From an uncultured Anaerolineae bacterium (GTDB taxonomy: Bacteria; Chloroflexota; Anaerolineae; Anaerolineales; Villigracilaceae), in the NCBI GenBank assembly GCA_903875215.1, contig CAIQVH010000025.1, forward strand, positions 1 through 64,000: a stretch of DNA of 64,000 nt. Direction: 5' to 3'. The position numbers and the translations under genes were made by a program. The stretch's first letter is position 1. Each line of letters opens with the position of its first letter. Shown here piece after piece: positions 1 to 64,000 of the stretch. The notes below the pieces were generated by a model that saw only the letters and a program-made list of their open reading frames with translations, made no database searches and was not told the DNA's origin.

Positions 1-1840
1 CCACAAAGGCGCTGACATTCGCCAGCCCGATCGCCAGCAAATTCACGCCGCTCACTTCTTCATTGGCTGCTTTATCACTCGAGACATACAGCGTCTGACC
101 GGTCTTCTTCTCAACTCCCAGGCTGCCACTCAGCGTCACCAGTCCAAACAAGTTCACTTCCGCGCTACCACTGGCATGCAACATTTCACCGGCGCTGCCA
201 TCCATATCCAGAGTGACTGGATCGCCGCCGGTCGTCACAACCAAATTCTTTTTCTTATAATCCACCAGTGTCCCGTCTTCCGCCTTTAGGTTGACGGCAA
301 CCGCCATGTCCGCCAGCGAAAGGGTCAGGCCGGCCACACCTACAAAAGCCGCACCGGTTGCCGAAGCCTGCAGGGAGATCCACTGCCGGGCAGCATTGGT
401 GACATCTGAAATAATGGCCAGGGCAAACTGCACTCCGGTCAGGTTCCAACCTATGCCGGAAAATCCCAGGAAAGCGTTCAAACCGCTCCCGGCGATGGTC
501 AGAATATCAGCCCAAACATCTTCAAATTCATTGGTAGCTGTGTTCCAAAGCGTGATCGCCTGGTTCATAAGTGTTGTGACACTGAATGATCCGGCCAGAG
601 AAGCGCCAACCTGGAAAAAATCTGCCAGGCTGTAAAATTCAATATTTTGCACGGCGGCCACTGTCGGATTAATACTGAGGCTATCGACCCCATCGCCGCC
701 GTCCACCTGCACTGAAACCGATCCTGTCGTGGCCACGTCAAAGCTGTCAGCCTCGCCCAGACCGTTCAACTGCAGGGTCTCAACGTTGTTGTAAGCAATC
801 GTCGACGTGGTTGTATTTTTCAGATTGATCAGTGAATCCGTGACAGTGAACGTATCCGCGGCGGCGGACCCATTAACACTCAGCGTATCATTCCCCGCGC
901 CGGTATCCACCGAAAAACTCGTTCCATCACTGCTGTTAACGCTCGAGATTGAAACCTGGTCATCCCCACCGCCGGTATCGACACTGACCGTCTCCACATC
1001 CGTCACGGCCAGGGTGAGATTGTCAGCCGCGCTCGAGCCGGTCACCGTGAGTGTATCCGCCCCGGCCAGGCCATCGACCTGCAACCCGTTCGCGCCGGTG
1101 CCTTCCAGGTTGACCTGGATGTTGTCCGCCCCACTCGTGCCATTCAGGCGCACATCAGCGGCGTTGTTCAGGGTGATGACGTCGGTAAAAGAAAAATTGC
1201 TGAAGGTGATGAGGTAGGACGTGTCCTGGATGCTGATCGGGCCGCTCAAGGTGCTCGTCCCGAGACAACTCTTCGACAGGTCACAGCCGCCGATGATTTC
1301 TAAGTCGACTTGAAAATTCGCAATCGAAATGTTCCAACTGTAGATTCCAGCTTCCACGTAGAGTTTTCCATCGTCGGGAGCGCCGTTGGTCTTGATTTCA
1401 TCCAGCGCAGCCTGGAGCGGGTTCGACCCGGTAACACAGGACTGGTCACCCGCTGTGGTTGGAGCACAATCCATCTCGGTGTAAGAAAGTAGTGTTTCGC
1501 TATTGTTTCGGGTGAAATAAGGATCCTGCCCGCTGACTGGCTCTGCCACAGGTTCATCGAGCACAGCATAAGGCTCAGGCTCAGCGAGGACTAGCGCATC
1601 CGAAAATTCAACCGCTGCGTCTGCAGGCGCGTCAGCGCTTGGATTTTCACTTTCGACTACAACCGGCACAGGATCCGGCGACACCGGCTGGCCATCATCC
1701 GCCTGTGCAATCCCGGCCAGTGGCCCGAAGAGCATAAAAACAACCACCCCCATCGCCAGGGCTTTGGTTAAACGCCAAAACAGGCTGGTGCCAGCCTCGT
1801 TTACCAAATTCAAGCAAGTGGGTGTCTTTTCTGCGCTCAC
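1..1840 (-). CDS. Large secreted repeat protein, N-terminal part (cut by window start)
   Basis: The frame is open from a GTG at 1840 to the window edge, giving about 613 residues of a larger protein. An in-frame TAG lies upstream and no ATG lies between, so GTG 1840 is the earliest usable start. A hydrophobic segment at about residues 24-45, ending in a signal-peptidase-like 'AGIAQA', indicates export. An acidic Pro/Glu/Val linker follows. After about residue 160 there are short Gly/Asp-rich repeats such as 'VDTGGGDDQVSISS', 'VDTGAGNDTLSVNG' and 'VDGGDGVDSLSINP', which recall calcium-binding RTX-like or parallel beta-roll adhesin repeats. A pair of Cys-containing segments precedes them. The function is unknown; a large cell-surface or adhesin-like protein is inferred. 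It lies downstream of the two-component genes on the same strand, separated by a terminator. Confidence 0.75.
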   Translation of the reverse strand, partial: MSAEKTPTCLNLVNEAGTSLFWRLTKALAMGVVVFMLFGPLAGIAQADDGQPVSPDPVPVVVESENPSADAPADAAVEFSDALVLAEPEPYAVLDEPVAEPVSGQDPYFTRNNSETLLSYTEMDCAPTTAGDQSCVTGSNPLQAALDEIKTNGAPDDGKLYVEAGIYSWNISIANFQVDLEIIGGCDLSKSCLGTSTLSGPISIQDTSYLITFSNFSFTDVITLNNAADVRLNGTSGADNIQVNLEGTGANGLQVDGLAGADTLTVTGSSAADNLTLAVTDVETVSVDTGGGDDQVSISSVNSSDGTSFSVDTGAGNDTLSVNGSAAADTFTVTDSLINLKNTTTSTIAYNNVETLQLNGLGEADSFDVATTGSVSVQVDGGDGVDSLSINPTVAAVQNIEFYSLADFFQVGASLAGSFSVTTLMNQAITLWNTATNEFEDVWADILTIAGSGLNAFLGFSGIGWNLTGVQFALAIISDVTNAARQWISLQASATGAAFVGVAGLTLSLADMAVAVNLKAEDGTLVDYKKKNLVVTTGGDPVTLDMDGSAGEMLHASGSAEVNLFGLVTLSGSLGVEKKTGQTLYVSSDKAANEEVSGVNLLAIGLANVSAFV

Positions 1841-1951
1841 AGGGTTCCCAGAAAAATGGAATTCGTTACGATCCTAGTTTGTCACAACTGAATTCCGCTG
1901 TCATCAGAAAAAGACTTATTTTTTTGTATGACATTTCTTACTCCGGGCAAC

Positions 1952-1974
1952 AAAAAAGTAAGGTTTCCCTTACT
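1952..1974 (-). terminator. Rho-independent terminator after the two-component operon
   Basis: On the minus strand a perfect 7-bp stem (AGTAAGG / CCTTACT) with a GAAA tetraloop is followed by a run of six T. It lies about 45 bp past the response regulator stop and ahead of the secreted repeat protein, so it should separate the two transcripts. Confidence 0.7.
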
Positions 1975-2016
1975 CTAAAATGCCCAAAGCTATCCCCCAT
2001 TCCATATTTTTCTAAT

Positions 2017-2685
2017 TTATTTTTCGCTGTTCGATTGTCTCCCGTGGAAAAATTCAGTATTGATCGCATGCAGCACGAGCTGCGTTCGATTATCCAGCCT
2101 CAACTTATCCAGCATCCGGCTGACGTGCACGCTAACCGTGCGCGGGCTAATCAACAATTCACGAGCAACCTCAGCATTACTCAACCCCTTGCAGATCAAT
2201 TCCAGCACTTCCTGTTCACGAGCGGTAATCGCATCAACCGGAACAACTTGAGACGACAGCGCAGGCGCATCATGCAACAGCGTCCTGGCAATTTGAGAGG
2301 GCAGGACAATACTGCCGCCATGCACAGCATGAATGGCTTCAATCAACTCGGAGGGTGGCGCATTCTTGGAAACATACCCCAGCGCCCCGGCTTTAATCGC
2401 AGCCCGCAGAATGTCAATATCATCCACACTGGTCAGGATGATGATTTTTTGTTCCGGTGTCGCCATCAGGATAACGCGCGTCGCCTCGCCGCCGTTCATC
2501 TCGGGCATCAACAAATCCATCAGGATGATATCCGGCTGCAGGCTGGCACACTGCCGAATGGCACTGGAACCATTTTCAGCTTCACCGACCACATCCAGAT
2601 CATCTTCTGCGCTCAGGACGGCGCGCAAACCCTCCCGCACCAGCGGATGATCATCCACAATCAAAACCTTGATTTTAGTCTCCAT
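2017..2685 (-). CDS. NarL/FixJ-type response regulator
   Basis: This 222-residue protein has a receiver domain (residues about 5-120) joined to a LuxR-type helix-turn-helix (about 155-215). The acidic pair D11/D12, the phosphoacceptor D57 in 'PDIILMD' and K107 in 'GYVSK' are all present. The C-terminal block 'TAREQEVLELICKGLSNAEV' is a typical LuxR recognition module. It should be phosphorylated by the adjacent kinase, whose stop codon it overlaps by 11 bp, which suggests translational coupling. The targets are unknown; the secreted repeat protein directly downstream is one candidate. Confidence 0.93.
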   Translation of the reverse strand: METKIKVLIVDDHPLVREGLRAVLSAEDDLDVVGEAENGSSAIRQCASLQPDIILMDLLMPEMNGGEATRVILMATPEQKIIILTSVDDIDILRAAIKAGALGYVSKNAPPSELIEAIHAVHGGSIVLPSQIARTLLHDAPALSSQVVPVDAITAREQEVLELICKGLSNAEVARELLISPRTVSVHVSRMLDKLRLDNRTQLVLHAINTEFFHGRQSNSEK

Positions 2686-5488
2686 GAATATTCTCCTCGG
2701 ACCCCGGATTGAGCGGAGGCTGGAAAGGTCTGGGTAAGCGCACCGTCAACAGCGTTCCGCCAACAGATAGAGTTTCGATGGTAAAACTACCACCCAGCAG
2801 CGCAGTCCGCTCACGCATATTGCGCAGCCCCAACCCCGCCGATACACTATTCGGATCGAATCCACTCCCATCGTCAGTCACCCGCAACTCGACAGCTTCA
2901 TCCCGCTGGATGATATCGACCCAAACGGAATTCGCGGCGGCATGCTTGATCACGTTATTCAACGCTTCTTCAGCGATGGAGTAGAGCGTCTGCTCAAAAT
3001 TGGGCAACAAAGGCCAGAGTAGATTACAAGAGAAGTGGGTTTGCATCCCGGCGCGTTGCTCAACCAATTCCAGGCGACGCTGGAGCGATCCGGCCAATCC
3101 CAATTGCGACAGATCATAGGGCAGCAAGCGGTAGAGCAACAGACGCATTTCGCGCAGGGCATTGCGGGCCGAATCTCCCAGGCGCAACAGGTAATGTTGA
3201 GTCTTTTCATCCTGCCCGGAGCGTATCGATTTTGCGGCCGCTTCGGAAAACAGAACCTGGGAATACAGCAATTGCGTGACTGAATCGTGCAGGTCGCGCG
3301 CCAGGCGCTGACGCTCTTCCTGGGCGGCGCTAAGCGCTACCTGCTCGCGCAAATGAATATTTTTTATGGCCAGGCTCAACTGGCGGGCTGCCGCCTCCAG
3401 CAATTCCACGTCATCAACGCTGAAGAAATGCGGCGTGACCCCAAAAAGAATCAGCAACCCTAAATGTTCCTGGTCAATCAGAATCGGGATGCTGACCAGG
3501 GTGGCATAAGGCCACGATTCGAGCAGACCTTGCCCCGAGATTTGAATTTCATTCGCAGTCAGGCTGCCGGCAATGTTGTGAATCAAGAGGGGCTCTTTCC
3601 GGGCGCGCAGGCTTTGCCAGAGCGGAGAATTGGGCATCTGAACCGCCCGCTGCGCGGGGATCTTGTACAAAGCGCTCAGATGCGTTTGTTCATCCGGTAG
3701 ACCGAGAAGCCAGATCAACCCCGCTTCTGCCTGTATGCTGGTCACAATCCGTTCCAGCGCAACCTGCAGCAAGTCATCGGTCACGCGATTTTGGTTGACG
3801 AGCGCGGTCAGTTCATACAGGGTAGACAGGTCACGGGTACGTTCATCCACTTGCTTTTCGAGCGCGCGGCCCAGAGATTCGAGATGTCCCTGGGAAACTG
3901 ATAACGATTCCACCATGCGGTTGAAGGCCTGCGCCAGTTGGCCAATTTCATCCTGTGAGATCTTCTGCACTCTGACCGAGAGATCGCCCTGATCTACCCG
4001 GGTGATGTTTTCGAGCAGATGCTGCAAATGATTAAGCAGACCAAACTGAAAGTACAGACCATAGATGATCATCAGGAATAACGAGATAATGGCCATGGCG
4101 ATCACCCACGGAGTGACCGCAGTATGCAAAGACTGGCGGTAAGCTGTGTAATCATAGCCGACTTCGTAGCGTTTCCCAGCCAGCAGAAAACTGTAGCGAA
4201 TGGCCTGGGCCTCCGGCGGAAATGAGACGCCACGATACATGATGGTATTCTCTGGCAATGAGATGGATCGCAGCCTGGCGGGGTTTCCCATCAAATCGGC
4301 GACTCCGCCAAAGCCCAGCCAGGGGAATTCACGCGCCGCGGCAGCTTGAAAACGTAAATCTCCCGATTCCAGGCCCTGCCTCAACCGGTCATCCCATGCG
4401 GCTAAAGTAGCCGCTGTAAAATAATGTGAGCGGGAAAAGAGCAGTTCGTAATGATCCGCAAATAACCCTTCTGGTTCGCGGGCTGCAACATATAAGATTT
4501 GGCCGTTATACACAGACTCCGGGTGACCGTACTTGATCGCCGAACGCAGAAAGGCCAGTTCCGCAAGGCGTATTTGATGAAATATTTCATCGCGTTTTTG
4601 AATTGCCATGCTGCCGACCAGCCCCATGATCAGCAAAATCGTCAGCAACGAAACTCCCAGCATGCGCGCCAGGAAAGTGGTCTCCTCGGGCGCGTTGTTC
4701 AAGTAGGTAACAAGCAGTGCAAACAGAATCATCAAAAAGAGGACGGTAAATGACCCTTGCGGGAGAGCCGCAGCCGGCTCCAAAAAAGAAGCCGCCGTAG
4801 GCAAAAGCGCCATGAATGTAAGCACAGCCCACCCACGGGAAATGCTCGCCTCTTCCGTGCCCGGTGCGAGAAATGCTTGCAGCATGGAATGCCAGTTGGC
4901 CCGGGTATTCTCTGGCCTGGAAGCATCCACGGTCTTCCGCACCCACAGAATCAGCACCCAGATATTCACCAGAATGACCCAATAATTGAACACATTGTGG
5001 GAGGTCCAACCAGAGTCCTTCACCTCGACAAAGCGATACAGAAATTCTACAGCGGAAAACGTCGCCAGGTTACCGTTCGGCGGCAGACCGGCAGATGTCA
5101 GCGGGTCCAGCAAATGGGGCGGATTGGAGAATGTGATCCAGGCCATCCAGGCAAATAAAGACAGGGTGAAGGCGGTCGATAAAATCAGCGCCAGGCGCGC
5201 TTCGCGAGGGTAGCGCGGGCGTGGGAAAATGTAAGCAAATTGCAACCAGACCGAAAATGCCAGGGCCGCACTGCCCGTACCACCCCACCAATCCAGATAA
5301 AAGCTTGAGATCGAATAAAGCGTGCTGGCCACACCACGCGTCAGAGTGAAGATCGTCATACACCCATGAAAAGCGATAAAAAGCCAGGTCGGCCTGGTTT
5401 TTTCTTTGAGTGATAACAAATACCCAAGACCAATGGCTTGCAGTAAGAAGACCGGCATGTAACCCACGGTAGCAGGAGAGAAAAGCAT
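2675..5488 (-). CDS. Membrane sensor histidine kinase (HAMP-GAF-HisKA_3-HATPase)
   Basis: This 937-residue NarX/DesK-type kinase starts with a multi-pass membrane region (about residues 1-300). An extracytoplasmic segment follows, then another membrane helix near 450-475, a HAMP linker (about 475-525, ending in a coiled coil), a GAF domain (about 560-705), the HisKA_3 dimerisation domain and a HATPase_c domain. The phospho-accepting histidine is H734 in 'ARDLHDSVTQ'. The N-box 'EEALNNVIKHA' and G-box 'DDGSGFD' are intact. It pairs with the overlapping response regulator. The extended multi-helix N-terminus, like 7TM sensor modules, suggests sensing in or through the membrane; the ligand cannot be predicted. 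Confidence 0.92.
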   Translation of the reverse strand: MLFSPATVGYMPVFLLQAIGLGYLLSLKEKTRPTWLFIAFHGCMTIFTLTRGVASTLYSISSFYLDWWGGTGSAALAFSVWLQFAYIFPRPRYPREARLALILSTAFTLSLFAWMAWITFSNPPHLLDPLTSAGLPPNGNLATFSAVEFLYRFVEVKDSGWTSHNVFNYWVILVNIWVLILWVRKTVDASRPENTRANWHSMLQAFLAPGTEEASISRGWAVLTFMALLPTAASFLEPAAALPQGSFTVLFLMILFALLVTYLNNAPEETTFLARMLGVSLLTILLIMGLVGSMAIQKRDEIFHQIRLAELAFLRSAIKYGHPESVYNGQILYVAAREPEGLFADHYELLFSRSHYFTAATLAAWDDRLRQGLESGDLRFQAAAAREFPWLGFGGVADLMGNPARLRSISLPENTIMYRGVSFPPEAQAIRYSFLLAGKRYEVGYDYTAYRQSLHTAVTPWVIAMAIISLFLMIIYGLYFQFGLLNHLQHLLENITRVDQGDLSVRVQKISQDEIGQLAQAFNRMVESLSVSQGHLESLGRALEKQVDERTRDLSTLYELTALVNQNRVTDDLLQVALERIVTSIQAEAGLIWLLGLPDEQTHLSALYKIPAQRAVQMPNSPLWQSLRARKEPLLIHNIAGSLTANEIQISGQGLLESWPYATLVSIPILIDQEHLGLLILFGVTPHFFSVDDVELLEAAARQLSLAIKNIHLREQVALSAAQEERQRLARDLHDSVTQLLYSQVLFSEAAAKSIRSGQDEKTQHYLLRLGDSARNALREMRLLLYRLLPYDLSQLGLAGSLQRRLELVEQRAGMQTHFSCNLLWPLLPNFEQTLYSIAEEALNNVIKHAAANSVWVDIIQRDEAVELRVTDDGSGFDPNSVSAGLGLRNMRERTALLGGSFTIETLSVGGTLLTVRLPRPFQPPLNPGSEENIHGD

Positions 5489-5605
5489 ATGTATCCGCGC
5501 AAATCATGCAAGACGTTAGAGCGCGAAGCTCCTTCGGTGATAACCAAAAATTTGACCAGACCAGCAGACTGAACGCATTTCATCACCTGTACCCGAAAAA
5601 TAAAG

Positions 5606-5719
5606 CCCGAAATATCGGTTTTCAGCGAGCTTACGAACGATTTATTTTCTCCGGGATTTCGGGTTTTGGCAATACCTGAATAATTCTACCTTTGCAATCG
5701 GCTGGCCCATCAATTGATG
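5606..5719. promoter_or_regulatory. Inverted repeats in the kinase/parA divergent region
   Basis: The 351-bp gap between the divergent kinase and parA genes carries no gene. It holds an interrupted inverted repeat (CCCGAAAT at 5606-5613 against ATTTCGGG at 5656-5663, with CGG/CCG inside) and a perfect 12-bp palindrome CATCAATTGATG at 5708-5719. The palindrome is 120 bp before parA and could be an operator for the ribbon-helix-helix partner. This is inference; no repeat matching the downstream iterons is seen here. Confidence 0.35.
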
Positions 5720-5839
5720 AATTCAAATAATTGGAAAACAAGTGGGCAACTTTTTTGGTAAGATTAGTATACTTGAAATTCACCCCGTTCAGAATTTGCA
5801 CCCGTCGCACCTCCTGGCCTGGAAAGGGAAATCAATCTG

Positions 5840-6595
5840 ATGAAATGCCCCAAAATCTGCTTTGTCAACCAGAAAGGTGGCGTGGGTAAAACCACCTCCA
5901 CCATCACCGTCGCAGACGAACTGGCCCGGCGCGGAAAACGCACCCTGGTGGTGGATTTTGATCCACAGGGACAGTGCGCCGTCGCGCTGAACATCCCGCC
6001 GCAACCCGGCGTTTTCAAACTTCTCATTTCAGGCTCCGCACCGGCAGACTGTATCAACGAAACCGGGCGCCCCAATCTTGCGATGATCACTGGCGACCGC
6101 TCAACTGCCACGGCCCAGATTGTGCTCGCCGCCGAAAACCGCCCCTTCGACACCATCCGCCAGGCGCTCAAGCCGCTGGAAAACCAGTTCGATTACATCC
6201 TATTCGATACCGCTCCCTCGGTCGGCGGCATCCAGGAACGCGCCGTCTGGGCCGCCAACCTGATCGTCATCCCGGTTGCCACTGACTACCTGGCCGTGGA
6301 CAGCCTGGGAAAAACCCTGGATATGCTCACCGCATTGAGCAAACAGGGTTGGCAGGGCAAGCTGGCCGGCATCCTGCCCACCATGTATGACCATGTCACA
6401 AACGAAAGCCGCAAGGCTTACAGCTACCTGGAAAAGAACTATCCCGAGACCCTTTTCACCCCCATCCGTCGCGCCACCATCCTGCGTGACTGCATTGCCG
6501 ATGGACTCACCATCTGGCAAAAAGCCGCCCCTGGCCCAGTCGCCGATGACTACCGCGCCCTGGTGGATCAGCTGATGAAACTCTCAAGGAGCTAG
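5840..6595 (+). CDS. parA: ParA-family partition ATPase
   Basis: This 251-residue protein has the deviant Walker A motif 'KGGVGKTT' at residues 12-19, Walker A' 'VVDFDPQGQ' (about 38-46) and Walker B 'YILFDTAPS', as in MinD/ParA ATPases. It lacks an N-terminal DNA-binding extension, so it is the small type Ib form (like ParF/Soj). The start at 5840 is preceded by AAAGGGAAA. It is followed after 2 bp by a gene for a ribbon-helix-helix-like protein, and then by an iteron array. This is the layout of plasmid ParF/ParG-type partition cassettes rather than chromosomal parAB, which normally has a ParB with an HTH. It probably maintains, or once maintained, an integrated plasmid-like element. Confidence 0.9.
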   Translation: MKCPKICFVNQKGGVGKTTSTITVADELARRGKRTLVVDFDPQGQCAVALNIPPQPGVFKLLISGSAPADCINETGRPNLAMITGDRSTATAQIVLAAENRPFDTIRQALKPLENQFDYILFDTAPSVGGIQERAVWAANLIVIPVATDYLAVDSLGKTLDMLTALSKQGWQGKLAGILPTMYDHVTNESRKAYSYLEKNYPETLFTPIRRATILRDCIADGLTIWQKAAPGPVADDYRALVDQLMKLSRS

Positions 6596-6597
6596 GC

Positions 6598-7188
6598 ATG
6601 GATTGGAACCGCAGACCCACTTCGCCTCTCGCCCCGCACGAGTTGATCCCTGTGGCGCAACCCAAGAAGCGCCCGGCACAAAAACGAAGTTGGGAACAAT
6701 TGCCTGAAAATGCTGTGCGCCGCTATCGGCTGCCCGAAAACCTTTATGGAAAAATCTGCGCGATTGCCACCTTGAACAACATCTCCAATGTCAGCCATGT
6801 TGCCATTCAATTGGTAGATTACGCCCTCTATCAACACTATCAGGGCAATCCTGAATTTCAACTGAGCACCCGTCCCAACCCACAAGGGCGCAAATTCCTG
6901 CTGGCCTGGAAAGCCGAACAAAGCAACTGGAACCCACCCCAAAACAAACTGGCTCCAGATTTCGAACGCGGAAAACAAAAGCGCAAAGAGAAAGTGCTGC
7001 CCGGCGAATACGGCGGAAAGATCAAGGATGTCGGCCTCCGTCTCAGCACGACTCGCCTGCGCCTCAAAGATCTGGCCGATGAAACCTACCTGCCCATTTC
7101 AGACACCCTGACCTTCCTGCTGCTCAAAGCCGTGATAGCCTACGAAAATGGCCTGTTCAGCCTCGAACTGAAACAAATCCCCGCCTGA
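6598..7188 (+). CDS. Putative centromere-binding partner of ParA (ribbon-helix-helix-like)
   Basis: This 196-residue protein has a clear ribosome site (AAGGAG) inside the end of parA and a 2-bp gap from it, so the two genes are co-translated. I recognise no family by name. Two segments have the strand-helix-helix pattern of CopG/Arc folds: residues about 39-83 ('RRYRLPENLYGKICAIATLN' onward) and about 140-190 ('VGLRLSTTRLRLKDLADETY' onward). They are separated by a basic, low-complexity linker. The position after parA and before a 12-bp iteron array supports a ParG/ParR-like role in binding the centromere and stimulating the ATPase. Function is inferred from context; the fold is a visual assignment. 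Confidence 0.65.
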   Translation: MDWNRRPTSPLAPHELIPVAQPKKRPAQKRSWEQLPENAVRRYRLPENLYGKICAIATLNNISNVSHVAIQLVDYALYQHYQGNPEFQLSTRPNPQGRKFLLAWKAEQSNWNPPQNKLAPDFERGKQKRKEKVLPGEYGGKIKDVGLRLSTTRLRLKDLADETYLPISDTLTFLLLKAVIAYENGLFSLELKQIPA

Positions 7189-7299
7189 GCACCCGCTCAT
7201 CATCTTCAAATTCCTACCCTGTCACCTCGGCTCATCCAGTACTTTTAGGTGATCAGGGCTGTTGCAGTTCCGCAAAAACAGCGGCATCTGCACACATGC

Positions 7300-7358
7300 A
7301 CGTTTCCAACTACGTTTCACCATAGTTTCACCTGACGTTTCTATTCACGTTTCACTAC
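7300..7358 (+). repeat. Five tandem ~12-bp iterons, candidate partition centromere
   Basis: Five head-to-tail copies start at 7300, 7312, 7324, 7335 and 7347, with unit lengths 12, 12, 11, 12 and 12. Each begins A(C)GTTTC; the copies at 7312, 7324 and 7347 read ..GTTTCAC. The third copy lacks the C. The array lies 112 bp after the ribbon-helix-helix gene in a 348-bp gap (7189-7536) with no convincing gene. Such short, nearly helically phased direct repeats are typical binding sites for ParG/ParR/omega-type proteins. A small reading frame across the array looks like chance. Confidence 0.7.
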
Positions 7359-7536
7359 TTCCCCTGAAACAGTCCAAAAAAGACCCGTTTTCATCAATCA
7401 GGTCATCTTCATGGCATTTTTTCCGCCCTGGCCAAAATGCCTTTCTACGCCGGATAAAATGGGAATCTGCGCAGGCTGCCAAAAGATGGATATTTAGGTT
7501 AAAAAGGCGATTGGGGATGCTGGAAGAGGCGGGGAA

Positions 7537-8673
7537 TCAGGAGCGAGGAACGGCTGCGATCCAGGCCTGGATCTGCCGTTCGGCAGCCTGTATCAGACTG
7601 GCGGCATGACGGTTCATTGAGAAAACCGAAACTGACGGGTTCAAGGACTGATGCTTTCGAAGCATAGTCTCCATGATCTGAAAAACCACTTCCAGGGTCA
7701 TTTCCGGCAGCCGGGGAGCCTCGGCATAATCGGCAAGCCAGTCATCGTGCGTACCCAATTGGAAGGGCGGAAATTTTTGGAGCTGGTAGGTAGCCCGGGG
7801 GTGTGCAAGAACAATCCCGCCCTGAATCCGGCCCAGGGCTGGATAGTGCACCAACAGATCGCTCAGATTGACATTCAGATTGCGCAGCGCTTCATCTCGC
7901 ATTCGCAGCCACTGTTGATCGATCGCCTCGTTCATTTCCTCTGGCCTGGTTTTTCCTGTCTGCCGATCCGTCTTCGTGATCGTCCAAACTCCGTCACGCC
8001 AGTCAAAATGGGCATTGATGTATTTCACTTCAAAATACCAGATTCCCTTCGGGCCGATGACAACCACATCCATATCATCGTGGCTCTTGGGCATCAGGCT
8101 GTGCAGCAGAAATGTATCGGCGGTTGCCAGCTTTTCAAGCCGGCGGATCAAGTCAAATTCTCCGATCAGACCCCATTTCTGGGTGGTCTGCGCTTCGGCC
8201 TCCACCTGGGCCGGACTGGGCAGGCTGACCGAAAGTTTTTTCTGCCATGCCGGCAGCAGATCGGGAAACAAAGTTTGCTTGAGCGGGGAAACCTGCCGTT
8301 GTGCTGTATGCTGTGCCAGAGGCGACTCTGGCCGCCGGGGCGATATAAAATAACTCCCCAGCACAAGCATGCCCGCCAGCCCGGCCAAAACAGCCAGGCT
8401 GATCAGAATAACACCGGGCGCTGGTTGATCCATGGAAACCAGCCAGGTCCCGCCCAGGCAAAGAATCGTCAGGCCAGGAACCAGCCAGGGCAGGGAATGC
8501 CTGATCTTCCCTTGCCAGGCCTGATGCCGTGTTAGCTGGAGGGCAAATTGCTCACAATGCCGGGCATGCGCGCCCAACAAGGCAAAGCGCCATTTCCCGA
8601 GCAGCACACGACGGTAAATCGTGATCTGCCGGTAACCGGCCACCAGGTCAGAGCAATACAGGTTAATATACAT
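7537..8673 (-). CDS. Membrane-anchored NERD-domain protein
   Basis: This 378-residue protein has two adjacent membrane helices at about residues 62-110. A nuclease-related domain (NERD) follows at about 170-300. It is recognised by 'GEFDLIRRLEKL', the 'DDMDVVVIGPKG' acidic motif and 'YFEVKY', the E-x-K arm of the PD-(D/E)xK-like active site. NERD proteins are thought to process or bind nucleic acid, but experimental roles are few. It faces the par module tail to tail and ends about 180 bp from the iterons. It may belong to the same mobile element, perhaps in DNA handling or defence; that is inference. Confidence 0.8.
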   Translation of the reverse strand: MYINLYCSDLVAGYRQITIYRRVLLGKWRFALLGAHARHCEQFALQLTRHQAWQGKIRHSLPWLVPGLTILCLGGTWLVSMDQPAPGVILISLAVLAGLAGMLVLGSYFISPRRPESPLAQHTAQRQVSPLKQTLFPDLLPAWQKKLSVSLPSPAQVEAEAQTTQKWGLIGEFDLIRRLEKLATADTFLLHSLMPKSHDDMDVVVIGPKGIWYFEVKYINAHFDWRDGVWTITKTDRQTGKTRPEEMNEAIDQQWLRMRDEALRNLNVNLSDLLVHYPALGRIQGGIVLAHPRATYQLQKFPPFQLGTHDDWLADYAEAPRLPEMTLEVVFQIMETMLRKHQSLNPSVSVFSMNRHAASLIQAAERQIQAWIAAVPRS

Positions 8674-8795
8674 GTTCGATTGGTGGGATTATTATACAGG
8701 AACAAAACAGCACCCTGGCAAAGTGTGGGAAAAGAAGTTTTCGCCACAAACACCAACCACCACAGGGCAAGCAGGAAAGAATATTGGATTTCCTG

Positions 8796-9329
8796 CTATC
8801 GAATAAGATCGCTCCCAACGGCAGCTCCCCTCCTGCCCTGCAAGGTGTACACCAAAGCAATTTCCAGCAGGGTAAACAATCCCAGCCAGGCGCTCTGGCT
8901 GATGTGAGCGTTGACATCTCCCAGGCGGAAGAATCGCGCGAAGTTGGCAGGGGTGAGCAGAGAAACGAGCAGCAACACAATCGCTGTCAGTACCAGTTGC
9001 AGGACTTGAAATTTGATTTGCGTGTTCACAACCGAATTTGAATGGAATACGACTTTGATTTTGGCAGTCCTTGTCCAACCAAACCAAGCACCGGAGCAGA
9101 ATGGTAGCATGATGTCGTGATTACCAAACAAAAATATGTTGAATACCTGATTTGAAAGATTGCCTATCTCAGTGGGAAGTGATGAAATCCTGTTATCGCT
9201 CATTGGTAATTCATCAAGTTCGGCAACCCTAAAATCTAACTTTTCCCAAATTTCATCAGCGGCTTTTCTTATGGCTTCTTTTACATTCACCACAGGCTGC
9301 TCTTGTTCATCTAGGATCATAATTATCAA
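8796..9329 (-). CDS. Small membrane protein of unknown function
   Basis: This 177-residue protein has no recognised family. The N-terminal ~75 residues are soluble and rich in Asp/Glu. The C-terminal half has two strong hydrophobic segments (around 'VLQLVLTAIVLLLVSLL' and 'AWLGLFTLLEIALVYTL'), plus a weaker one near residue 85. It starts 3 bp after the hsdS stop, which supports a real, co-transcribed gene. Its role in the restriction-modification operon is unknown. A 122-bp spacer separates it from the NERD gene. Confidence 0.6.
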   Translation of the reverse strand: MIIMILDEQEQPVVNVKEAIRKAADEIWEKLDFRVAELDELPMSDNRISSLPTEIGNLSNQVFNIFLFGNHDIMLPFCSGAWFGWTRTAKIKVVFHSNSVVNTQIKFQVLQLVLTAIVLLLVSLLTPANFARFFRLGDVNAHISQSAWLGLFTLLEIALVYTLQGRRGAAVGSDLIR

Positions 9330-9332
9330 TTC

Positions 9333-9951
9333 CTAATCTATATCTTCGCCAAAATACAATCGCTTTAGCAAATCTTGATGAAGCAAACTTGTTGCGGTTG
9401 AATGCAAAGTGTTCTCGGCAGCATTTTGCGCAATTTTCCAGTTCTCAATCACATCATCCGCCGCCCAGAGCAGGTCGGCGATGCGGCGCTGTTCGTCCAC
9501 GGGCGGGAGGGGGAATTCGTAATTGGCAAGATGCGTCCAATTGGTGCGCGGCGAAAGCGAACCCGCCAAAGTCTTGACCGCATACTCATAAAACACCTTC
9601 CGATTGCAGGATAAATGGCAGCAATTCGGGCAACAACACCGTCGGGTCTTTGCTCTCAAAGACATAAATATCGCTCGAACAGACCCCGTCAAACTCAGCG
9701 ACAGCCACCTTGCGCTGGTACGCGCGGCGCTTGCCGAACAGCACCTGCCCGCGCTGGAAGGTGTTCGTGAAAGTCGTCCCCTCCGCCACGAGACCCCAAC
9801 TGCGAATGTGCAGGTTCGCTGGCTCGATGTGCTCGAGACCCACGAAGCGCTCAATCCCTGCGGCGAGCGGGTCGGCTGTCCACTTCGACAGGCTCAGTGC
9901 GGCGCGCGTGAAGGGGAGGGTGATGACGTCAGCGAAGCGGGTGAGGGTCAT
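9333..9951 (-). pseudogene. hsdS: Type I restriction specificity subunit HsdS, half-size and frameshifted
   Basis: Two overlapping frames together read as one HsdS. The N-terminal part runs 'MTLTRFADVITLPF ... LLPFILQSE' from ATG 9951. The C-terminal part 'FYEYAVKTLAGSLSP ... PLPPVDEQRRIADLLW' lies in another frame. The frame changes near 9598-9606. Joined, it gives about 206 residues: one target-recognition domain and one conserved helical region, against the usual two of each, so it would act as a dimer if intact. A single-base deletion or an assembly error would explain the break. An upstream TTG at 10002 in the same frame is an alternative start. Within the gene, 9881-9899 carries a CACTTCGACAGGCTCAGTG repeat read as 'LSLSKW'. 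Confidence 0.75.
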
Positions 9952-9953
9952 AG

Positions 9954-9988
9954 GAATGCAGAATGTAGAATGATGAATGCGGAATGTT
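9954..9988. repeat. Tandem heptamer repeat, five copies
   Basis: Five contiguous 7-bp units (GAATGCA, GAATGTA, GAATGAT, GAATGCG, GAATGTT) begin 3 bp upstream of the hsdS ATG. The consensus is GAATGNN. The unit length is not a multiple of three, so copy-number change would shift the frame of any translation started upstream (TTG 10002). Confidence 0.8.
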
Positions 9989-10026
9989 GACTTGGAAGGC
10001 AAAAATCAGTATGATGAGAGTGTAAA

Positions 10027-10115
10027 AGCCGAAAGGCTCATCCCGTCTCGCGAAAAGTGGCCGACTGTGGCCGCCTGCCCCCGTCTATAAGTGACGGTCG
10101 GGATAGCGAGACGGG
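10027..10115. other. Nested inverted repeats, possible structured RNA or terminator region
   Basis: Between hsdS and the DUF3800 gene lies a 10-bp perfect inverted repeat (CCCGTCTCGC at 10042-10051 with GCGAGACGGG at 10106-10115). It encloses a CCGTC/GACGG hairpin (10081-10097) and a duplicated GTGGCC. Just outside is an AGCC-GAAA-GGCT hairpin (10027-10038). No protein frame is convincing here. It could be a terminator, a small structured RNA or a mobile-repeat remnant. The strand is undetermined. Confidence 0.35.
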
Positions 10116-10123
10116 TTATATTT

Positions 10124-10744
10124 TTAATGATATTCAATCAGTTCGACGATTTTTCCGGAAATCATCTCATAGGATTCACTCTGGTTGCGCGAATCGCGCC
10201 GTAAAATTGCGCCAGCCACCAAATCTGCGATTTGAATCAGGGCTTCCTGCTTCGAGCGCCGCATGGAGATCCGGTTGAAACCATGCTACATGTGGCGTTT
10301 TTTGAACATACGCTTGAGTTCTTCGCGGGTCTGTTCCGGGTTGCCCATCTCATCCAAAATCAGGGTCGCCCCGGCGCGTTTTTCAAGGGGAATATGCGCC
10401 ACCACTTCCGAGACAAAGAACGTGTACAAATCCAGGCCGGAAGCCAGCAGGCGGAGCGGTTCCGGCAGGGCGGTATTATCGGCAATTAAAGCCCACGCTT
10501 CAAAATTGGCTGAACGTAGCGCGGTAAAAATCCGCTGGCGAAATTGCGCCGACGAGATGTTGTGAAATCCAAACTCATGCGCGGGTGACAGGCGGTTTTC
10601 CCTGCGCAGGTTTGAGATGAATTCACGCAATTTATCGGGTTCAGGGGTGGCAATCACCACAATCACCAGATAACGCGACGCGCCTTTTTCAAAGTTGAAA
10701 CTCAAATCACCGGCTTCATCACCTGCAAAGGTAAATGTAATCAT
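10124..10744 (-). pseudogene. DUF3800 protein interrupted by an in-frame amber codon
   Basis: The N-terminal 152 codons ('MITFTFAGDEAGDLSFNFEK' onward, with an acidic 'LILDEMG' motif) are those of DUF3800, a family with an RNase H-like acidic core often found near defence and mobile genes. A TAG at 10286-10288 stops the frame. The same frame then continues without a stop for 53 codons, including 'IQIADLVAGAILRR', the conserved C-terminal DUF3800 motif, and ends at TAA 10124. So the gene is whole apart from one nonsense codon. The DUF3800 function is unknown. Suppression or a sequencing error would restore a protein of about 206 residues. Confidence 0.8.
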
Positions 10745-10774
10745 GGATGCTGGTTCTCCAAGGTTTGCAACAGG

Positions 10775-11185
10775 TCATAGTCTTGCCAAAAACTCCGCCG
10801 GGCGCAGGATGGGGATATTCTCGAAGGGCGTCATGGTCAGCAAGTCGGCGTCACCGGAAACGATGCAGTCCGCTTCACCGGCCAGCGCGGCTTCGAGAAA
10901 TTTGTCATCTTTGGGGTCGCGGCACGCCATGATTTGGCGTTGGGGCGTGACCACTTCACCGCGCAGGCGCAGCAGGTTGATGATGACGGTAATGTCATCC
11001 GGTTCGATGTGATATTTTTGGCGAAAATTGGGGCGTCCGAGTACGTCAATGATTTCCACCAGGATGTCGGTGGAATAAATGGCGGTGAAACGTCCATCGC
11101 GCAGGGCGCGCAGCACATCGCCGGTCGTTCCCTGGCGGCGAATGAGCGCGCTGACCAGTACCCCTGTATCAATCACAGCACGCAT
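10775..11185 (-). CDS. PIN-domain toxin of a toxin-antitoxin pair
   Basis: This 136-residue single-domain PIN ribonuclease is of the 'putative toxin, PIN family' (COG1569-like) type. The acidic active-site residues are visible: D6 in 'AVIDTGVLVSAL', the Glu in 'DILVEIIDVL', and Asp residues in 'DPKDDKFLEAALAG' and 'IVSGDADLL'. These bind divalent metal for RNA cleavage. It starts 3 bp after the antitoxin stop, as expected for a co-translated pair. The RNA target is unknown. Confidence 0.88.
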   Translation of the reverse strand: MRAVIDTGVLVSALIRRQGTTGDVLRALRDGRFTAIYSTDILVEIIDVLGRPNFRQKYHIEPDDITVIINLLRLRGEVVTPQRQIMACRDPKDDKFLEAALAGEADCIVSGDADLLTMTPFENIPILRPAEFLARL

Positions 11186-11188
11186 GGG

Positions 11189-11458
11189 CTAATCCCGCGC
11201 CGCTTTAATATCGGCGGCCAGTTCTTCTTCGCTGATGGCGGCATTGACTTCCGCCAGACGATTCCAGACCCTGTCAAAGCGCGCCAGCACTTCGCTTTCC
11301 TGCATTTGCTGAAAGCGCAGATAGTCTTCGTAAGAAATCAAAACGGCTTCCGGGCGCGAACCGCGTGTTAAGATGACCGGGGTGTGTTTGTTGACCACGC
11401 CATCAAAAAACGAGCGAAATTTGCGCTGGAGTTCGGTTACTCCAATAATTTGTTGCAT
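11189..11458 (-). CDS. Phd/YefM-type antitoxin
   Basis: This 89-residue protein starts 'MQQIIGVTELQRKFRSFFDG' and continues with the 'VILTRGSRPEAVLISYEDYL' pattern of Phd/YefM antitoxins. These bind their own promoter through the N-terminal domain and neutralise the toxin with the C-terminal tail. A ribosome site (AAGGAG) lies upstream of the ATG at 11458. It precedes the PIN gene and should autoregulate the pair. It lies inside the restriction-modification locus, between a broken hsdM and a broken DUF3800 gene, where it may act to retain the element. Confidence 0.88.
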   Translation of the reverse strand: MQQIIGVTELQRKFRSFFDGVVNKHTPVILTRGSRPEAVLISYEDYLRFQQMQESEVLARFDRVWNRLAEVNAAISEEELAADIKAARD

Positions 11459-11502
11459 ATCAGGCTCCTTTCTACATATTCTAATATGTATTGTAGCACG
11501 TA

Positions 11503-13007
11503 TCAGCCCAATATTTTCAATAAGCCACTGATAGATTTATCCAATTGATTGGAACTTTCTGCCCACGCCCGCACCGCTTCCGTCAACCCATCAGTGGCAT
11601 ATTCGCCTTTGGCTTCGCTTACACCCCATCCGCGCACATACAACGGAATACTCAAATTCCCCTCGTTGGCGCGAATTTCGTCCAATGTTGCCACCTTTGC
11701 AAAGCCATCCACATCCGCGAAGGCGTGGTAGGTATCCGCGATGCGCTGTTGGTGTTCCGGTTTCAGGTAGCTCATACTGCGCTCGCGGGTCACTTCGTCC
11801 ACGGCGTTGATGAACAGCACTTTTCCGCGCCGCGCGGCGGGCTTGTCCATGCGGCAAATCACGATGCAGGCTTCCATCGGCGAGTTGTAGAACAGGTTGG
11901 GGCCGAGACCGAGCACGCAGTCCACCAGGTCGGCGTCCACCAGTTTTTGGCGCATGTCGGCTTCTTCTTTGCGGAACAAAACCCCGTACGGGAAAAGAAT
12001 CGCGCAACGGCCTCCCCCTCGCCCGCCGGGAGAGGGGTTAGGGGTGAGGGACTTCAAAATGTGCTGGAAAAAGGCATAGTCCGCGCGGCCCTGGGGCGGG
12101 GTGCCGAGGAAGTTGCGTCCCCAGCGGTCACTTTGCCAGGCTTCGCGGTTCCATTGCTTGATCGAATAGGGCGGGTTGGCCAGCACCACGTCAAAGGTTG
12201 CCAGGCGGTCATGTTCCGTAAAAACGGGATTTTCGAGTGTATCCCCGCGGGCGATGGCAAAATCGTCCACGCCATGCAGGGCCAGGTTCATGCGGGCGAT
12301 GGAAGCGGTCATGTGGTTGCGCTCCTGCCCGTAGAGCTTCAGCGTGCGATACTCGCCGCCCTTGCGCTTGACTTCATCCAGGGCAGAAATGAGCATACCG
12401 CCCGTGCCGCAGGTCGGGTCGTAGATTTTCTCTCCTGGCTGGGGTTCCAGCATTTGCACCATCAGGTGCACCACCGTGCGGTTGGTGTAAAACTCCTGGG
12501 CGGTGTGGCCGCTGTCATCGGCAAATTTCTTGATCAGGAACTCGTAACCGTTGCCCAGCTCATCTTCGGGCACGTTCGCCAGCGAAAGCGTGTGCTTCGA
12601 GAAATGCTCGAGCAGGTTCTTGAGCGTGGGTCGGGCAGGCGCTCCTTGTTCGTCCAGGGCGCATCGCCGAAAATCCCGTCGAACTTCTCCGGGTTGGCCG
12701 CTTCGATGCTGCGAAAGGCCGCCTGGATGGCGCTGCCGACATCCCTGGCCGTTTCGCGCACCTGGTTCCAGTGCGCCCCGGCCGGGATGACAAAGCGTTC
12801 ATTCGCCATATCGGCGGCATAGTCTGGGTCATCGGTCTCGGCCAGGGCTTCGGCATAATCCGCATCCCAGACATCCGAAAGCCGCTTGTAGAACAAGAGC
12901 GGGAAAATAAACTGCTTGTAATCCCCGGCGTCCACCAATCCGCGCAGGATGGTGGCCGCGCCCCACAGGTAGGTTTCGAGTTCGGGGAGGGAGAGACGGT
13001 CAGTCAT
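11503..13007 (-). pseudogene. hsdM: Second HsdM adenine methyltransferase, frameshifted
   Basis: From ATG 13007 the N-terminal HsdM domain reads 'LPELETYLWGAATILRG ... APWTNKERLPDP'. The frame is then lost near 12627-12632, and the other frame continues 'TLKNLLEHFSKHTLSLANVP ... GNGYEFLIKKFADD' to 11503. One missing base in a GACCC tract accounts for it. The catalytic part has 'DPTCGTGGML' (motif I) and 'VLANPPYSIKQWN' (motif IV NPPY). Together they give about 501 residues, the normal HsdM length. A 14-residue insert encoded by a palindromic repeat (12011-12050) sits in the catalytic domain. It is either a recent pseudogene or an assembly error; hsdS is broken in the same way. Confidence 0.85.
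12011..12050 (-). repeat. GC-rich palindromic repeat inserted in frame in hsdM
   Basis: On the coding strand this reads as 'SLTPNPSPGGRGGGR', a translation known to me from dispersed repeats in many bacterial genomes. The DNA has a CCCTCTCCC...GGGCGAGGG-type hairpin. Related copies occur at 43101-43154 (inside GH36) and 53644-53669 (intergenic). Confidence 0.75.
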
Positions 13008-13047
13008 TAGAATTCCTTCTCAAAATGGACGCGGACAAGAGCAGACA

Positions 13048-13095
13048 ACGCGGATTTTTTGTTTTTCTCCGCGTTCTTGGCGTTTATCCGCGTCC
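13048..13095. repeat. Left copy of a direct repeat flanking the GxxExxY gene
   Basis: 48 bp starting ACGCGGATTTTT and ending ATCCGCGTCC. It matches 13564-13612 in the same orientation along its whole length with a few differences. A further TCCGCGTCC copy follows at about 13100-13115, and a related sequence stands upstream of gyrA near 15880-15915. Confidence 0.75.
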
Positions 13096-13101
13096 ATGCG
13101 T

Positions 13102-13527
13102 TTATCCGCGTCCATTATCTTTCCATGTTACCGACTTTCGCTCATTTGCAAAGACCTTACGCGAAAAATCCGGCTTTGGCCCAAAATTCAGCACCAATCC
13201 TACTTCATACGGGGTGGCACGCAGGTAATTCAACAATTGCGCTTCATGTTCGGCAAGCAGCCTCGAAGCGGCCTTCAGTTCCACCAACACCTTATCTTCT
13301 ACCACCAAATCGGCGATATATTCTCCAACCACCTGCCCTTGGAAATACACCACAATTCGCTCTTGGACTTTCACACTCAGCCCCATTGAACGCAGGCTTA
13401 TCGCCATCGCATTCTCATACACTTTTTCCAGGAACCCATAACCCAGCTCGGCATAGACCACCTTGAAAAAAGCGTGCAGGATTTTGTCGGTAATCTCTTT
13501 ATGTTTCAGATCAAACTGGGTTTCCAT
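13102..13527 (-). CDS. GxxExxY protein
   Basis: This 141-residue protein has the name-giving motif in 'GYGFLEKVYENAMAI' and the core 'YIADLVVEDKVLVELKA' ending in a conserved E-x-K. Residues Asp/Glu-x-Lys resemble a PD-(D/E)xK nuclease fold. The family is widespread, multicopy and of unknown function. It lies between two hsdM genes on the same strand and is bracketed by 48-bp direct repeats, so it looks like an inserted cassette. The first ATG (13527) is taken as the start, giving the usual family length. Confidence 0.85.
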   Translation of the reverse strand: METQFDLKHKEITDKILHAFFKVVYAELGYGFLEKVYENAMAISLRSMGLSVKVQERIVVYFQGQVVGEYIADLVVEDKVLVELKAASRLLAEHEAQLLNYLRATPYEVGLVLNFGPKPDFSRKVFANERKSVTWKDNGRG

Positions 13528-13563
13528 TGCAATCTCCTGAAAGTTGCTGACGAGAACGGATGT

Positions 13564-13612
13564 ACGCGGATTTTTAAGGTTTTCTCCGCGTCCTCCGCGT
13601 TAATCCGCGTCC
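13564..13612. repeat. Right copy of the GxxExxY-flanking repeat, overlapping the hsdM end
   Basis: 49 bp, ACGCGGATTTTT to ATCCGCGTCC, a direct repeat of 13048-13095. Its last 13 bp encode the final residues 'DAD' and the TAA stop of the intact hsdM, so the repeat has replaced or created that gene's C-terminus. Confidence 0.75.
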
Positions 13613-15084
13613 CAATCTTTAAGCAACACCCGGAGCCGCTCTTCCGCGTCACGCGCCCGCTCCCAGGCGGATTTGAAATCATCAATCGCCACAGCCAGCG
13701 GCGGGATGTCTGCGCCGATAGGTGGGAGCACGTAACGGGAGATGTTCAACGTCCAGTCTTCTGCCGCTATCTCAGCCAGTCTGACGACCCGTGTCCGGTC
13801 TACCACATCCCCAAACATTTGCACCCACTGGAGAATCTCCGCGGCGTGCTCCGGCTCGAGGAAATTCTGCGCCCGGCCCTGGCGGTACAACGCCGATGCA
13901 TCCACCACCAGCACCTTGCCCGCCCGCTCTGGCGTTTTGCGCTTGCGTAGGACGAGAATACAGGCCGCCAGCCCCGTCCCGTAGAATAGGTTGGGCGCCA
14001 GCCCGATGACGGTCTCAATCAAATCATGTTCCAATAAATATTGGCGGACCTGGCCTTCCACCCCTCCGCGAAAGAGCGCGCCCTGCGGCAGAACCACCGC
14101 CATCCGTCCGCTTTTCTCGGCCATGCTCTTGACCATGTGCTGCACCCAGGCAAAATCACCGTTCGAGTCGGTCGGCAGCCCGGCAAAAGATCGTCCCCAA
14201 GGGTCATTCTCCCAGATTTCGCGGCCCCACTGTTCCAACGAAAACGGCGGGTTGGCAATGACGCAGTCAAAGGTCGCCAGTCCGCCGCTCGGGTCGGTAA
14301 ACACCGGGTTGCGCAGCGTATCGCCGCGCTCCACCTGGAAATCTTCCAGCCCGTGCAGCAGCAGGTTCATCCGCGCCACCGAGGAAGTCGTCAGGTTTTT
14401 CTCCTGGCCAAACAACTTCCCGTAAAACGTGCGCGGATCGCCGCCCCGCTCGCGGACATGCGCCACCGCGCCCAGCAGCATTCCGCCGGTTCCGGCGGCA
14501 GGGTCATAAACGGTATCGCCTTCCTGAGGGTCTAGGATGTCCACCAGCAGCCGCACCACACTGCGCGGCGTATAAAACTCCCCGGCTTTTTTGTTGGTGG
14601 CATCCGCAAATTTCTTGATCAGGAACTCATAGCCATCGCCCAGGATGTCGCTCGTCACCTGGCTGTTGCTCAACACCAGCGCCGAAAAATGTTCCAGCAA
14701 ATCCTTGAGCAGGGCATCCGGCAGGCGGTCTTTGTTTGTCCATTGGGCATCGCCAAAGACCCCATACAGGTGCTTCTGGTTGGCCGCTTCAATCCCGCGC
14801 ATGGCGTTTTGCAGGGCGGTGCCCACATTGACAGGTGTTTCGCGTACCGCCGTCCAGTGACAGCCTTCGGGAATCTGGAAACGGTGCTCATCGGCAAAAT
14901 CTTCGCCGTAAGTCTGCACCGCTTCGCTGTATTCTTCATCCCACACATCGCAGATGCGCTTGAAGAACATCAACGGCAGGATGTAACTTTTCCAGTCCGT
15001 GCGATCCACCGGGCTGCCGCGCAGGATATTGGCGGCTTCCCAGAGATGGCTTTCCAGGGTGGTGATGTCAGTCTGTGGCGGCAT
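13600..15084 (-). CDS. hsdM: Type I restriction-modification N6-adenine methyltransferase HsdM (intact)
   Basis: This 494-residue protein has the HsdM_N helical domain (about residues 7-150) followed by the N6_Mtase domain. Motif I 'DPAAGTGGMLLG' and motif IV 'VIANPPFSLEQWG' are intact. HsdM forms an M2S complex with HsdS and methylates adenine at the bipartite target. No intact hsdS and no hsdR lie in this window. The gene upstream is an integrase remnant; the gene downstream is a GxxExxY cassette, then a second, broken hsdM. The C-terminus ends inside a direct repeat. Whether it still methylates depends on an HsdS made elsewhere. Confidence 0.92.
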   Translation of the reverse strand: MPPQTDITTLESHLWEAANILRGSPVDRTDWKSYILPLMFFKRICDVWDEEYSEAVQTYGEDFADEHRFQIPEGCHWTAVRETPVNVGTALQNAMRGIEAANQKHLYGVFGDAQWTNKDRLPDALLKDLLEHFSALVLSNSQVTSDILGDGYEFLIKKFADATNKKAGEFYTPRSVVRLLVDILDPQEGDTVYDPAAGTGGMLLGAVAHVRERGGDPRTFYGKLFGQEKNLTTSSVARMNLLLHGLEDFQVERGDTLRNPVFTDPSGGLATFDCVIANPPFSLEQWGREIWENDPWGRSFAGLPTDSNGDFAWVQHMVKSMAEKSGRMAVVLPQGALFRGGVEGQVRQYLLEHDLIETVIGLAPNLFYGTGLAACILVLRKRKTPERAGKVLVVDASALYRQGRAQNFLEPEHAAEILQWVQMFGDVVDRTRVVRLAEIAAEDWTLNISRYVLPPIGADIPPLAVAIDDFKSAWERARDAEERLRVLLKDWDAD

Positions 15085-15194
15085 AGTCGGCTCTGTGGGT
15101 GGGGATTTCCCCGAGAATAACCTAGTGTAGCAGAAAAAGACCTCCGACAGTAGTGCCAGATATCATAAATTCTTACCAAGAGATGAACCTTTGA

Positions 15195-15590
15195 TTACAA
15201 GCGCCAGTTATCCACTGGTCCCGCTTTGCGATGGCCCTTGGCCGCGTCCACCTGGGCGATCCGAACGTATTTTTCGGTCATTTCCAGATCAGAATGCCCC
15301 AGGAGTTCCTTCTGCGTAAAGACATTCCCGCCATTGCGCAGATAATTGATTGAAAAGGTATGGCGATAACGATACGGGTGCACCTTGGAGATCCCAGCGC
15401 GCACCCCGAGCCGGTGCAAAAGCTGGCGCAGATACTCCCGGGTCATCGAGCGCCAGTCTTCCCCAAACCCAGAGACGAAAACCGGGTCTTCCGGACGAAT
15501 GGTATTGATCCGTGGTAATAGGGTCTTCCAAATCGCCTGCTCTGTGCGCCGGCCAATCTAAACCAGGCGCTCTTTGCCATCTCAGCCGGG
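15195..15590 (-). pseudogene. Tyrosine recombinase remnant (C-terminal catalytic part)
   Basis: The frame ending at 15195 carries the phage-integrase C-terminal core: 'HPYRYRHTFSINYLRNGG' (His and Arg of the second box) and 'LLGHSDLEMTEKYVRIAQ' (His and the catalytic Tyr). The frame continues upstream as 'GRRTEQAIWKTLLPRI' and 'GKERLV', but is broken by TAG at 15558-15560 and TGA at 15582-15584. The N-terminal half is missing. An ATG at 15446 could still start an 83-residue piece. It lies 120 bp from tRNA-Pro, a common integration target, so it is probably what remains of the integrase of the neighbouring element. Confidence 0.82.
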
Positions 15591-15653
15591 CCTTTTATAG
15601 CCGAACAAGATAGGAGCGCCGTTTGCGCTCCAAGTCCCCTTTTTTACCCCTTA

Positions 15654-15699
15654 AAAGATACACACGGATGGTCGTTTCTAACCATCCGTGTGTATCTTT
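15654..15699. terminator. Perfect 18-bp hairpin beside tRNA-Pro
   Basis: The arms at 15654-15671 and 15682-15699 are perfectly complementary over 18 bp with a 10-nt loop. On the minus strand the stem ends in TTTT, so it can terminate the tRNA-Pro transcript. A second, smaller hairpin (GAGCGC/GCGCTC) follows near 15612-15630. Its unusual length would also suit a recombination or attachment feature. Confidence 0.55.
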
Positions 15700-15709
15700 A
15701 TGCCATTTG

Positions 15710-15783
15710 TCGGGGCGCCCGGATTTGAACCGGGGGCCTCACGGACCCGAACCGTGCGCTCTACCGGGCTGAGCCACGCCCCG
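15710..15783 (-). tRNA. tRNA-Pro (anticodon CGG)
   Basis: A 74-nt cloverleaf on the minus strand. The acceptor stem CGGGGCG pairs with CGCCCCG, with discriminator A. The T arm contains GGTTCAAATCC. The anticodon stem CACGG/CCGTG carries the loop TTCGGGT, giving anticodon CGG. CCA is not encoded. A good promoter lies upstream and a long hairpin downstream. Confidence 0.95.
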
Positions 15784-15796
15784 ATTAGCGGACGGT

Positions 15797-15825
15797 ATTA
15801 TACACAGCCTGCCCCGTTTTGGCAA
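15797..15825 (-). promoter_or_regulatory. Promoter of tRNA-Pro
   Basis: On the minus strand TTGCCA (15820-15825) and TATAAT (15797-15802) are separated by exactly 17 bp. The -10 box lies 13 bp before the tRNA 5' end. Confidence 0.75.
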
Positions 15826-15936
15826 GCGATTGGAGGTATAATTAGCAGGTTACTGAGACTGCAATAAAAGTGCAGGACGCTGACGAATGCGGCTTATCCG
15901 CACTCATCCGCGTCCCATTTTTTGAGAAGGGAACGT

Positions 15937-18444
15937 ATGGACATCGGCAACATCCAACAGATCGACATCGACTCACAAATGCGCGACGCCTACCTCGATT
16001 ACGCCATGAGCGTAATCGTTGCCCGCGCCCTGCCAGATGCCCGCGATGGCCTTAAACCCGTCCACCGCCGCATTTTATTCGCCATGCATGATATGGGCAT
16101 CCGAGCCAACAGCTCCTATAAAAAATCAGCCCGTATCGTCGGCGAAGTGCTCGGCAAATACCATCCCCACGGCGATGCCGCCGTCTATGACGCAATGGCT
16201 CGCATGGCGCAGGATTTCTCCCTGCGATACATGCTCGTTGACGGACAGGGGAACTTCGGCTCCATCGACGGGGACGCCCCCGCCGCGATGCGCTACACCG
16301 AAGCCCGCCTCAACCGCATGGCCGAAGAAATGCTGGCTGACATCGACAAGAACACGGTCAACTTCGGCCCCAACTTCGATGAATCACTGCAAGAACCGCT
16401 GGTACTCCCCGCACGGTTGCCCAATCTGCTGCTCAACGGCTCATCGGGCATTGCTGTCGGCATGGCCACCAACATCCCGCCCCACAACCTGCGCGAACTG
16501 GCCGGGGCCATCACCTACCTGATCGAAAACTACGACCAGGCCGACGAAGTCCAGGTTGAAAAATTAATGGAATTTGTCTCCGGGCCCGACTTCCCCACCG
16601 GCGGTATCATCGTAGGTCGCGAGGGCATACTCCACGCCTACTCCACCGGCAAAGGACGGCTCGTCCTGCGCGGAGTTGCCGCCATCGAAGAGATGAAAGG
16701 CGGCCGGCACCAGATCGTCATCACAGAAATCCCTTACCAGGTCAACAAAACCACCCTGATCGAACGCATAGCTGAACTGGTGCGCGAGGACAAACTAGAC
16801 CAGATCTCAGATTTGCGCGATGAAAGCGACCAGCGCGGCATGAGCATCGTCATCGAACTCAAACGCGGCGCACAGCCCAAGAAAGTGCTCAACCAGCTTT
16901 ACAAATACACCAGCCTGCAATCCACTTTCGGGGTGCAGATTTTGGCCCTGGTGGATGGCGAACCTCGCACGCTGACACTCAAACGCTGCCTGCAGCTCTT
17001 CATCGAACACCGCGTTCAGGTCATCACACGCCGCTCACAGTTTGAGCTTGACAAAGCCCGCGCCCGCGCCCACATCCTGGAAGGTCTGCTCATTGCCCTC
17101 GCCAACCTGGATGCCGTCATCCAAACCATCCGTCAGGCCGCCGATGCCGAGGAAGCCAAAGAAAAACTGGTGCAACGCTTCAACCTGACCGAAGTCCAGG
17201 CCCAGGCTATTCTCGATATGCAACTGCGCCGCCTGGCTGCCCTTGAGCGCTGGAAAATCGAAGAGGAAGCGCGGCAAGTCAGAGAGCAGATCGCCTATCT
17301 CGAAGATTTGCTCGCCAATCCACAGAAAATTCTAGCGTTGATCCGCACGGATATGCAGGAAATTTCAGAGAAATTCGGAGATGAACGCCGCACCCGCATC
17401 GCAGGCGACGCAAAAGAAGAACTGCGTGAAGAAGACCTGGTGCAAGACGAAGCCGTGCTGATCACGCTGACTGGCCGCGGCTATATCAAGCGCACCAGCT
17501 CGGCGGCTTACAAATCGCAGGGGATCGGCGGCAAAGGCGTAACCGGGCACACCACCAAGGAAGAGGATGAAGTCCTGTTCATGTTCCCGGCACGCACATT
17601 ACAGACAGTGCTATTCTTCTCATCAAAAGGAAAAGTGTACAGCGAGAAGGTCTACCAGATCCCCGACGCCGACCGCACCGGAAAGGGTATTTCCATTTAC
17701 AACGTGCTGTCGCTCGAACCAAATGAAAAGATCACCGCCGCCATCTCTGTGGCCGATTTTGGCTCGCACGGATTTTGTGTGCTGGCCACCACGTTTGGGC
17801 GCATCAAACGCGTTGATCTGGAAGAATTCGCCGCGGTGCGACCTTCCGGCCTGATTGCCATGGCGCTCGACAGCGGCGACGAATTGGGCTGGGCGCATCT
17901 GACCACTGGCCAGGATGAAATCATGCTGATTACGCACAACGGCCAGGCGCTGCGCTTTGCCGAAAAGGAAGTCCGCTCAATGGGACGCTCAGCCGCCGGA
18001 GTGCAGGGCATCCGCCTGGGCAAAGGCGACAAGGTGGCCGGCATGGAAATCGTCGAAAAGGGTGGCGCCCTGTTAGTCGTCACCGAGGGCGGTTACGGGA
18101 AGCAAACGCCGCTCAAGGAATATTCCGCCAAAGGCCGCGCTACCAGTGGCAACACCACCATTGATCAAAAAGCCACCACCATCATTGGCAAAATCGCGGC
18201 GGCGCGCGTGGTACAGCCCTCAGATGATGTGACCCTGATCTCGTCCAACGGCATCATTCTGCGCTTGAAGGTGAAAGAGATCAAGGTGGCCAGCCGCCCA
18301 ACGCGCGGCGTGCGCCTGATGAAGCCCCAGACCGGTGATAGCGTGGCCGCCGTAGCGCGCATCGCCAGTGCCGATTTGAAAAAGGTGGGAGCCAGCGGAA
18401 GCGAGGACTCACCGCCCGAACAGGCCCAACCAAGCCTGCTCTAA
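15937..18444 (+). CDS. gyrA: DNA gyrase subunit A
   Basis: This 835-residue protein has the full topoisomerase IIA A-subunit layout: a breakage-reunion domain (residues about 8-490) with the catalytic tyrosine Y120 in '[10 protein letters not shown]', then a six-bladed C-terminal beta-pinwheel. ATG 15937 follows GAGAAGGGAA and is preferred to the in-frame TTG 15 bp upstream. The quinolone-resistance region reads '[10 protein letters not shown]', with Ala81 where E. coli has Ser83. The GyrA-box position reads 'QGIGGKGV', a diverged form of QRRGGKG, so topoisomerase IV ParC is an alternative. A -10-like TATAAT lies at 15837-15842. gyrB is not in the window. Confidence 0.92.
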
Positions 18445-18464
18445 CCTGCCTTCTGCAAGAATCA

Positions 18465-18500
18465 AAAACTCCCGCCCAAATGGATTGGCGGGAGTTTTTT
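18465..18500. terminator. Bidirectional terminator after gyrA
   Basis: AAAACTCCCGCC at 18465-18476 pairs perfectly with GGCGGGAGTTTT at 18487-18498 (12 bp, 10-nt loop). T tracts follow in both directions, serving gyrA and the small convergent membrane-protein gene. Confidence 0.9.
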
Positions 18501-18511
18501 CAACTATCAGC

Positions 18512-18736
18512 CTAAATTAATGCCAGTTTTCCGGTCAAAACCAACATTGCCACTCCCAGGGCGCAGACCATGAAAAACAACAGCAGCGCAATCACAAAGC
18601 GTTGGAACGCAGTCATCCCAAGAAATCTGGCGCTTTTCTTTTTAGCAGGGCGTTTTCCGGCTGGAGCTGACACCGGGGACGGTTGATCCTCTTGAAAAAC
18701 GGTCTGATTGCCTTCATTGCGCAAATCTTCGAACAT
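18512..18736 (-). CDS. Small single-pass membrane protein
   Basis: This 74-residue protein has a charged N-terminal half with a Lys-rich patch ('KRPAKKKSARFLG') followed by one transmembrane helix ('VIALLLFFMVCALGVAMLVL'). No family is recognised. It follows birA in the same direction after 59 bp and ends at the shared terminator, so it may be the last gene of that transcript. Its acidic and basic cytoplasmic tail and single helix say nothing firm about function. Confidence 0.6.
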   Translation of the reverse strand: MFEDLRNEGNQTVFQEDQPSPVSAPAGKRPAKKKSARFLGMTAFQRFVIALLLFFMVCALGVAMLVLTGKLALI

Positions 18737-18795
18737 AAAACACCTCGTGAATAAAAGAATTATCCTGCCAGGCCAACCAAAATGGGAAGTAACAT

Positions 18796-19581
18796 TCAGG
18801 CCGGGCGTAGATGCACTTCGCCAAAGTGGATGGTCTCCAGAATGCCGGTTTCCGTCTCCAGCACCAGGCTGCCATCAGCCTGCAGGCCTCGCACCAGGCC
18901 AAACAGCGGTTGATCCTTCCCAGCCCAGACCTGGACAGGTGCGCCGCGAAAAGCCAGGGCCGCTTCCCAATCGCGCCGGAACCCATCGCTCGCCAGCTGC
19001 TCTCGCCGGCGCAGCAGTGCATCCAGCAAAATCGTCAGCAAATCACCACGCGACACAGGTTGCTTGACGGCATTTTGAACGCAGGTCGCCGGAAAATTCA
19101 ATCCAGCCGCGGGAGGGAGCGCTTCCGGGCTGACATTGACACCCACACCCAGAATGATACCCTCCACTACCTCGCCCTGCCAGACTGCCTCGACGAGAAT
19201 GCCTGCCACTTTTTCGCCATGGATCAGGACATCATTCGGCCACTTGATCTGGGCATCGACACCCAGCCGCTGCAGCGCATCCACCAATGCCAGCGCACCC
19301 AGCCCCGAAAACAGCCCGACTGAATCGCACTCCCGGCCCTTTGGACGCAACACCAGGCTGAAAGCGAGCGCGGCGGCTGGAGCGGTGTACCACTTGCGGC
19401 CCATCCGGCCGCGCCCGGAAGTCTGCTCGTCCGCGAGCACCAGCGAGCCATCCTGCGCGCCCGCCGCCGCCCAATCCAAAGCCATGTCATTGGTCGAGCC
19501 CAGCGACGGAAAATACCGCACATCCGCCAGGCCGGGCAGGCTTTTCAAACCAGCCAGGTCGAAATCACTATTGGAGCACAT
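18796..19581 (-). CDS. birA: Biotin--[acetyl-CoA-carboxylase] ligase
   Basis: This 261-residue enzyme activates biotin with ATP and attaches it to carrier-protein lysine. The catalytic domain carries 'SGRGRMGRKW' (the GRGRxG biotinyl-AMP loop), 'IKWPNDVLI' and 'KVAGILVEA'. A small SH3-like C-terminal domain follows. There is no N-terminal helix-turn-helix, so it is a class I enzyme that does not act as repressor. ATG 19581 overlaps the end of the M23 peptidase gene by 14 bp, and homology begins just after it. A longer frame from 19668 would add an improbable leader. Confidence 0.92.
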   Translation of the reverse strand: MCSNSDFDLAGLKSLPGLADVRYFPSLGSTNDMALDWAAAGAQDGSLVLADEQTSGRGRMGRKWYTAPAAALAFSLVLRPKGRECDSVGLFSGLGALALVDALQRLGVDAQIKWPNDVLIHGEKVAGILVEAVWQGEVVEGIILGVGVNVSPEALPPAAGLNFPATCVQNAVKQPVSRGDLLTILLDALLRRREQLASDGFRRDWEAALAFRGAPVQVWAGKDQPLFGLVRGLQADGSLVLETETGILETIHFGEVHLRPA

Positions 19582-20617
19582 ACCAGGGATTGATATTGCC
19601 GCCACCCTGGCGCACTTCAAAGTGCAGGTGAGCGCCAAACGAATTGCCAGTGTTGCCAGCCAGGCCAATCACCTGCCCGGCGCCCACGCCCTGGCACAGG
19701 CTGACATTGAGTTGACTCAAGTGAGCATAGAGAGTGACATAGCCATTGCCATGATCGATCGCCACCACATTGCCATAACCGCCATTCCAGCCGCTGGCCG
19801 CCTTGACCACCACCCCCGCTGCAGAAGCATAGATCGGATCCCCCTCCCCGGCCGCCAGGTCAAGGCCGAGGTGGCCCGGGAAATAATCATTGCCCGAAAC
19901 GAAGTGGTTGGCTGTTGGGAAGATAAACCCGCTGCCGACCGGGCCGCCGGCGCCACAAGTGGAGCCGGAACTTCCGCTTCCGCGCCGGGCATCCACCGGC
20001 AGCGTGATCGCCTTCGATTCTCGCCAGCCGCCGGGAATCATCACCAGTTGGTCAACTTTTGGGGCCGGGTTGGTCAGATCCAGTTCGTTACCGGGCCAGT
20101 TGAGAATATCCTCAAGTTTTGCATTGTAGGTCGCGGCAATCTTATCCAGGCTGTCGCCGCTTTTCCATTTATAGATGATCCCATCGGTAGGCGGGATGAA
20201 TAATTCCTGGCCGGGTTTCAGGCTGTGCGGATCATCTTCCAGGGCGTCGTAATTGGCCCACAGCAAAGTCTCTGGTTTGATATCGAACGATTTGGAAATG
20301 CGGAAAATTGAATCACCCCGCTCGACGGTATGCGCCACGACCGCATAGCGCGGACGCTGGGGAATGATAGTTTTCAGTGTCAGATCGCGATCCAGCGCGG
20401 GGAGTGAGGACAACGAAACCGCCTGCGCTGCCGAACCGGCAGGGGTTGGCAGAACGTTGCTTTGAGTTGGGTCAGCAGCAGGCGCGGGGGCCGGCGCAGA
20501 AATGGCAGAGACGCTGCGGGTTTTCCAGAAGGCAAACCCAGCCATGACGAAAACTATCAACAGGGTGATCACCCAGCTGATCAGGTTAAAGCGGCGCGAA
20601 GAAGTTGTTTTTTCCAT
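19568..20617 (-). CDS. LysM-containing M23 metallopeptidase
   Basis: This 349-residue envelope protein has an N-terminal signal anchor (about residues 11-31) and a Pro/Ala-rich linker. Two LysM peptidoglycan-binding modules follow ('HTVERGDSIFRISKSF' and 'YKWKSGDSLDKIAATY'). The C-terminal LytM/M23 domain keeps the zinc ligands, H-x3-D in 'HLGLD' and HLH in 'HLHFE'. It probably cleaves peptidoglycan cross-bridges or helps in division. It is followed by birA with a 14-bp overlap. Confidence 0.93.
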   Translation of the reverse strand: MEKTTSSRRFNLISWVITLLIVFVMAGFAFWKTRSVSAISAPAPAPAADPTQSNVLPTPAGSAAQAVSLSSLPALDRDLTLKTIIPQRPRYAVVAHTVERGDSIFRISKSFDIKPETLLWANYDALEDDPHSLKPGQELFIPPTDGIIYKWKSGDSLDKIAATYNAKLEDILNWPGNELDLTNPAPKVDQLVMIPGGWRESKAITLPVDARRGSGSSGSTCGAGGPVGSGFIFPTANHFVSGNDYFPGHLGLDLAAGEGDPIYASAAGVVVKAASGWNGGYGNVVAIDHGNGYVTLYAHLSQLNVSLCQGVGAGQVIGLAGNTGNSFGAHLHFEVRQGGGNINPWYVLQ

Positions 20618-20677
20618 TAAGAAAAGATCCGCCGTTCATACGGCCAGTGACCTGTGGCAGGCAGTCGTATTGACCGC

Positions 20678-21961
20678 TTACAGATTGTCGTGCAAGGTTT
20701 CCAGAAAATCCTGATTGTTTTTGGTTTTCGCCATGCGGGTGACGATGGCTTCGGTCGCCACGGAAGGGTCCATGCCTGCCCCGGACGGCGGGTTGGAAGT
20801 CATCTGCGAGTACATGCGGCGCATGGTCCAGACACGGGCCAGGATATCCGGGCCGAGCAGCAGATCTTCGCGGCGGGTGGAGGAGCGCTCGATATCGACC
20901 GCCGGGAAAATACGTCGCTCCTGCAGCTTGCGCGACAGGTGCAATTCCATGTTGCCGGTACCCTTGAATTCTTCGTACACCACATCGTCGAGGCGGGATC
21001 CGGTATCCACCAGGCAGGTGGCGATGATGGTCAGGGAGCCGCCTTCTTCAATATTGCGTGCCGCGCCGAAGAAATGCTTGGGCGGATAAAGCGCCGAAGG
21101 ATCCATACCGCCCGAGAGGGTGCGGCCGGAGGGATTGACCGTCAGGTTGTAAGCACGCGCCAGGCGGGTGATGGAATCCATCAGAATGACGACATGCCGG
21201 CCAATTTCCACCAGCCGTTTGGCGCGGTCGAGGGCGATTTCGGCTGTGCGGACATGCGAGGTTACCGGTTCATCGAAGGTGGAAGCAATCACTTCTGCGT
21301 CCACCGAACGATCCATATCGGTCACTTCTTCGGGGCGCTCGCCAATCAGGGCAACCATCAGGTGCACATCGGGGTAAATGGTGGAGATGGAGTTGGCAAT
21401 TTGCTTCAAAATGGTGGTTTTGCCTGCCTTGGGAGGGGAAACGATCAGGCCGCGCTGGCCGCGACCAATCGGGGCAATCAGGTTGATCATGCGGGTGGCA
21501 AGAACATCCCCCTTGGTTTCAAGATCAAAACGCTTTTCTGGGAAAATGGGGGTCAGGTTTTCAAACTTCGGGCGGTAGCGGGCTTCTTCCGGGTCCACGC
21601 CATTGACGCTTTCGACCTTTAGCAGCCCCCAATGACGCTCAGATTCGCGCGGCGGGCGAACATGACCGAGGATCAGATCGCCGGAGCGCAGATCATAGCG
21701 CCGTAGCTGCGCCTGCGAAACGTAAACATCGTCATCGCTGATGCTGTAACGGGCAGACCGTAAAAACCCGATGCCCTCATCCATTATTTCGAGGATGCCA
21801 CCGCGGATTTCCAGGCCATCGCGCAGGGCTTCTTCCTGTCGCAACCGCAGCACCAGGGCCTCTTTTTTCAGGCGGTTGGCGTTTGGAATGGTAAATTCTT
21901 TTGAGGCCAGGCTGCGCAATTCGGCCAGAGGTCTGCTTTCAAGTTCGAGGATATTCATCAT
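20678..21961 (-). CDS. rho: Transcription termination factor Rho
   Basis: This 427-residue protein has an N-terminal Rho_N helical domain, a cold-shock-like RNA-binding domain (about 50-125) and a RecA-like ATPase. The Walker A motif is 'PPKAGKTT' and Walker B is 'HVVILMDSITRLARAYN'; the Q- and R-loop regions are conserved. The hexamer translocates on RNA and ends transcription. The start ATG-ATG at 21961/21958 is ambiguous by one codon. It is adjacent to the M23/birA genes on the same strand with a 60-bp gap. Confidence 0.96.
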   Translation of the reverse strand: MMNILELESRPLAELRSLASKEFTIPNANRLKKEALVLRLRQEEALRDGLEIRGGILEIMDEGIGFLRSARYSISDDDVYVSQAQLRRYDLRSGDLILGHVRPPRESERHWGLLKVESVNGVDPEEARYRPKFENLTPIFPEKRFDLETKGDVLATRMINLIAPIGRGQRGLIVSPPKAGKTTILKQIANSISTIYPDVHLMVALIGERPEEVTDMDRSVDAEVIASTFDEPVTSHVRTAEIALDRAKRLVEIGRHVVILMDSITRLARAYNLTVNPSGRTLSGGMDPSALYPPKHFFGAARNIEEGGSLTIIATCLVDTGSRLDDVVYEEFKGTGNMELHLSRKLQERRIFPAVDIERSSTRREDLLLGPDILARVWTMRRMYSQMTSNPPSGAGMDPSVATEAIVTRMAKTKNNQDFLETLHDNL

Positions 21962-22218
21962 GCTGTCTTCTCAATTCGGGGGTGTGATGGTTGGAATAGA
22001 ACAAATTCCGTCCGGTGTGCGGACGTGGAAATCTGTTTAGTTGTCAGAAAGGGGAATCTTATTCATCAAAGTGTTGGCCCCGCGGCCGCCCTGGCAAAAG
22101 AGTAACAATCTACGGGGAATTATCCAAATTATAGCATGTTTTCGGGTGTAAACCGGAAGAAACTTTCACTTTGCGCAGGTGTAAACCAAATCTACCAGAG
22201 AGCGTTGACAATGGAACA

Positions 22219-23505
22219 TTATAGTTTGACCGGTTTAAGCGTGACCATAACCTTATCCACGCGATTGCCGTCCATATCCATCACTTCAAAGAGCAGTCCA
22301 TTCCATTCAAATACATCCGCAGGCTGAGGCACCCGGCCAAGATGGTTCATCATGAACCCGCCCAGGGTTTCAAATTCTTCTTCATCGGGCAGGTGGCGCA
22401 GGTTGAATATTTCCTTGAGATCTTCGATCTCCAGCATGCCATCCAGCAGCCAGGAGCCGTCCTGGCGCTGGGTGACCTGGGGTTCACCGTCTTGAATATC
22501 GCCCACGATTTCTTCCAGGATGTCACTGATTGTCAGCAAACCCTGCACCGAGCCGAATTCGTCCACCACGATCAACATTTCCGCTTCTCCAGATTTGAAA
22601 ATCTCGAGCGCGCGTGAGGCATGTGCGGTTTCAGGGATATAAGTCACCGGCTGGAGATTTAACTTCAATTGCAGCGGCGCGCCATGCAGGCTCTCGAGCA
22701 GCAGGTCGCGGGCCTTGATGACTCCCAGGACGGTATCCAGGCTGTCTTCACACACCGGAAACTGGGAATACAGGCTTTCGGCGATGACGGTCTTGATCTG
22801 CTCAGGCGTGTCGTTCACATCCAGCCAGACAATCTCAGAGCGCGGAGTGAGCAGTGAGAAAACGCGCCGGTCATGCAAGCGAAAAACGCCCTCGACCATA
22901 TCCTGCTCGGCCTCGCCAAACACTCCGGCCTGCGTGCCCTGATCCAGCTGCACCAGGATTTCTTCCTCGGTGACCGGCGGTTCGAGGTTGGGTTTGACAC
23001 CCAGCAAGTGTAGGAGCAGATCGGTGGCGGCGCTCATCAGCCAGACCAGCGGCGAGAACAGACGGGAGATAAACAGCATCGGCCCGGCAATCGCCATGGC
23101 CACGCTCTCCGGGTTGTGCAATGCCAAACGCTTGGGAACCAGTTCTCCGAGCAGCAGTGACAGCACGGTAATCGTCAAAACAACCAGCACCAATGCCACA
23201 GAATGAGCCGAGGCCGCCAGCCAGGGAATTTGCGCCAACCTGAGCGCCAACGCCTCGGCGATCGTCGCCCCACCGACCGCGCCTGCCAGCACACCGATCA
23301 GTGTAATGCCGATCTGAATGGTAGAAAGAAACTGATTGGGATTTTCAGCCAGATGCAGGGCGGTTTGCGCGCCTCTCTGGCCTTCATTTACCCGCTGATG
23401 CAGGCGCGCCTTGCGTGAAGAGACCACCGCCATTTCAGACAGCGCAAAAATACCATTAAGAATGATGAGGAGAAGAACAATCAGGATCTCGAAACCAATA
23501 TCCAT
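22219..23505 (-). CDS. CNNM/CBS-domain membrane protein (TlyC/CorC family)
   Basis: This 428-residue protein has an N-terminal CNNM (DUF21) domain with three or four membrane helices (about 1-190), a pair of CBS domains (about 205-330) and a CorC_HlyC domain at the C-terminus. The family includes MpfA/YhdP-type magnesium exporters, so Mg2+ or other divalent cation efflux is the most likely role; hemolysin names for it are historical. A 53-bp gap separates it from selD upstream on the same strand. The 180-bp region between it and rho holds no gene. Confidence 0.9.
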   Translation of the reverse strand: MDIGFEILIVLLLIILNGIFALSEMAVVSSRKARLHQRVNEGQRGAQTALHLAENPNQFLSTIQIGITLIGVLAGAVGGATIAEALALRLAQIPWLAASAHSVALVLVVLTITVLSLLLGELVPKRLALHNPESVAMAIAGPMLFISRLFSPLVWLMSAATDLLLHLLGVKPNLEPPVTEEEILVQLDQGTQAGVFGEAEQDMVEGVFRLHDRRVFSLLTPRSEIVWLDVNDTPEQIKTVIAESLYSQFPVCEDSLDTVLGVIKARDLLLESLHGAPLQLKLNLQPVTYIPETAHASRALEIFKSGEAEMLIVVDEFGSVQGLLTISDILEEIVGDIQDGEPQVTQRQDGSWLLDGMLEIEDLKEIFNLRHLPDEEEFETLGGFMMNHLGRVPQPADVFEWNGLLFEVMDMDGNRVDKVMVTLKPVKL

Positions 23506-23558
23506 GTCAATATTTTACCTTACCACTGCCAGTTCGCTTCAACGCCCTGGCGCCACGT

Positions 23559-24623
23559 TCACCCCAGAACTTCAATCCCCGAGCCGGGCACTACCTCGCC
23601 GATGCGCCAGATGGGCTGTTCCAGCACTGCGGCGCGTTTCTCAAACGCGGAGAATTTTTCGGGCGGGACGCAAAGCAACAGCCCGCCGCTGGTCTGCGCA
23701 TCAAATAGAAGCATTTGCTCCATCTCGCTGAGTGACCCATCAAACTGAATGTGCGGCCCAAAGTGCAGGCGATTGTCTGAAGAACCGCCGGGAAAAGCCC
23801 ACTGCCCGGCAAATTTCCTGGCGCAGGAGATGAATGGGATCCGGGAAAAGTTCAGGCGGAATTTAACGCCCGCAGCGTGAGCCATCTCCCAGCCATGGCC
23901 GAGCAGGCTGAAGCCGGTCACATCCGTCCCGCCGCGCAGAGAAAATTCGGTTGCCAGCTGTCCAGCGCGGGCATTCAACCGGCTCATCCAGTCAATCACT
24001 TCGTGGATCTCCTGCGCCGAGGCCAGGCCGCGTTTCAGGGCAGTCGTCGTCACGCCGAATCCGAGCGGCTTGGTCAGCACCAGCACATCGCCGGGCCGTG
24101 CGCCGCTTTTGGTCAACAGCTTTTGCGGATGCACGAAACCGAGTGCCACCAGGCCAAATTTGGGTTCCTGATCCTGAACAGTGTGCCCGCCCGCCACGAC
24201 CACTCCCGCCTCGCGGCATTTTTCGGCGCCGCCGCGCAAAATCTCGCCCGATATTTCAGGCGGCAGGCTGGGCGGCAGAGCAGCAATGTTCAGGGCTAAA
24301 AAAGGTGTGCCGCCCATGGCATAAATATCGGAGAGCGAGTTGGCCGCGGCAATGGCGCCGTACTCGTAGGGCGTATCGACCACCGGGGTAAAGAAATCCG
24401 TCGTTACCACCAGGGCGCGCGCTTCATCCAGCTTCCAAACGGCGGCATCATCCGGCCCATCCAAGCCAACCAGTAAATCCGGGTACATGCCCGGCTGGAA
24501 AAGGGTAGAGACGGGACGCAGAACCTGCGCCAGCGTTTCGGCATTTAATTTAGAGGCTCAGCCAGCACAGCTGGAAAGCGTCGTCAGGCGGATTTCCCGG
24601 CCAGATGCAGCGGTTTCATTCAT
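23559..24623 (-). CDS. selD: Selenide, water dikinase SelD, itself a selenocysteine protein
   Basis: SelD makes selenophosphate from selenide and ATP for tRNA-Sec and selenouridine synthesis. The gene starts at ATG 24623 (GGAG 8 nt upstream). It reads 'LTTLSSCAG' and then an in-frame TGA (24558-24560), followed by 'ASKLNAETLAQVLRPV' and the usual SelD body. The TGA falls exactly at the catalytic Cys/Sec site (residue 22), so it encodes selenocysteine. A SECIS-like hairpin follows. Read through, the protein is 354 residues, the normal length. An automatic call would start falsely at 24488. 'GGTDVTGFSLLGHG' and 'LLFDAQTSGGLL' are conserved family blocks. The organism must therefore have selA, selB and tRNA-Sec outside this window. 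Confidence 0.95.
24514..24560 (-). promoter_or_regulatory. SECIS-like element of selD
   Basis: After the UGA (24558-24560) a 7-bp stem GGCGCAG / CUGCGUC with loop GUU spans 24531-24515. The apical loop is 33 nt past the UGA, inside the 16-37 nt range described for bacterial SECIS elements. The loop region, GCAGGUUCUGC, closely resembles the GCAGGUCUGC of E. coli fdhF. Confidence 0.8.
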
Positions 24624-24642
24624 CTCAGAACTCCAAAAACGA

Positions 24643-24683
24643 AGTGGAAAGTGGAAGGATTTTACCACTTTCCACTTTCCACT
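24643..24683 (-). terminator. Hairpin between the SPFH gene and selD
   Basis: A perfect 14-bp inverted repeat (AGTGGAAAGTGGAA at 24643-24656, TTCCACTTTCCACT at 24670-24683). On the minus strand it is followed by TCGTTTTTGG. It probably terminates the upstream SPFH gene and isolates selD. Confidence 0.6.
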
Positions 24684-24709
24684 CGATAGCAGGGTCAAAT
24701 CATCCAATG

Positions 24710-25741
24710 CTACTGGGGCCCAGACGGAACCACGGGCTCCAGCGTAGGCAGCGGCAACAGATAAGGGTTATCATTCGGAACAAGCATCACCTGGATGTTC
24801 GGGGCCAGCTTGGTAATATACTGGTACTGCAACAGGCTGGGATTTTTCGCCAACGCCTCGGCAATCAACCCCAGCGACTTGGCTTCGGCTTCCGCCTGGA
24901 TCACCCGCGCTTCAGCCGCGCCCTTGGCCGCAATCACGGCGGCATCGGCCTGGCCCTGCGCCGTCTGGCGGGCCTGCTCGGCCTCCTGCTTCTTCGATTC
25001 GACCACAAACTTGGCCTGTTGGGCCTGCTGTTCAGCAATCTGTTTTTGCTCCACGGCTGTGGCATACTCGTCGCTGAAACGAATATTGCGCAGCACAAAG
25101 TCCTGCAAAATCAGGTTATTTTTTTCAAAAATCGCAGTCAGCTGTTCCGTAATCTGCTGCTCCATATCAGCCCGCTTGGTCGAGACGATCTCCTCCACGC
25201 CAAACTGCGAGGACACGTCCCGAATGACACCGCGCGACTGCGGGCGCACCAACCCATCTTCATAACCGGTTCGCCAGGTTTTATACAGATCAATCGCCTT
25301 AAGCGGATCCACCGAATAGATCACCGAGGCGTCAATATAAACCTGCTGCCCATCTTTGGTACGCACCTGGATCGAATCATCCCCGCTGACCGCACCTTCC
25401 GTTGCCACCGCCGACATGGTATAGGTCTGCCGCAGGATTGAATAACGCTCCACACGCTCCACAAACGGAATAATCCAATGGATGCCCGCATTCAACGGCT
25501 CAGGGCGAATACCGCCCGCCCCCGCCGTAATCACCACGGCCAGTTCATCCGGCTCAATAAAGACCAGACCGGCGCCGGCACTGCTCAGAACGATTGCCAG
25601 CACAAACACCACAATCGCCAACGTCGACAACCCGCCCGCCGACTTGCCACGACTGGCACGGGTCACAGCAATCACCACCACGGCAATCGCCGCCATCCAG
25701 ACCAACCCGGCCACAAACTGAACCACCTGTGCAATATTCAT
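24710..25741 (-). CDS. SPFH/prohibitin-like membrane protein
   Basis: This 343-residue protein has two N-terminal membrane helices (about 5-25 and 38-58). A Band-7/SPFH domain follows (about 65-235, starting 'GAGLVFIEPDELAVVI'), then an Ala/Glu/Gln-rich coiled coil ('QKQIAEQQAQQAKFVVESKK' onward) and a Pro-rich tail. Such proteins form oligomeric rings that organise membrane proteins or control proteases such as FtsH. ATG 25741 is chosen over the in-frame GTG 25747 because GGAGGA lies 6 nt before it. Confidence 0.9.
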   Translation of the reverse strand: MNIAQVVQFVAGLVWMAAIAVVVIAVTRASRGKSAGGLSTLAIVVFVLAIVLSSAGAGLVFIEPDELAVVITAGAGGIRPEPLNAGIHWIIPFVERVERYSILRQTYTMSAVATEGAVSGDDSIQVRTKDGQQVYIDASVIYSVDPLKAIDLYKTWRTGYEDGLVRPQSRGVIRDVSSQFGVEEIVSTKRADMEQQITEQLTAIFEKNNLILQDFVLRNIRFSDEYATAVEQKQIAEQQAQQAKFVVESKKQEAEQARQTAQGQADAAVIAAKGAAEARVIQAEAEAKSLGLIAEALAKNPSLLQYQYITKLAPNIQVMLVPNDNPYLLPLPTLEPVVPSGPQ

Positions 25742-25952
25742 AATCACTCCTCCGATTCAACTTGCAGAACCTGTAACCCACCCGTCAAAACGAGTGGCGA
25801 TCTATTGACAAACCCCTTACAAACAATTGCGCGGGAATGTCAGCTTATAAAAGGAAGAAGCAGCATCGGTCAAACCAGCCTCCTTCACCCACTGGTGAAA
25901 GTTGAGCAAAAAACCGGCTACTTCATTCATTATAACGTGATAGCATTAACCT

Positions 25953-26630
25953 ATGCACTCCGGCAAAGGTCATATTGATGAAACTTATATACACTCCGAT
26001 CGGGCAGCGCGCCTGCTCTGCAACCCCAACCTGATCCCCGCACCCGGGCAATATCTGCTTGCCCATGCCGCCACCACGCCAGACGCCCCGCTGCCACATC
26101 CCATTTTCAAAGCCGCCTCCCACGCTGCCGGGTTTTACACCGCCCACCCCCTGCCAACCACCTGGACCCCCGGCACCCTGCTCACCCTGCGCGGTCCACT
26201 CGGCCATGGGTTCACACTTCCACCCGCCGCCCGCCACATTGCCCTGGTTGCCTTCGGAAACACCTGCTCACGCCTGCTAGCCCTACTGGAACCAGCCCTC
26301 GCCCAAAACGCAGCCGTCACCCTGCTGACCTCTGCCCCACCTTCAGGCCTGTCCCCCACCCTCGAGATCTTGCCCCTCGCCAGCCTGAGCAAACTGCTCT
26401 CCTGGGCTGATTATCTGGCCATCGATCTGCCTCGCGCCGCTCTCCAGGCTGTTTTCACGCAATATCCTGCACTGATACATAATGACTACGCGACAGAATT
26501 CCTAGTAGAAACCCCCCTCCCCTGCGGTGGCATGGCCGACTGCGGCGCCTGCGCCATCCGCACAAAAAACACCACCCGGCTGGCCTGCCGCAACGGGCCA
26601 GTCTTCCCCGCCCAGGCCTTCTTAAAATAA
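25953..26630 (+). CDS. PyrK-like electron-transfer iron-sulfur protein
   Basis: This 225-residue protein resembles the dihydroorotate dehydrogenase electron-transfer subunit. It has a ferredoxin-reductase-like FAD region ('PAPGQYLLAHA' and 'LRGPLGHGFTLP') and a C-terminal [2Fe-2S] site with Cys191, 197, 200 and 212 (C-x5-C-x2-C-x11-C), in 'CGGMADCGACAIR ... ACRNGPVF'. The PyrK pattern normally has x4 in the first gap. The N-terminus is short and the NAD-binding half is diverged. No pyrD is next to it, so a role in pyrimidine synthesis is inferred from the family only. Confidence 0.78.
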   Translation: MHSGKGHIDETYIHSDRAARLLCNPNLIPAPGQYLLAHAATTPDAPLPHPIFKAASHAAGFYTAHPLPTTWTPGTLLTLRGPLGHGFTLPPAARHIALVAFGNTCSRLLALLEPALAQNAAVTLLTSAPPSGLSPTLEILPLASLSKLLSWADYLAIDLPRAALQAVFTQYPALIHNDYATEFLVETPLPCGGMADCGACAIRTKNTTRLACRNGPVFPAQAFLK

Positions 26631-26632
26631 AA

Positions 26633-26650
26633 CAGGCGCTTTCGCGCCTG
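26633..26650. terminator. Terminator between convergent genes
   Basis: A 7-bp GC-rich stem CAGGCGC / GCGCCTG with a TTTC loop lies directly after the PyrK-like stop codon and 27 bp from the end of the convergent surface-protein gene. It probably serves both, although T tracts are short. Confidence 0.6.
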
Positions 26651-26677
26651 CTTTCATCATCTCAAGAAACTATCGCC

Positions 26678-27658
26678 TTACTGCCAGACCCTGAAAGAAG
26701 TGGTCGTGATACTGGACTTTTCCTCGTACAGCACCTCCACCCGAATGGTGACCAGGCTGCCATGCAACTGGCCGCGCACCTGGACAGGTACACTCACAAA
26801 ACCAGCCTGATTGGTGGTTTGTGCCAGGCTCATTGTCTCACCGTTGGGCCAATTAATCGTCACAATGACCGTTGCACCGGAGATGGGCGAAAGCGTCTGA
26901 TCCTGGACAACCACATAAACCGCCTGATCATCGTCCAGACGGGTCACCGCCTTCCAGGTAAATGCGTGCGTGGTCAGGGTGGTAACGGCGCTGACCGTGT
27001 TGTCCGCTGATTTTACCGGCTGCAAGAAAAACGGGTCTTCGCCGATCATGTCAAAATAAATGCGGCCTAATTCGGCCAGCCGAACCCGCAAACCATCCGG
27101 GTTTTCAGGATACCACTCGAAACGGGCGCGCTCAAAATACTGAACAATGCGCCCATTGTGGCTCAAAAACGGGGAAATGGGCTGACCAAAAATCGCCTCG
27201 CCGCCATTTTTATCAAAGAATTCCAGAAAAGCGTAACACACTGAAAAGCCGTTGGCAAAGGAACGGCAGCCAATTAAACTGCCACTGCCCAAACTCCCAG
27301 AATCACCTATCTTCTGGTAGACCATGCTGCCCAGCTCTGCCACATGGACGCGCATCCCATCCTGGGCTTCAGGGAAATAGTCAAAACGCACGCGTTGAAA
27401 ATACTGCACCAACCGCCCACTGGTTTCATCGGTAAACTGCTCGGTGATTGGAGATCCATAAACATCATGGGCATTAGGTGTGTTCAGATAATAAAACAGA
27501 AACTCACCGCTGACATTGTGCCCGGTATCTGGGAAATATTGGGAACTACCAGCCGCCTGAGCCGCCACCGGCGATGCGCTTACCGAAAACAACATGCCGA
27601 TCAAGAGCAGAAGATTAATCAGTTTGAGTTTATTTTTCACACACTTATTATAATACAC
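26678..27658 (-). CDS. Secreted protein with two related repeats and an Ig-like domain
   Basis: This 326-residue protein has a signal peptide (cleavage near 'SPVAAQA'). Two related units of about 85 residues follow. Each contains a 'GSPITEQF' or 'GQPISPFL' segment, then 'GRLVQYFQRVRFDYFPE' or 'GRIVQYFERARFEWYPE', and ends 'RVHVAELG' or 'RVRLAELG'. The C-terminal ~110 residues look like a Big/Ig-fold domain ('SGATVIVTINWPNGETMSLA'). This architecture is common in Chloroflexota secretomes to my knowledge; no activity is established. It is probably a cell-surface binding protein. Confidence 0.8.
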   Translation of the reverse strand: MYYNKCVKNKLKLINLLLLIGMLFSVSASPVAAQAAGSSQYFPDTGHNVSGEFLFYYLNTPNAHDVYGSPITEQFTDETSGRLVQYFQRVRFDYFPEAQDGMRVHVAELGSMVYQKIGDSGSLGSGSLIGCRSFANGFSVCYAFLEFFDKNGGEAIFGQPISPFLSHNGRIVQYFERARFEWYPENPDGLRVRLAELGRIYFDMIGEDPFFLQPVKSADNTVSAVTTLTTHAFTWKAVTRLDDDQAVYVVVQDQTLSPISGATVIVTINWPNGETMSLAQTTNQAGFVSVPVQVRGQLHGSLVTIRVEVLYEEKSSITTTSFRVWQ

Positions 27659-27718
27659 GACTGATGTCTCGCAACAAGCTATCCATCTGCTTTTCCAAAG
27701 AGCAAACCGGCCACTGCA

Positions 27719-29023
27719 CTAGTGAGAAGAACCCAGCCTGTGCAATTTGAACCCGGCCGCAGTCCAATCCTGCCCGCCGAGAGCGTTGACACAATCAACC
27801 AGGACACGAGCCGGCGTCTGGGCAGCGAGTTGCTCGGGGCTCAGGCGCAAGAATTCGCTGTGACCCACCAGCAGCAAGACGGCATCCGCATCAGCCAGGG
27901 CCGCTTCCAGAGTCAGGGCAGCATCAACACCGGGTAAACCAGCCTGCGGCTTGAAGGGTTCGAAGGCTCTGACAAGCGCGCCTTCTGCTTGAAGCAGGTG
28001 CACTACTTCGACCGCGGGGCTTTCGCGCAGATCATCCACATCTGGCTTGTAGGCCAGACCGAGTGCGGCAATTTTTCTGCCGCCCAGGGCGCCCAGGGCT
28101 TGTTTTACTTTTTTGACGACCTCGTAAGGTTGGGCGTCGTTCACCTGGCGGGCTTTCAGAATGAGCTGGGCCAGGGCGGGAGCGGTTTCGACGAAGAACC
28201 AGGGATCCACGCTGATGCAGTGACCGCCGACGCCTGGCCCCGGGTTGAGGATCTTGACACGCGGGTGCAGGCTGGCCAGCTGAATGGCCTCCCAGACATC
28301 AACGCCGAAGTGTTCTGCCAGCCGGGAAAACTCATTGGCAATGGCAATATTGACATCGCGGTAGGTGTTTTCCATGAGCTTGACCATTTCGGCGGTGGTG
28401 GCATCCGTCTGATGGATGGCGCCTTGGACGAATATGGCGTACAAGTCGGCACCTACCTGGGCTGATTGCGGCGTAAGGCCACCGATGACGCGGGCGTTTT
28501 CGACCAGCTCGCGCAAAATCTGGCCAGGCAGGACGCGCTCGGGCGAGTAAGCAACGTAAAAATCGATGCCGGCTTTCAGCCCGGAGCGTTCGAGAATGGG
28601 TACGATCAGGTCAACGGTGGTACGCGGCGGAGAGGTCGATTCAAGCACGACCAGGTTTCCGGGGCGCAGATGTGGCAGAATGGCTTCCGTGGCCGCGATC
28701 ACGGCGCGCATATCCGCTTTTTTATAGGTCTGGCCGTTATACTGGCCGGTTTCATGCTCGTAAAATGGGGTGGGGACGGCGATCAGAAAAGCATCGGCCG
28801 GTTCGGGGACAGGCGAGACAGTGAGATTGCCGTTTTTTACGGCTTTTTCGACGACTTCGCCCAGGCCGGGTTCATGGATGTGCAGTTTTCCAGCCTTGAG
28901 GGTCTGGACGACGCTGGGGTTGGTATCCACACCGACCACGCGCACGCCGCGGGTGGCGAACATGCTGGCGGTTGGCAGGCCAATGTAACCGAGGCCGAGA
29001 ATACATATTTTTTGGAATTTCAC
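27719..29023 (-). CDS. wecC: UDP-N-acetyl-D-mannosamine dehydrogenase (WecC-like nucleotide-sugar dehydrogenase)
   Basis: This 434-residue NAD-dependent UDP-sugar 6-dehydrogenase makes a uronic acid sugar nucleotide for surface polysaccharide. The N-terminal Rossmann motif is 'ILGLGYIGLPTASMFA'. The catalytic cysteine is in 'GPGVGGHCISVDPW'. The central dimerisation and C-terminal UDP-binding domains are complete. GTG 29023 with AAGGAG upstream is chosen, since the longer frame from 29086 adds 21 residues before the fold. The VGGHCISVDPWF form points to the ManNAc/GalNAc branch (WecC/WbpA-like) rather than UDP-glucose dehydrogenase; exact substrate uncertain. Confidence 0.88.
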   Translation of the reverse strand: MKFQKICILGLGYIGLPTASMFATRGVRVVGVDTNPSVVQTLKAGKLHIHEPGLGEVVEKAVKNGNLTVSPVPEPADAFLIAVPTPFYEHETGQYNGQTYKKADMRAVIAATEAILPHLRPGNLVVLESTSPPRTTVDLIVPILERSGLKAGIDFYVAYSPERVLPGQILRELVENARVIGGLTPQSAQVGADLYAIFVQGAIHQTDATTAEMVKLMENTYRDVNIAIANEFSRLAEHFGVDVWEAIQLASLHPRVKILNPGPGVGGHCISVDPWFFVETAPALAQLILKARQVNDAQPYEVVKKVKQALGALGGRKIAALGLAYKPDVDDLRESPAVEVVHLLQAEGALVRAFEPFKPQAGLPGVDAALTLEAALADADAVLLLVGHSEFLRLSPEQLAAQTPARVLVDCVNALGGQDWTAAGFKLHRLGSSH

Positions 29024-29135
29024 AGGGGCTCCTTGTTGAAAAACTTGTCCCATTATACCAATCCACAGGCTTACGGTAGATTTCACGGTGCAGTTGTCAG
29101 ATAAAACCCCGGGGGTATTTTTGCGTAGGTTAATT

Positions 29136-29169
29136 GACCAATTGGTCGAGCTTTGTTCCGTTGTATAAT
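29136..29169 (+). promoter_or_regulatory. Promoter of nfeD-slipin with palindromic operator candidate
   Basis: TTGGTC (29142-29147) and TATAAT (29164-29169) are 16 bp apart, a good sigma-70-type promoter 25 bp before nfeD. A perfect 12-bp palindrome GACCAATTGGTC (29136-29147) covers the -35 box and would suit a repressor. Confidence 0.65.
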
Positions 29170-29194
29170 ATTTTTAGCATCTGTGGAGGCGTTT

Positions 29195-29815
29195 ATGGAA
29201 ATCTTCTTCACCGCCAACTTTGCTTATATTCTGTTGCTGACTGGCATGCTGCTCGGGCTGCTGGCCATGGTTACCCCAGGTACGGGTTTGTTGGAGGTTG
29301 GAGCCCTGTTTGTCCTGGCAGCGGCGGGGTATGTGGCTTTCAACCTGGGGCCGGAGGCGTTTAATGCCTGGGCGCTGATTCCGCTGGGTCTGGGCCTGGT
29401 GCCTTTCCTGGCGGCCCTGCGTTATAAACATCAGCGGGGCCCACTTTTGGCCAGCGCCATCCTGTTGGCCATCACAGGATCGATTTTTTTGTTCAAAAGC
29501 CCGGAGGGCAGCCTGGTTGGAGTAAACCCTCTACTGGCTGTGGTTGTTTCGGTTTTATACAGCGGGTCGTTATGGATCATGGTGGAACGCTCCCTGGCTG
29601 CCATGCTTCAACCGGTGGCGCACAATCTGGACGTTGTGATTGGGCAAATCGGTGAAGCTCGCACCCGAATCAAGGAAAATGGGTCGGTGCAGGTGGGCGG
29701 AGAGTTATGGTCAGCACATAGTGAAACAGCCATTCCGGCAGGCAGCGCAGTGCGCGTCCTGGCCCGGGACGGTTTCAGCCTGTTGGTCGAAAAAGAATCC
29801 CACTCACCCAATTAA
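29195..29815 (+). CDS. nfeD: NfeD-like membrane protein
   Basis: This 206-residue protein has four to five membrane helices (residues about 5-150) and a C-terminal OB-fold domain ('LDVVIGQIGEARTRIKENGS' onward), as in NfeD family members without the protease domain. NfeD proteins pair with SPFH proteins and are thought to assist or anchor them in membrane microdomains. ATG 29195 follows GGAGG by 5 nt. The slipin gene follows after 22 bp in the same operon. Confidence 0.88.
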   Translation: MEIFFTANFAYILLLTGMLLGLLAMVTPGTGLLEVGALFVLAAAGYVAFNLGPEAFNAWALIPLGLGLVPFLAALRYKHQRGPLLASAILLAITGSIFLFKSPEGSLVGVNPLLAVVVSVLYSGSLWIMVERSLAAMLQPVAHNLDVVIGQIGEARTRIKENGSVQVGGELWSAHSETAIPAGSAVRVLARDGFSLLVEKESHSPN

Positions 29816-29837
29816 CCTTTTAAGGAGGAAGTAAGTT

Positions 29838-30740
29838 ATGAATGTTGCAACAACCGGCACGTTTTTACTTTGCCTGATCGGGGTCGCTGTTTTTGCGGTC
29901 GTGATCTTTCTGGCAAATGCCATCCGGATCGTCCCGGAATACCAGCGTCTGGTCGTCTTTCGGTTGGGGCGCGTGTTGGATACGCCCCGCGGGCCAGGCA
30001 TCGTCCTGCTGATCCCGTTCCTGGATAAAGCCGTCAAGGTGGATTTGCGCGAACAAATCCGCGAGGTGCCGCACCAGACCTCGATCACCAAGGATAATGC
30101 CCCGATTTCAATCGACTTCCTTTGGTACTACAAGGTGCTCGACCCGGCACAATCTGTGCTGGCAGTTGGGAACTTTGAGCTTTCGGCCGCCGGAATTGCG
30201 GCCACCACCCTGCGCGCCGTGATCGGCGGCATCCCATTGGATGACGTGCTCTCAGAGCGCGAACACATCAACAACATGCTGCGCACCCGGCTGGATGAAG
30301 TCACCGAACGCTGGGGCGTGAAAGTCACCAACGTGGAAATCCGCGAGATCATTCCACCGCGCGATGTGCAGGAGGCGATGAACCGCCAGATGTCAGCGGA
30401 ACGTATCCGCCGCGCGGTCGTCACCGAATCAACGGGCACGCGCGAAGCCGCGATCAACGTGGCCGAAGGCGAAAAACAATCGGCCATCCTGCGCGCTGAG
30501 GGCCAAAAACAATCGGCCATCCTTTCGGCCGAGGGTGAGAAACAGGCCCAGGCGCTGCGCGCCGAGGGCTATGCCGCCGCCCTGGAGAAAATCTTCTCTG
30601 CCGCGCAGAACATTGATCAGAAGACCATGACCCTGCAATACTTTGAAACGCTAAAGTCCCTGGGCATGGGGTCATCCACCAAGTATATTTTCCCGATGGA
30701 ATTCACCAGCATGATCGAGAATTTCGTCAAGGGCAAGTAA
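29838..30740 (+). CDS. Slipin (stomatin-like SPFH protein)
   Basis: This 300-residue protein has one N-terminal membrane helix (about 8-28) followed by the SPFH domain ('IRIVPEYQRLVVFRLGRVLD' onward). A helical region of repeated 'AEGEKQSAIL' units (about 215-245) precedes the C-terminal oligomerisation segment. AAGGAGG-type ribosome site is strong. Slipins form membrane cages with NfeD partners, as here. It is separate from the other SPFH protein at 24710-25741, which lacks an nfeD neighbour. Confidence 0.93.
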   Translation: MNVATTGTFLLCLIGVAVFAVVIFLANAIRIVPEYQRLVVFRLGRVLDTPRGPGIVLLIPFLDKAVKVDLREQIREVPHQTSITKDNAPISIDFLWYYKVLDPAQSVLAVGNFELSAAGIAATTLRAVIGGIPLDDVLSEREHINNMLRTRLDEVTERWGVKVTNVEIREIIPPRDVQEAMNRQMSAERIRRAVVTESTGTREAAINVAEGEKQSAILRAEGQKQSAILSAEGEKQAQALRAEGYAAALEKIFSAAQNIDQKTMTLQYFETLKSLGMGSSTKYIFPMEFTSMIENFVKGK

Positions 30741-30768
30741 GCATTCAGCCAGGGAATCAGGTAAAATG

Positions 30769-30801
30769 GAGACCTTCCGGAAACGGGAGGTCTCTTTTCT
30801 T
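30769..30801 (+). terminator. Terminator of the nfeD-slipin operon
   Basis: A 10-bp stem GAGACCTTCC / GGGAGGTCTC (one G-U pair, loop GGAAAC) is followed by TTTTCTT. It lies 28 bp after the slipin stop. An ATG at 30766 would put the next gene's start inside it, so that start is rejected. Confidence 0.9.
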
Positions 30802-30822
30802 CCCGATCTAAACCAGCGCGAT

Positions 30823-31254
30823 ATGGAAATCTTATCCAGCAATCTCCTAGACCTGAACGCCCTGCGGCATGTGGAAAACGCCTGTTTTCCGCAGGATGCC
30901 TGGCCCCTGCTCGACCTGGTAGCCGTGCTGACCTACCCGGGCGTAGTACGCCTGAAAGCCGTGGCAGATGACCGCATGATCGGATTTATTGCCGGCGACC
31001 CGCGCCCCGGCGAAGGCTTCTCCTGGATCGCCACCCTCGGCATCCTGCCAGAATATCGTGGCAAGGGATATGGACGGGCCCTGCTGACCGCCTGCGAAAA
31101 CCGGCTGCCCACCGAGCGCATCCGTCTTTGTGTGCGAGCCAGCAACGAGAACGCCATCCGCATGTACACCCACGCCGGCTACCTGAGCATCGACCGCTGG
31201 ATAAGTTATTACAACGACGGTGAAGACGCGCTCGTTATGGAAAAAGGCCGGTAA
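30823..31254 (+). CDS. GNAT-family N-acetyltransferase (RimI-like)
   Basis: This 143-residue GNAT protein has acetyl-CoA-binding motif A 'LGILPEYRGKGYGRALL' and a typical C-terminal 'ASNENAIRMYTHAGY' block. Such enzymes acetylate protein N-termini or small amines; the substrate is not predictable. The start is uncertain: ATG 30823 is used because the earlier in-frame ATG (30766) lies in the terminator of the preceding operon. No clear ribosome site is visible. Confidence 0.82.
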   Translation: MEILSSNLLDLNALRHVENACFPQDAWPLLDLVAVLTYPGVVRLKAVADDRMIGFIAGDPRPGEGFSWIATLGILPEYRGKGYGRALLTACENRLPTERIRLCVRASNENAIRMYTHAGYLSIDRWISYYNDGEDALVMEKGR

Positions 31255-31310
31255 GCCACGGCCAGCGTTCCGTTCCACTCCACCGGCCAATTACAGTTAT
31301 AATCACTCGC

Positions 31311-32447
31311 ATGAACTCCTCCCTGCCCGCGCCCCTGTGGGTGAATACTTCAGACGCGCTGCAACGCATGGTCACCGACTTGATCGCCCAGCCGCGCATC
31401 GCCGTAGATACCGAAGCCAACTCCTTGCACGCCTACCGCGAACAAGTATGCCTGATTCAATTCTCCACCCCTGAGATCGACTACCTGGTTGACCCGCTCG
31501 AGCTCCACGATCTGACTCTGTTGGCTGACGTGTTCGCCAGCCCCCGCATTGAAAAAGTCTTCCACGCCGCCGAATATGACCTGATCGGCCTGCACCGCGA
31601 TTTTGACTTCACCTTCGCCAACCTGTTCGACACAATGCTGGCCGCACGCATTCTCGGTCTGAAACAGCTTGGCCTTGGCAACCTGCTAGCCGAAAAATTC
31701 AATGTCGAAGTGGACAAACGCTTTCAAAAAGCCGATTGGGGCGCCCGGCCTCTCCCCCCCGACCTGATTGACTACGCCCGCCTCGACACACATTACCTGC
31801 TGGCCCTGCGCGACACCCTGGAAGCAGAATTGCGCGAAAAGAAACGCTGGCAGCTGGCCTGTGAAGACTTCCAGCGCAGCGCCTACACCAATAACGGGCT
31901 GCGACTGACCAAAGAGCGCTGGGAACGAATTGAAGGCCAGCAGGATCTCAGCCCGCGTGGACGAACCATCCTCAACGAACTCTGCTTGAGCCGCGAAAAA
32001 ATCGCCGAGCGTCTCAATCGTCCGCTCTTCAAAGTCATCGACGACCGCCTATTGCTCACCCTGGCCCAACTGGAACCCGGCAACCTGGCTGACCTGAATC
32101 TTACCGGGCTGAGCGATCGACAAATTGAACGGTTTGGCCGCCCACTGCTCGAGGCCATCCAGCGCGGAAAAACCGCCCCACAGGTCACCCCCACCAGCAT
32201 ACAAAAACCTGGCGATGCCATTCTGAATCGCCTGCGCCGCCTAAAACTTTGGCGCAAGAAAAAAGCCGAAGAACTCGGCGTTGAATCAGATGTCATCCTG
32301 CCCCGCCCCTACCTGCACCAGCTGGCCGAAACCAACCCGCGCACACCCGCCGAACTCGCCCGCCTCCTGGCCGATTCGCCCTGGCGGCTGGAAAACCTGG
32401 GCGCAGAAATCCTTAAAATCCTGGGCGTGAAAGCCGAGCCCGGATGA
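31311..32447 (+). CDS. rnd: Ribonuclease D
   Basis: This 378-residue 3'-5' exoribonuclease of the DEDDy type acts on tRNA precursors and other structured RNAs. D33 and E35 lie in 'IAVDTEANS', the second Asp in 'AAEYDLIGL', and the Y-x3-D motif in 'DYARLDTHYLL'. Two HRDC-like domains follow (about 205-285 and 300-375). TATAAT at 31298-31303 is only 7 bp before the ATG, so the mRNA may be leaderless. The last 4 bp overlap the next gene. Confidence 0.93.
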   Translation: MNSSLPAPLWVNTSDALQRMVTDLIAQPRIAVDTEANSLHAYREQVCLIQFSTPEIDYLVDPLELHDLTLLADVFASPRIEKVFHAAEYDLIGLHRDFDFTFANLFDTMLAARILGLKQLGLGNLLAEKFNVEVDKRFQKADWGARPLPPDLIDYARLDTHYLLALRDTLEAELREKKRWQLACEDFQRSAYTNNGLRLTKERWERIEGQQDLSPRGRTILNELCLSREKIAERLNRPLFKVIDDRLLLTLAQLEPGNLADLNLTGLSDRQIERFGRPLLEAIQRGKTAPQVTPTSIQKPGDAILNRLRRLKLWRKKKAEELGVESDVILPRPYLHQLAETNPRTPAELARLLADSPWRLENLGAEILKILGVKAEPG

Positions 32448-33841
32448 AACTCCACTTCCACGGCGCCGCTCAAACCGTAACCGGCTCCATGCACCTGCTG
32501 GAAGTGAATGGAGCCCAGCTTCTGCTCGACTGCGGCCTGTTCCAGGGCCGCCGCCAGGAAGCCTACGCGCGCAATCACAATTTCCCTTTTGACCCCAAAA
32601 GCATTGATGCAGTGCTGCTCTCCCATGCTCACATCGACCATACCGGCAACCTGCCCAACCTTGTCAAACACGGTTATTCCGGCCCGGTCTATGCCACGCC
32701 CGCCACAGCCGACCTGGCCGACCTGATGCTGTGCGATTCGGCGCGCATCCAGGAATCGGATGCCGCCTACCTGAACTACCGCGAAGAACTGCGCGGCGCG
32801 CAGCAGATCCAACCCATCTACAATGTGGAAGATGCCGAGGCTGTCCGGCCACTGATGCAGCCGGTTGAACTGGGACGCGAATTTGAACCCACCCCCGGAG
32901 CCCGCGTCCGCTTTTTTGAAGCCGGACACATCCTGGGCTCAGCCTCCTTCCTGATCGAAACCCAGGAAAAAGGAAAAACCACCCGCCTGTGCTTTTCTGG
33001 CGATATTGGCCGCCGCAACCTGCCCCTGCTGCCCGACCCGCTCCTGCCCGAAAATGTTGACCTGCTGATCATGGAATCAACCTACGGCGACAAACCGCAC
33101 CGCGACCCGGAGCAGGCCTACCAGGAACTGCGCGACATCGTACTGCAGACCGTGCAGCGCGGCGGAAAAGTGATCATCCCGGCTTTTGCCGTGGGCCGCA
33201 CACAGGAACTTGTCTACAACCTGCACCGCATGATCGACGCGGGAGAACTTGCGCGGGTACCCGTCTATGTGGATAGCCCGCTGGCAGTCAACGTCAGCGA
33301 TGTCTTTAAGCGGCATCGTGAATGCTTTGACCAGGAAACCTGGGATTTCATGCAACAAGGGCGTCATCCGGCGCTGGATTTCGACGGATTGACCTACATC
33401 CGCTCGGTGCAAGAATCAAAACAGCTGAACGAACACCGCGAACCGATGGTGATCATCGCCGCCTCGGGCATGGCCGAGAATGGACGCATTCTCCACCACC
33501 TGAAGAATAATATCGAAGACCCGCGCTCGAGCATTGTCATCGTTTCCTGGCAGGCGCCCTACACCCTGGGCCGCCGGCTGGCTGAGCGCGAGGAGCGAGT
33601 AAAAATCTTTGGCGAAGTGTTCTACCGGCGCGCCCAGGTAGCCACAATCGGGGGCTTTTCGGCTCACGCCAGCCAGGAACTGCTGGTTGAATATGCCCGC
33701 GCCGGGCAGGGCCAGCGTCACGGAATTTATTTGGTACACGGCGAAGAACGTTCTGCCCTGCCTCTCAGGCAAAAGATCCTGGAAACCTGCCCGTCCAGCA
33801 AGGTGTTTTACCCCGTTTTACACGAAAATTTGGAAATTTGA
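32444..33841 (+). CDS. Beta-CASP metallo-beta-lactamase-fold ribonuclease
   Basis: This 465-residue protein has the metal-binding motif 'LSHAHIDHTGNLP' (HxHxDH), a second set of ligands in 'FEAGHILGSA' and 'FSGDIG', and beta-CASP motifs A-C in 'MESTYGD', 'PAFAVGRTQEL' and 'IGGFSAHASQ'. A C-terminal RMMBL segment follows. Relatives of CPSF-73 and archaeal KH-less CPSF are RNA endo/exonucleases. It overlaps rnd by 4 bp (ATGA), so an RNA-processing operon is likely. Confidence 0.92.
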   Translation: MKLHFHGAAQTVTGSMHLLEVNGAQLLLDCGLFQGRRQEAYARNHNFPFDPKSIDAVLLSHAHIDHTGNLPNLVKHGYSGPVYATPATADLADLMLCDSARIQESDAAYLNYREELRGAQQIQPIYNVEDAEAVRPLMQPVELGREFEPTPGARVRFFEAGHILGSASFLIETQEKGKTTRLCFSGDIGRRNLPLLPDPLLPENVDLLIMESTYGDKPHRDPEQAYQELRDIVLQTVQRGGKVIIPAFAVGRTQELVYNLHRMIDAGELARVPVYVDSPLAVNVSDVFKRHRECFDQETWDFMQQGRHPALDFDGLTYIRSVQESKQLNEHREPMVIIAASGMAENGRILHHLKNNIEDPRSSIVIVSWQAPYTLGRRLAEREERVKIFGEVFYRRAQVATIGGFSAHASQELLVEYARAGQGQRHGIYLVHGEERSALPLRQKILETCPSSKVFYPVLHENLEI

Positions 33842-33891
33842 CTACCCTTTTTTTGCCAATTCACAGTATAATTTTGCGCCGCAGAAATTTT

Positions 33892-33979
33892 GGAGAGGTG
33901 CCAGAGCGGTTGAATGGGACGGTCTCGAAAACCGTTGTAGGCCTTGTGTCTACCGTGGGTTCGAATCCCACCCTCTCCG
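33892..33979 (+). tRNA. tRNA-Ser (anticodon CGA)
   Basis: An 88-nt class II tRNA with a long variable arm. The acceptor stem GGAGAGG pairs with CCTCTCC, discriminator G. The anticodon stem ACGGT/ACCGT has loop CTCGAAA, giving CGA. The T arm contains GGTTCGAATCC. A TATAAT lies 20 bp upstream (33867-33872), and CCA is not encoded. Confidence 0.95.
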
Positions 33980-34045
33980 CACAAAGACAAATTTTTGCGT
34001 GGTCTCTCCGATAGATCACAGCAAAGAATTTGTCTCATCCTTGGG

Positions 34046-34078
34046 AGTGTCCGTTTTCACAGAACGGGCACTTTTTTT
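34046..34078 (+). terminator. Terminator downstream of tRNA-Ser
   Basis: A 10-bp stem AGTGTCCGTT / AACGGGCACT (one G-T pair) is followed by a seven-T tract. It is about 70 bp past the tRNA. The rest of the gap to 34418 holds a degenerate palindrome near 34183-34214, related to the GC-rich repeats elsewhere in the window, and no gene that I can support. Confidence 0.85.
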
Positions 34079-34418
34079 ATTTCCGGCTGCCTGCGCGGTT
34101 TCAAGCCACGCCCCACCTGGCGTGGATATGTGTCTTTTACCGTATATTTCTAGCCAGTACTGCGGACAGTTTTCCATCACCCTTCCTTGCTCCCACCGGG
34201 AGAGAGAAAGGGATGAGGAAAAATGCAGCGAACTTTTTTACGCAGTATTGATCTTGCAGTTAAAGGGAAAGGTCGCGAGGGAATCCAACCGCCCTCCATC
34301 CCGGCCGCCTTCCAAAGATAGAGTCGCTTCCGCACGAATCAGGCCGCCAATTTCGTTCCGCAAAGGCCTGGTTTACGGCGCTCTTGGTGATATGATGTAT
34401 TGGCACAGGAGAATTGTT

Positions 34419-34586
34419 ATGACCAAGAATATTTCTGGTATGCTTTTTGCGCTGGCGATGATCACTGTTGTCATAAGTATGGATGTACTCTTCTTTAGGA
34501 ATCGATTCTGGGAACGCCTGATCGCAAATATCGGCATTGTTTTAGTTTTCATCGCCTTCTTTTTGAGATTCTTCAAGACCCCGTGA
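34419..34586 (+). CDS. Small two-helix membrane protein
   Basis: This 55-residue protein consists of two hydrophobic stretches ('GMLFALAMITVVISMDVLFF' and 'LIANIGIVLVFIAFFLRFF') with a short charged loop and a basic C-terminal tail. AGGAG lies 7 nt before the ATG. No family is recognised. A longer frame running through it from 33687 crosses the tRNA and is not real. Confidence 0.6.
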   Translation: MTKNISGMLFALAMITVVISMDVLFFRNRFWERLIANIGIVLVFIAFFLRFFKTP

Positions 34587-34773
34587 ACCAAACCCCGCGA
34601 CTGAGCGCTCTCCTGAAGTAGATGGGAAACGACAAATAAGACTTACTGGCGCAAATTAGAACCCAACCTGGCGGCTTTTACCCGGGAAGCGGGGCGCAGG
34701 GTAACGCACCAGCAGCGGTTGAATTGATCAGCCTTTGCGCAGGTTCCTGCAACAGCAACACCCTGGAGGAATG

Positions 34774-37700
34774 ATGAAAGCCCCATCAAGCCTTGATCCA
34801 GTTCTGATTTTCAGTATTCTTTTTCTAATGCTGACCCTCTCCGGCTGTGGTGGCAGCGCAACCGCCACAGCAGAACCCGCCCAGGTTCCGGCGCCGGTAA
34901 TTTCTGTCACGCCACAAGAATTCCCGGGCGGTTACATCAAAGCCCAGGGGAAGAGCCTGGTAAATTCTCTCAGCGGGGAATTATTCCGGTTCCACAGCGT
35001 CAATTTCAGTCATGATCCTATCCAGGTAGACTATGAGGATGCCCACAGGCTGGGTTTCAACAGTGTCCGCCTGGTTTTGCAGCCCGGCCCGATCTCCCAG
35101 GGTGATTTTACCTGGCTCGACCGGCAGGTTGCATGGGCCAGGCTATCCGGGATGTACCTTATTCTGGGCGTGAACCCAGATCAGCCATTCCAGGCGGCCG
35201 GGCAGGAGCAGGTTGTCACGTTCTGGAAAACCCTGGCCGGGCATTACGCCCAGGAAAACAGCATTGCCGGGTACGATCTCCTGCAGGAACCCCAGCCAAA
35301 CAGCCTGGACGAATGGCAAACCCTGGCCGGTCAGGCTGCCCGGGCAATTCGCGCCAGCGACTCGAACCACCTGCTGATTGTGCAGGGCACCCGCTCACCC
35401 GACCGCACTTTCATCTACCTGGATGATGACAATTACATGCTCGGGCTGCTATATTTCAAGCCGTTTGAATTCACTGCCCAGGCGCAGGGACAGTACCCGA
35501 GCGAAGCTCCCTTCAGGCCTGATTGGAGTTATTTTGGGCTGGCCGAGTATACGAGAAATGAAAGTGTCTCACCCGGCACCAGCTTATGGACGGAAACCAA
35601 TTCTCCGCTTTTCCAAATAAACGGTCGGGATACCGTGGTTGGCTTTCCGGGCGTCTCCTGCACCCTTGTGTCCGGTGAGGTTTATTTCAGCAACTTTGAG
35701 GTCAACGAATATGACGAAAACCAGGAATTTGTGCGTCAGGTCATGGCGATTGACCAGGTAAAAAATGTCGACTTCTGGGGTCCCTGGACGGATGGCCCGG
35801 GGTTGACCATCACTCGTGTGAATGGCAGTCCCTGGGGTGAAACCGAGGGGAAATCCATCCGGTTCAGCCGCCCGGAGGGTGATACCCCGGTCAGCGGAAC
35901 CGTCACTGACCCGAAATATGCCTTTGAGCCGGTACTGGGTCACTTTTACACCATCCATGGCTGGCTGCGCGGCGTGGAAGTCAACCCCGGCGCACGCTGT
36001 CAGTTCAACATTGAGTTTTGGACTTATACCGGCTATGACCAACTCGTTGGTTGGGATAGGGCACATTTGCAAAGTGACCTGTCCAAGCTGGCGGCATACG
36101 GCAGCTATCACAACCTGCCGATGATGGCGCTGGAGTTTGGCGTTTCCCGCGCCGCCTTCAAATCTGGCGGGGCACAGTGGATGACAGACGTGCTCGATAT
36201 TTTCGATGATCTGGGATGGAATCTTGGCTACCGGTCTTATCGCGATGATACCTGGGGAATCTACCCGCTAGATGTTACCCAGCCCTCCAACTCGGAGCTG
36301 GTGGCTGCGCTTGACCGCCCTGAAATTTCACTACCCCCCGGCACTCCTTCCACAAAGCTGCCGCCCCTATCGCCATTACCTGAAGGCTTTGTCCACGCGC
36401 GCGGGCAGGATCTAGTGGTAGGTGACCAGGTTATTCACCTGCGCGGCACCAATTTCAGCTCTCAGACTTTTACCGGAAAATACCAGAGCGTGGAACATTC
36501 CCAGCGTGACTTTGCCCTGGTGCGCAGAATGGGGATGAATGTCATCCGTTTCAATGTAACCTATCAGTTTTTCGAAAGCGAAGATGCGCCTTACCAATAT
36601 GATCCGCAAGCCTTGGAGTGGCTGGATCAGCAAATCGCCTGGGCCAGGGAAGCGGGAATATATCTCATCCTCAATATGCACTACGTTCCCGGACAGTACG
36701 AAACCGGGATGCTGCTCAGCACGCCTGATGACCAGGCGCGCGCGGTTGCGCTCTGGAAAGCGTTGGCAGAACGCTACCGGGATGAAAACACGATCGCGGG
36801 CTATGATCTGATCAATGAACCGATCGGGATTTCAGCGAACGATTACCAGGCATTCGCCCAGAAACTGGTGGATGGCATCCGCGAAGTGGACAAAAATCAC
36901 ATGATCGTGGTCGAGGCCATCAACGACTACTTCACACCGGCCTTTGTCATGGTGGATGACGATAACGTGATGTATGACTTTCACTTTTACCGCCCCGACG
37001 CCCTGAGAGCGGAAAATGGCATGGGCAAACCGCCTACTGGTGTTTACCCGGATGAGACTTTCTTGGAAATTAGCTGGACCAACGGCCTTCAATATCGCGG
37101 CCGGATAAGCGCTCCCAAACTGCCGGCTGGCACATCCGATTGGCAATTGCTCGAAAGTCCAATCCAGGCGCCTGCCAGTTCCGGCAAAGGCATCACCTGG
37201 GGTTATCCCAATGCTTTTTGCGAGGGTGGGAAAGGTACTGCTTACTTTGGCGACTTCCAGTTGCGTTCCTTCGACAGCGCTGGCAACCCGTTGGATGTCA
37301 TCCTGGATATGAAAATTGACCGGACAACAAAACGTTACAACGGCAGCAGCAATAACCTGGCTCAATTTGGCATGTCTCCGGACAATCCGCTTGGTACACC
37401 CGATGGGCGTTCGCTGCTTATCTCGTACAGCGGGGGAAATGCCTCAAGTGAGTTTGTGCGCTATGCATTTGAAGCAACTCCCGGCAACAAATACCAGATT
37501 TCAGGCTGGGTGCGTGGAGCGGATATTTCCGGCAGCGCAAAATGCCAGTATGTACTGCAATGGTTCCAATACCCGCCCGGAGAAACCCTTTTCCGCCACA
37601 ATCGCGATTACCTGGCAGACGGCATCGATTTTGGAGTCCGGTTTGGCAAGGAACACAATGTGCCCATCAATGTTGGCGAATTTGGGCTGATGGATACCAA

Positions 37701-37908
37701 TTTCACCGATAAGCGCGGCGGGCTGGTCTGGTTGAAGGATGTCATGGACCTGTTGATCGAGAAAAACATCAACTTTACGCAATGGGCTTACTGGGGCTCC
37801 ATGGGTTTTTACGGGGATGAATCGCATTACCCTGATGCAGCTCTCTTCCGCCAACCGCTGGTGGAGGTGTTTGTTGAAAAACTAAATCAATCCGGGCTGA
37901 AGAAGTAA
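34774..37908 (+). CDS. Lipoprotein with two tandem GH5-like glycosidase domains
   Basis: This 1044-residue protein starts with a lipoprotein signal (lipobox 'LSGC', Cys25) after GGAGG. It holds two copies of a GH5-type (beta/alpha)8 unit. The second copy has the acid/base E682 in 'DLINEP' and nucleophile E969 in 'VGEFG'. The first has E172 in 'DLLQEP', where the usual Asn before Glu is replaced by Gln, and E454 in 'ALEFG'. Between the two catalytic glutamates each copy carries a 160-200-residue insertion with a beta-rich, CBM-like pattern ('GHFYTIHGWLRGVEV', 'GNKYQISGWVRGADI'). A surface-bound endo-beta-glycanase is likely. The first copy may bind rather than cut. The start choice discards 13 residues of an upstream ATG at 34735. 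Confidence 0.85.
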   Translation: MKAPSSLDPVLIFSILFLMLTLSGCGGSATATAEPAQVPAPVISVTPQEFPGGYIKAQGKSLVNSLSGELFRFHSVNFSHDPIQVDYEDAHRLGFNSVRLVLQPGPISQGDFTWLDRQVAWARLSGMYLILGVNPDQPFQAAGQEQVVTFWKTLAGHYAQENSIAGYDLLQEPQPNSLDEWQTLAGQAARAIRASDSNHLLIVQGTRSPDRTFIYLDDDNYMLGLLYFKPFEFTAQAQGQYPSEAPFRPDWSYFGLAEYTRNESVSPGTSLWTETNSPLFQINGRDTVVGFPGVSCTLVSGEVYFSNFEVNEYDENQEFVRQVMAIDQVKNVDFWGPWTDGPGLTITRVNGSPWGETEGKSIRFSRPEGDTPVSGTVTDPKYAFEPVLGHFYTIHGWLRGVEVNPGARCQFNIEFWTYTGYDQLVGWDRAHLQSDLSKLAAYGSYHNLPMMALEFGVSRAAFKSGGAQWMTDVLDIFDDLGWNLGYRSYRDDTWGIYPLDVTQPSNSELVAALDRPEISLPPGTPSTKLPPLSPLPEGFVHARGQDLVVGDQVIHLRGTNFSSQTFTGKYQSVEHSQRDFALVRRMGMNVIRFNVTYQFFESEDAPYQYDPQALEWLDQQIAWAREAGIYLILNMHYVPGQYETGMLLSTPDDQARAVALWKALAERYRDENTIAGYDLINEPIGISANDYQAFAQKLVDGIREVDKNHMIVVEAINDYFTPAFVMVDDDNVMYDFHFYRPDALRAENGMGKPPTGVYPDETFLEISWTNGLQYRGRISAPKLPAGTSDWQLLESPIQAPASSGKGITWGYPNAFCEGGKGTAYFGDFQLRSFDSAGNPLDVILDMKIDRTTKRYNGSSNNLAQFGMSPDNPLGTPDGRSLLISYSGGNASSEFVRYAFEATPGNKYQISGWVRGADISGSAKCQYVLQWFQYPPGETLFRHNRDYLADGIDFGVRFGKEHNVPINVGEFGLMDTNFTDKRGGLVWLKDVMDLLIEKNINFTQWAYWGSMGFYGDESHYPDAALFRQPLVEVFVEKLNQSGLKK

Positions 37909-38131
37909 TCTTACAGGTGGCTGCCGCGTTTTATTCAAACCACCCTTGGCAACATCCGCGCGATTTTCAAGTACAATCTAGGGACTTCAACCATTTCAAA
38001 CACAATTAACGCCTCGGGGACGATTTTACTTCACGCTTCTCCGCCTTTCCTCCCCCAGGGCCGGCATGATTCTACTATGGCAGGCATTGGCATCCACCCG
38101 ACCTGTCGCCTGCGTGTTGGAGAATAACCCG

Positions 38132-39721
38132 ATGAGCCGTTCTAAAACATTGATCCTGCTATTGATGATCTTTCTCGTAAGCGGCTGCAGCCCTGCCGCT
38201 GCTCCGCCCCGCGTGATCACCCAGGTAGTGACAGCCGTCGCCCCAGCGCTCGTCGTGACCGCCACAGAGACTCCGCTTCCAGTAGCCACCCCTTCGCCCA
38301 CCCTGCCACCGTTGCGCACGCCCGAAGTCCGCGAAACCCTGCCCGCGGAAGGCGTGGTCAATTTCAAAATATTGCACTGGAATGATTTTCACGGATACCT
38401 CGGCGAAGATAATGTCTATGACACATGGGTTCCTGGTGCAGCGCGCCTGGCAGCCTTTGTCAATGCCGAAAGAGAACAAGCCGGGGCAGACCAGACCCTA
38501 GTGCTGGATGCCGGAGACTGGTATGAAGGAAGCTCGTCCTCCTATGATTCTCTCGGCGAAAAGGTGTGGGAGTTCTACCACCTTCTCGGGGTGGATGCCA
38601 TCGTGGTCGGCAATCACGAACTGTTCTGGGGCACTCCGCGCTTTTATCGCATGGTCAGCCAGGCACCCCCGATCGAAATTCTCTCAGTCAATATGCGCCG
38701 GGTCTCCGCCGACAAACTTTGTTCGGAGGAACGGATTGTAAATCCCTACAAAATCTTTGAGCTTGGATCAGACTCAGGACCGAAAGTGCGGGTGGCCGTG
38801 ATCGGGGTCTCTGCACTTAATATGGAGGCCTACGCCCCGGCTCCCGTGCACGACGTTTGTTTTCCAAACCCGGTGTCTGAGATCCTGAAGCTCTATGACC
38901 AGTTGCTCGCAATCGAACAGCCTGATGTGCTGGTCGTACTCAGCCATATTGGCTTCGAGGAGGATCAGGAATTGGCAGAGGCCCTCAATGCTGCCGGGAA
39001 GCCTGTAGATCTCATCATTGGCGGGCACTCGCATACCTGGATAGAAACCCCGGCAAAAGTGGGGGAGACCCTGGTTGTCACTGCAGGTGAGTGGGCGCGG
39101 GCAGTGGGTGTTTTCGACCTGACCTACAACCGAACCACCGCCTCATTGGAGACCCGCTGGCGGCAGGAGATTTTCACTCCCTGCTCACCCGAAGACCCCG
39201 CCACCCTAAATCTACTTAAAGACGCTTTGCCTGAGACAAAATCTAAAACGCCGCAATGCAGCGCCGTCCGACAACCCAACGCAGATTACCTGGTCGACCT
39301 AACGGCGGTCTCCGCGACTGTCGGATTTTGGACATTGGGCCAGGGTGAGTTCCCCGCATCCGAAGCTGCCATGATCATCCACCAACCGATCTCCAGCCAC
39401 GAGAAAACTTACCCTTTTGGGTTGTTCGCCCACGCCCCTTCCAATTTGCAATACACCCTCAATGGACAATATACCCGATTCATCACAGAGATCAGCTTGA
39501 ACCAATCAGCCTGCGGCGATGGCGCACAGTTTGCAGTCAGCCTGGACGGAAAGGAAATCTATCACTCCCCAAATTTGCTTCCATCCACCGCCCCCATTGC
39601 GCTCGACCTGGATGTGAGCGGTGGTCAAAGGCTGAAGCTGGAAACTCTCCCCGGCCCCGATGTGTCCTGCGACTGGACGATCTGGGGCGACCCCTATCTG
39701 GTCAAACCCCCGACGCCCTGA
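38132..39721 (+). CDS. Lipoprotein 5'-nucleotidase-like metallophosphatase with NPCBM tail
   Basis: This 529-residue protein starts with a lipobox 'LVSGC' (Cys19). A calcineurin-like domain follows with 'LHWNDFHGYLG', 'LDAGDWYEG', 'VVGNHELFWG', 'SHIGFE' and 'IGGHSHTW', the metal ligands of the UshA/5'-nucleotidase family. The C-terminal ~150 residues ('LTAVSATVGFWTLGQGEFP' onward) match an NPCBM carbohydrate-binding module. It probably removes phosphate from nucleotides or sugar phosphates at the cell surface. ATG 38132 is preferred, as GGAG lies upstream and the signal starts there; an earlier ATG (38066) is less likely. Confidence 0.85.
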   Translation: MSRSKTLILLLMIFLVSGCSPAAAPPRVITQVVTAVAPALVVTATETPLPVATPSPTLPPLRTPEVRETLPAEGVVNFKILHWNDFHGYLGEDNVYDTWVPGAARLAAFVNAEREQAGADQTLVLDAGDWYEGSSSSYDSLGEKVWEFYHLLGVDAIVVGNHELFWGTPRFYRMVSQAPPIEILSVNMRRVSADKLCSEERIVNPYKIFELGSDSGPKVRVAVIGVSALNMEAYAPAPVHDVCFPNPVSEILKLYDQLLAIEQPDVLVVLSHIGFEEDQELAEALNAAGKPVDLIIGGHSHTWIETPAKVGETLVVTAGEWARAVGVFDLTYNRTTASLETRWRQEIFTPCSPEDPATLNLLKDALPETKSKTPQCSAVRQPNADYLVDLTAVSATVGFWTLGQGEFPASEAAMIIHQPISSHEKTYPFGLFAHAPSNLQYTLNGQYTRFITEISLNQSACGDGAQFAVSLDGKEIYHSPNLLPSTAPIALDLDVSGGQRLKLETLPGPDVSCDWTIWGDPYLVKPPTP

Positions 39722-39842
39722 CCAGACCCCCTTCGCAAGGAAAATTCCTCGGTCCTGGCGATCAGCCTGATCGGACAGCCGGAAAATCTGCCGCGCTGTC
39801 TGTCAAACCAATTATGTCCCAAAGATAGGAAACGTTTTCGAG

Positions 39843-40604
39843 ATGAAAGCGGACACTGAAAATCAAAAGAAGCCCCCAGACAAAATGCGCGCGGCCAGCC
39901 CCACACAATCCGGAGAACTTTCCCGGGATGTGTATCTGGCTGGGTGCCAGGCAATTGCCAATGCCATGCGCGAATATGGTTATGTCTACACAAAGTCTGG
40001 GCCGAAACTGCGCCGAAAATCGCAGGATTTTATCTTTCAAGTTGATTTCCAGTCCAGTCACCACAATGTCTCTGGCAAATTGATTGCTCTTTGGATCCAT
40101 GGAAATGTGTTTTCCGCAGCACTCAAACAGTGGCGCGCGGTCAATCCTTGTCTACTTAAAACGTCTGACTATGTGGCTGGCGGACAAATCGGCAATTTAC
40201 TGGCTCTACAGTCGTGGATGGAATGGAACCTGGCTCTCCCGGCTGAGCGATTTAATCAAATTGAAGCGGCGGTCGCCTCAATCAGGGACATCATCCTTCC
40301 ATATTTTGCGATGTTTGATGATCTTCCCCTACTTCGCCAACGTTTGGTCCTTGAAGAAATTCCCTCGTTCTCGCCTGCCTGCGCTCTAGATTTTCTCAGG
40401 TGTTTCGGGTCGAAAAACGAGGCAATTCAGGCGGCATCCCAGATGCTTCACCGGTTGCCAGGAGCGCAAGATCAATATGCTTCCATTCTGGCAACCTATC
40501 GTAATCAAGGTCTTCCGTCCTACACACCAACAGCCCATGGCGAAGTATTGGCTTTGGCAACCATCCTTTATGATTTTCCTGACTTATCACAAAAGGCTGG
40601 GTGA
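39843..40604 (+). CDS. Hypothetical protein (DUF4304-like N-terminal half)
   Basis: This 253-residue soluble protein has an N-terminal half ('AIANAMREYGYVYTKSGPKL ... IFQVDFQSSHHN') that resembles DUF4304, a family of unknown function seen near toxins and mobile genes. The C-terminal half is helical and shows nothing I recognise. No clear ribosome site is seen. It stands alone between a metallophosphatase gene and a convergent membrane-protein gene, with only 14 bp to the latter. Confidence 0.65.
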   Translation: MKADTENQKKPPDKMRAASPTQSGELSRDVYLAGCQAIANAMREYGYVYTKSGPKLRRKSQDFIFQVDFQSSHHNVSGKLIALWIHGNVFSAALKQWRAVNPCLLKTSDYVAGGQIGNLLALQSWMEWNLALPAERFNQIEAAVASIRDIILPYFAMFDDLPLLRQRLVLEEIPSFSPACALDFLRCFGSKNEAIQAASQMLHRLPGAQDQYASILATYRNQGLPSYTPTAHGEVLALATILYDFPDLSQKAG

Positions 40605-40618
40605 TAAGCGCAGCGCGG

Positions 40619-41224
40619 TCATTCCGAAGGCAGGGATGACTGCGTGCCCAGCCACTTCCAATCAATGTAAAAAAGACAGGCGATCAACAGGATGGGCAGC
40701 ACGAACATCAGCAAGTTCGTCAGGGCGTAGAAGCTGCGCACAAACAAGGCGGCAAACAAAATCCCGGCGGCCAGGAAAGCCACAAACCCCACCACCGGTC
40801 GCTTCCAGGCAAATACCAGCAGCACGATCATCGCAAAGGAGGGAATATTGTGCATCAGGAACCCGCCAAGCAGTTCCAATGGTGAAGCCTGCATCTCAAA
40901 GACATCCAGCGAGAACAGGCTCATAAAACCGGTGATCAAAATAGCGGCAACGCGCGGCGCCCAATGGATGATGCTTGCCAGCCGCGGCTCCACCTGCCCG
41001 CTGGCAGTGTGCTCCCGCCAGGCAACGATCACCAAATAAATCGAGCCATACAGCAGGGCAAGCGGTATGGAGATGATCAACATGTTTGGCAACACTTCCC
41101 ACCAGCCGGGCTTCGCCGGGTCGTTTGCCAGGGCCGGGTAAAAAACTGCAGCCTGGGTCAACAGGAACAGGAGCACAAGAACGATGAGTAGGGCACGTTC
41201 AAACCTGGACTTTTCGGTTTTCAT
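40619..41224 (-). CDS. Multi-pass membrane protein of unknown function
   Basis: This 201-residue protein has five or six membrane helices (for example 'LLIVLVLLFLLTQAAVFYPA', 'LIISIPLALLYGSIYLVIVA' and 'GFVAFLAAGILFAALF'). No family can be named with confidence. ATG 41224 follows GGAG by 7 nt; a longer frame from 41641 would extend into antisense of GH36 and lacks membrane character, so it is rejected. Confidence 0.75.
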   Translation of the reverse strand: MKTEKSRFERALLIVLVLLFLLTQAAVFYPALANDPAKPGWWEVLPNMLIISIPLALLYGSIYLVIVAWREHTASGQVEPRLASIIHWAPRVAAILITGFMSLFSLDVFEMQASPLELLGGFLMHNIPSFAMIVLLVFAWKRPVVGFVAFLAAGILFAALFVRSFYALTNLLMFVLPILLIACLFYIDWKWLGTQSSLPSE

Positions 41225-41316
41225 AAGACGCTCCTTGCGAGCCTGGAAATCCGTCCTGCGCCTGGCTCTCTTAATCACTATACCCCTTTTTGTAGCGCAG
41301 GGAACATCCAGTTTGT

Positions 41317-43470
41317 TCACTGCACTTTTTGAATGCGCAGCACCCGGCTCTGCAAGTTCTTCAACTCCACCTTCAGCCCCACCTCCATCCACGCCAGGCC
41401 CGAACGCGGCTCGCCGCAGCCTTCCACCGTGTACAGCGCCTCGGGCTCCAGTCCGCGCAAATGGATCTGGGGAATATTGAACTTTTCGGGCGTATGGACG
41501 CGGAACACGAACAGGACGCCTTCGGCTTGATCCTGGCTGACGTATTGCAGCGCCGAAACAGCATTTTTCTGCGCCGAAAGCAGACGATACTGCACCCCCA
41601 ACTGCACCACCGGGCGAATTTGCTGATACTGGCGGATGCATTCTGCCGCCAACTCGCGCTCCGAGTCACTCCATTTAATCAGGTTGCCGCCCACCCCCAG
41701 CGCCCCGCACATGCTGACGTGGAAGCGGAACTCAAGCGGCACAAAGCCCTCGTTCCAATCCGTCACCCAGGCCTCCATCGTGATGGCGGGCATATACTGC
41801 GAATATCCTTCCTGAATATGCAGGCGCGCCGTTGCTTCGGTGTTATCGCTGATCCAGACCTGGTCAGCCAGGCGCAAAATGCCGTAATCGGCGCGCCCGC
41901 CGCCGCTGGCGCAGCTCTGCCAGATCACATCCGGGTGCCGCTGGCGCAGCTCACCCCACACGCGGTACACGCCCCACACGTAACGCACCCACAACTCGCG
42001 CTGATCGCCGGGCGCATCCGGCCAGCCGGGTTCGCTGGCGGCGCGGTTCATGTCCCACTTGATAAATGAAATCTTGTTTTCAGTCAGCAGTTTATCCAGC
42101 ACGCCCAGGATGTAATCCTGCACGTCCGTCCGCGCCATGTTCAGAATCAACTGGTTGCGGCTCTCGGTGCGCGCGCGGGTCGGAAAGTGAATGACCCACT
42201 CGGGATGGGCACGGTACAGATCGCTATCCGGGTTGACCATCTCCGGCTCGACCCACAGGCCAAAATCCATGCCCAGGCTGTTGACCTTTTCAATCAGCCC
42301 GCCCAATCCATTGGGGAATTTTTTCTGATCCGGCCACCAGTCGCCCAGCCCGGCGTTATCCCAGTTGCGGTTGTGGAACCAGCCATCGTCCATCACAAAC
42401 AGCTCGATACCCATTTTGGCGGCAATCTCGGCCAGCGCGGATTGGGAGGCCTCGTCCACATCGAACAAAGTCGCCTCCCACGAGTTGTACAGGATTTTGT
42501 GCGGAACCTGACCATGCGGCAGAATCTCGTCCCGCACATAGGCCTGCAGCTGGCGGCTGGCTCCGCCAAATCCGTTTTGGGTGTAGCCGGAAATGGCCGC
42601 CGGGGTGATGAGCGGCTCGCCGGGCTGCAGCTTCCAGCCAAAATCCCAGTCATTCAGGCCAATACTGACGCGCGTCGAGGCAAATTCGGTCACTTCGGCG
42701 CTGATGCGGAAGTTGCCGCTCCAGGCCAGCGTGCCAAACCAGACCTCGCCCGCGTCTTCGCTGGCGGCGCGGTCAATGGCAAACCAGGGCGCGGCGCGGT
42801 GGCTGGGAATCAGGCGGCGGCTTTCGATGGTTTTCAGGCCGGGCGTAAGCGGCTCACGCCACAGGTTGAACTCATCCACGTGGCGGCCAACCATGTGGGT
42901 CAGGGAATAATCATCGCCGGGGGGCAGAGTCCATTTGGCCGAGAAAATCCGCTCAACGTGGATCGGCTCGCTGCCCAGGTTTTCGAGCGTCACCCAGCGT
43001 TCGATCAGGTCATAATCCGGGTGAGGGCGGTAGTGCAGGGTGACGGTCAGCGGGTAGTAAACGTCTTGTAAACGGATGGCAAGCTCGCCCTCACCTCCGG
43101 CCCCTCTCCCGTTGGGAGAGGGGGGCAGACTCCCTTCCCCCATTGGGGGAAGGGCTGGGGATGAGGGTTGAATGGAAAAATCGACAAAGCGCAAAACCAC
43201 ATCGCGCACTTGATCCGCAAAAGTGACCTTGAGACACGGGTCAATGTACTTGGTGCCCGCGTAGCCGGGAAATTCCTCGGGGATGAAGTGATCGAAGCCA
43301 TCCGTCGAGGCAAACCCGGCCGGGTCGGCGGGGATGGGATAATCGGCCAGGCGCGGCAGGCGTGCGCCCCAATAGTGATGGGTGAGCAGCCCGGCGCTGT
43401 TGAGGCCGAAGGCGTAGGCGGTATGTTGGGTTTCGAGCACCCAGCGGTTGGGGGAGGTGTGAATGGGCAT
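41317..43470 (-). CDS. GH36 alpha-galactosidase with an in-frame repeat insertion
   Basis: This 717-residue protein has an N-terminal beta-supersandwich and a (beta/alpha)8 barrel. Key blocks are 'NSWEATLFDVDE', 'FVMDDGWF', 'GLWVEPEMVN', 'IKWDMNR' (Asp nucleophile), 'SCASGGGRAD' and 'WISDNTEA' (Asp acid/base). It releases terminal alpha-galactose. It has no signal peptide, so it is cytoplasmic. About 28 residues ('SSPALPPMGEGSLPP' and 'SPNGRGAGGEG') are encoded by two palindromic repeats at 43101-43154 and lie in the N-terminal sandwich. It is the last gene of the sugar cluster, 161 bp after the DegT gene. Confidence 0.93.
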   Translation of the reverse strand: MPIHTSPNRWVLETQHTAYAFGLNSAGLLTHHYWGARLPRLADYPIPADPAGFASTDGFDHFIPEEFPGYAGTKYIDPCLKVTFADQVRDVVLRFVDFSIQPSSPALPPMGEGSLPPSPNGRGAGGEGELAIRLQDVYYPLTVTLHYRPHPDYDLIERWVTLENLGSEPIHVERIFSAKWTLPPGDDYSLTHMVGRHVDEFNLWREPLTPGLKTIESRRLIPSHRAAPWFAIDRAASEDAGEVWFGTLAWSGNFRISAEVTEFASTRVSIGLNDWDFGWKLQPGEPLITPAAISGYTQNGFGGASRQLQAYVRDEILPHGQVPHKILYNSWEATLFDVDEASQSALAEIAAKMGIELFVMDDGWFHNRNWDNAGLGDWWPDQKKFPNGLGGLIEKVNSLGMDFGLWVEPEMVNPDSDLYRAHPEWVIHFPTRARTESRNQLILNMARTDVQDYILGVLDKLLTENKISFIKWDMNRAASEPGWPDAPGDQRELWVRYVWGVYRVWGELRQRHPDVIWQSCASGGGRADYGILRLADQVWISDNTEATARLHIQEGYSQYMPAITMEAWVTDWNEGFVPLEFRFHVSMCGALGVGGNLIKWSDSERELAAECIRQYQQIRPVVQLGVQYRLLSAQKNAVSALQYVSQDQAEGVLFVFRVHTPEKFNIPQIHLRGLEPEALYTVEGCGEPRSGLAWMEVGLKVELKNLQSRVLRIQKVQ
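43101..43154 (-). repeat. Double GC-rich palindromic repeat inside GH36
   Basis: Two successive hairpins: CCCCTCTCCC...GGGAGAGGGG (43101-43123) and CCCTTCCCCC...GGGGGAAGGG (43132-43154). The coding frame stays open through both. It is related to the repeat in hsdM at 12011-12050 and the intergenic copy at 53644-53669. Confidence 0.85.
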
Positions 43471-43555
43471 GGGAAATCCTCGAGGATAGTTTCATCCCGG
43501 CGTAATCATAAATCGTGCAGACGCGCCGGGAGGCTGCGCCTGGGAGTTTTGAGTG

Positions 43556-43599
43556 GAACCAGATAACCGGAGTGCCTGTTATCTGGTTCTTTGTTTTTT
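43556..43599 (+). terminator. Perfect hairpin with plus-strand T tract between DegT and GH36
   Basis: GAACCAGATAAC (43556-43567) pairs perfectly with GTTATCTGGTTC (43578-43589), and TTGTTTTTT follows on the plus strand. All genes here are on the minus strand, where no T tract follows, so it may act as an mRNA processing or attenuation hairpin, or block antisense transcription. Confidence 0.6.
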
Positions 43600-43631
43600 C
43601 CGCATCTCAGAACATGGGATGACTGGTTTTC

Positions 43632-44903
43632 TTATTTGCCGCGCAATTCATCGGCGGCTTTGTGCAGTTCGGCGGCATTCTTCTGAATTTTCTTGACAGC
43701 CTTGACAGCATCATCCACGCCTTGGGGGCCGCAGCGAAAAACGGCCTCATCCAGCCAGACGGCTTCGTGTTCGCAGGCGCGTGTCGCTTCGGGCAGGTTC
43801 ATGTTCTTGAAGTCAAAATACTGCGGGAAAGCGCTCGGCACAGCCAGTTTCGATTTTTGTGGCTGGAACAGACTGTAATTGTGCATGGCTTCGTAGCCAA
43901 CCCAGCAATCGATGCCTTCCGCGTCAAGCGCCGCGCAAAGAACATCGTGCTCCACGCCAAAATCAGCGGGGTTGATGGCGAACACATAACGGTAGAACGA
44001 GCGGGTGGTGTGGCGCTCATCGCGTTTCAGCACACGCACACCGGGGATTTCGCTCAGGGCTTCATCCATGTAAGCCGCCATGGCTTCGCGCTGCCGGGCC
44101 TGCTCAGGGAAGCGCTCAATACCGACCAGCGCCAGGGCAGCCGCAATTTCGCTCAGGCGGAAGTTTCCGCCGACCTGGAATTCCAGCGAGTAGTCTTCTT
44201 CGCCGCCGCCCAGAGCATGAGGACGGCCGCAGTCGATGATGCTGGCGGCCTTGGCAGCCAGTTCGAGTGTTTTGCAGAGCAGGATGCCGCCCTCGCCGGT
44301 GGTCAGAGTCTTCGAGGATTGCAGCGAGAATGAGCCGAAATGCCCGATCGTCCCGGCGCCCATCCCCTGCCACCTGGCGCCATGAGCATGAGCGCAATCT
44401 TCGATCACAACCAGGTGATATTTTTCGGCCAGCACCATGATCGCATCCATATCGGCCATGTTCGAGCCAAGGTGCACCGGGATGATGGCCTTCGTCTTTG
44501 AAGTAATGGCTTTTTCTGCAGCACGGGGATCGAGGCAGTAAGTGTTCGGGTCCACATCCACGATGACGGGAACAGCACCAGCCGCCATCGGAGCGGAAGC
44601 AGTGGCCTGGAAAGTGTACGCCGGGACGATGACTTCATCCCCCCAGCCGATGCCGGCCGCCCTTAAAGCCACTTCCATCGTCACTGTACCATTCGCCATC
44701 GGAACAGCGTAACCACCGCCCTGCATCTCGGCGAACTTTTGGGCCAGTTCAGCAGTTTTGGGGCCAGGATACGGATATCCGCCCCAGCGCCCGCTTTTGA
44801 TGACTTCGGCCACGGCGTCGATATCCCGCTGATCCCAAACCGGCCACGGTGGATATGATTCGGCGCGGGATTTTGGCCCGCCAAGAATGGCTAATTCTGA
44901 CAT
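43632..44903 (-). CDS. DegT/DnrJ/EryC1 aminotransferase (keto-sugar or inosose type)
   Basis: This 423-residue PLP enzyme of the sugar aminotransferase family has the cofactor lysine in 'SLQSSKTLTTGEGG' and 'IEDCAHAHGA'. To my eye the 'SLQSSK.LT.GEGG' and 'TFQATASAPMAAGAVPV' blocks are closest to L-glutamine:scyllo-inosose aminotransferases (StsC type) and the related DegT group. It would transfer an amino group to a keto-sugar or keto-cyclitol, or run in reverse in catabolism. ATG 44903 follows AAAGGAG. It lies 13 bp after the GH4 gene. Confidence 0.85.
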   Translation of the reverse strand: MSELAILGGPKSRAESYPPWPVWDQRDIDAVAEVIKSGRWGGYPYPGPKTAELAQKFAEMQGGGYAVPMANGTVTMEVALRAAGIGWGDEVIVPAYTFQATASAPMAAGAVPVIVDVDPNTYCLDPRAAEKAITSKTKAIIPVHLGSNMADMDAIMVLAEKYHLVVIEDCAHAHGARWQGMGAGTIGHFGSFSLQSSKTLTTGEGGILLCKTLELAAKAASIIDCGRPHALGGGEEDYSLEFQVGGNFRLSEIAAALALVGIERFPEQARQREAMAAYMDEALSEIPGVRVLKRDERHTTRSFYRYVFAINPADFGVEHDVLCAALDAEGIDCWVGYEAMHNYSLFQPQKSKLAVPSAFPQYFDFKNMNLPEATRACEHEAVWLDEAVFRCGPQGVDDAVKAVKKIQKNAAELHKAADELRGK

Positions 44904-44916
44904 AGGTAAATCTCCT

Positions 44917-46263
44917 TTAATTTTCGAAAAATCTCGGCAAGTATTGCCGGTTGGCATCGAGTAATTCTTTTAACATTTGCCTGGCCTGCGAGAGGGTCAA
45001 GCGGCTGGAAAGCGGATCGCCAAGCAGCACCTGCAAGGCCAGATCCCAACTACCCGTCAGGGCGGCTTCGACGGTCATTTCCTGCTGGCGAACATGGTGT
45101 TCCAGCACGTTCTGGAGCCCGACGGGAAGTTCGCCCGTTGTCATGGCGCTCACACCAGTCGAGTCAATCACGCCAAAGGTTTCCACAATGGCCCCGTCTG
45201 GCAGGTTGGCAATTTGACCAGCGTTTGGCAGGTTCATAATGCCGACATATTCTTCACCGCTGGCCACCGCCCGCAGGATTTTATTGGCGGCCTCGGTGGA
45301 TTCGGCGCGCATAAACGGTTCCAATGGCAGTTCTCCACGCAAAGCCAAGTCGATCTGCTGTTTGTCCTCAGCTTCGAGGGCCTGGCGGTCGGCAATGCTG
45401 GTCAGGCGCAGGCCGTACTCTGCGCCCCAGCCAGTGGCTTCGTTGATAAAATGCGGGAAAAACTCGGCAATATGGCGGTCACCTGCAGCGGGCAAGGCGC
45501 CATACACCTGAAACAGAGCGGCCTTGACCCGCGCCCGGTCAACAAACACCGAGGTATCATCTGCGTCAACAACCATCTCACCACTCAAGATTTTTTCTAC
45601 CAGCGCAGGGATTTCGTCCCAAACCCGGCGCCCGCCAGCATACAAATCGGTCAGCCAGATCAGGTGATTGACTCCGGCCACCCTGGCCTGGATCTGCCCC
45701 GCTTCAATCCCAAAAATCTGCGCCAGCTTCTCACGCACACCAATCCACTCATGACACAGGCCGACCGTACGATTTGGGATACTACGGGTCAGGCACAGCG
45801 CCCTGGTCAGGGTGGTCATCGGGTTGGTATAGTTCAGAAACAGGGCATTCGGGCAGAGTTCATTCACTTTTTCTGCAATCTGCACCACCACCGGGATATT
45901 TCTCAAGGCGCGCGCCAACCCGCCGGGGCCGGTGGTATCGCCCACCGCCTGGCGAATGCCAAAGCGGGCCGGGATCTCCAGGTCGGGGCGCATCGCTTCC
46001 AGCCGCCCGGTGGTAATAGTCAGGATGACGTAATCCGCATCCCGCAGAGCTTCCTCCAACACCAGCGTTTTCTCCAGCTGGTAATCCAACCGAAAATCGG
46101 CGCACATCTTTTGTGCCAGCGCAAATACCCGTTCCAACCGTTCGGGCAGAATATCGTGCAAAACAATGGTCGCGCCGCGTAATTCAGGCGTGATGAAAAA
46201 ATCGCGCAAGAAAGTCGGCCCCCAGGAATAAGAGCCGCCGCCGATGATGGTGATTTTGGTCAT
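44917..46263 (-). CDS. GH4 family glycosidase (NAD+/Mn2+ dependent)
   Basis: This 448-residue protein has the N-terminal NAD-binding motif 'IIGGGSYSWGP', the metal-binding 'GLCHEWIG' and 'GVNHLIWL'. GH4 enzymes cleave alpha or beta glycosides through oxidation at C3 and elimination. The 'CHEW' form suits the alpha-galactosidase or alpha-glucuronidase branches; I cannot decide which. It overlaps the ceramidase-like gene upstream by 4 bp. Confidence 0.9.
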   Translation of the reverse strand: MTKITIIGGGSYSWGPTFLRDFFITPELRGATIVLHDILPERLERVFALAQKMCADFRLDYQLEKTLVLEEALRDADYVILTITTGRLEAMRPDLEIPARFGIRQAVGDTTGPGGLARALRNIPVVVQIAEKVNELCPNALFLNYTNPMTTLTRALCLTRSIPNRTVGLCHEWIGVREKLAQIFGIEAGQIQARVAGVNHLIWLTDLYAGGRRVWDEIPALVEKILSGEMVVDADDTSVFVDRARVKAALFQVYGALPAAGDRHIAEFFPHFINEATGWGAEYGLRLTSIADRQALEAEDKQQIDLALRGELPLEPFMRAESTEAANKILRAVASGEEYVGIMNLPNAGQIANLPDGAIVETFGVIDSTGVSAMTTGELPVGLQNVLEHHVRQQEMTVEAALTGSWDLALQVLLGDPLSSRLTLSQARQMLKELLDANRQYLPRFFEN

Positions 46264-47432
46264 AACAAGCCTTTTACAGCTCTCATCACCCTGGGCCCAA
46301 TTTCCTTGCCGATGGAATTGGTTTCTTCGTAATGCTGACCGGGCTTGAAAGGATTCCAGGGATATTTAAAATCCTCGGCTGGCAGGATGTACCCGAACCA
46401 GCCATTTGCCAGCCCGATCACCCCCGCCACCCGCGCGCCTGCTCCCAGGCAACGAGCCTTGATTTCCAGCCCAAGCTTTGGCAGCAATTCCCCCGGCACC
46501 GTTGCCAGCCACAGGTCGCCGATTTTGATCAGGTTGACTTCGCTGTTCACGTTCCCCTGCTGGTCGCGCACATCAGGCAATAACTTGCGCCAAAAGGCGA
46601 ATTTATACAACGGATTGGTCAATTTTGCCCCGAATCTGGCTTTCTGAATGGAAATGTCCTCGGCTGGCATGACTTCTGCGAGTTCGAACGTTTCCAGGCC
46701 GGCATGCGCCAGGGCAAGTCCCATTTCCTGGCATTCTTCAAAGGAATGATCGACCACATCCGGGGTCATCATCCCGCCCAGCGCACCGGAGAAGAAAATG
46801 CAAGGTGCGCCCGTCCGCTGTTCGACCCGCGCGCAGAGAACCCCGGGATAATCGCTGGTGATGTGCGGGTTATGCTCCCACAGCACTTCAGGGTGACAGG
46901 GGAAATTGAATAATGATGCCAACGGCCGGCCATCTGCGCCCAGAAACTGCAAAACGGTTAATTCTTCATCCAGAATTTCCGGGTTGCGGGCGTTTTTTAC
47001 GACCCCGCGCACAAACACCGATCCGCTTTTGAAGCTGGAGACCGGTTGCAGAGCATGAATCGCGCCGAGCAGGGTATCTGCCACCTTTTGGCGGAGTTCC
47101 GTCAGATAGGCTTCATCCACGCCGCGAGTTTTGTCATCTGGCCCCCACAGCCCGGCTGTATCCGGGCCATGATGGGTATGGGTGGCGGCGATGACGATCT
47201 GCAGGTCGGGTCGGTTGACCTGGCGAATGATCTGTTCGACATCCGGGGTGAAGAGCCCGATCAGATCTACGGAACAAAGGATCAGGGTCGTTTGTTCCGT
47301 GGAAACGGCCAGGGCGCGGGCAAACAAATCGTCGTGGACGGATTCTGCGCGGCGGTTGTGTCCAAATCCCGCCAGGTAGACGAGGCTTTTCAGCGAGGGG
47401 GTGATGACGGTTTGGGCGTATCCAATTTTCAT
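46260..47432 (-). CDS. Neutral/alkaline ceramidase N-domain-like hydrolase
   Basis: This 390-residue protein resembles the N-terminal catalytic domain of neutral ceramidase: 'ATHTHHGPDTAG' (zinc ligands), 'FNFPCHPEVLW' and 'SDYPGVL'. It lacks a signal peptide and the C-terminal domain, so it is not a typical secreted ceramidase. Members in sugar operons have unknown function, but a zinc amidase or deacetylase acting on an N-acyl sugar would fit this cluster (inference). It overlaps GH4 by 4 bp. Confidence 0.8.
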   Translation of the reverse strand: MKIGYAQTVITPSLKSLVYLAGFGHNRRAESVHDDLFARALAVSTEQTTLILCSVDLIGLFTPDVEQIIRQVNRPDLQIVIAATHTHHGPDTAGLWGPDDKTRGVDEAYLTELRQKVADTLLGAIHALQPVSSFKSGSVFVRGVVKNARNPEILDEELTVLQFLGADGRPLASLFNFPCHPEVLWEHNPHITSDYPGVLCARVEQRTGAPCIFFSGALGGMMTPDVVDHSFEECQEMGLALAHAGLETFELAEVMPAEDISIQKARFGAKLTNPLYKFAFWRKLLPDVRDQQGNVNSEVNLIKIGDLWLATVPGELLPKLGLEIKARCLGAGARVAGVIGLANGWFGYILPAEDFKYPWNPFKPGQHYEETNSIGKEIGPRVMRAVKGLL

Positions 47433-47560
47433 GGTGCGAACTCCTCTGCGTTCTCAATTCTCCGTGCGCAGGCGATGCAGCCTTCGAAACCGGCCTGTGC
47501 TCAGGCTGGTGAGTGCAAATATGATTCAGGTCTTGGTGCTGGTCTGAAATTCGGGAGGGG

Positions 47561-48535
47561 TCATCTGAGCGCCGCTTTCTGGATGAGGTCATCCTCCCAC
47601 TGCAGTTCGTCGGAATTGGGTATGCGCCCTTCGCGTTCCATCGCTTCGAGGACCTGGCTCATGCCCTGCTGCAAGGTGACCTGCGGCTGGAATTCAGGCA
47701 CATCACGGAAGAGTTTTTCGGAGGAGTAGTAGATGTGGTGGGCGAAAATTTCCTCGCAAATGCCAAAATCGGGGACCTTGAGCCGCTTCAGGGTCTCAAA
47801 GGGAACGCCAACCAGCCGGGTTTCCTTTCCCAGGATTTTCCCGGCCAGGCGGTGATAATCTGCCCAGGTGGTGTAACCGCGGTTGACGGCGTTGTAGGTC
47901 TGGCCGAGGGTGTGTTCTTTGCCAATCACGCCGACAAAGGCGCGGGCAATGTCATCCACATGCAGGTGCTGGTGCAAGGCATTACCATCGCCGCAGACCA
48001 GGATGGGTTTGCCCTTGCGGATGCGGTCAATCCACTGGAAATCCCAGCAGACCTGGCGCACCATGCCCTGCACCGGGCCATAGGTGGTGGAAGGCTTGAG
48101 GATCACGACGGGGAATTTTTCGGTGTGCCAGGCGGCCAGGTAGAGATCATCGGCGGCGGCTTTGTTGCGTCCGTAGCCGGTGATGGGGCGCAGGGGATGA
48201 GTTTCATCGGCGGGGAAATAATCGTATTGGATGCCGTAAGTGCATACAGTGGAAGTCTGCACGAACCAACCCACGCCCCGGAAAGCGCGCACCGAGGAAG
48301 CGGCATCTTCGGCGCTGAAACAGATCATGTCAATGGCCGCGTCGAATTTTTCAGCCTGCATCAGGCTCTCGAAACGGGAACGATCGTTGCGGTCGATTTG
48401 TATCAGCCGCGCACCCGGGTGAATGGAGCGGGATTCGCCACGGTTGGCGCACACTACCTCGTGGCCTTTTTCCAAAAGAAGTTTGACAATAGGCTGGCTG
48501 ATGTTACCGCTGCCGCCGACGATACCGATTTTCAT
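47561..48535 (-). CDS. NAD-dependent epimerase/dehydratase (extended SDR)
   Basis: This 324-residue protein has the Rossmann motif 'GIVGGSGNISQP' and the catalytic Y-x3-K in 'GYGRNKAAADD'. It should oxidise/epimerise a sugar or nucleotide-sugar hydroxyl. ATG 48535 follows CAGGAG; a frame from 48556 would add seven residues. It lies 88 bp after the Gfo/Idh gene and 128 bp before the ceramidase-like gene, so it may have its own translation signals. Confidence 0.85.
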   Translation of the reverse strand: MKIGIVGGSGNISQPIVKLLLEKGHEVVCANRGESRSIHPGARLIQIDRNDRSRFESLMQAEKFDAAIDMICFSAEDAASSVRAFRGVGWFVQTSTVCTYGIQYDYFPADETHPLRPITGYGRNKAAADDLYLAAWHTEKFPVVILKPSTTYGPVQGMVRQVCWDFQWIDRIRKGKPILVCGDGNALHQHLHVDDIARAFVGVIGKEHTLGQTYNAVNRGYTTWADYHRLAGKILGKETRLVGVPFETLKRLKVPDFGICEEIFAHHIYYSSEKLFRDVPEFQPQVTLQQGMSQVLEAMEREGRIPNSDELQWEDDLIQKAALR

Positions 48536-48623
48536 AAGGTCTCCTGAATGGCGCAATGCAGCACCTTGAGCGCTGCGCTCAAAAAACGAATGTCATTGTA
48601 ACGCGGCTGGATGGTCTCCCGGG

Positions 48624-49622
48624 TCATTGGAAGTGCACCGCCAGCCCGGTGCGGCTCGACTCGTAGGCCGCCTGGACAATTTTCATATTCACCAGACCTT
48701 CCAACCCGCCGGGAACCGGAGTCTGGTCAGACTGAATGCAGGCCAGAAAATAAGCCATTTGCGCATCGTACATGCTTTGCGGACAATGCTCCTTGCGCGG
48801 GAACTTGAAGCCGGATTTGACTTCATCCACCTTTTGCGCTGCGTCATTGGGGAGCAGCAGGCGTGTCGGAAACAGCTGGCCGAACCCTTTTTCGCCGTAA
48901 AGCTGGGTCCCGGCTTCCGGGCCGTCGCTATAGGGCTGCCACCAGCCCGACTCTATGTAGGAGGTTGTGCCGTTGTCCCATTCCACCAGGATTACGCCGG
49001 TATCGTCGACATCATAATCCTTGTAATGCGTACCGATTTTGGCATACACACTCACCGGCTGCGGGTCACCGAGCAGGTAACGGGCCGTATCCAACGCATG
49101 AATGCCCATATCGGCCAGCGCGCCTCCACCGGCCAGCGCCTTCTGGGTGAACCAGCCGGCCGGGCCCCAGTTGGAGTGCACCCCATAGCCTTTGGTGCGG
49201 ATGATTTTTCCCAGCCGCGCGGCCTGCGCTTTGAGCCAGTTCACATCCTGGTCAAAACGCCAACAATGCGCCACCATCAATTTTGCGCCGCTTTTGGCAC
49301 TGGCCGCCAGCATTTTTTCAGCCTCAGCGACGCTCATGGCCATGGGCTTTTCCACCAGCACGTGCACCCCGGCCTGCAATGCGGCAATAGCCTGCGGCGC
49401 GTGCAAAAAGTTTGGCGTACCAATCACCAGCGCATCCACGCCGCCCGCCGCAAGCATCTGCTCCACAGTTTCATATTGCTGCTTGATGCGGAACTTTTTG
49501 CCAAACGGCACGACTTTCTCGACAAACTTTTCAGCCACCGCGGCCAACTCCGCACCGTTGTTGCGCGCGGCCTGGGCATGAATATTGATAATGTACCCGG
49601 CTCCAGCAAATCCAATTTTCAT
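48624..49622 (-). CDS. Gfo/Idh/MocA-family oxidoreductase
   Basis: This 332-residue protein has the N-terminal Rossmann motif 'GFAGAGYIINIHAQAA', the 'VEKPMAMS' (EKP) motif and a C-terminal alpha/beta domain. The family oxidises sugars or cyclitols (for example myo-inositol 2-dehydrogenase). Its ATG overlaps the end of the preceding gene by 4 bp, so it is co-translated with the glycerol-1-phosphate-dehydrogenase-like gene. Confidence 0.92.
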   Translation of the reverse strand: MKIGFAGAGYIINIHAQAARNNGAELAAVAEKFVEKVVPFGKKFRIKQQYETVEQMLAAGGVDALVIGTPNFLHAPQAIAALQAGVHVLVEKPMAMSVAEAEKMLAASAKSGAKLMVAHCWRFDQDVNWLKAQAARLGKIIRTKGYGVHSNWGPAGWFTQKALAGGGALADMGIHALDTARYLLGDPQPVSVYAKIGTHYKDYDVDDTGVILVEWDNGTTSYIESGWWQPYSDGPEAGTQLYGEKGFGQLFPTRLLLPNDAAQKVDEVKSGFKFPRKEHCPQSMYDAQMAYFLACIQSDQTPVPGGLEGLVNMKIVQAAYESSRTGLAVHFQ

Positions 49623-50583
49623 CGCTCCTCCAGTGTGTGCGCCAGCCCAAAGGCCAGACCGTGCTTTTTACAATAGGATGGCAGATTCTTGAGGGTTTTC
49701 GCCGTTAAATCGGCCGGAATTCGATCGAGCGGGATGCGACAGGCCCTCAGCGCAGATTCATACCGTTCTGTAGCCTGTCCCTGCAACCGGGACATAAGCA
49801 TAATCCCTGGCCCCACCAAATCGCCATGCGGCCAGCCGTGACCGGTGTAGTTTTCGGCACAATAAGCAAAATAATGCTCACTGCCTTCCTCCGGGCGGGC
49901 ATGTCCCACCTGGTTGCAGAGCTGCACTTCCATCGCCAGGCAATCGTAAAGCGTTTTCAGCCCTTCCTGGTCGCCGCGCCCGGCCGCCGCGGCACAATCG
50001 AGCACTCCATTCAGGATGCTCTGGGCGTTTTCATACACCCAGGGGATAAATTCCATCCCAGGTGGGTTTTGGCCACGCTCGTGGGCGAACTTCCAATCCC
50101 ACGAACCGGTGGCAATCGACATCACATCGGTAATCCCGGCGGCGCGGATGTGCGCCGGGGCGGCAGCAATCACGTCAAGGTCGAGGATAAGAGTTTCAGG
50201 GACTTTGGTTTCGATGTAATAGACACAGCCATCGCGGCGGATGCCGGATGCGGCAGTGATGAAAGCGTCCACCGAGAGGGCGGTCGGCAGCACGGTCAGC
50301 GGCAGATTTAATTTCCGGGCCATGTACTTGGCTGCATCAGCCGTCAACCCGCCGCCAACGGCGTAGACAATTTCCATTTCTGGAGTGCTGCTGGACGATA
50401 GAAGGAGGTCCCAGGCTGCGGGGGTTGCTTCGGTCACGTCGAGCATGGCAACCACATTCAGCCCGCGTAAGTGTCCTTTCACGGCATTCCAGGCCGGCGT
50501 GGAGGTGATCAGCAGGGCAGGACGTTTTTCATCGACTTCAGAGAAAGGCATGAGATGCACGAGAGGAAGGTTTGGTAATTTGT

Positions 50584-50587
<4 letters not shown>
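49619..50587 (-). CDS. Glycerol-1-phosphate dehydrogenase-like Fe-ADH family enzyme
   Basis: This 322-residue protein resembles EgsA/AraM enzymes: the NAD-binding 'VGGGLTADAAKYMA' and 'LPTALSVDAFITAASGIR', and metal ligands around 'GITDVMSIATGSWDWKFA' and 'TGHGWPHGDLVGPG'. It is about 20-80 residues shorter than most. The fold is shared with 3-dehydroquinate and 2-deoxy-scyllo-inosose synthases, so a cyclising role cannot be excluded. It overlaps both neighbours by 4 bp. Confidence 0.8.
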
Positions 50588-52328
<1,741 letters not shown>

Positions 52329-52470
52329 TCACATCGCGTGAAGACCACGGCCCGGGTGACGGAAAACAGGTATGGCAGTGAGTGCTTCAGGATCATCCAT
52401 CTAATGAATATCCAGGTGGCAGCGCGGCGTCGGCATTCAGCGCTGGTTCGCGCTGGGAGACGAGGATCGT

Positions 52471-53478
52471 CTACTCACATCCACACGATTGGCGGATCAC
52501 CAGTTCGGTGGGGAGTAGTACTTCGGCTTCGCAGGGTTGGTTGCGAAGGCATTTGACCAGGAGCTGCACGGCAGTCCGGCCAACCTGCTCAATGGGGGCG
52601 CGCACCGTAGTCAGGGGCGGGGAAATGTAACGGGAAAAAGGAACATCATCAAAACCGACGACCGACACATCCTGCGGTACCGAGCGGCCGGCCTGTTTGA
52701 GCGCGGCAATCACGCCCACGGCGGCGTCATCATCCCCGGCAAAGACAGCGTCAAACTCCACCCCATCCAACAGCAGGTTTTCAATTGCATCGCCGGCTTC
52801 CACTTCATCAAACCCGCCACTGGCGATCAAGGCCGGATCAAAGGCAATGTTGTGAGCCTGAAGGGCTTCTCGATAGCCGCGCTCACGCCAATGCGAGTCT
52901 TCGTGATTTTCAGGGCCTTGCAGGTAAACGATACGCCGCCGGTGGTGGACTTCTATCATATGGCTGACCAGCATTTCAGCCCCCGACTTATTTTCGACTG
53001 TGACGAAGGGATAGGGACAATCGGGTGGCGGAGTCTGATGCAGGAGAACCACCGGAAATTCGCGCTCGTAATACCGGCGCAAACTGGCTTCATCCATGCT
53101 GCCGGCAAAGATAATCAATCCATCGACACTGTGCTCGCCAAAACGTACAGATGCCTGTTCATTCTGCCGCGAGTAAATCAGGAGGTCGTACCCCGCTTCG
53201 CGCACGCCCGCTTCAATCCCTTTCAACATGGGTGGGAAAAACGCTCCGCTGATTTCCTGCAATAAGACACCAATCATATTGGTACGGTTCATCACCAGCT
53301 GGCGCGCCGCCGGGTGTGGAGAAAATCCCAGTTGATCAATGGCCTCGCGGACTCGCTGCGCGGTTTCCGGGGCCACCACAGCCGTGCCATTCAGTACGCG
53401 GCTGATGGTGGAAGGCGATACCCCGGCCAGTTTGGCAACTTCAATGATGGTGGCAGGACGATGTTGTTTTGGGCTCAT
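52471..53478 (-). CDS. LacI-family transcriptional regulator
   Basis: This 335-residue repressor has an N-terminal helix-turn-helix ('TIIEVAKLAGVSPSTISRVL') with the hinge 'NPH..AR' counterpart 'SPHPAARQL', followed by a periplasmic-binding-protein-like effector domain (about 65-330). A perfect palindrome TGAAAACGTTTTCA lies next to the -10 box of its own promoter, and an identical promoter/operator precedes the sugar ABC transporter. It should repress both until the sugar binds. A remnant of a second, similar lacI is found at 60004-60080. Confidence 0.95.
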   Translation of the reverse strand: MSPKQHRPATIIEVAKLAGVSPSTISRVLNGTAVVAPETAQRVREAIDQLGFSPHPAARQLVMNRTNMIGVLLQEISGAFFPPMLKGIEAGVREAGYDLLIYSRQNEQASVRFGEHSVDGLIIFAGSMDEASLRRYYEREFPVVLLHQTPPPDCPYPFVTVENKSGAEMLVSHMIEVHHRRRIVYLQGPENHEDSHWRERGYREALQAHNIAFDPALIASGGFDEVEAGDAIENLLLDGVEFDAVFAGDDDAAVGVIAALKQAGRSVPQDVSVVGFDDVPFSRYISPPLTTVRAPIEQVGRTAVQLLVKCLRNQPCEAEVLLPTELVIRQSCGCE

Positions 53479-53484
53479 AAGTCA

Positions 53485-53542
53485 CGAAAAGGTTTTCTGA
53501 AAACGTTTTCACTATTCTATGGGTTTTGCAGCGGCTTGTCAA
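53485..53542 (-). promoter_or_regulatory. lacI promoter and operator
   Basis: On the minus strand TTGACA (53537-53542), a 17-bp spacer and TAGAAT (53514-53519) are followed at once by the palindrome TGAAAACGTTTTCA (53498-53511), with a second, imperfect site GAAAAGGTTTTC at 53486-53497. The 43 bp at 53485-53527 are identical to 60104-60146. Confidence 0.9.
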
Positions 53543-53643
53543 GGACTGGGCGCCAGGCGAGCGAATGCGCGCGACAGTCATCAAAACCACGCTGAATGCA
53601 CCCTAGCTACTGCGTAAAGAAGTTCGCTCAGTGTTCCCTGACC

Positions 53644-53669
53644 ATCCCCTCCCCCGAGGGAGAGGGGAT
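53644..53669. repeat. GC-rich palindromic repeat (intergenic copy)
   Basis: ATCCCCTCCCCC and GGGAGAGGGGAT form a hairpin related to the copies inside GH36 and hsdM. It lies between the CDF gene and the lacI promoter. The remaining ~230 bp of this gap hold no gene. Confidence 0.7.
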
Positions 53670-53719
53670 ATGCCAAAATATCGGGCGAAAACCTTCAACC
53701 GTGGAAACGCCACAACCGG

Positions 53720-54913
53720 TCAGGCAGTCGCAGTCGCAGAGATCTTCGGCATCACATGATGCTCGGTGTGATGGTGGTGATTATTCGTCCGCTCGCACTC
53801 GCACGGGTCAACATGCACCGTCACATCCACCAGCGCGGGCAGGATGTGGAACAATTCGTGGCGCACTTCCTCGGCGATGTGATGGCTTTCGTGCGTGGGC
53901 AGTTCGCAATCCACGGTGATGTGCAGTTCAGCGCGCTGACGATGCCCCACCCAGCGGATGGCGACATCGTGCACCGACAGCACACCTTCCACAGCTTCGG
54001 CGGTGTGCTCGACTCGATGCGTGATCTCCGGATCAACCGCGTCCATAATGCGGTAGTACATGTCGCGGGCCGAATTCCAGACGATGACCAGGATCGCCAC
54101 GCCGATGAGAATGCCGATGATGGGATCAAACAACGGGAACCCGAGCCAGACGCCAATCGCCCCGGCCAGCACTGCCAGCGAGGTGAAACCGTCGGTGCGG
54201 GCGTGGTAGCCATCCGCCACCAGCGCGGCGGAGCCAATCTGCTTGCCGATGTTGATGCGGAAAATCGCCACCAGTTCGTTGCCGAAAAAGCCGATAATCG
54301 CGGCGGCGGCCACCCAGCCCAGGTTGGTAATCGGTTCGGGGTGGATGATTTTCATCACGGCCTGGTAAATCGCTTCCAGCGCGCTGAACAAAATCATCAG
54401 GACGATAATCACGCCCGCAATATCCTCGGCGCGGCCATAGCCGTAGGTGAAGCGCCTGTCGCGCGCGCGGCGGGCAAGCGTGAACGCCAGCCCCAGCGGG
54501 ACAGCCGTCAGCGCATCTGAAAAATTGTGGATGGTATCGGCCAGCAGCGCCACGCTGCCGCTGATGTAGACAATCACCACCTGGAAAACGGCGGTAATCA
54601 GCAGCGCGACCAGCGAAACCTTCACCGCCCAGATGCCGCGGTCGGTCGCCAGGGCGGCATCCAGCGCGGCTTCGTGATGCCCGTGCGAATGCGGCATGAT
54701 GGCGTGCTGGATTTTGGCCCACAGGACATCATGGGAATGGTCATGGCCGTGTTCGTGGTCGTGGTCATGTTCGTGGTCGTGGTCGTGGTCATGTTCGTGG
54801 TCGTGGTCATCGTGCCCGTGCGGGTGGTCATGGTCGTGACCGTGGTCATGATGGTGCTCATGTTCCTCATGAGCGTGCTTTTGTTCGTTCTCGTTCTCGT
54901 CGTGATGTCCCAT
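53720..54913 (-). CDS. Cation diffusion facilitator with long His-rich N-terminus
   Basis: This 397-residue metal/H+ antiporter has six membrane helices with metal ligands in 'LADTIHNFSDAL' and 'VADGYHARTDGF' (HxxxD pairs), and a cytoplasmic C-terminal domain. The first ~60 residues are nearly all His, Asp, Glu and Gly ('HDHEHDHDHDHEHDHDHEHG'), a metal-binding tail. The C-terminus carries a second His cluster ('NNHHHHTEHH'). Zn2+ (or Co2+/Ni2+) efflux is likely. It follows the GH5 gene on the same strand but has no evident link to sugar use. Confidence 0.93.
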   Translation of the reverse strand: MGHHDENENEQKHAHEEHEHHHDHGHDHDHPHGHDDHDHEHDHDHDHEHDHDHEHGHDHSHDVLWAKIQHAIMPHSHGHHEAALDAALATDRGIWAVKVSLVALLITAVFQVVIVYISGSVALLADTIHNFSDALTAVPLGLAFTLARRARDRRFTYGYGRAEDIAGVIIVLMILFSALEAIYQAVMKIIHPEPITNLGWVAAAAIIGFFGNELVAIFRINIGKQIGSAALVADGYHARTDGFTSLAVLAGAIGVWLGFPLFDPIIGILIGVAILVIVWNSARDMYYRIMDAVDPEITHRVEHTAEAVEGVLSVHDVAIRWVGHRQRAELHITVDCELPTHESHHIAEEVRHELFHILPALVDVTVHVDPCECERTNNHHHHTEHHVMPKISATATA

Positions 54914-54997
54914 CGGGGGCCTCCAAAAATAAGATGTGGAGGTTATAGGGTTATCTTTTTATCGCGGGAGACCCTCAACCATCGACCCGCTTCGTAC

Positions 54998-56410
54998 TCA
55001 CAGGTGTTTTTTCAGCGTCTCAATCACCGGCGCATTGGGAACGCAATTTTTCAACTCAAACGCGCTGAGCATCTCATCGAGCTGCGTTTCGGTCTTGTCT
55101 TTGAATAAGTTGGAATAGGGCACTTGCAGGAATTGGGCCAGGTAGCCGAACAGGGTGTACTGCGCGAACCAGCGCCGGTCAATCTGGACCTGGAGCCGGT
55201 TTTCCGTTAAATAGGCGTCAATCGCATCTGCGGCATTTTTCAGCGCCCCGGCCACCGACCCGGCGGGCATCTCGCCCTCCCAGTCTGCGGCCTCCTGTTT
55301 GGCTTTCAGGATCGGCTGGATGAGTTTCACGTATTCCGAATCCGGATTCAGGTTGTAAGAACCCATCGACGCGATATCTTTCCACGTCCAGACCGCCCAG
55401 TTTGCCCCGGCAGAGTCGAACACCCCCAGCTGGTCATCCAGCGCTGCGGCGCGATACTGAACCGATTCCGGGTAGCCCGCGTACCAGACCCCAAACTCGC
55501 CGACAAAGATAGGTTTGCGATACTTGAAGGCGCAGCGTGTGCCGCTGTGCATCCCAAACTCAGCAGCCACAATGTCACGGTTCCAGTACATCCCGTCGAT
55601 GATGCCTGGGTACGGCTCCCCGCCGCCGGTGGGCGACATGTAATTGTGGCTTTCGACCACGATATTGTCGTCGAAGGTCACGTCCAGCCCGTCGAACTCA
55701 CAGGCGAAGTTATCCCCCTCCACAAACAGGAGGTGGTTCGGGTCAATTTTGCGAATCGCTTCGGCGGCTTTGCGGTGAACGCTGTTCAAGCCATCCCAGT
55801 TGTAGTTGGGCGAGTCGTAATCGTCATATTGAACGCGGGTGCAGGGCTCATTCATCAGCCCGTAACCGGCCAGGGCAGGATGGTCTTTGTAACGGCGGGC
55901 CATCTCAGCCCACAGGCGCGCAAAACGCTCCTGGTAGTGAGCGGTCTGGTAGAGCAGGATGTGAACATGGGCGTTGTCGCTGTGCCAGTCGGGGTTGTGC
56001 CAGCCCTGGACGGCGTGAAAATCCAGGATGACGTAAATCCCGTATTTCGCGCACCAATCCAGCGCGGCATCGAGGCGTTTGAAACCGGCTTCGAGATACT
56101 CAAAGGGCCGGTCATCGCGCTCGAAGTGGCGGTAGTTGAACGGGATGCGGATGACATTGGCCCCCAGCTCTGCCATCGCCCGGACATCTGCCTCGGAGAA
56201 AAAGTGGTCGAGCAGCCGGTCGAAAAAGAACTGCGCCTTGTCTTTTCCCAGCTTCCGGGCCATGGTGGCGCGAAGATTGTGTTCCGCGCCGACAAACCCG
56301 TCGATGAAATCTTCCATATTCAGCCAGCCGCCCACATTCCACCCGCGCAGGCGGATGGGCTGGCCGGAGGCCGTGACAATTTGGTGGTTTTGGACTTTGA
56401 GGAGTTCCAT
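54998..56410 (-). CDS. GH5-family glucanase
   Basis: This 470-residue protein has 'LRGWNVGGWLNME', 'ANVIRIPFNYRHF', the acid/base Glu in 'GYGLMNEP' and the nucleophile Glu in 'IFVGEFGVW'. These are close to the exo-beta-1,3-glucanase/beta-glucosidase branches of GH5. No signal peptide is seen, so it acts on imported oligosaccharide. It lies 71 bp after the permease gene, so it belongs to the transporter operon. Confidence 0.92.
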   Translation of the reverse strand: MELLKVQNHQIVTASGQPIRLRGWNVGGWLNMEDFIDGFVGAEHNLRATMARKLGKDKAQFFFDRLLDHFFSEADVRAMAELGANVIRIPFNYRHFERDDRPFEYLEAGFKRLDAALDWCAKYGIYVILDFHAVQGWHNPDWHSDNAHVHILLYQTAHYQERFARLWAEMARRYKDHPALAGYGLMNEPCTRVQYDDYDSPNYNWDGLNSVHRKAAEAIRKIDPNHLLFVEGDNFACEFDGLDVTFDDNIVVESHNYMSPTGGGEPYPGIIDGMYWNRDIVAAEFGMHSGTRCAFKYRKPIFVGEFGVWYAGYPESVQYRAAALDDQLGVFDSAGANWAVWTWKDIASMGSYNLNPDSEYVKLIQPILKAKQEAADWEGEMPAGSVAGALKNAADAIDAYLTENRLQVQIDRRWFAQYTLFGYLAQFLQVPYSNLFKDKTETQLDEMLSAFELKNCVPNAPVIETLKKHL

Positions 56411-56481
56411 AGTGGTGGGTGGGAATTGGCGATTGGTAATTGGTCAGTGGCGAGGGTGCGACGCACTCCCGGCGCCAAATC

Positions 56482-57585
56482 CTATTCCTTCGACCCGGTC
56501 AGCTTGATGCCCTGGATGAAGGTCTTCTGGGCAAAAAAGAAGGTGATGACAATCGGCAGCGTAAAGACAGTTGCCGCGGCCATCAATTGGTTCCAGACGA
56601 TGGTTTTTTGCCCCTGGAAGTCTTGCAAACCCAGCGCCATGGTGAAATTCCGTGGGCTGTGCAGGAAGAGCAGCGGCCCTGTGAAGTCGTTCCAGGCCCA
56701 CAGGAAAGTGAAGACGGTAATGGTCGCCAGCACCGGTGTGGAAAGGGGCAGGACGATGCGGGTGAAGATTTGCCATTCATTGGCGCCATCCACGCGCGCG
56801 GCATCGCACATTTCTTCAGGGATGGTTTTGAAGAACTGGCGCAGCAGGAATACATCCCAGGCGTTGGCAAAAAAGGTTGGGATGATGAGCGGCAGGAATG
56901 AATCGCCCCAGCCGAGAAAATCGTTGAAGAACAGGTAGATGGGGATCATCGTCACCTGGAAAGGCAGCATCATGGTGGCGAGGATGATGACAAAGAGCAG
57001 ATCGCGCCCAGGGAACTTCAGGCGGGCAAAGGCATAGGCAACCGGCGTATTCGATACGAGCGTGCCGATAATACTGAAAATGGCAATGATCAGGCTATTC
57101 CTGAAATAGACCCAGAAACTGGCCCCTACGCCTGGGCGGCTGCCACGGCTCATGGCATCGGGGAAATTTTCCCAGCGGAAGGAAACTTCCATGATGGGTT
57201 CGGCAATCCTTTCTTTGCCCCGCTGAAGTTTGTAGGTGAGAATCTCAGCCGGGTTGGCAGGATCCACAAAAGTCCCCACGCCTTCCACGATTTTGATTGC
57301 CGCCAGCTGCCTGAGCGTCCCCAGCTCGGTTTTGACAGTATAGAGCGGCAGTTTTTTGCCGTTAACTTCCACCCGGACGTTGTCGTAAGGCAGCCAGCGG
57401 GGCGGTGAGCGGAAGACATCCTGGTCGGATTTGAAGGCCGTCAGCAACATCCACAGAAATGGCACGGCGAAGAACATGCCAACGAAAATGATCAGCCCGT
57501 GGCCGAGGAGCGAACGCAATAATTGAATGGGTTTTAGCGCCTTGTTGGGGGCTGCAAGGTCGGTGTCCATGGCTTTACCCGGCAT
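56482..57585 (-). CDS. Sugar ABC transporter permease (MalG type) with inserted loop domain
   Basis: This 367-residue permease has six membrane helices and the EAA loop 'CDAARVDGANEWQIFTRIVL'. Unusually, about 100 residues rich in beta-strand pattern ('VRVEVNGKKLPLYTVKTELG' onward) lie between helices 1 and 2, most likely outside the membrane. Such an insert is known in some MalG relatives. ATG 57585 overlaps the end of the first permease by 11 bp. No ATP-binding subunit is encoded nearby, so a shared MsmK-type ATPase elsewhere is expected. Confidence 0.92.
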   Translation of the reverse strand: MPGKAMDTDLAAPNKALKPIQLLRSLLGHGLIIFVGMFFAVPFLWMLLTAFKSDQDVFRSPPRWLPYDNVRVEVNGKKLPLYTVKTELGTLRQLAAIKIVEGVGTFVDPANPAEILTYKLQRGKERIAEPIMEVSFRWENFPDAMSRGSRPGVGASFWVYFRNSLIIAIFSIIGTLVSNTPVAYAFARLKFPGRDLLFVIILATMMLPFQVTMIPIYLFFNDFLGWGDSFLPLIIPTFFANAWDVFLLRQFFKTIPEEMCDAARVDGANEWQIFTRIVLPLSTPVLATITVFTFLWAWNDFTGPLLFLHSPRNFTMALGLQDFQGQKTIVWNQLMAAATVFTLPIVITFFFAQKTFIQGIKLTGSKE

Positions 57586-58528
57586 AATAGGTGAACCTGT
57601 CGCTGACTTTGAGGAGTAGAAGGGTGAAACATAAAATAATGACAAAGAGAATCCAGGCCATCGCCGAGGCGTAGCCCATCTTCAGGAACAGGAAGGCGTT
57701 CTGGTACAGGTACACGGAGTAAAACAGGGTGGAATTCAGCGGGCGTCCCAAATTGTCGCCACCGCCCACAACGTAGGCCTGCGCGAAATATTGGAACATC
57801 CCGATCATGCCCGTAATCAGGTTGAAGAGGGTAATGGGCGAGACCATCGGGATGGTGATATACCACAGACGCTGGAACCAGTTGGCGCCATCCAGTTCAG
57901 CGGCTTCGATCAGGCTGGTCGGCACATCCTGCAACCCGGAAAGATAAATGATAATGGTGCCGCCCATGCCCCACATCCCAAGCAGAATGAGCGCTGGCTT
58001 GGCCCAATTGGGGTCGGCCATCCAGTTGGGGCCATCGATGCCAAGCCTGGCAAGCAGGGTATTGACCAATCCCACCTGTGGATTAAGCAGCCAGAGGAAC
58101 AGGATGGTGCCTGCCACCGTGGGCACGATGGAAGGCAGAAAATACACAACGCGGTAAAAAGCCTGTCCGCGCACCTTCAGGTTAAGCAGGAGCGCGCAAA
58201 GAAAAGAGGCGAACAACCCGAGGGGCACTGCAATCACCACCATATAAATTGTGTTGTTCAACGAGATGAAGAACTTCTGGTCTGAAAAGAGTTTGAGGTA
58301 GTTCTCCAGGCCAACCCATTCAGGCGCTCGTTTGGAGTGGTAGATGGTGAAGCTGTAATACAGGGATACCAGCATCGGGTAGAGTGTAAATGCGAAGAAC
58401 CCGATCAGCCACGGCGAGAGAAAAAGCAGGCCGGTGCGCAAATCTGCCTTGGTGCGCTTCGTCCACACAACCTTGGGAGGTAGCTGGAACCCTAAGATTT
58501 TTCGTTCGGGCACGCCTGGGTTGTCCAT
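57575..58528 (-). CDS. Sugar ABC transporter permease (MalF/UgpA type)
   Basis: This 317-residue permease has six membrane helices and the EAA motif 'EAAELDGANWFQRLWYITIP', which docks the ATPase. It forms a heterodimer with the next permease, whose start overlaps its stop by 11 bp. A strong hairpin stands between it and the binding-protein gene. Confidence 0.94.
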   Translation of the reverse strand: MDNPGVPERKILGFQLPPKVVWTKRTKADLRTGLLFLSPWLIGFFAFTLYPMLVSLYYSFTIYHSKRAPEWVGLENYLKLFSDQKFFISLNNTIYMVVIAVPLGLFASFLCALLLNLKVRGQAFYRVVYFLPSIVPTVAGTILFLWLLNPQVGLVNTLLARLGIDGPNWMADPNWAKPALILLGMWGMGGTIIIYLSGLQDVPTSLIEAAELDGANWFQRLWYITIPMVSPITLFNLITGMIGMFQYFAQAYVVGGGDNLGRPLNSTLFYSVYLYQNAFLFLKMGYASAMAWILFVIILCFTLLLLKVSDRFTYYAG

Positions 58529-58547
58529 AGTCCATACTCCACATATC

Positions 58548-58583
58548 GCGCAGGCCCCAAAGTTTCATCTTTGGGGCCTGCGC
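58548..58583 (-). promoter_or_regulatory. Perfect 15-bp intergenic hairpin between binding-protein and permease genes
   Basis: GCGCAGGCCCCAAAG (58548-58562) and CTTTGGGGCCTGCGC (58569-58583) form a 15-bp stem with a 6-nt loop, 12 bp after the binding-protein stop. Hairpins in this position commonly protect the upstream mRNA and give more binding protein than permease. No T tract follows on the minus strand, so read-through to the permeases is expected. Confidence 0.8.
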
Positions 58584-58594
58584 ACTGAATCGGA

Positions 58595-59890
58595 TTACTT
58601 TTTCATCATTTCATTGAATTTTGGCTCGAACTCGGCCTGAACAGCGTCGAGAGTCGTTTTTGGGTCTGCGCCAGTGTACAGGATGGCCTCCTCAGCTGAG
58701 GAGAGCGCATCGTTCAGCTCGAAGGAAAGCGGGGTGTTGATGACGGCATACGCGTTCGGGCTGCTCATTAAATCCACAAAAACCTGGAACTTGGGCCCCA
58801 TATCCTTGAAACAGGGATCTGCGGCCGCCTTCTTGCTGGTAGGCAGATTGGCGTTGAAGCAAAACTCCTCGGCGACGATGGCGGGCGACATCATCCAGGC
58901 CAGTAATTTGGCGGAGGCATCTTTATTCGCCGCACCAGAGGGGATGACGACTACGGTGCCCTGGTTGACAATTGTCCCGGCCCGTTCAGGGTGGGCGGCG
59001 GGCGGCGGGAAGGCAACCACGCCATAATTCAATTCGGGCTTGAGCGCCGGGATGAAGTTCGGCCCGACCTGCCACTCGCCTTCGACCATCATGGCCACCT
59101 TGCCAGCGTAGAAGGGCGCATCGGGTGAGCCGTATTCGCCAAAGCCAGATGAAAACGCCTGCAGGTTGGTAACGCCATACTTGGTGTAGAACTGCTGTTG
59201 CCAGGTAAGCGCATCTATCATCGCCTGACTGTTGGTGGTTAATTGCGTGCCCTCATTGTTGTACCAGAAACCACCAAAGTTGCGGACGTACAGGTCATTG
59301 TGGCTCCAGGAATGATCAGGAATGAAACCAACCTGCTCAAGCTTGCCATCTGCGCCAACGATGGTGAGCTTGTCAGCGTACTCAACCAGCTCTTCCATGG
59401 TTGAAGGTGGTTTTTCAGGATCAAGACCAGCGGCTTCGAACAAGTCCTTGTTCCAGAACAAGGCATAAGCGTCCGTGCCCCAGGGCAGGCAGAGGGTTAA
59501 TTCACCTTGCTGGCATTGCGAAAGCGGCGCGGGGAACATATCCGCCGTGTCTATGTTTCCGGTTTTAATGGCGCTGGAAAGTTCATCCACCAGCCCTTCT
59601 TTGTAGAATGATTTAGCCAGATCGCCGCCGCTGAGCACGAGAATATCCGGCGGATTGGAACCGGTCAGCGCTGGGAGGACTTTGTCATCTTCAATCGGAG
59701 CTGTCACTTCCACCTTGATGCCCGAGAGGGCGGTGTATTTGTCAAATAACGTCTGGATTTGCTGCGGGTTGTCACCCCACTGGATCCAGACGCGTAAAAC
59801 GGTCGGCTCGGCGGGTTTGGCAGCTCCGCAGGCTGAAAGCATGATGCTCAAAATAACCATGCAGCTGAGAAGGAAAAACGGTTTTTTCAT
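58595..59890 (-). CDS. Sugar ABC transporter substrate-binding lipoprotein
   Basis: This 431-residue protein has a lipobox 'MLSAC' (Cys21) and the cluster B (SBP_bac_1) extracellular solute-binding fold ('VLRVWIQWGDNPQQIQTLFD' onward, 'LCLPWGTDAYALFWNKDLFE', 'AGKVAMMVEGEWQVG'). It captures an oligosaccharide for the two permeases. ATG 59890 follows CAGGAGAAAAAG. A frame extending to 60073 runs into the lacI remnant and is not part of the gene. The mRNA leader from the promoter is about 235 nt. Confidence 0.94.
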   Translation of the reverse strand: MKKPFFLLSCMVILSIMLSACGAAKPAEPTVLRVWIQWGDNPQQIQTLFDKYTALSGIKVEVTAPIEDDKVLPALTGSNPPDILVLSGGDLAKSFYKEGLVDELSSAIKTGNIDTADMFPAPLSQCQQGELTLCLPWGTDAYALFWNKDLFEAAGLDPEKPPSTMEELVEYADKLTIVGADGKLEQVGFIPDHSWSHNDLYVRNFGGFWYNNEGTQLTTNSQAMIDALTWQQQFYTKYGVTNLQAFSSGFGEYGSPDAPFYAGKVAMMVEGEWQVGPNFIPALKPELNYGVVAFPPPAAHPERAGTIVNQGTVVVIPSGAANKDASAKLLAWMMSPAIVAEEFCFNANLPTSKKAAADPCFKDMGPKFQVFVDLMSSPNAYAVINTPLSFELNDALSSAEEAILYTGADPKTTLDAVQAEFEPKFNEMMKK

Positions 59891-60003
59891 CTTTTTCTCC
59901 TGATTTGGGTGAAGATTTACAGATCGGAACGGTTCCATGAACAAAGTAGTTGATTTATATTGGCAGCCTCCTTTACGCAGGAATGATACCCATCCGCCCA
60001 AAT

Positions 60004-60080
60004 GGCGGTTCACCAGTTCGTTGGGGAGGAAAACTTCCGCTTCGCAGGGTGGGTGGCGAAGGCACCTAGTCAAAATCTCC
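60004..60080 (-). pseudogene. 3' remnant of a second lacI gene
   Basis: This stretch aligns without gaps to the last ~80 bp of the intact lacI (52491-52570). On the minus strand it still reads 'CLRHPPCEAEVFLPNELVNR', against 'CLRNQPCEAEVLLPTELVIR' in LacI. Everything upstream of it in the gene is gone, and it directly abuts a copy of the lacI promoter/operator (60104-60161). So an internal deletion removed most of a lacI paralogue while leaving both ends. Confidence 0.85.
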
Positions 60081-60103
60081 TGCCGTTTTCAGCACATGGT
60101 TTT

Positions 60104-60161
60104 CGAAAAGGTTTTCTGAAAACGTTTTCACTATTCTATGGGTTTTCCCGCAGTGTGTCAA
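60104..60161 (-). promoter_or_regulatory. Promoter and LacI operator of the sugar ABC operon
   Basis: TTGACA (60156-60161), 17-bp spacer, TAGAAT (60133-60138), then the palindrome TGAAAACGTTTTCA (60117-60130). The block 60104-60146 is identical over 43 bp to 53485-53527 of lacI. The spacer is only partly conserved, but its length is the same. Control by the LacI at 52471-53478 is expected. Confidence 0.9.
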
Positions 60162-60243
60162 GGAGGGGCGACCAGGGGGCCATACAGCAGCCCTTTTCAG
60201 CATGCTATAATCATTTCACAAAAGCCCAAAGGAGCTGATGAAT

Positions 60244-60744
60244 ATGAAAAGAAATTCATGGATTCTGGCACTGGCAGTCTTGTTGTCGGCTACGCTGGCG
60301 TGCAGCCTGTTTAGTGGACGCAGCGCACCGCTTCCCTCCGCGCCACCCAGCCAGGCGCAGCCGGCGACCGAGCCCGCAACTGAAGCCCAGGCCACTGAAG
60401 CGCAAGCGCCGGAGAATGCACCGGTTGGGAGCGGTGAAGCGAACGATGCGGTGCAAAATTTTGAAACCGAATTCCCTGTGCCGCCCGGCGTCACCCTGTT
60501 TACCGACATGGGCAATGGGTCGATCAATATTCAGGCCAAAATTGAACTCAAGGAAGCAATTTCGTTTTACCGCGATTCTTTTGGCAAACTGGGATACCAG
60601 GAACGTGAGATTAACACGGCCATCACGGAATCCACCTTCAGCCTGGTGTTTGACGGTCATGCCAGTGGCAAGGCCATCATCGTGCAGGGTGTTGACCTGG
60701 GCGGCGGCAATACCAATATCTCGATCCGGTTTGAAGATATTTGA
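60244..60744 (+). CDS. Small lipoprotein of unknown function
   Basis: This 166-residue protein has a lipobox 'ATLAC' (Cys20), then a linker rich in Pro, Ala, Glu and Thr, then a compact ~95-residue domain ('VTLFTDMGNGSINIQAKIEL ... NTNISIRFEDI'). No family is recognised; similar short lipoproteins are frequent in Anaerolineae. AAGGAG lies 3 nt before ATG 60238 and 9 nt before ATG 60244; the latter spacing is better, so it is used. TATAAT occurs at 60206-60211. Confidence 0.75.
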   Translation: MKRNSWILALAVLLSATLACSLFSGRSAPLPSAPPSQAQPATEPATEAQATEAQAPENAPVGSGEANDAVQNFETEFPVPPGVTLFTDMGNGSINIQAKIELKEAISFYRDSFGKLGYQEREINTAITESTFSLVFDGHASGKAIIVQGVDLGGGNTNISIRFEDI

Positions 60745-60846
60745 CATAAATAATCGCCAGGTTTGCGTCGCACCTTATTGTTCAGCAGGCGAAAAATCGC
60801 CCACTGAATGGGTTTTCTCCGGATCAAGGTGCCACACTCCCGCGGT

Positions 60847-60884
60847 GTAAACGGGGCTGTCTGAAGAGGGGCAGCCCCGCTTAC
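60847..60884 (+). terminator. Hairpin after the small lipoprotein gene
   Basis: GTAAACGGGGCTG (60847-60859) pairs with CAGCCCCGCTTAC (60872-60884), apart from one A/C mismatch. No T tract follows, so it is a weak terminator candidate. The rest of 60745-61085 has no feature I can support. Confidence 0.45.
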
Positions 60885-61085
60885 ATCCAGCGCAGGCCCG
60901 CAGGGCGACATCAAGACCGTAGATCCAACCGCTCGTCATTGATCCAATTCGTCACATCTGAAATCCTTTTTCTTCAGTGAGTTGACTCAGACCGATGAGT
61001 GTGCGAAAATGTTATGCACACCAATTAAATGTTTACCACATGCCATCAATCCCCTTTAGTACGTGCCAACCCAACCAGGTGACCT

Positions 61086-63254
61086 ATGACGGAAGATGCC
61101 GAAACCACCCGCAATGAAATGTCCGCCTCACGCCTTTCCGAATTGGAAAGCCAGGTGGCCGCCCTGCAAGCCGAAAGAAATGCCTTGCAGGAACAGCGCG
61201 ATCGGTACCACAACATCATCCAGGCCGGGCAGCTTGGGTTTGCCTGCTGCCGACTGGTATTGGAAGACCCGGTCGCTCGGGATTTTTTCTGCCATGAAGC
61301 CAACCCGCTTTTTGAAGAAGTCACCGGGATGCGCGGAATTTCCGGGAAACGGATTTCGGAGGTTTTCCCAAGGATAAAAACAGAGGCACTCGACTGGTTC
61401 GAGCTCTTCGTGCGGGTTGCCCAAAGCGGCCAGCCGGAGCAGATCGAATGTCAGCTGCCAGGCAGCGACAGCTGGCTGTCCATTTCAGTCATCAGCCCGC
61501 AGCCAGGCGCCATTATCATCGTGGCGGAAAAAATCATCAGCCAGAAACACGATCAGGCACAATTGGCTTATCAAGCCACCCTGCTTGCAAACGTCAGCGA
61601 TGCAATTATCGCTGCAGACCGCCAGTACCGGGTAACCTACTTGAACAGCGCTGCCGAGGTTCTGTACGGTTGGAGCGCCCGAGAGGTGCTGGGGAAAAAT
61701 GGGGTTGATATTATCCAGACCCAGTTTGGAGAGGCCGAGAAAAGCGCTATGTTGCAGGCCATTGCCCGCCATGGCTACTGGCACGGAGAAGCCACCCAGC
61801 AGCGCAAAAATGGCAGCCGCTTTCCAGTGGAAGTTTCATCCCTCGTGCTGCACGATGCGGACGGCCACATCACCGGCTACCTGAGCATCAATCGCGATAT
61901 TTCCGAACGAAAGAAGCTGGAAAACAAACTGCGCGAAAGCGAAGAGCGTTTCCGGCTGTTGTTTGAAAACATGCACGAAGGCTTTTCATTGTATCAAGCC
62001 ATCACCACTCCCGCCGGAGAAGTGGTGGATCTGCGCCTGCTGGCAGCGAACGCTGCTTATGAAACCCACACCGGCCTCAAACCCAGGGAAGTGATCGGGA
62101 AAACGATGCTGGAGGTTGTGCCAATGACAGGCCAGCGCCAGGTGGAACTTTATGCCAATGTGATCAAGACCGGCCAACCGCTCGATGTTGAATACTATTC
62201 ACCGGTCTTTCAGCGCCATCTGCGCGTGCGCGCCTTTCGCTCGCAGCCCGGGCACTGTGCCTCCATCATTGAAGACGTGACCGCTCTGCGGGAAGCCGAG
62301 CAGACCCTGCGTGAAAGCGAACAAAAATATCGCGTCCTGTATGAAAACGAAATTTACGCCACAGTCATCTTCGACCAGCAAACCCGCCGCATCCTGGATG
62401 CCAATGACACCTTTTTACGAGTCTATGGCTACCACCGCGCCGACCTGGAAGCCGGCCTGCTCATGCTCGACCTGAGCGCCGAAGTTGAAGCCACCACAAA
62501 TGTCATCAACGATTCCATCCAAGAGGGCAAAACGATTTTCGTTCCGCTGCGCTACCAGCGCAAAAAAAACGGCCAGGTTTTCCCAACAGAAATTGTGGGC
62601 GGCCCCTTCAGCTGGCACAAGCAGAAGGTTTTCTTTTCGATCATCCACGATATCAGCGAACGGAAAAATGCCCAGGATGCGCTATCCACCGCGCATGAGC
62701 AATTAAAGCTCCAGATGGAGGAAGTACAAAAGTTGCAGGCCGAGCTGCGCGAACAGGCGGTACGCGATGCAATGACCGGGCTATATAACCGCCGCTTCCT
62801 GAATGAGACGTTACCGCGCGAACTTGCCCGCGCCGAGCGCGAAGAAAAACCCCTCAGCCTGATCATCGCCGATATTGACCTCTTCAAGAACTTCAACGAC
62901 ACCTACGGTCACCAGGTTGGCGACCAAATTCTGATCGAAGCAGCCAACCTGATTCAACAATTCACCCGCAGCAGTGACCTGATCTGCCGTTATGGCGGCG
63001 AAGAATTCCTGATAGCTCTGCCCGATACCTCCCAGGCAGGCGCGTGGCAGCACGCCGAGGAATTGCGCAGAAAATTCCTGGAGACGGTCTTCCTCCCGGA
63101 CACGCTCCAACTCAGAGTGTCGCTCTCCTTCGGCCTGGCCACCTTCCCCGAGCACGGCGCAACCCTCGATCAGCTGATCACCAACGCAGATGAAGCGCTC
63201 TATACTTCCAAGAAAAAAGGGCGCAATTGCGTGAGCATCTGGAAACCAGCCTGA
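61086..63254 (+). CDS. PAS-rich diguanylate cyclase
   Basis: This 722-residue cytoplasmic protein begins with a coiled coil (about 12-40). Four PAS-type units follow (about 40-150, 155-275, 290-405 and 420-540), then a second coiled coil, and a GGDEF domain (about 560-720). The active site reads 'GGEEF', and an inhibitory RxxD site ('RSSD') lies five residues before it, so c-di-GMP synthesis with product inhibition is expected. There is no membrane helix. No EAL domain or partner gene is adjacent. Confidence 0.93.
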   Translation: MTEDAETTRNEMSASRLSELESQVAALQAERNALQEQRDRYHNIIQAGQLGFACCRLVLEDPVARDFFCHEANPLFEEVTGMRGISGKRISEVFPRIKTEALDWFELFVRVAQSGQPEQIECQLPGSDSWLSISVISPQPGAIIIVAEKIISQKHDQAQLAYQATLLANVSDAIIAADRQYRVTYLNSAAEVLYGWSAREVLGKNGVDIIQTQFGEAEKSAMLQAIARHGYWHGEATQQRKNGSRFPVEVSSLVLHDADGHITGYLSINRDISERKKLENKLRESEERFRLLFENMHEGFSLYQAITTPAGEVVDLRLLAANAAYETHTGLKPREVIGKTMLEVVPMTGQRQVELYANVIKTGQPLDVEYYSPVFQRHLRVRAFRSQPGHCASIIEDVTALREAEQTLRESEQKYRVLYENEIYATVIFDQQTRRILDANDTFLRVYGYHRADLEAGLLMLDLSAEVEATTNVINDSIQEGKTIFVPLRYQRKKNGQVFPTEIVGGPFSWHKQKVFFSIIHDISERKNAQDALSTAHEQLKLQMEEVQKLQAELREQAVRDAMTGLYNRRFLNETLPRELARAEREEKPLSLIIADIDLFKNFNDTYGHQVGDQILIEAANLIQQFTRSSDLICRYGGEEFLIALPDTSQAGAWQHAEELRRKFLETVFLPDTLQLRVSLSFGLATFPEHGATLDQLITNADEALYTSKKKGRNCVSIWKPA

Positions 63255-63412
63255 CGGCCCCCGCCCCTCTTTTTGCCCCTGAAGAAATGGTATTTGATAA
63301 AATACCCCTTCTCTAACGTGAAGCATGGCTGGCAGCACAAAAACCTCACAGCCTCGCTGATTTATCCATCACTCACGCTTTGTTATTCTTTTGCGCCCAG
63401 GAGAATAAATTA

Positions 63413-64000
63413 ATGCAATCCACCCCGCCAGCCCTCAAAGAAACGCCGGATGTCAGCTGCGCCAACTGCGGCGCAAAACTGGTCTACAAGCCCGGCACCA
63501 CCCACCTGGCCTGCGATTACTGCGGATCCTCCTTCGAAATCGCCCAGCCGGAAAACGCCAACGCCGAGGCCGCCTCCCGCGAAAATGACCTGGAAACCGC
63601 CCTGGCCAACTGGGCTGCGGCACAGATTCAGGAAAAAACCTACGTCGTTTCGTGCAAGTCGTGCGGCGCACAATCTTCACTCCCTGAAAATCTCTTTTCT
63701 GACCGCTGCGCCTTTTGCGGCTCCCCAATCACCGTCAAACCAGACGAGCGCTCGATCGCGCGCCCGCAGGGATTGCTGCCATTCAAGCTGGAAAAATCCG
63801 CCGCGACCGCGGCCTTTGAAAAATGGCTGAAAAGCCTGTGGTTTGCCCCCAACAACCTGGCTAAAACCGCCCTGCACGACAACTTCAATGGTGTTTACCT
63901 GCCTTACTGGACCTTCGACGCCCAAACCCACTCGCATTATGTGGGCCAGCGCGGCGACGACTATTACGAAACGCACCGCGTCCGCAAGGAAGGCAAAATC
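63413..64000 (+). CDS. Zinc-ribbon protein, N-terminal part (cut by window end)
   Basis: The first 196 residues are present. Two zinc ribbons are visible, 'CANCGAKLVY ... CDYCGS' (about 16-40) and 'CKSCGAQSSL ... CAFCGS' (about 81-105), followed by 'QGLLPFKLEKSAATAAFEKW' and 'YLPYWTFDAQTHSHYVGQRG'. This matches the family annotated as TFIIB-type zinc ribbon or primosomal-protein-N'-like proteins, whose members usually end in membrane helices. Its role is unknown. AGGAG lies 9 nt before the ATG. Confidence 0.8.
   Translation, partial: MQSTPPALKETPDVSCANCGAKLVYKPGTTHLACDYCGSSFEIAQPENANAEAASRENDLETALANWAAAQIQEKTYVVSCKSCGAQSSLPENLFSDRCAFCGSPITVKPDERSIARPQGLLPFKLEKSAATAAFEKWLKSLWFAPNNLAKTALHDNFNGVYLPYWTFDAQTHSHYVGQRGDDYYETHRVRKEGKI

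Follow-up and report, generated by a model that had tools for sequence, protein, structure and literature searches.

The sugar ABC transporter operon on the minus strand of the window (the whole analysed stretch of DNA, 64,000 nucleotides) is headed by the relic of a lacI repressor gene at 59991-60161, in which both ends of lacI are significantly matched and stand in the correct order. The relic is real, and it is an ordinary kind of regulatory decay. What changed in this lineage is the loss of the head-of-operon lacI, while a sister copy stays under the same operator. We estimate a probability of roughly 80% for the whole history, namely an ancestral lacI at the operon head, its duplication, deletion of the original, and repression of both promoters in trans by the surviving LacI. 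The source is an environmental Chloroflexota bacterium, represented by a draft assembly of 38 contigs and 3.77 Mb (98.64% complete, 2.48% contaminated).

The relic is followed on the minus strand by the genes for a sugar ABC transporter solute-binding lipoprotein (58595-59890, 431 aa, SBP_bac_1), two permeases with BPD_transp_1 matches (57575-58528, and 56482-57645 as the ORF is listed, with an uncertain start codon), a GH5 glycosidase of the Cellulase family (54998-56410), a CDF-like cation transporter named by eye from its histidine-rich sequence (53720-54913), the intact lacI (52471-53478, 335 aa, LacI and Peripla_BP_3), a GH1 beta-glucosidase-type enzyme (50958-52277, Glyco_hydro_1, start codon picked by eye) and a short ORF (50584-51000). 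Beyond the short ORF the same order continues with an iron-ADH-like gene, a GFO/IDH/MocA oxidoreductase gene and an epimerase-like gene. The intact lacI product contains the LacI helix-turn-helix (PF00356, 54.8 bits against a cut-off of 27, residues 10-54) and the C-terminal periplasmic-binding-protein-like ligand domain (PF13377, 133.6 bits against a cut-off of 26.5).

The promoter scan located a -35 element TTGACA at 60156-60161 and, after a 17-nt spacer, a -10 element TAGAAT at 60133-60138, both on the minus strand. This relic promoter (60161..60133) agrees with the consensus at 11 of 12 positions; one weaker plus-strand match (9/12) was also scored. The initial annotation had reported TTGACA-N17-TAGAAT at two promoters and a 43-bp block in two copies. 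Both reports were borne out: the second promoter lies on the minus strand at 53542..53514, and 53485-53527 and 60104-60146 are equal at 43 of 43 letters. The block comprises part of the spacer, the -10 element and two overlapping LacI-type palindromes 13 bp apart. The operator sequence noted earlier, TGAAAACGTTTTCA, is indeed present at both promoters (60117-60130 and 53498-53511), but it had been taken for a single palindrome; in each block a second one overlaps it, which in the relic promoter is AGAAAACCTTTTCG at 60104-60117, 13 bp on. Both double operators end 6 nt ahead of an ATG, that of the intact lacI (promoter and double operator at 53485-53542) in one case and that of the relic (60095-60097) in the other. 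The 3.77-Mb genome contains six exact matches to GAAAAC[CG]TTTTC, and the exact 13-bp palindrome pair is found in the whole genome only at the relic and intact-lacI promoters. Such 13-bp pairs were seen in 25 of the 38 lacI upstream regions examined, paralogues included. In a survey of LacI-family regulons (Ravcheev et al., 2014; PMC4052901), the distances between sites peak at 13 bp; 110 operons have overlapping sites ∼13 bp from each other, and for one of them, E. coli gntKU, the arrangement has been tested.

Past the operators the relic reads ATG TGC TGA (60089-60097), its ATG being spaced like the lacI start codon, and the lacI 3'-end remnant then occupies 59991-60079. The 3'-end match had originally been given as 60004-60080. 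The homology is real, but the placement was off: the best match is 59991-60064 against 52478-52551 (74 nt, 84% identity, E 6.6e-16 in a search of the own genome), with weaker codon-level homology up to 60079. The alignment scores 88, whereas none of 1000 dinucleotide shuffles scored above 28, and the poor statistical support that would have spoken against the match was not seen. A protein search of the genome with LacI aligned 59999-60082 with residues 304-331 (E 2.8e-4). The relic ATG is in frame with the remnant; relic codons 7 to 32 correspond to LacI codons 305 to 330, and cysteine 310 of LacI falls at relic codon 12. The net loss amounts to 894 nt or 298 codons, and with this loss and its ATG-TGC-TGA beginning the relic is without full-length coding capacity. 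The earlier proposal of a lacI copy with an internal deletion ahead of the transporter is thus supported by ordered end homology, reading frame and start spacing. Among 152 family genomes the relic was not found elsewhere; the nearest matches covered merely 26 nt in G010 (part of the operator) and 25 nt in G702. The relic frame stays open past the early TGA (59888-60073) and continues in frame into the binding-protein gene, and a TTG at 60073 is closely preceded by GCAGGAG; this arrangement is probably a coincidence.

Where lacI sits in relatives was examined by scanning named genomes with the binding protein, which gave 79 loci; the best hits bore the titles Anaerolineales, Chloroflexi or Anaerolineae. 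Further genomes were searched as well. In the relatives' operons a same-strand lacI ends 55-108 nt ahead of the binding-protein start, the distance being taken from where the LacI match stops to a start codon chosen by script. An intact lacI directly ahead of the binding-protein gene had been suggested as a check, and it was found in 12 of 14 distinct relatives (L026, L027, L028, L034-L038, L041, L044, L045 and L048), counted at ≥61% binding-protein identity with readable upstream sequence, relatives that are not independent of each other and from which duplicate genomes were removed by hand. Left out of this count were L039, L040 and L043 (the same contigs as L026, L028 and L027, respectively), L042 and L056 (cut upstream), L047 and L049 (under 61% identity) and the more distant loci L051-L054 and L113-L123 (50-57%). 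Within the distant set a LacI match lies upstream of the binding protein in L116, L118, L119 and L120, and none was detected in the available stretch of the others. The order lacI, then binding protein, was also seen in L132, L136 and L138. Of all searches, the nearest LacI came from G041 (79%), a fragmented assembly of 820 contigs with 7% contamination; it ends 86 nt ahead of the start of a like binding protein, which is truncated at the contig edge.

The two exceptions, L046 and L050 (Anaerolinea), carry lacI downstream of the permeases; their binding-protein gene is immediately preceded by a promoter with one palindrome, upstream of which no lacI was found. They come close to the situation that the initial annotation had named as contrary to its reading, a relative with the promoter and without lacI; but they are distant (49% for LacI, 61-63% for the binding protein) and leave the relic standing. 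In L046 and L050 the arrangement is a parallel shift of lacI off the operon head. Since lacI heads the operon in the relatives and in G041, the ancestral order appears to be promoter-lacI-transporter, and the operon would have had this promoter from the outset. The idea that the transporter is only now driven by a lacI promoter was not upheld, as in the relatives lacI comes first and the operator-promoter already heads the operon. Most simply, the relic site would be the ancestral lacI site.

The source of the relic was addressed by comparing its 78 placeable nt with the window's lacI and 37 other lacI genes (three of them duplicates). Identical positions number 60 of 78 for the window's lacI and 48 for that of G041; none of the remaining 36 genes exceeds 42. 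Duplication of lacI, as first proposed, is therefore the simplest source. In a quick tree with SH-aLRT support, the window's LacI joins G041 (support 99), then G010 (98), then G034 (99). The gap after the relic has retained GGAGG[CT]TGCC, which is also present in the G041 gap, and AAAGGAGG was not found around the intact lacI (searched at 52400-53620); the relic site therefore looks like the original one.

In the preferred history the ancestor would have had an operon headed by its own repressor, with promoter and operator, lacI, binding protein, two permeases and glycosidases. Duplication of lacI would have put a copy, complete with promoter and operator, between the genes for CDF and GH1; the original at the operon head would then have lost 894 nt (net) of its middle and decayed; this order, duplication before deletion, is our reading of the sequence. 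The transporter would retain the ancestral promoter and double operator, with a leader of ∼235 nt (predicted from the -10 element) that includes the relic.

An alternative holds that both lacI copies are old, one for each transporter or GH1 module, and that the transporter-side copy decayed while gene conversion homogenised the two promoter-operator regions. A lacI directly before GH1 in L032 and L139 fits such a scheme, and the GH1-side copy might itself be old. The edge of the 43-bp identity is sharp, with only 23 of 40 nt shared just upstream. Some spacer bases within the identical block are different in G041, and this suggests a recent origin or gene conversion and not selection alone. The operon mosaic described below is a further point in favour of conversion. 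However, the 3' remnant lies outside the block and is also closest to the window's lacI, so that conversion would be needed at both ends, and we regard an old pair as unlikely. A second alternative sees the relic as a piece copied in from the intact locus, comprising promoter and 3' end, and not as the decay of a resident gene. It would explain why the two ends alone are present; against it, relatives usually have lacI at this site, the relic shows the order, frame and start-codon spacing of a deleted gene, and the gap after the relic resembles the native G041 gap, all of which makes this origin highly improbable. That the 3'-end resemblance is chance and the block merely a shared operator, as L046 and L050, with no lacI found upstream of the promoter, might suggest, is hardly credible in view of the E value, the shuffle scores, the correct order, spacing and frame, and the lacI genes at the same place in relatives; chance similarity of the remnant was rejected on the first two grounds.

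The operon from 53720 to 59890 is a mosaic, judging from trees and sliding identity. The window's binding protein (81-84% identity, support 99) and first permease (86-91%, support 100) fall with L034-L038, whereas its lacI, GH5, CDF and GFO genes group with G034, and with G041 and G010 where present; the second permease has no well-supported position (branch support 49). Sliding identity locates one switch ∼200 nt inside the binding-protein gene and the other after the second permease, ahead of GH5. The exchanged stretch does not include the relic. As a cause of the relic, recombination of the transporter cassette was considered and rejected, because the upstream switch falls inside the binding-protein gene, past the relic.

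Under the duplication and deletion history, the surviving LacI, expressed from its own promoter with an identical operator, would repress both promoters in trans until released by a sugar ligand, and this is the most likely mode of control. The surviving LacI is predicted to act at both double operators, since the 13-bp pair in its exact pattern is unique to the two promoters and the block is identical throughout (43/43), against 23 of 40 nt just upstream and 60 of 78 in the coding remnant. At the remnant's identity, 43 unchanged positions would have p = 1.3e-5 if independent. LacI binding, repression, the ligand and the transcription start site are all predicted from sequence; the relic's promoter and operator are probably still in use. 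At C31:232078-232089 of the window's own genome (G000; locus L146), outside the window, a palindrome GAAAACGTTTTC stands ahead of another GH1 gene, 72% identical to that of the window. This single palindrome follows an apparent -35/-10 pair (by eye), and the GH1 gene may be a third target of the same LacI. The sixth GAAAAC[CG]TTTTC position, C31:450075, is in or near a permease gene.

Autoregulation was reported for 72% of the LacI factors studied in the survey (PMC4052901), as far as its available text goes. The local autoregulated regulons described there resemble the present cluster in having a regulator beside a sugar transporter and glycosidases, even palindromes and autoregulation; here, instead, the regulator at the operon head is a relic and the sister copy lies ∼6.6 kb away under an identical operator. 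The same part of the survey also treats duplicated regulators in related regulons. There the copies gain new functions, whereas here one copy died and its operator-promoter stayed. The locus offers a possible route from an operon headed by its own repressor to control in trans, with the switch retained. It also comes near to a natural footprint experiment, in which lacI coding function was lost and the promoter-operator remained unchanged, hinting at the bases that matter to the surviving LacI.

The leader was earlier said to contain regulator debris. The lacI remnant is there, but this description is incomplete: the leader also keeps a Shine-Dalgarno-like element, AAAGGAGG (59967-59974), which is common between lacI and the binding-protein gene in relatives and appears to have no start codon at usable spacing. 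The presumed Shine-Dalgarno sequence of the binding-protein gene itself is AGGAG at 59897-59901. Among 40 loci examined, 22 have a gap of less than 130 nt to the end of a LacI match, and 20 of these carry AGGAGG over 25 nt upstream of the binding-protein start; 2000 mononucleotide shuffles gave 0.38 on average and never more than 4. Removal of the duplicate genomes L040, L128 and L131 leaves 19 distinct lacI-to-binding-protein gaps, counting the relic leader, and 17 of them contain the far-upstream AGGAGG; the exceptions are L035 (CGGAGG instead) and L048. It was seen in the gaps of L026-L029, L034, L036-L038, L041, L044, L045, L118, L120, L132, L136 and L138, mostly 68 to 81 nt before the start (105 in L120). 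The element is conserved and the remainder of the gap is not.

AGGAGG was found once in 20 other intergenic gaps from 11 of these operons. In the window's genome it precedes 6 of 13 SBP_bac_1 genes (4/4 of those after lacI or the relic, 2/9 of the others) and none of the 30 permease genes examined (of 55 matches). The combined pattern of AAGGAGG, 42-72 nt, GGAG, 4-10 nt and ATG, which also catches coding noise (L148, L150), was found 613 times in 61 genomes vs. 246 times in the reversed control; in 8 of the 61 (G003, G006, G028, G042, G045, G050, G058 and G060) it was not above control.

A small leader peptide after AAGGAGG was rejected, as no start codon follows consistently (by eye), and a known structured RNA was rejected because a search of 59700-60300 against Rfam (E up to 1) found nothing. 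No common structure was obvious by eye in single-sequence folds of 17 gaps, and no intrinsic terminator was found in 59850-60300.

By analogy, the AAAGGAGG element resembles the STAB-SD mRNA stabilisers. STAB-SD stabilises cry3A mRNA through binding of the 30S subunit, as described in a review (PMC4113751). Both are Shine-Dalgarno-like sequences far upstream; the cry3A element lacks a start codon after it, and by eye none consistently follows the present one. The cry3A element is a 5' mRNA stabiliser, whereas the present one, a putative stabiliser, is usually intercistronic, just after lacI. We tentatively suggest that an untranslated Shine-Dalgarno sequence widespread at the lacI-to-binding-protein junction of Anaerolineae could dock the 30S subunit and protect or boost the binding-protein mRNA separately from the regulator, a reading we hold to be somewhat doubtful. 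Ribosome standby and termination-reinitiation after lacI are alternatives. If the docking reading is true, the relic leader is a natural test, with lacI gone and the element retained. Open-licence papers yielded no mention of this locus, nor of an untranslated Shine-Dalgarno element from Anaerolineae. The element is the more general lead, and if functional it would make dosage control inside Chloroflexota operons testable.

Two minor features lie at the borders of the cluster. A 168-aa lipoprotein-like ORF without a Pfam match (60238-60744, plus strand) diverges from the relic promoter. At the other side, the first part of the short ORF 50584-51000 (138 aa) matches a gene of ∼334-358 aa in L030, L037 and L038, with the remainder missing, and this second gene of the cluster looks truncated.
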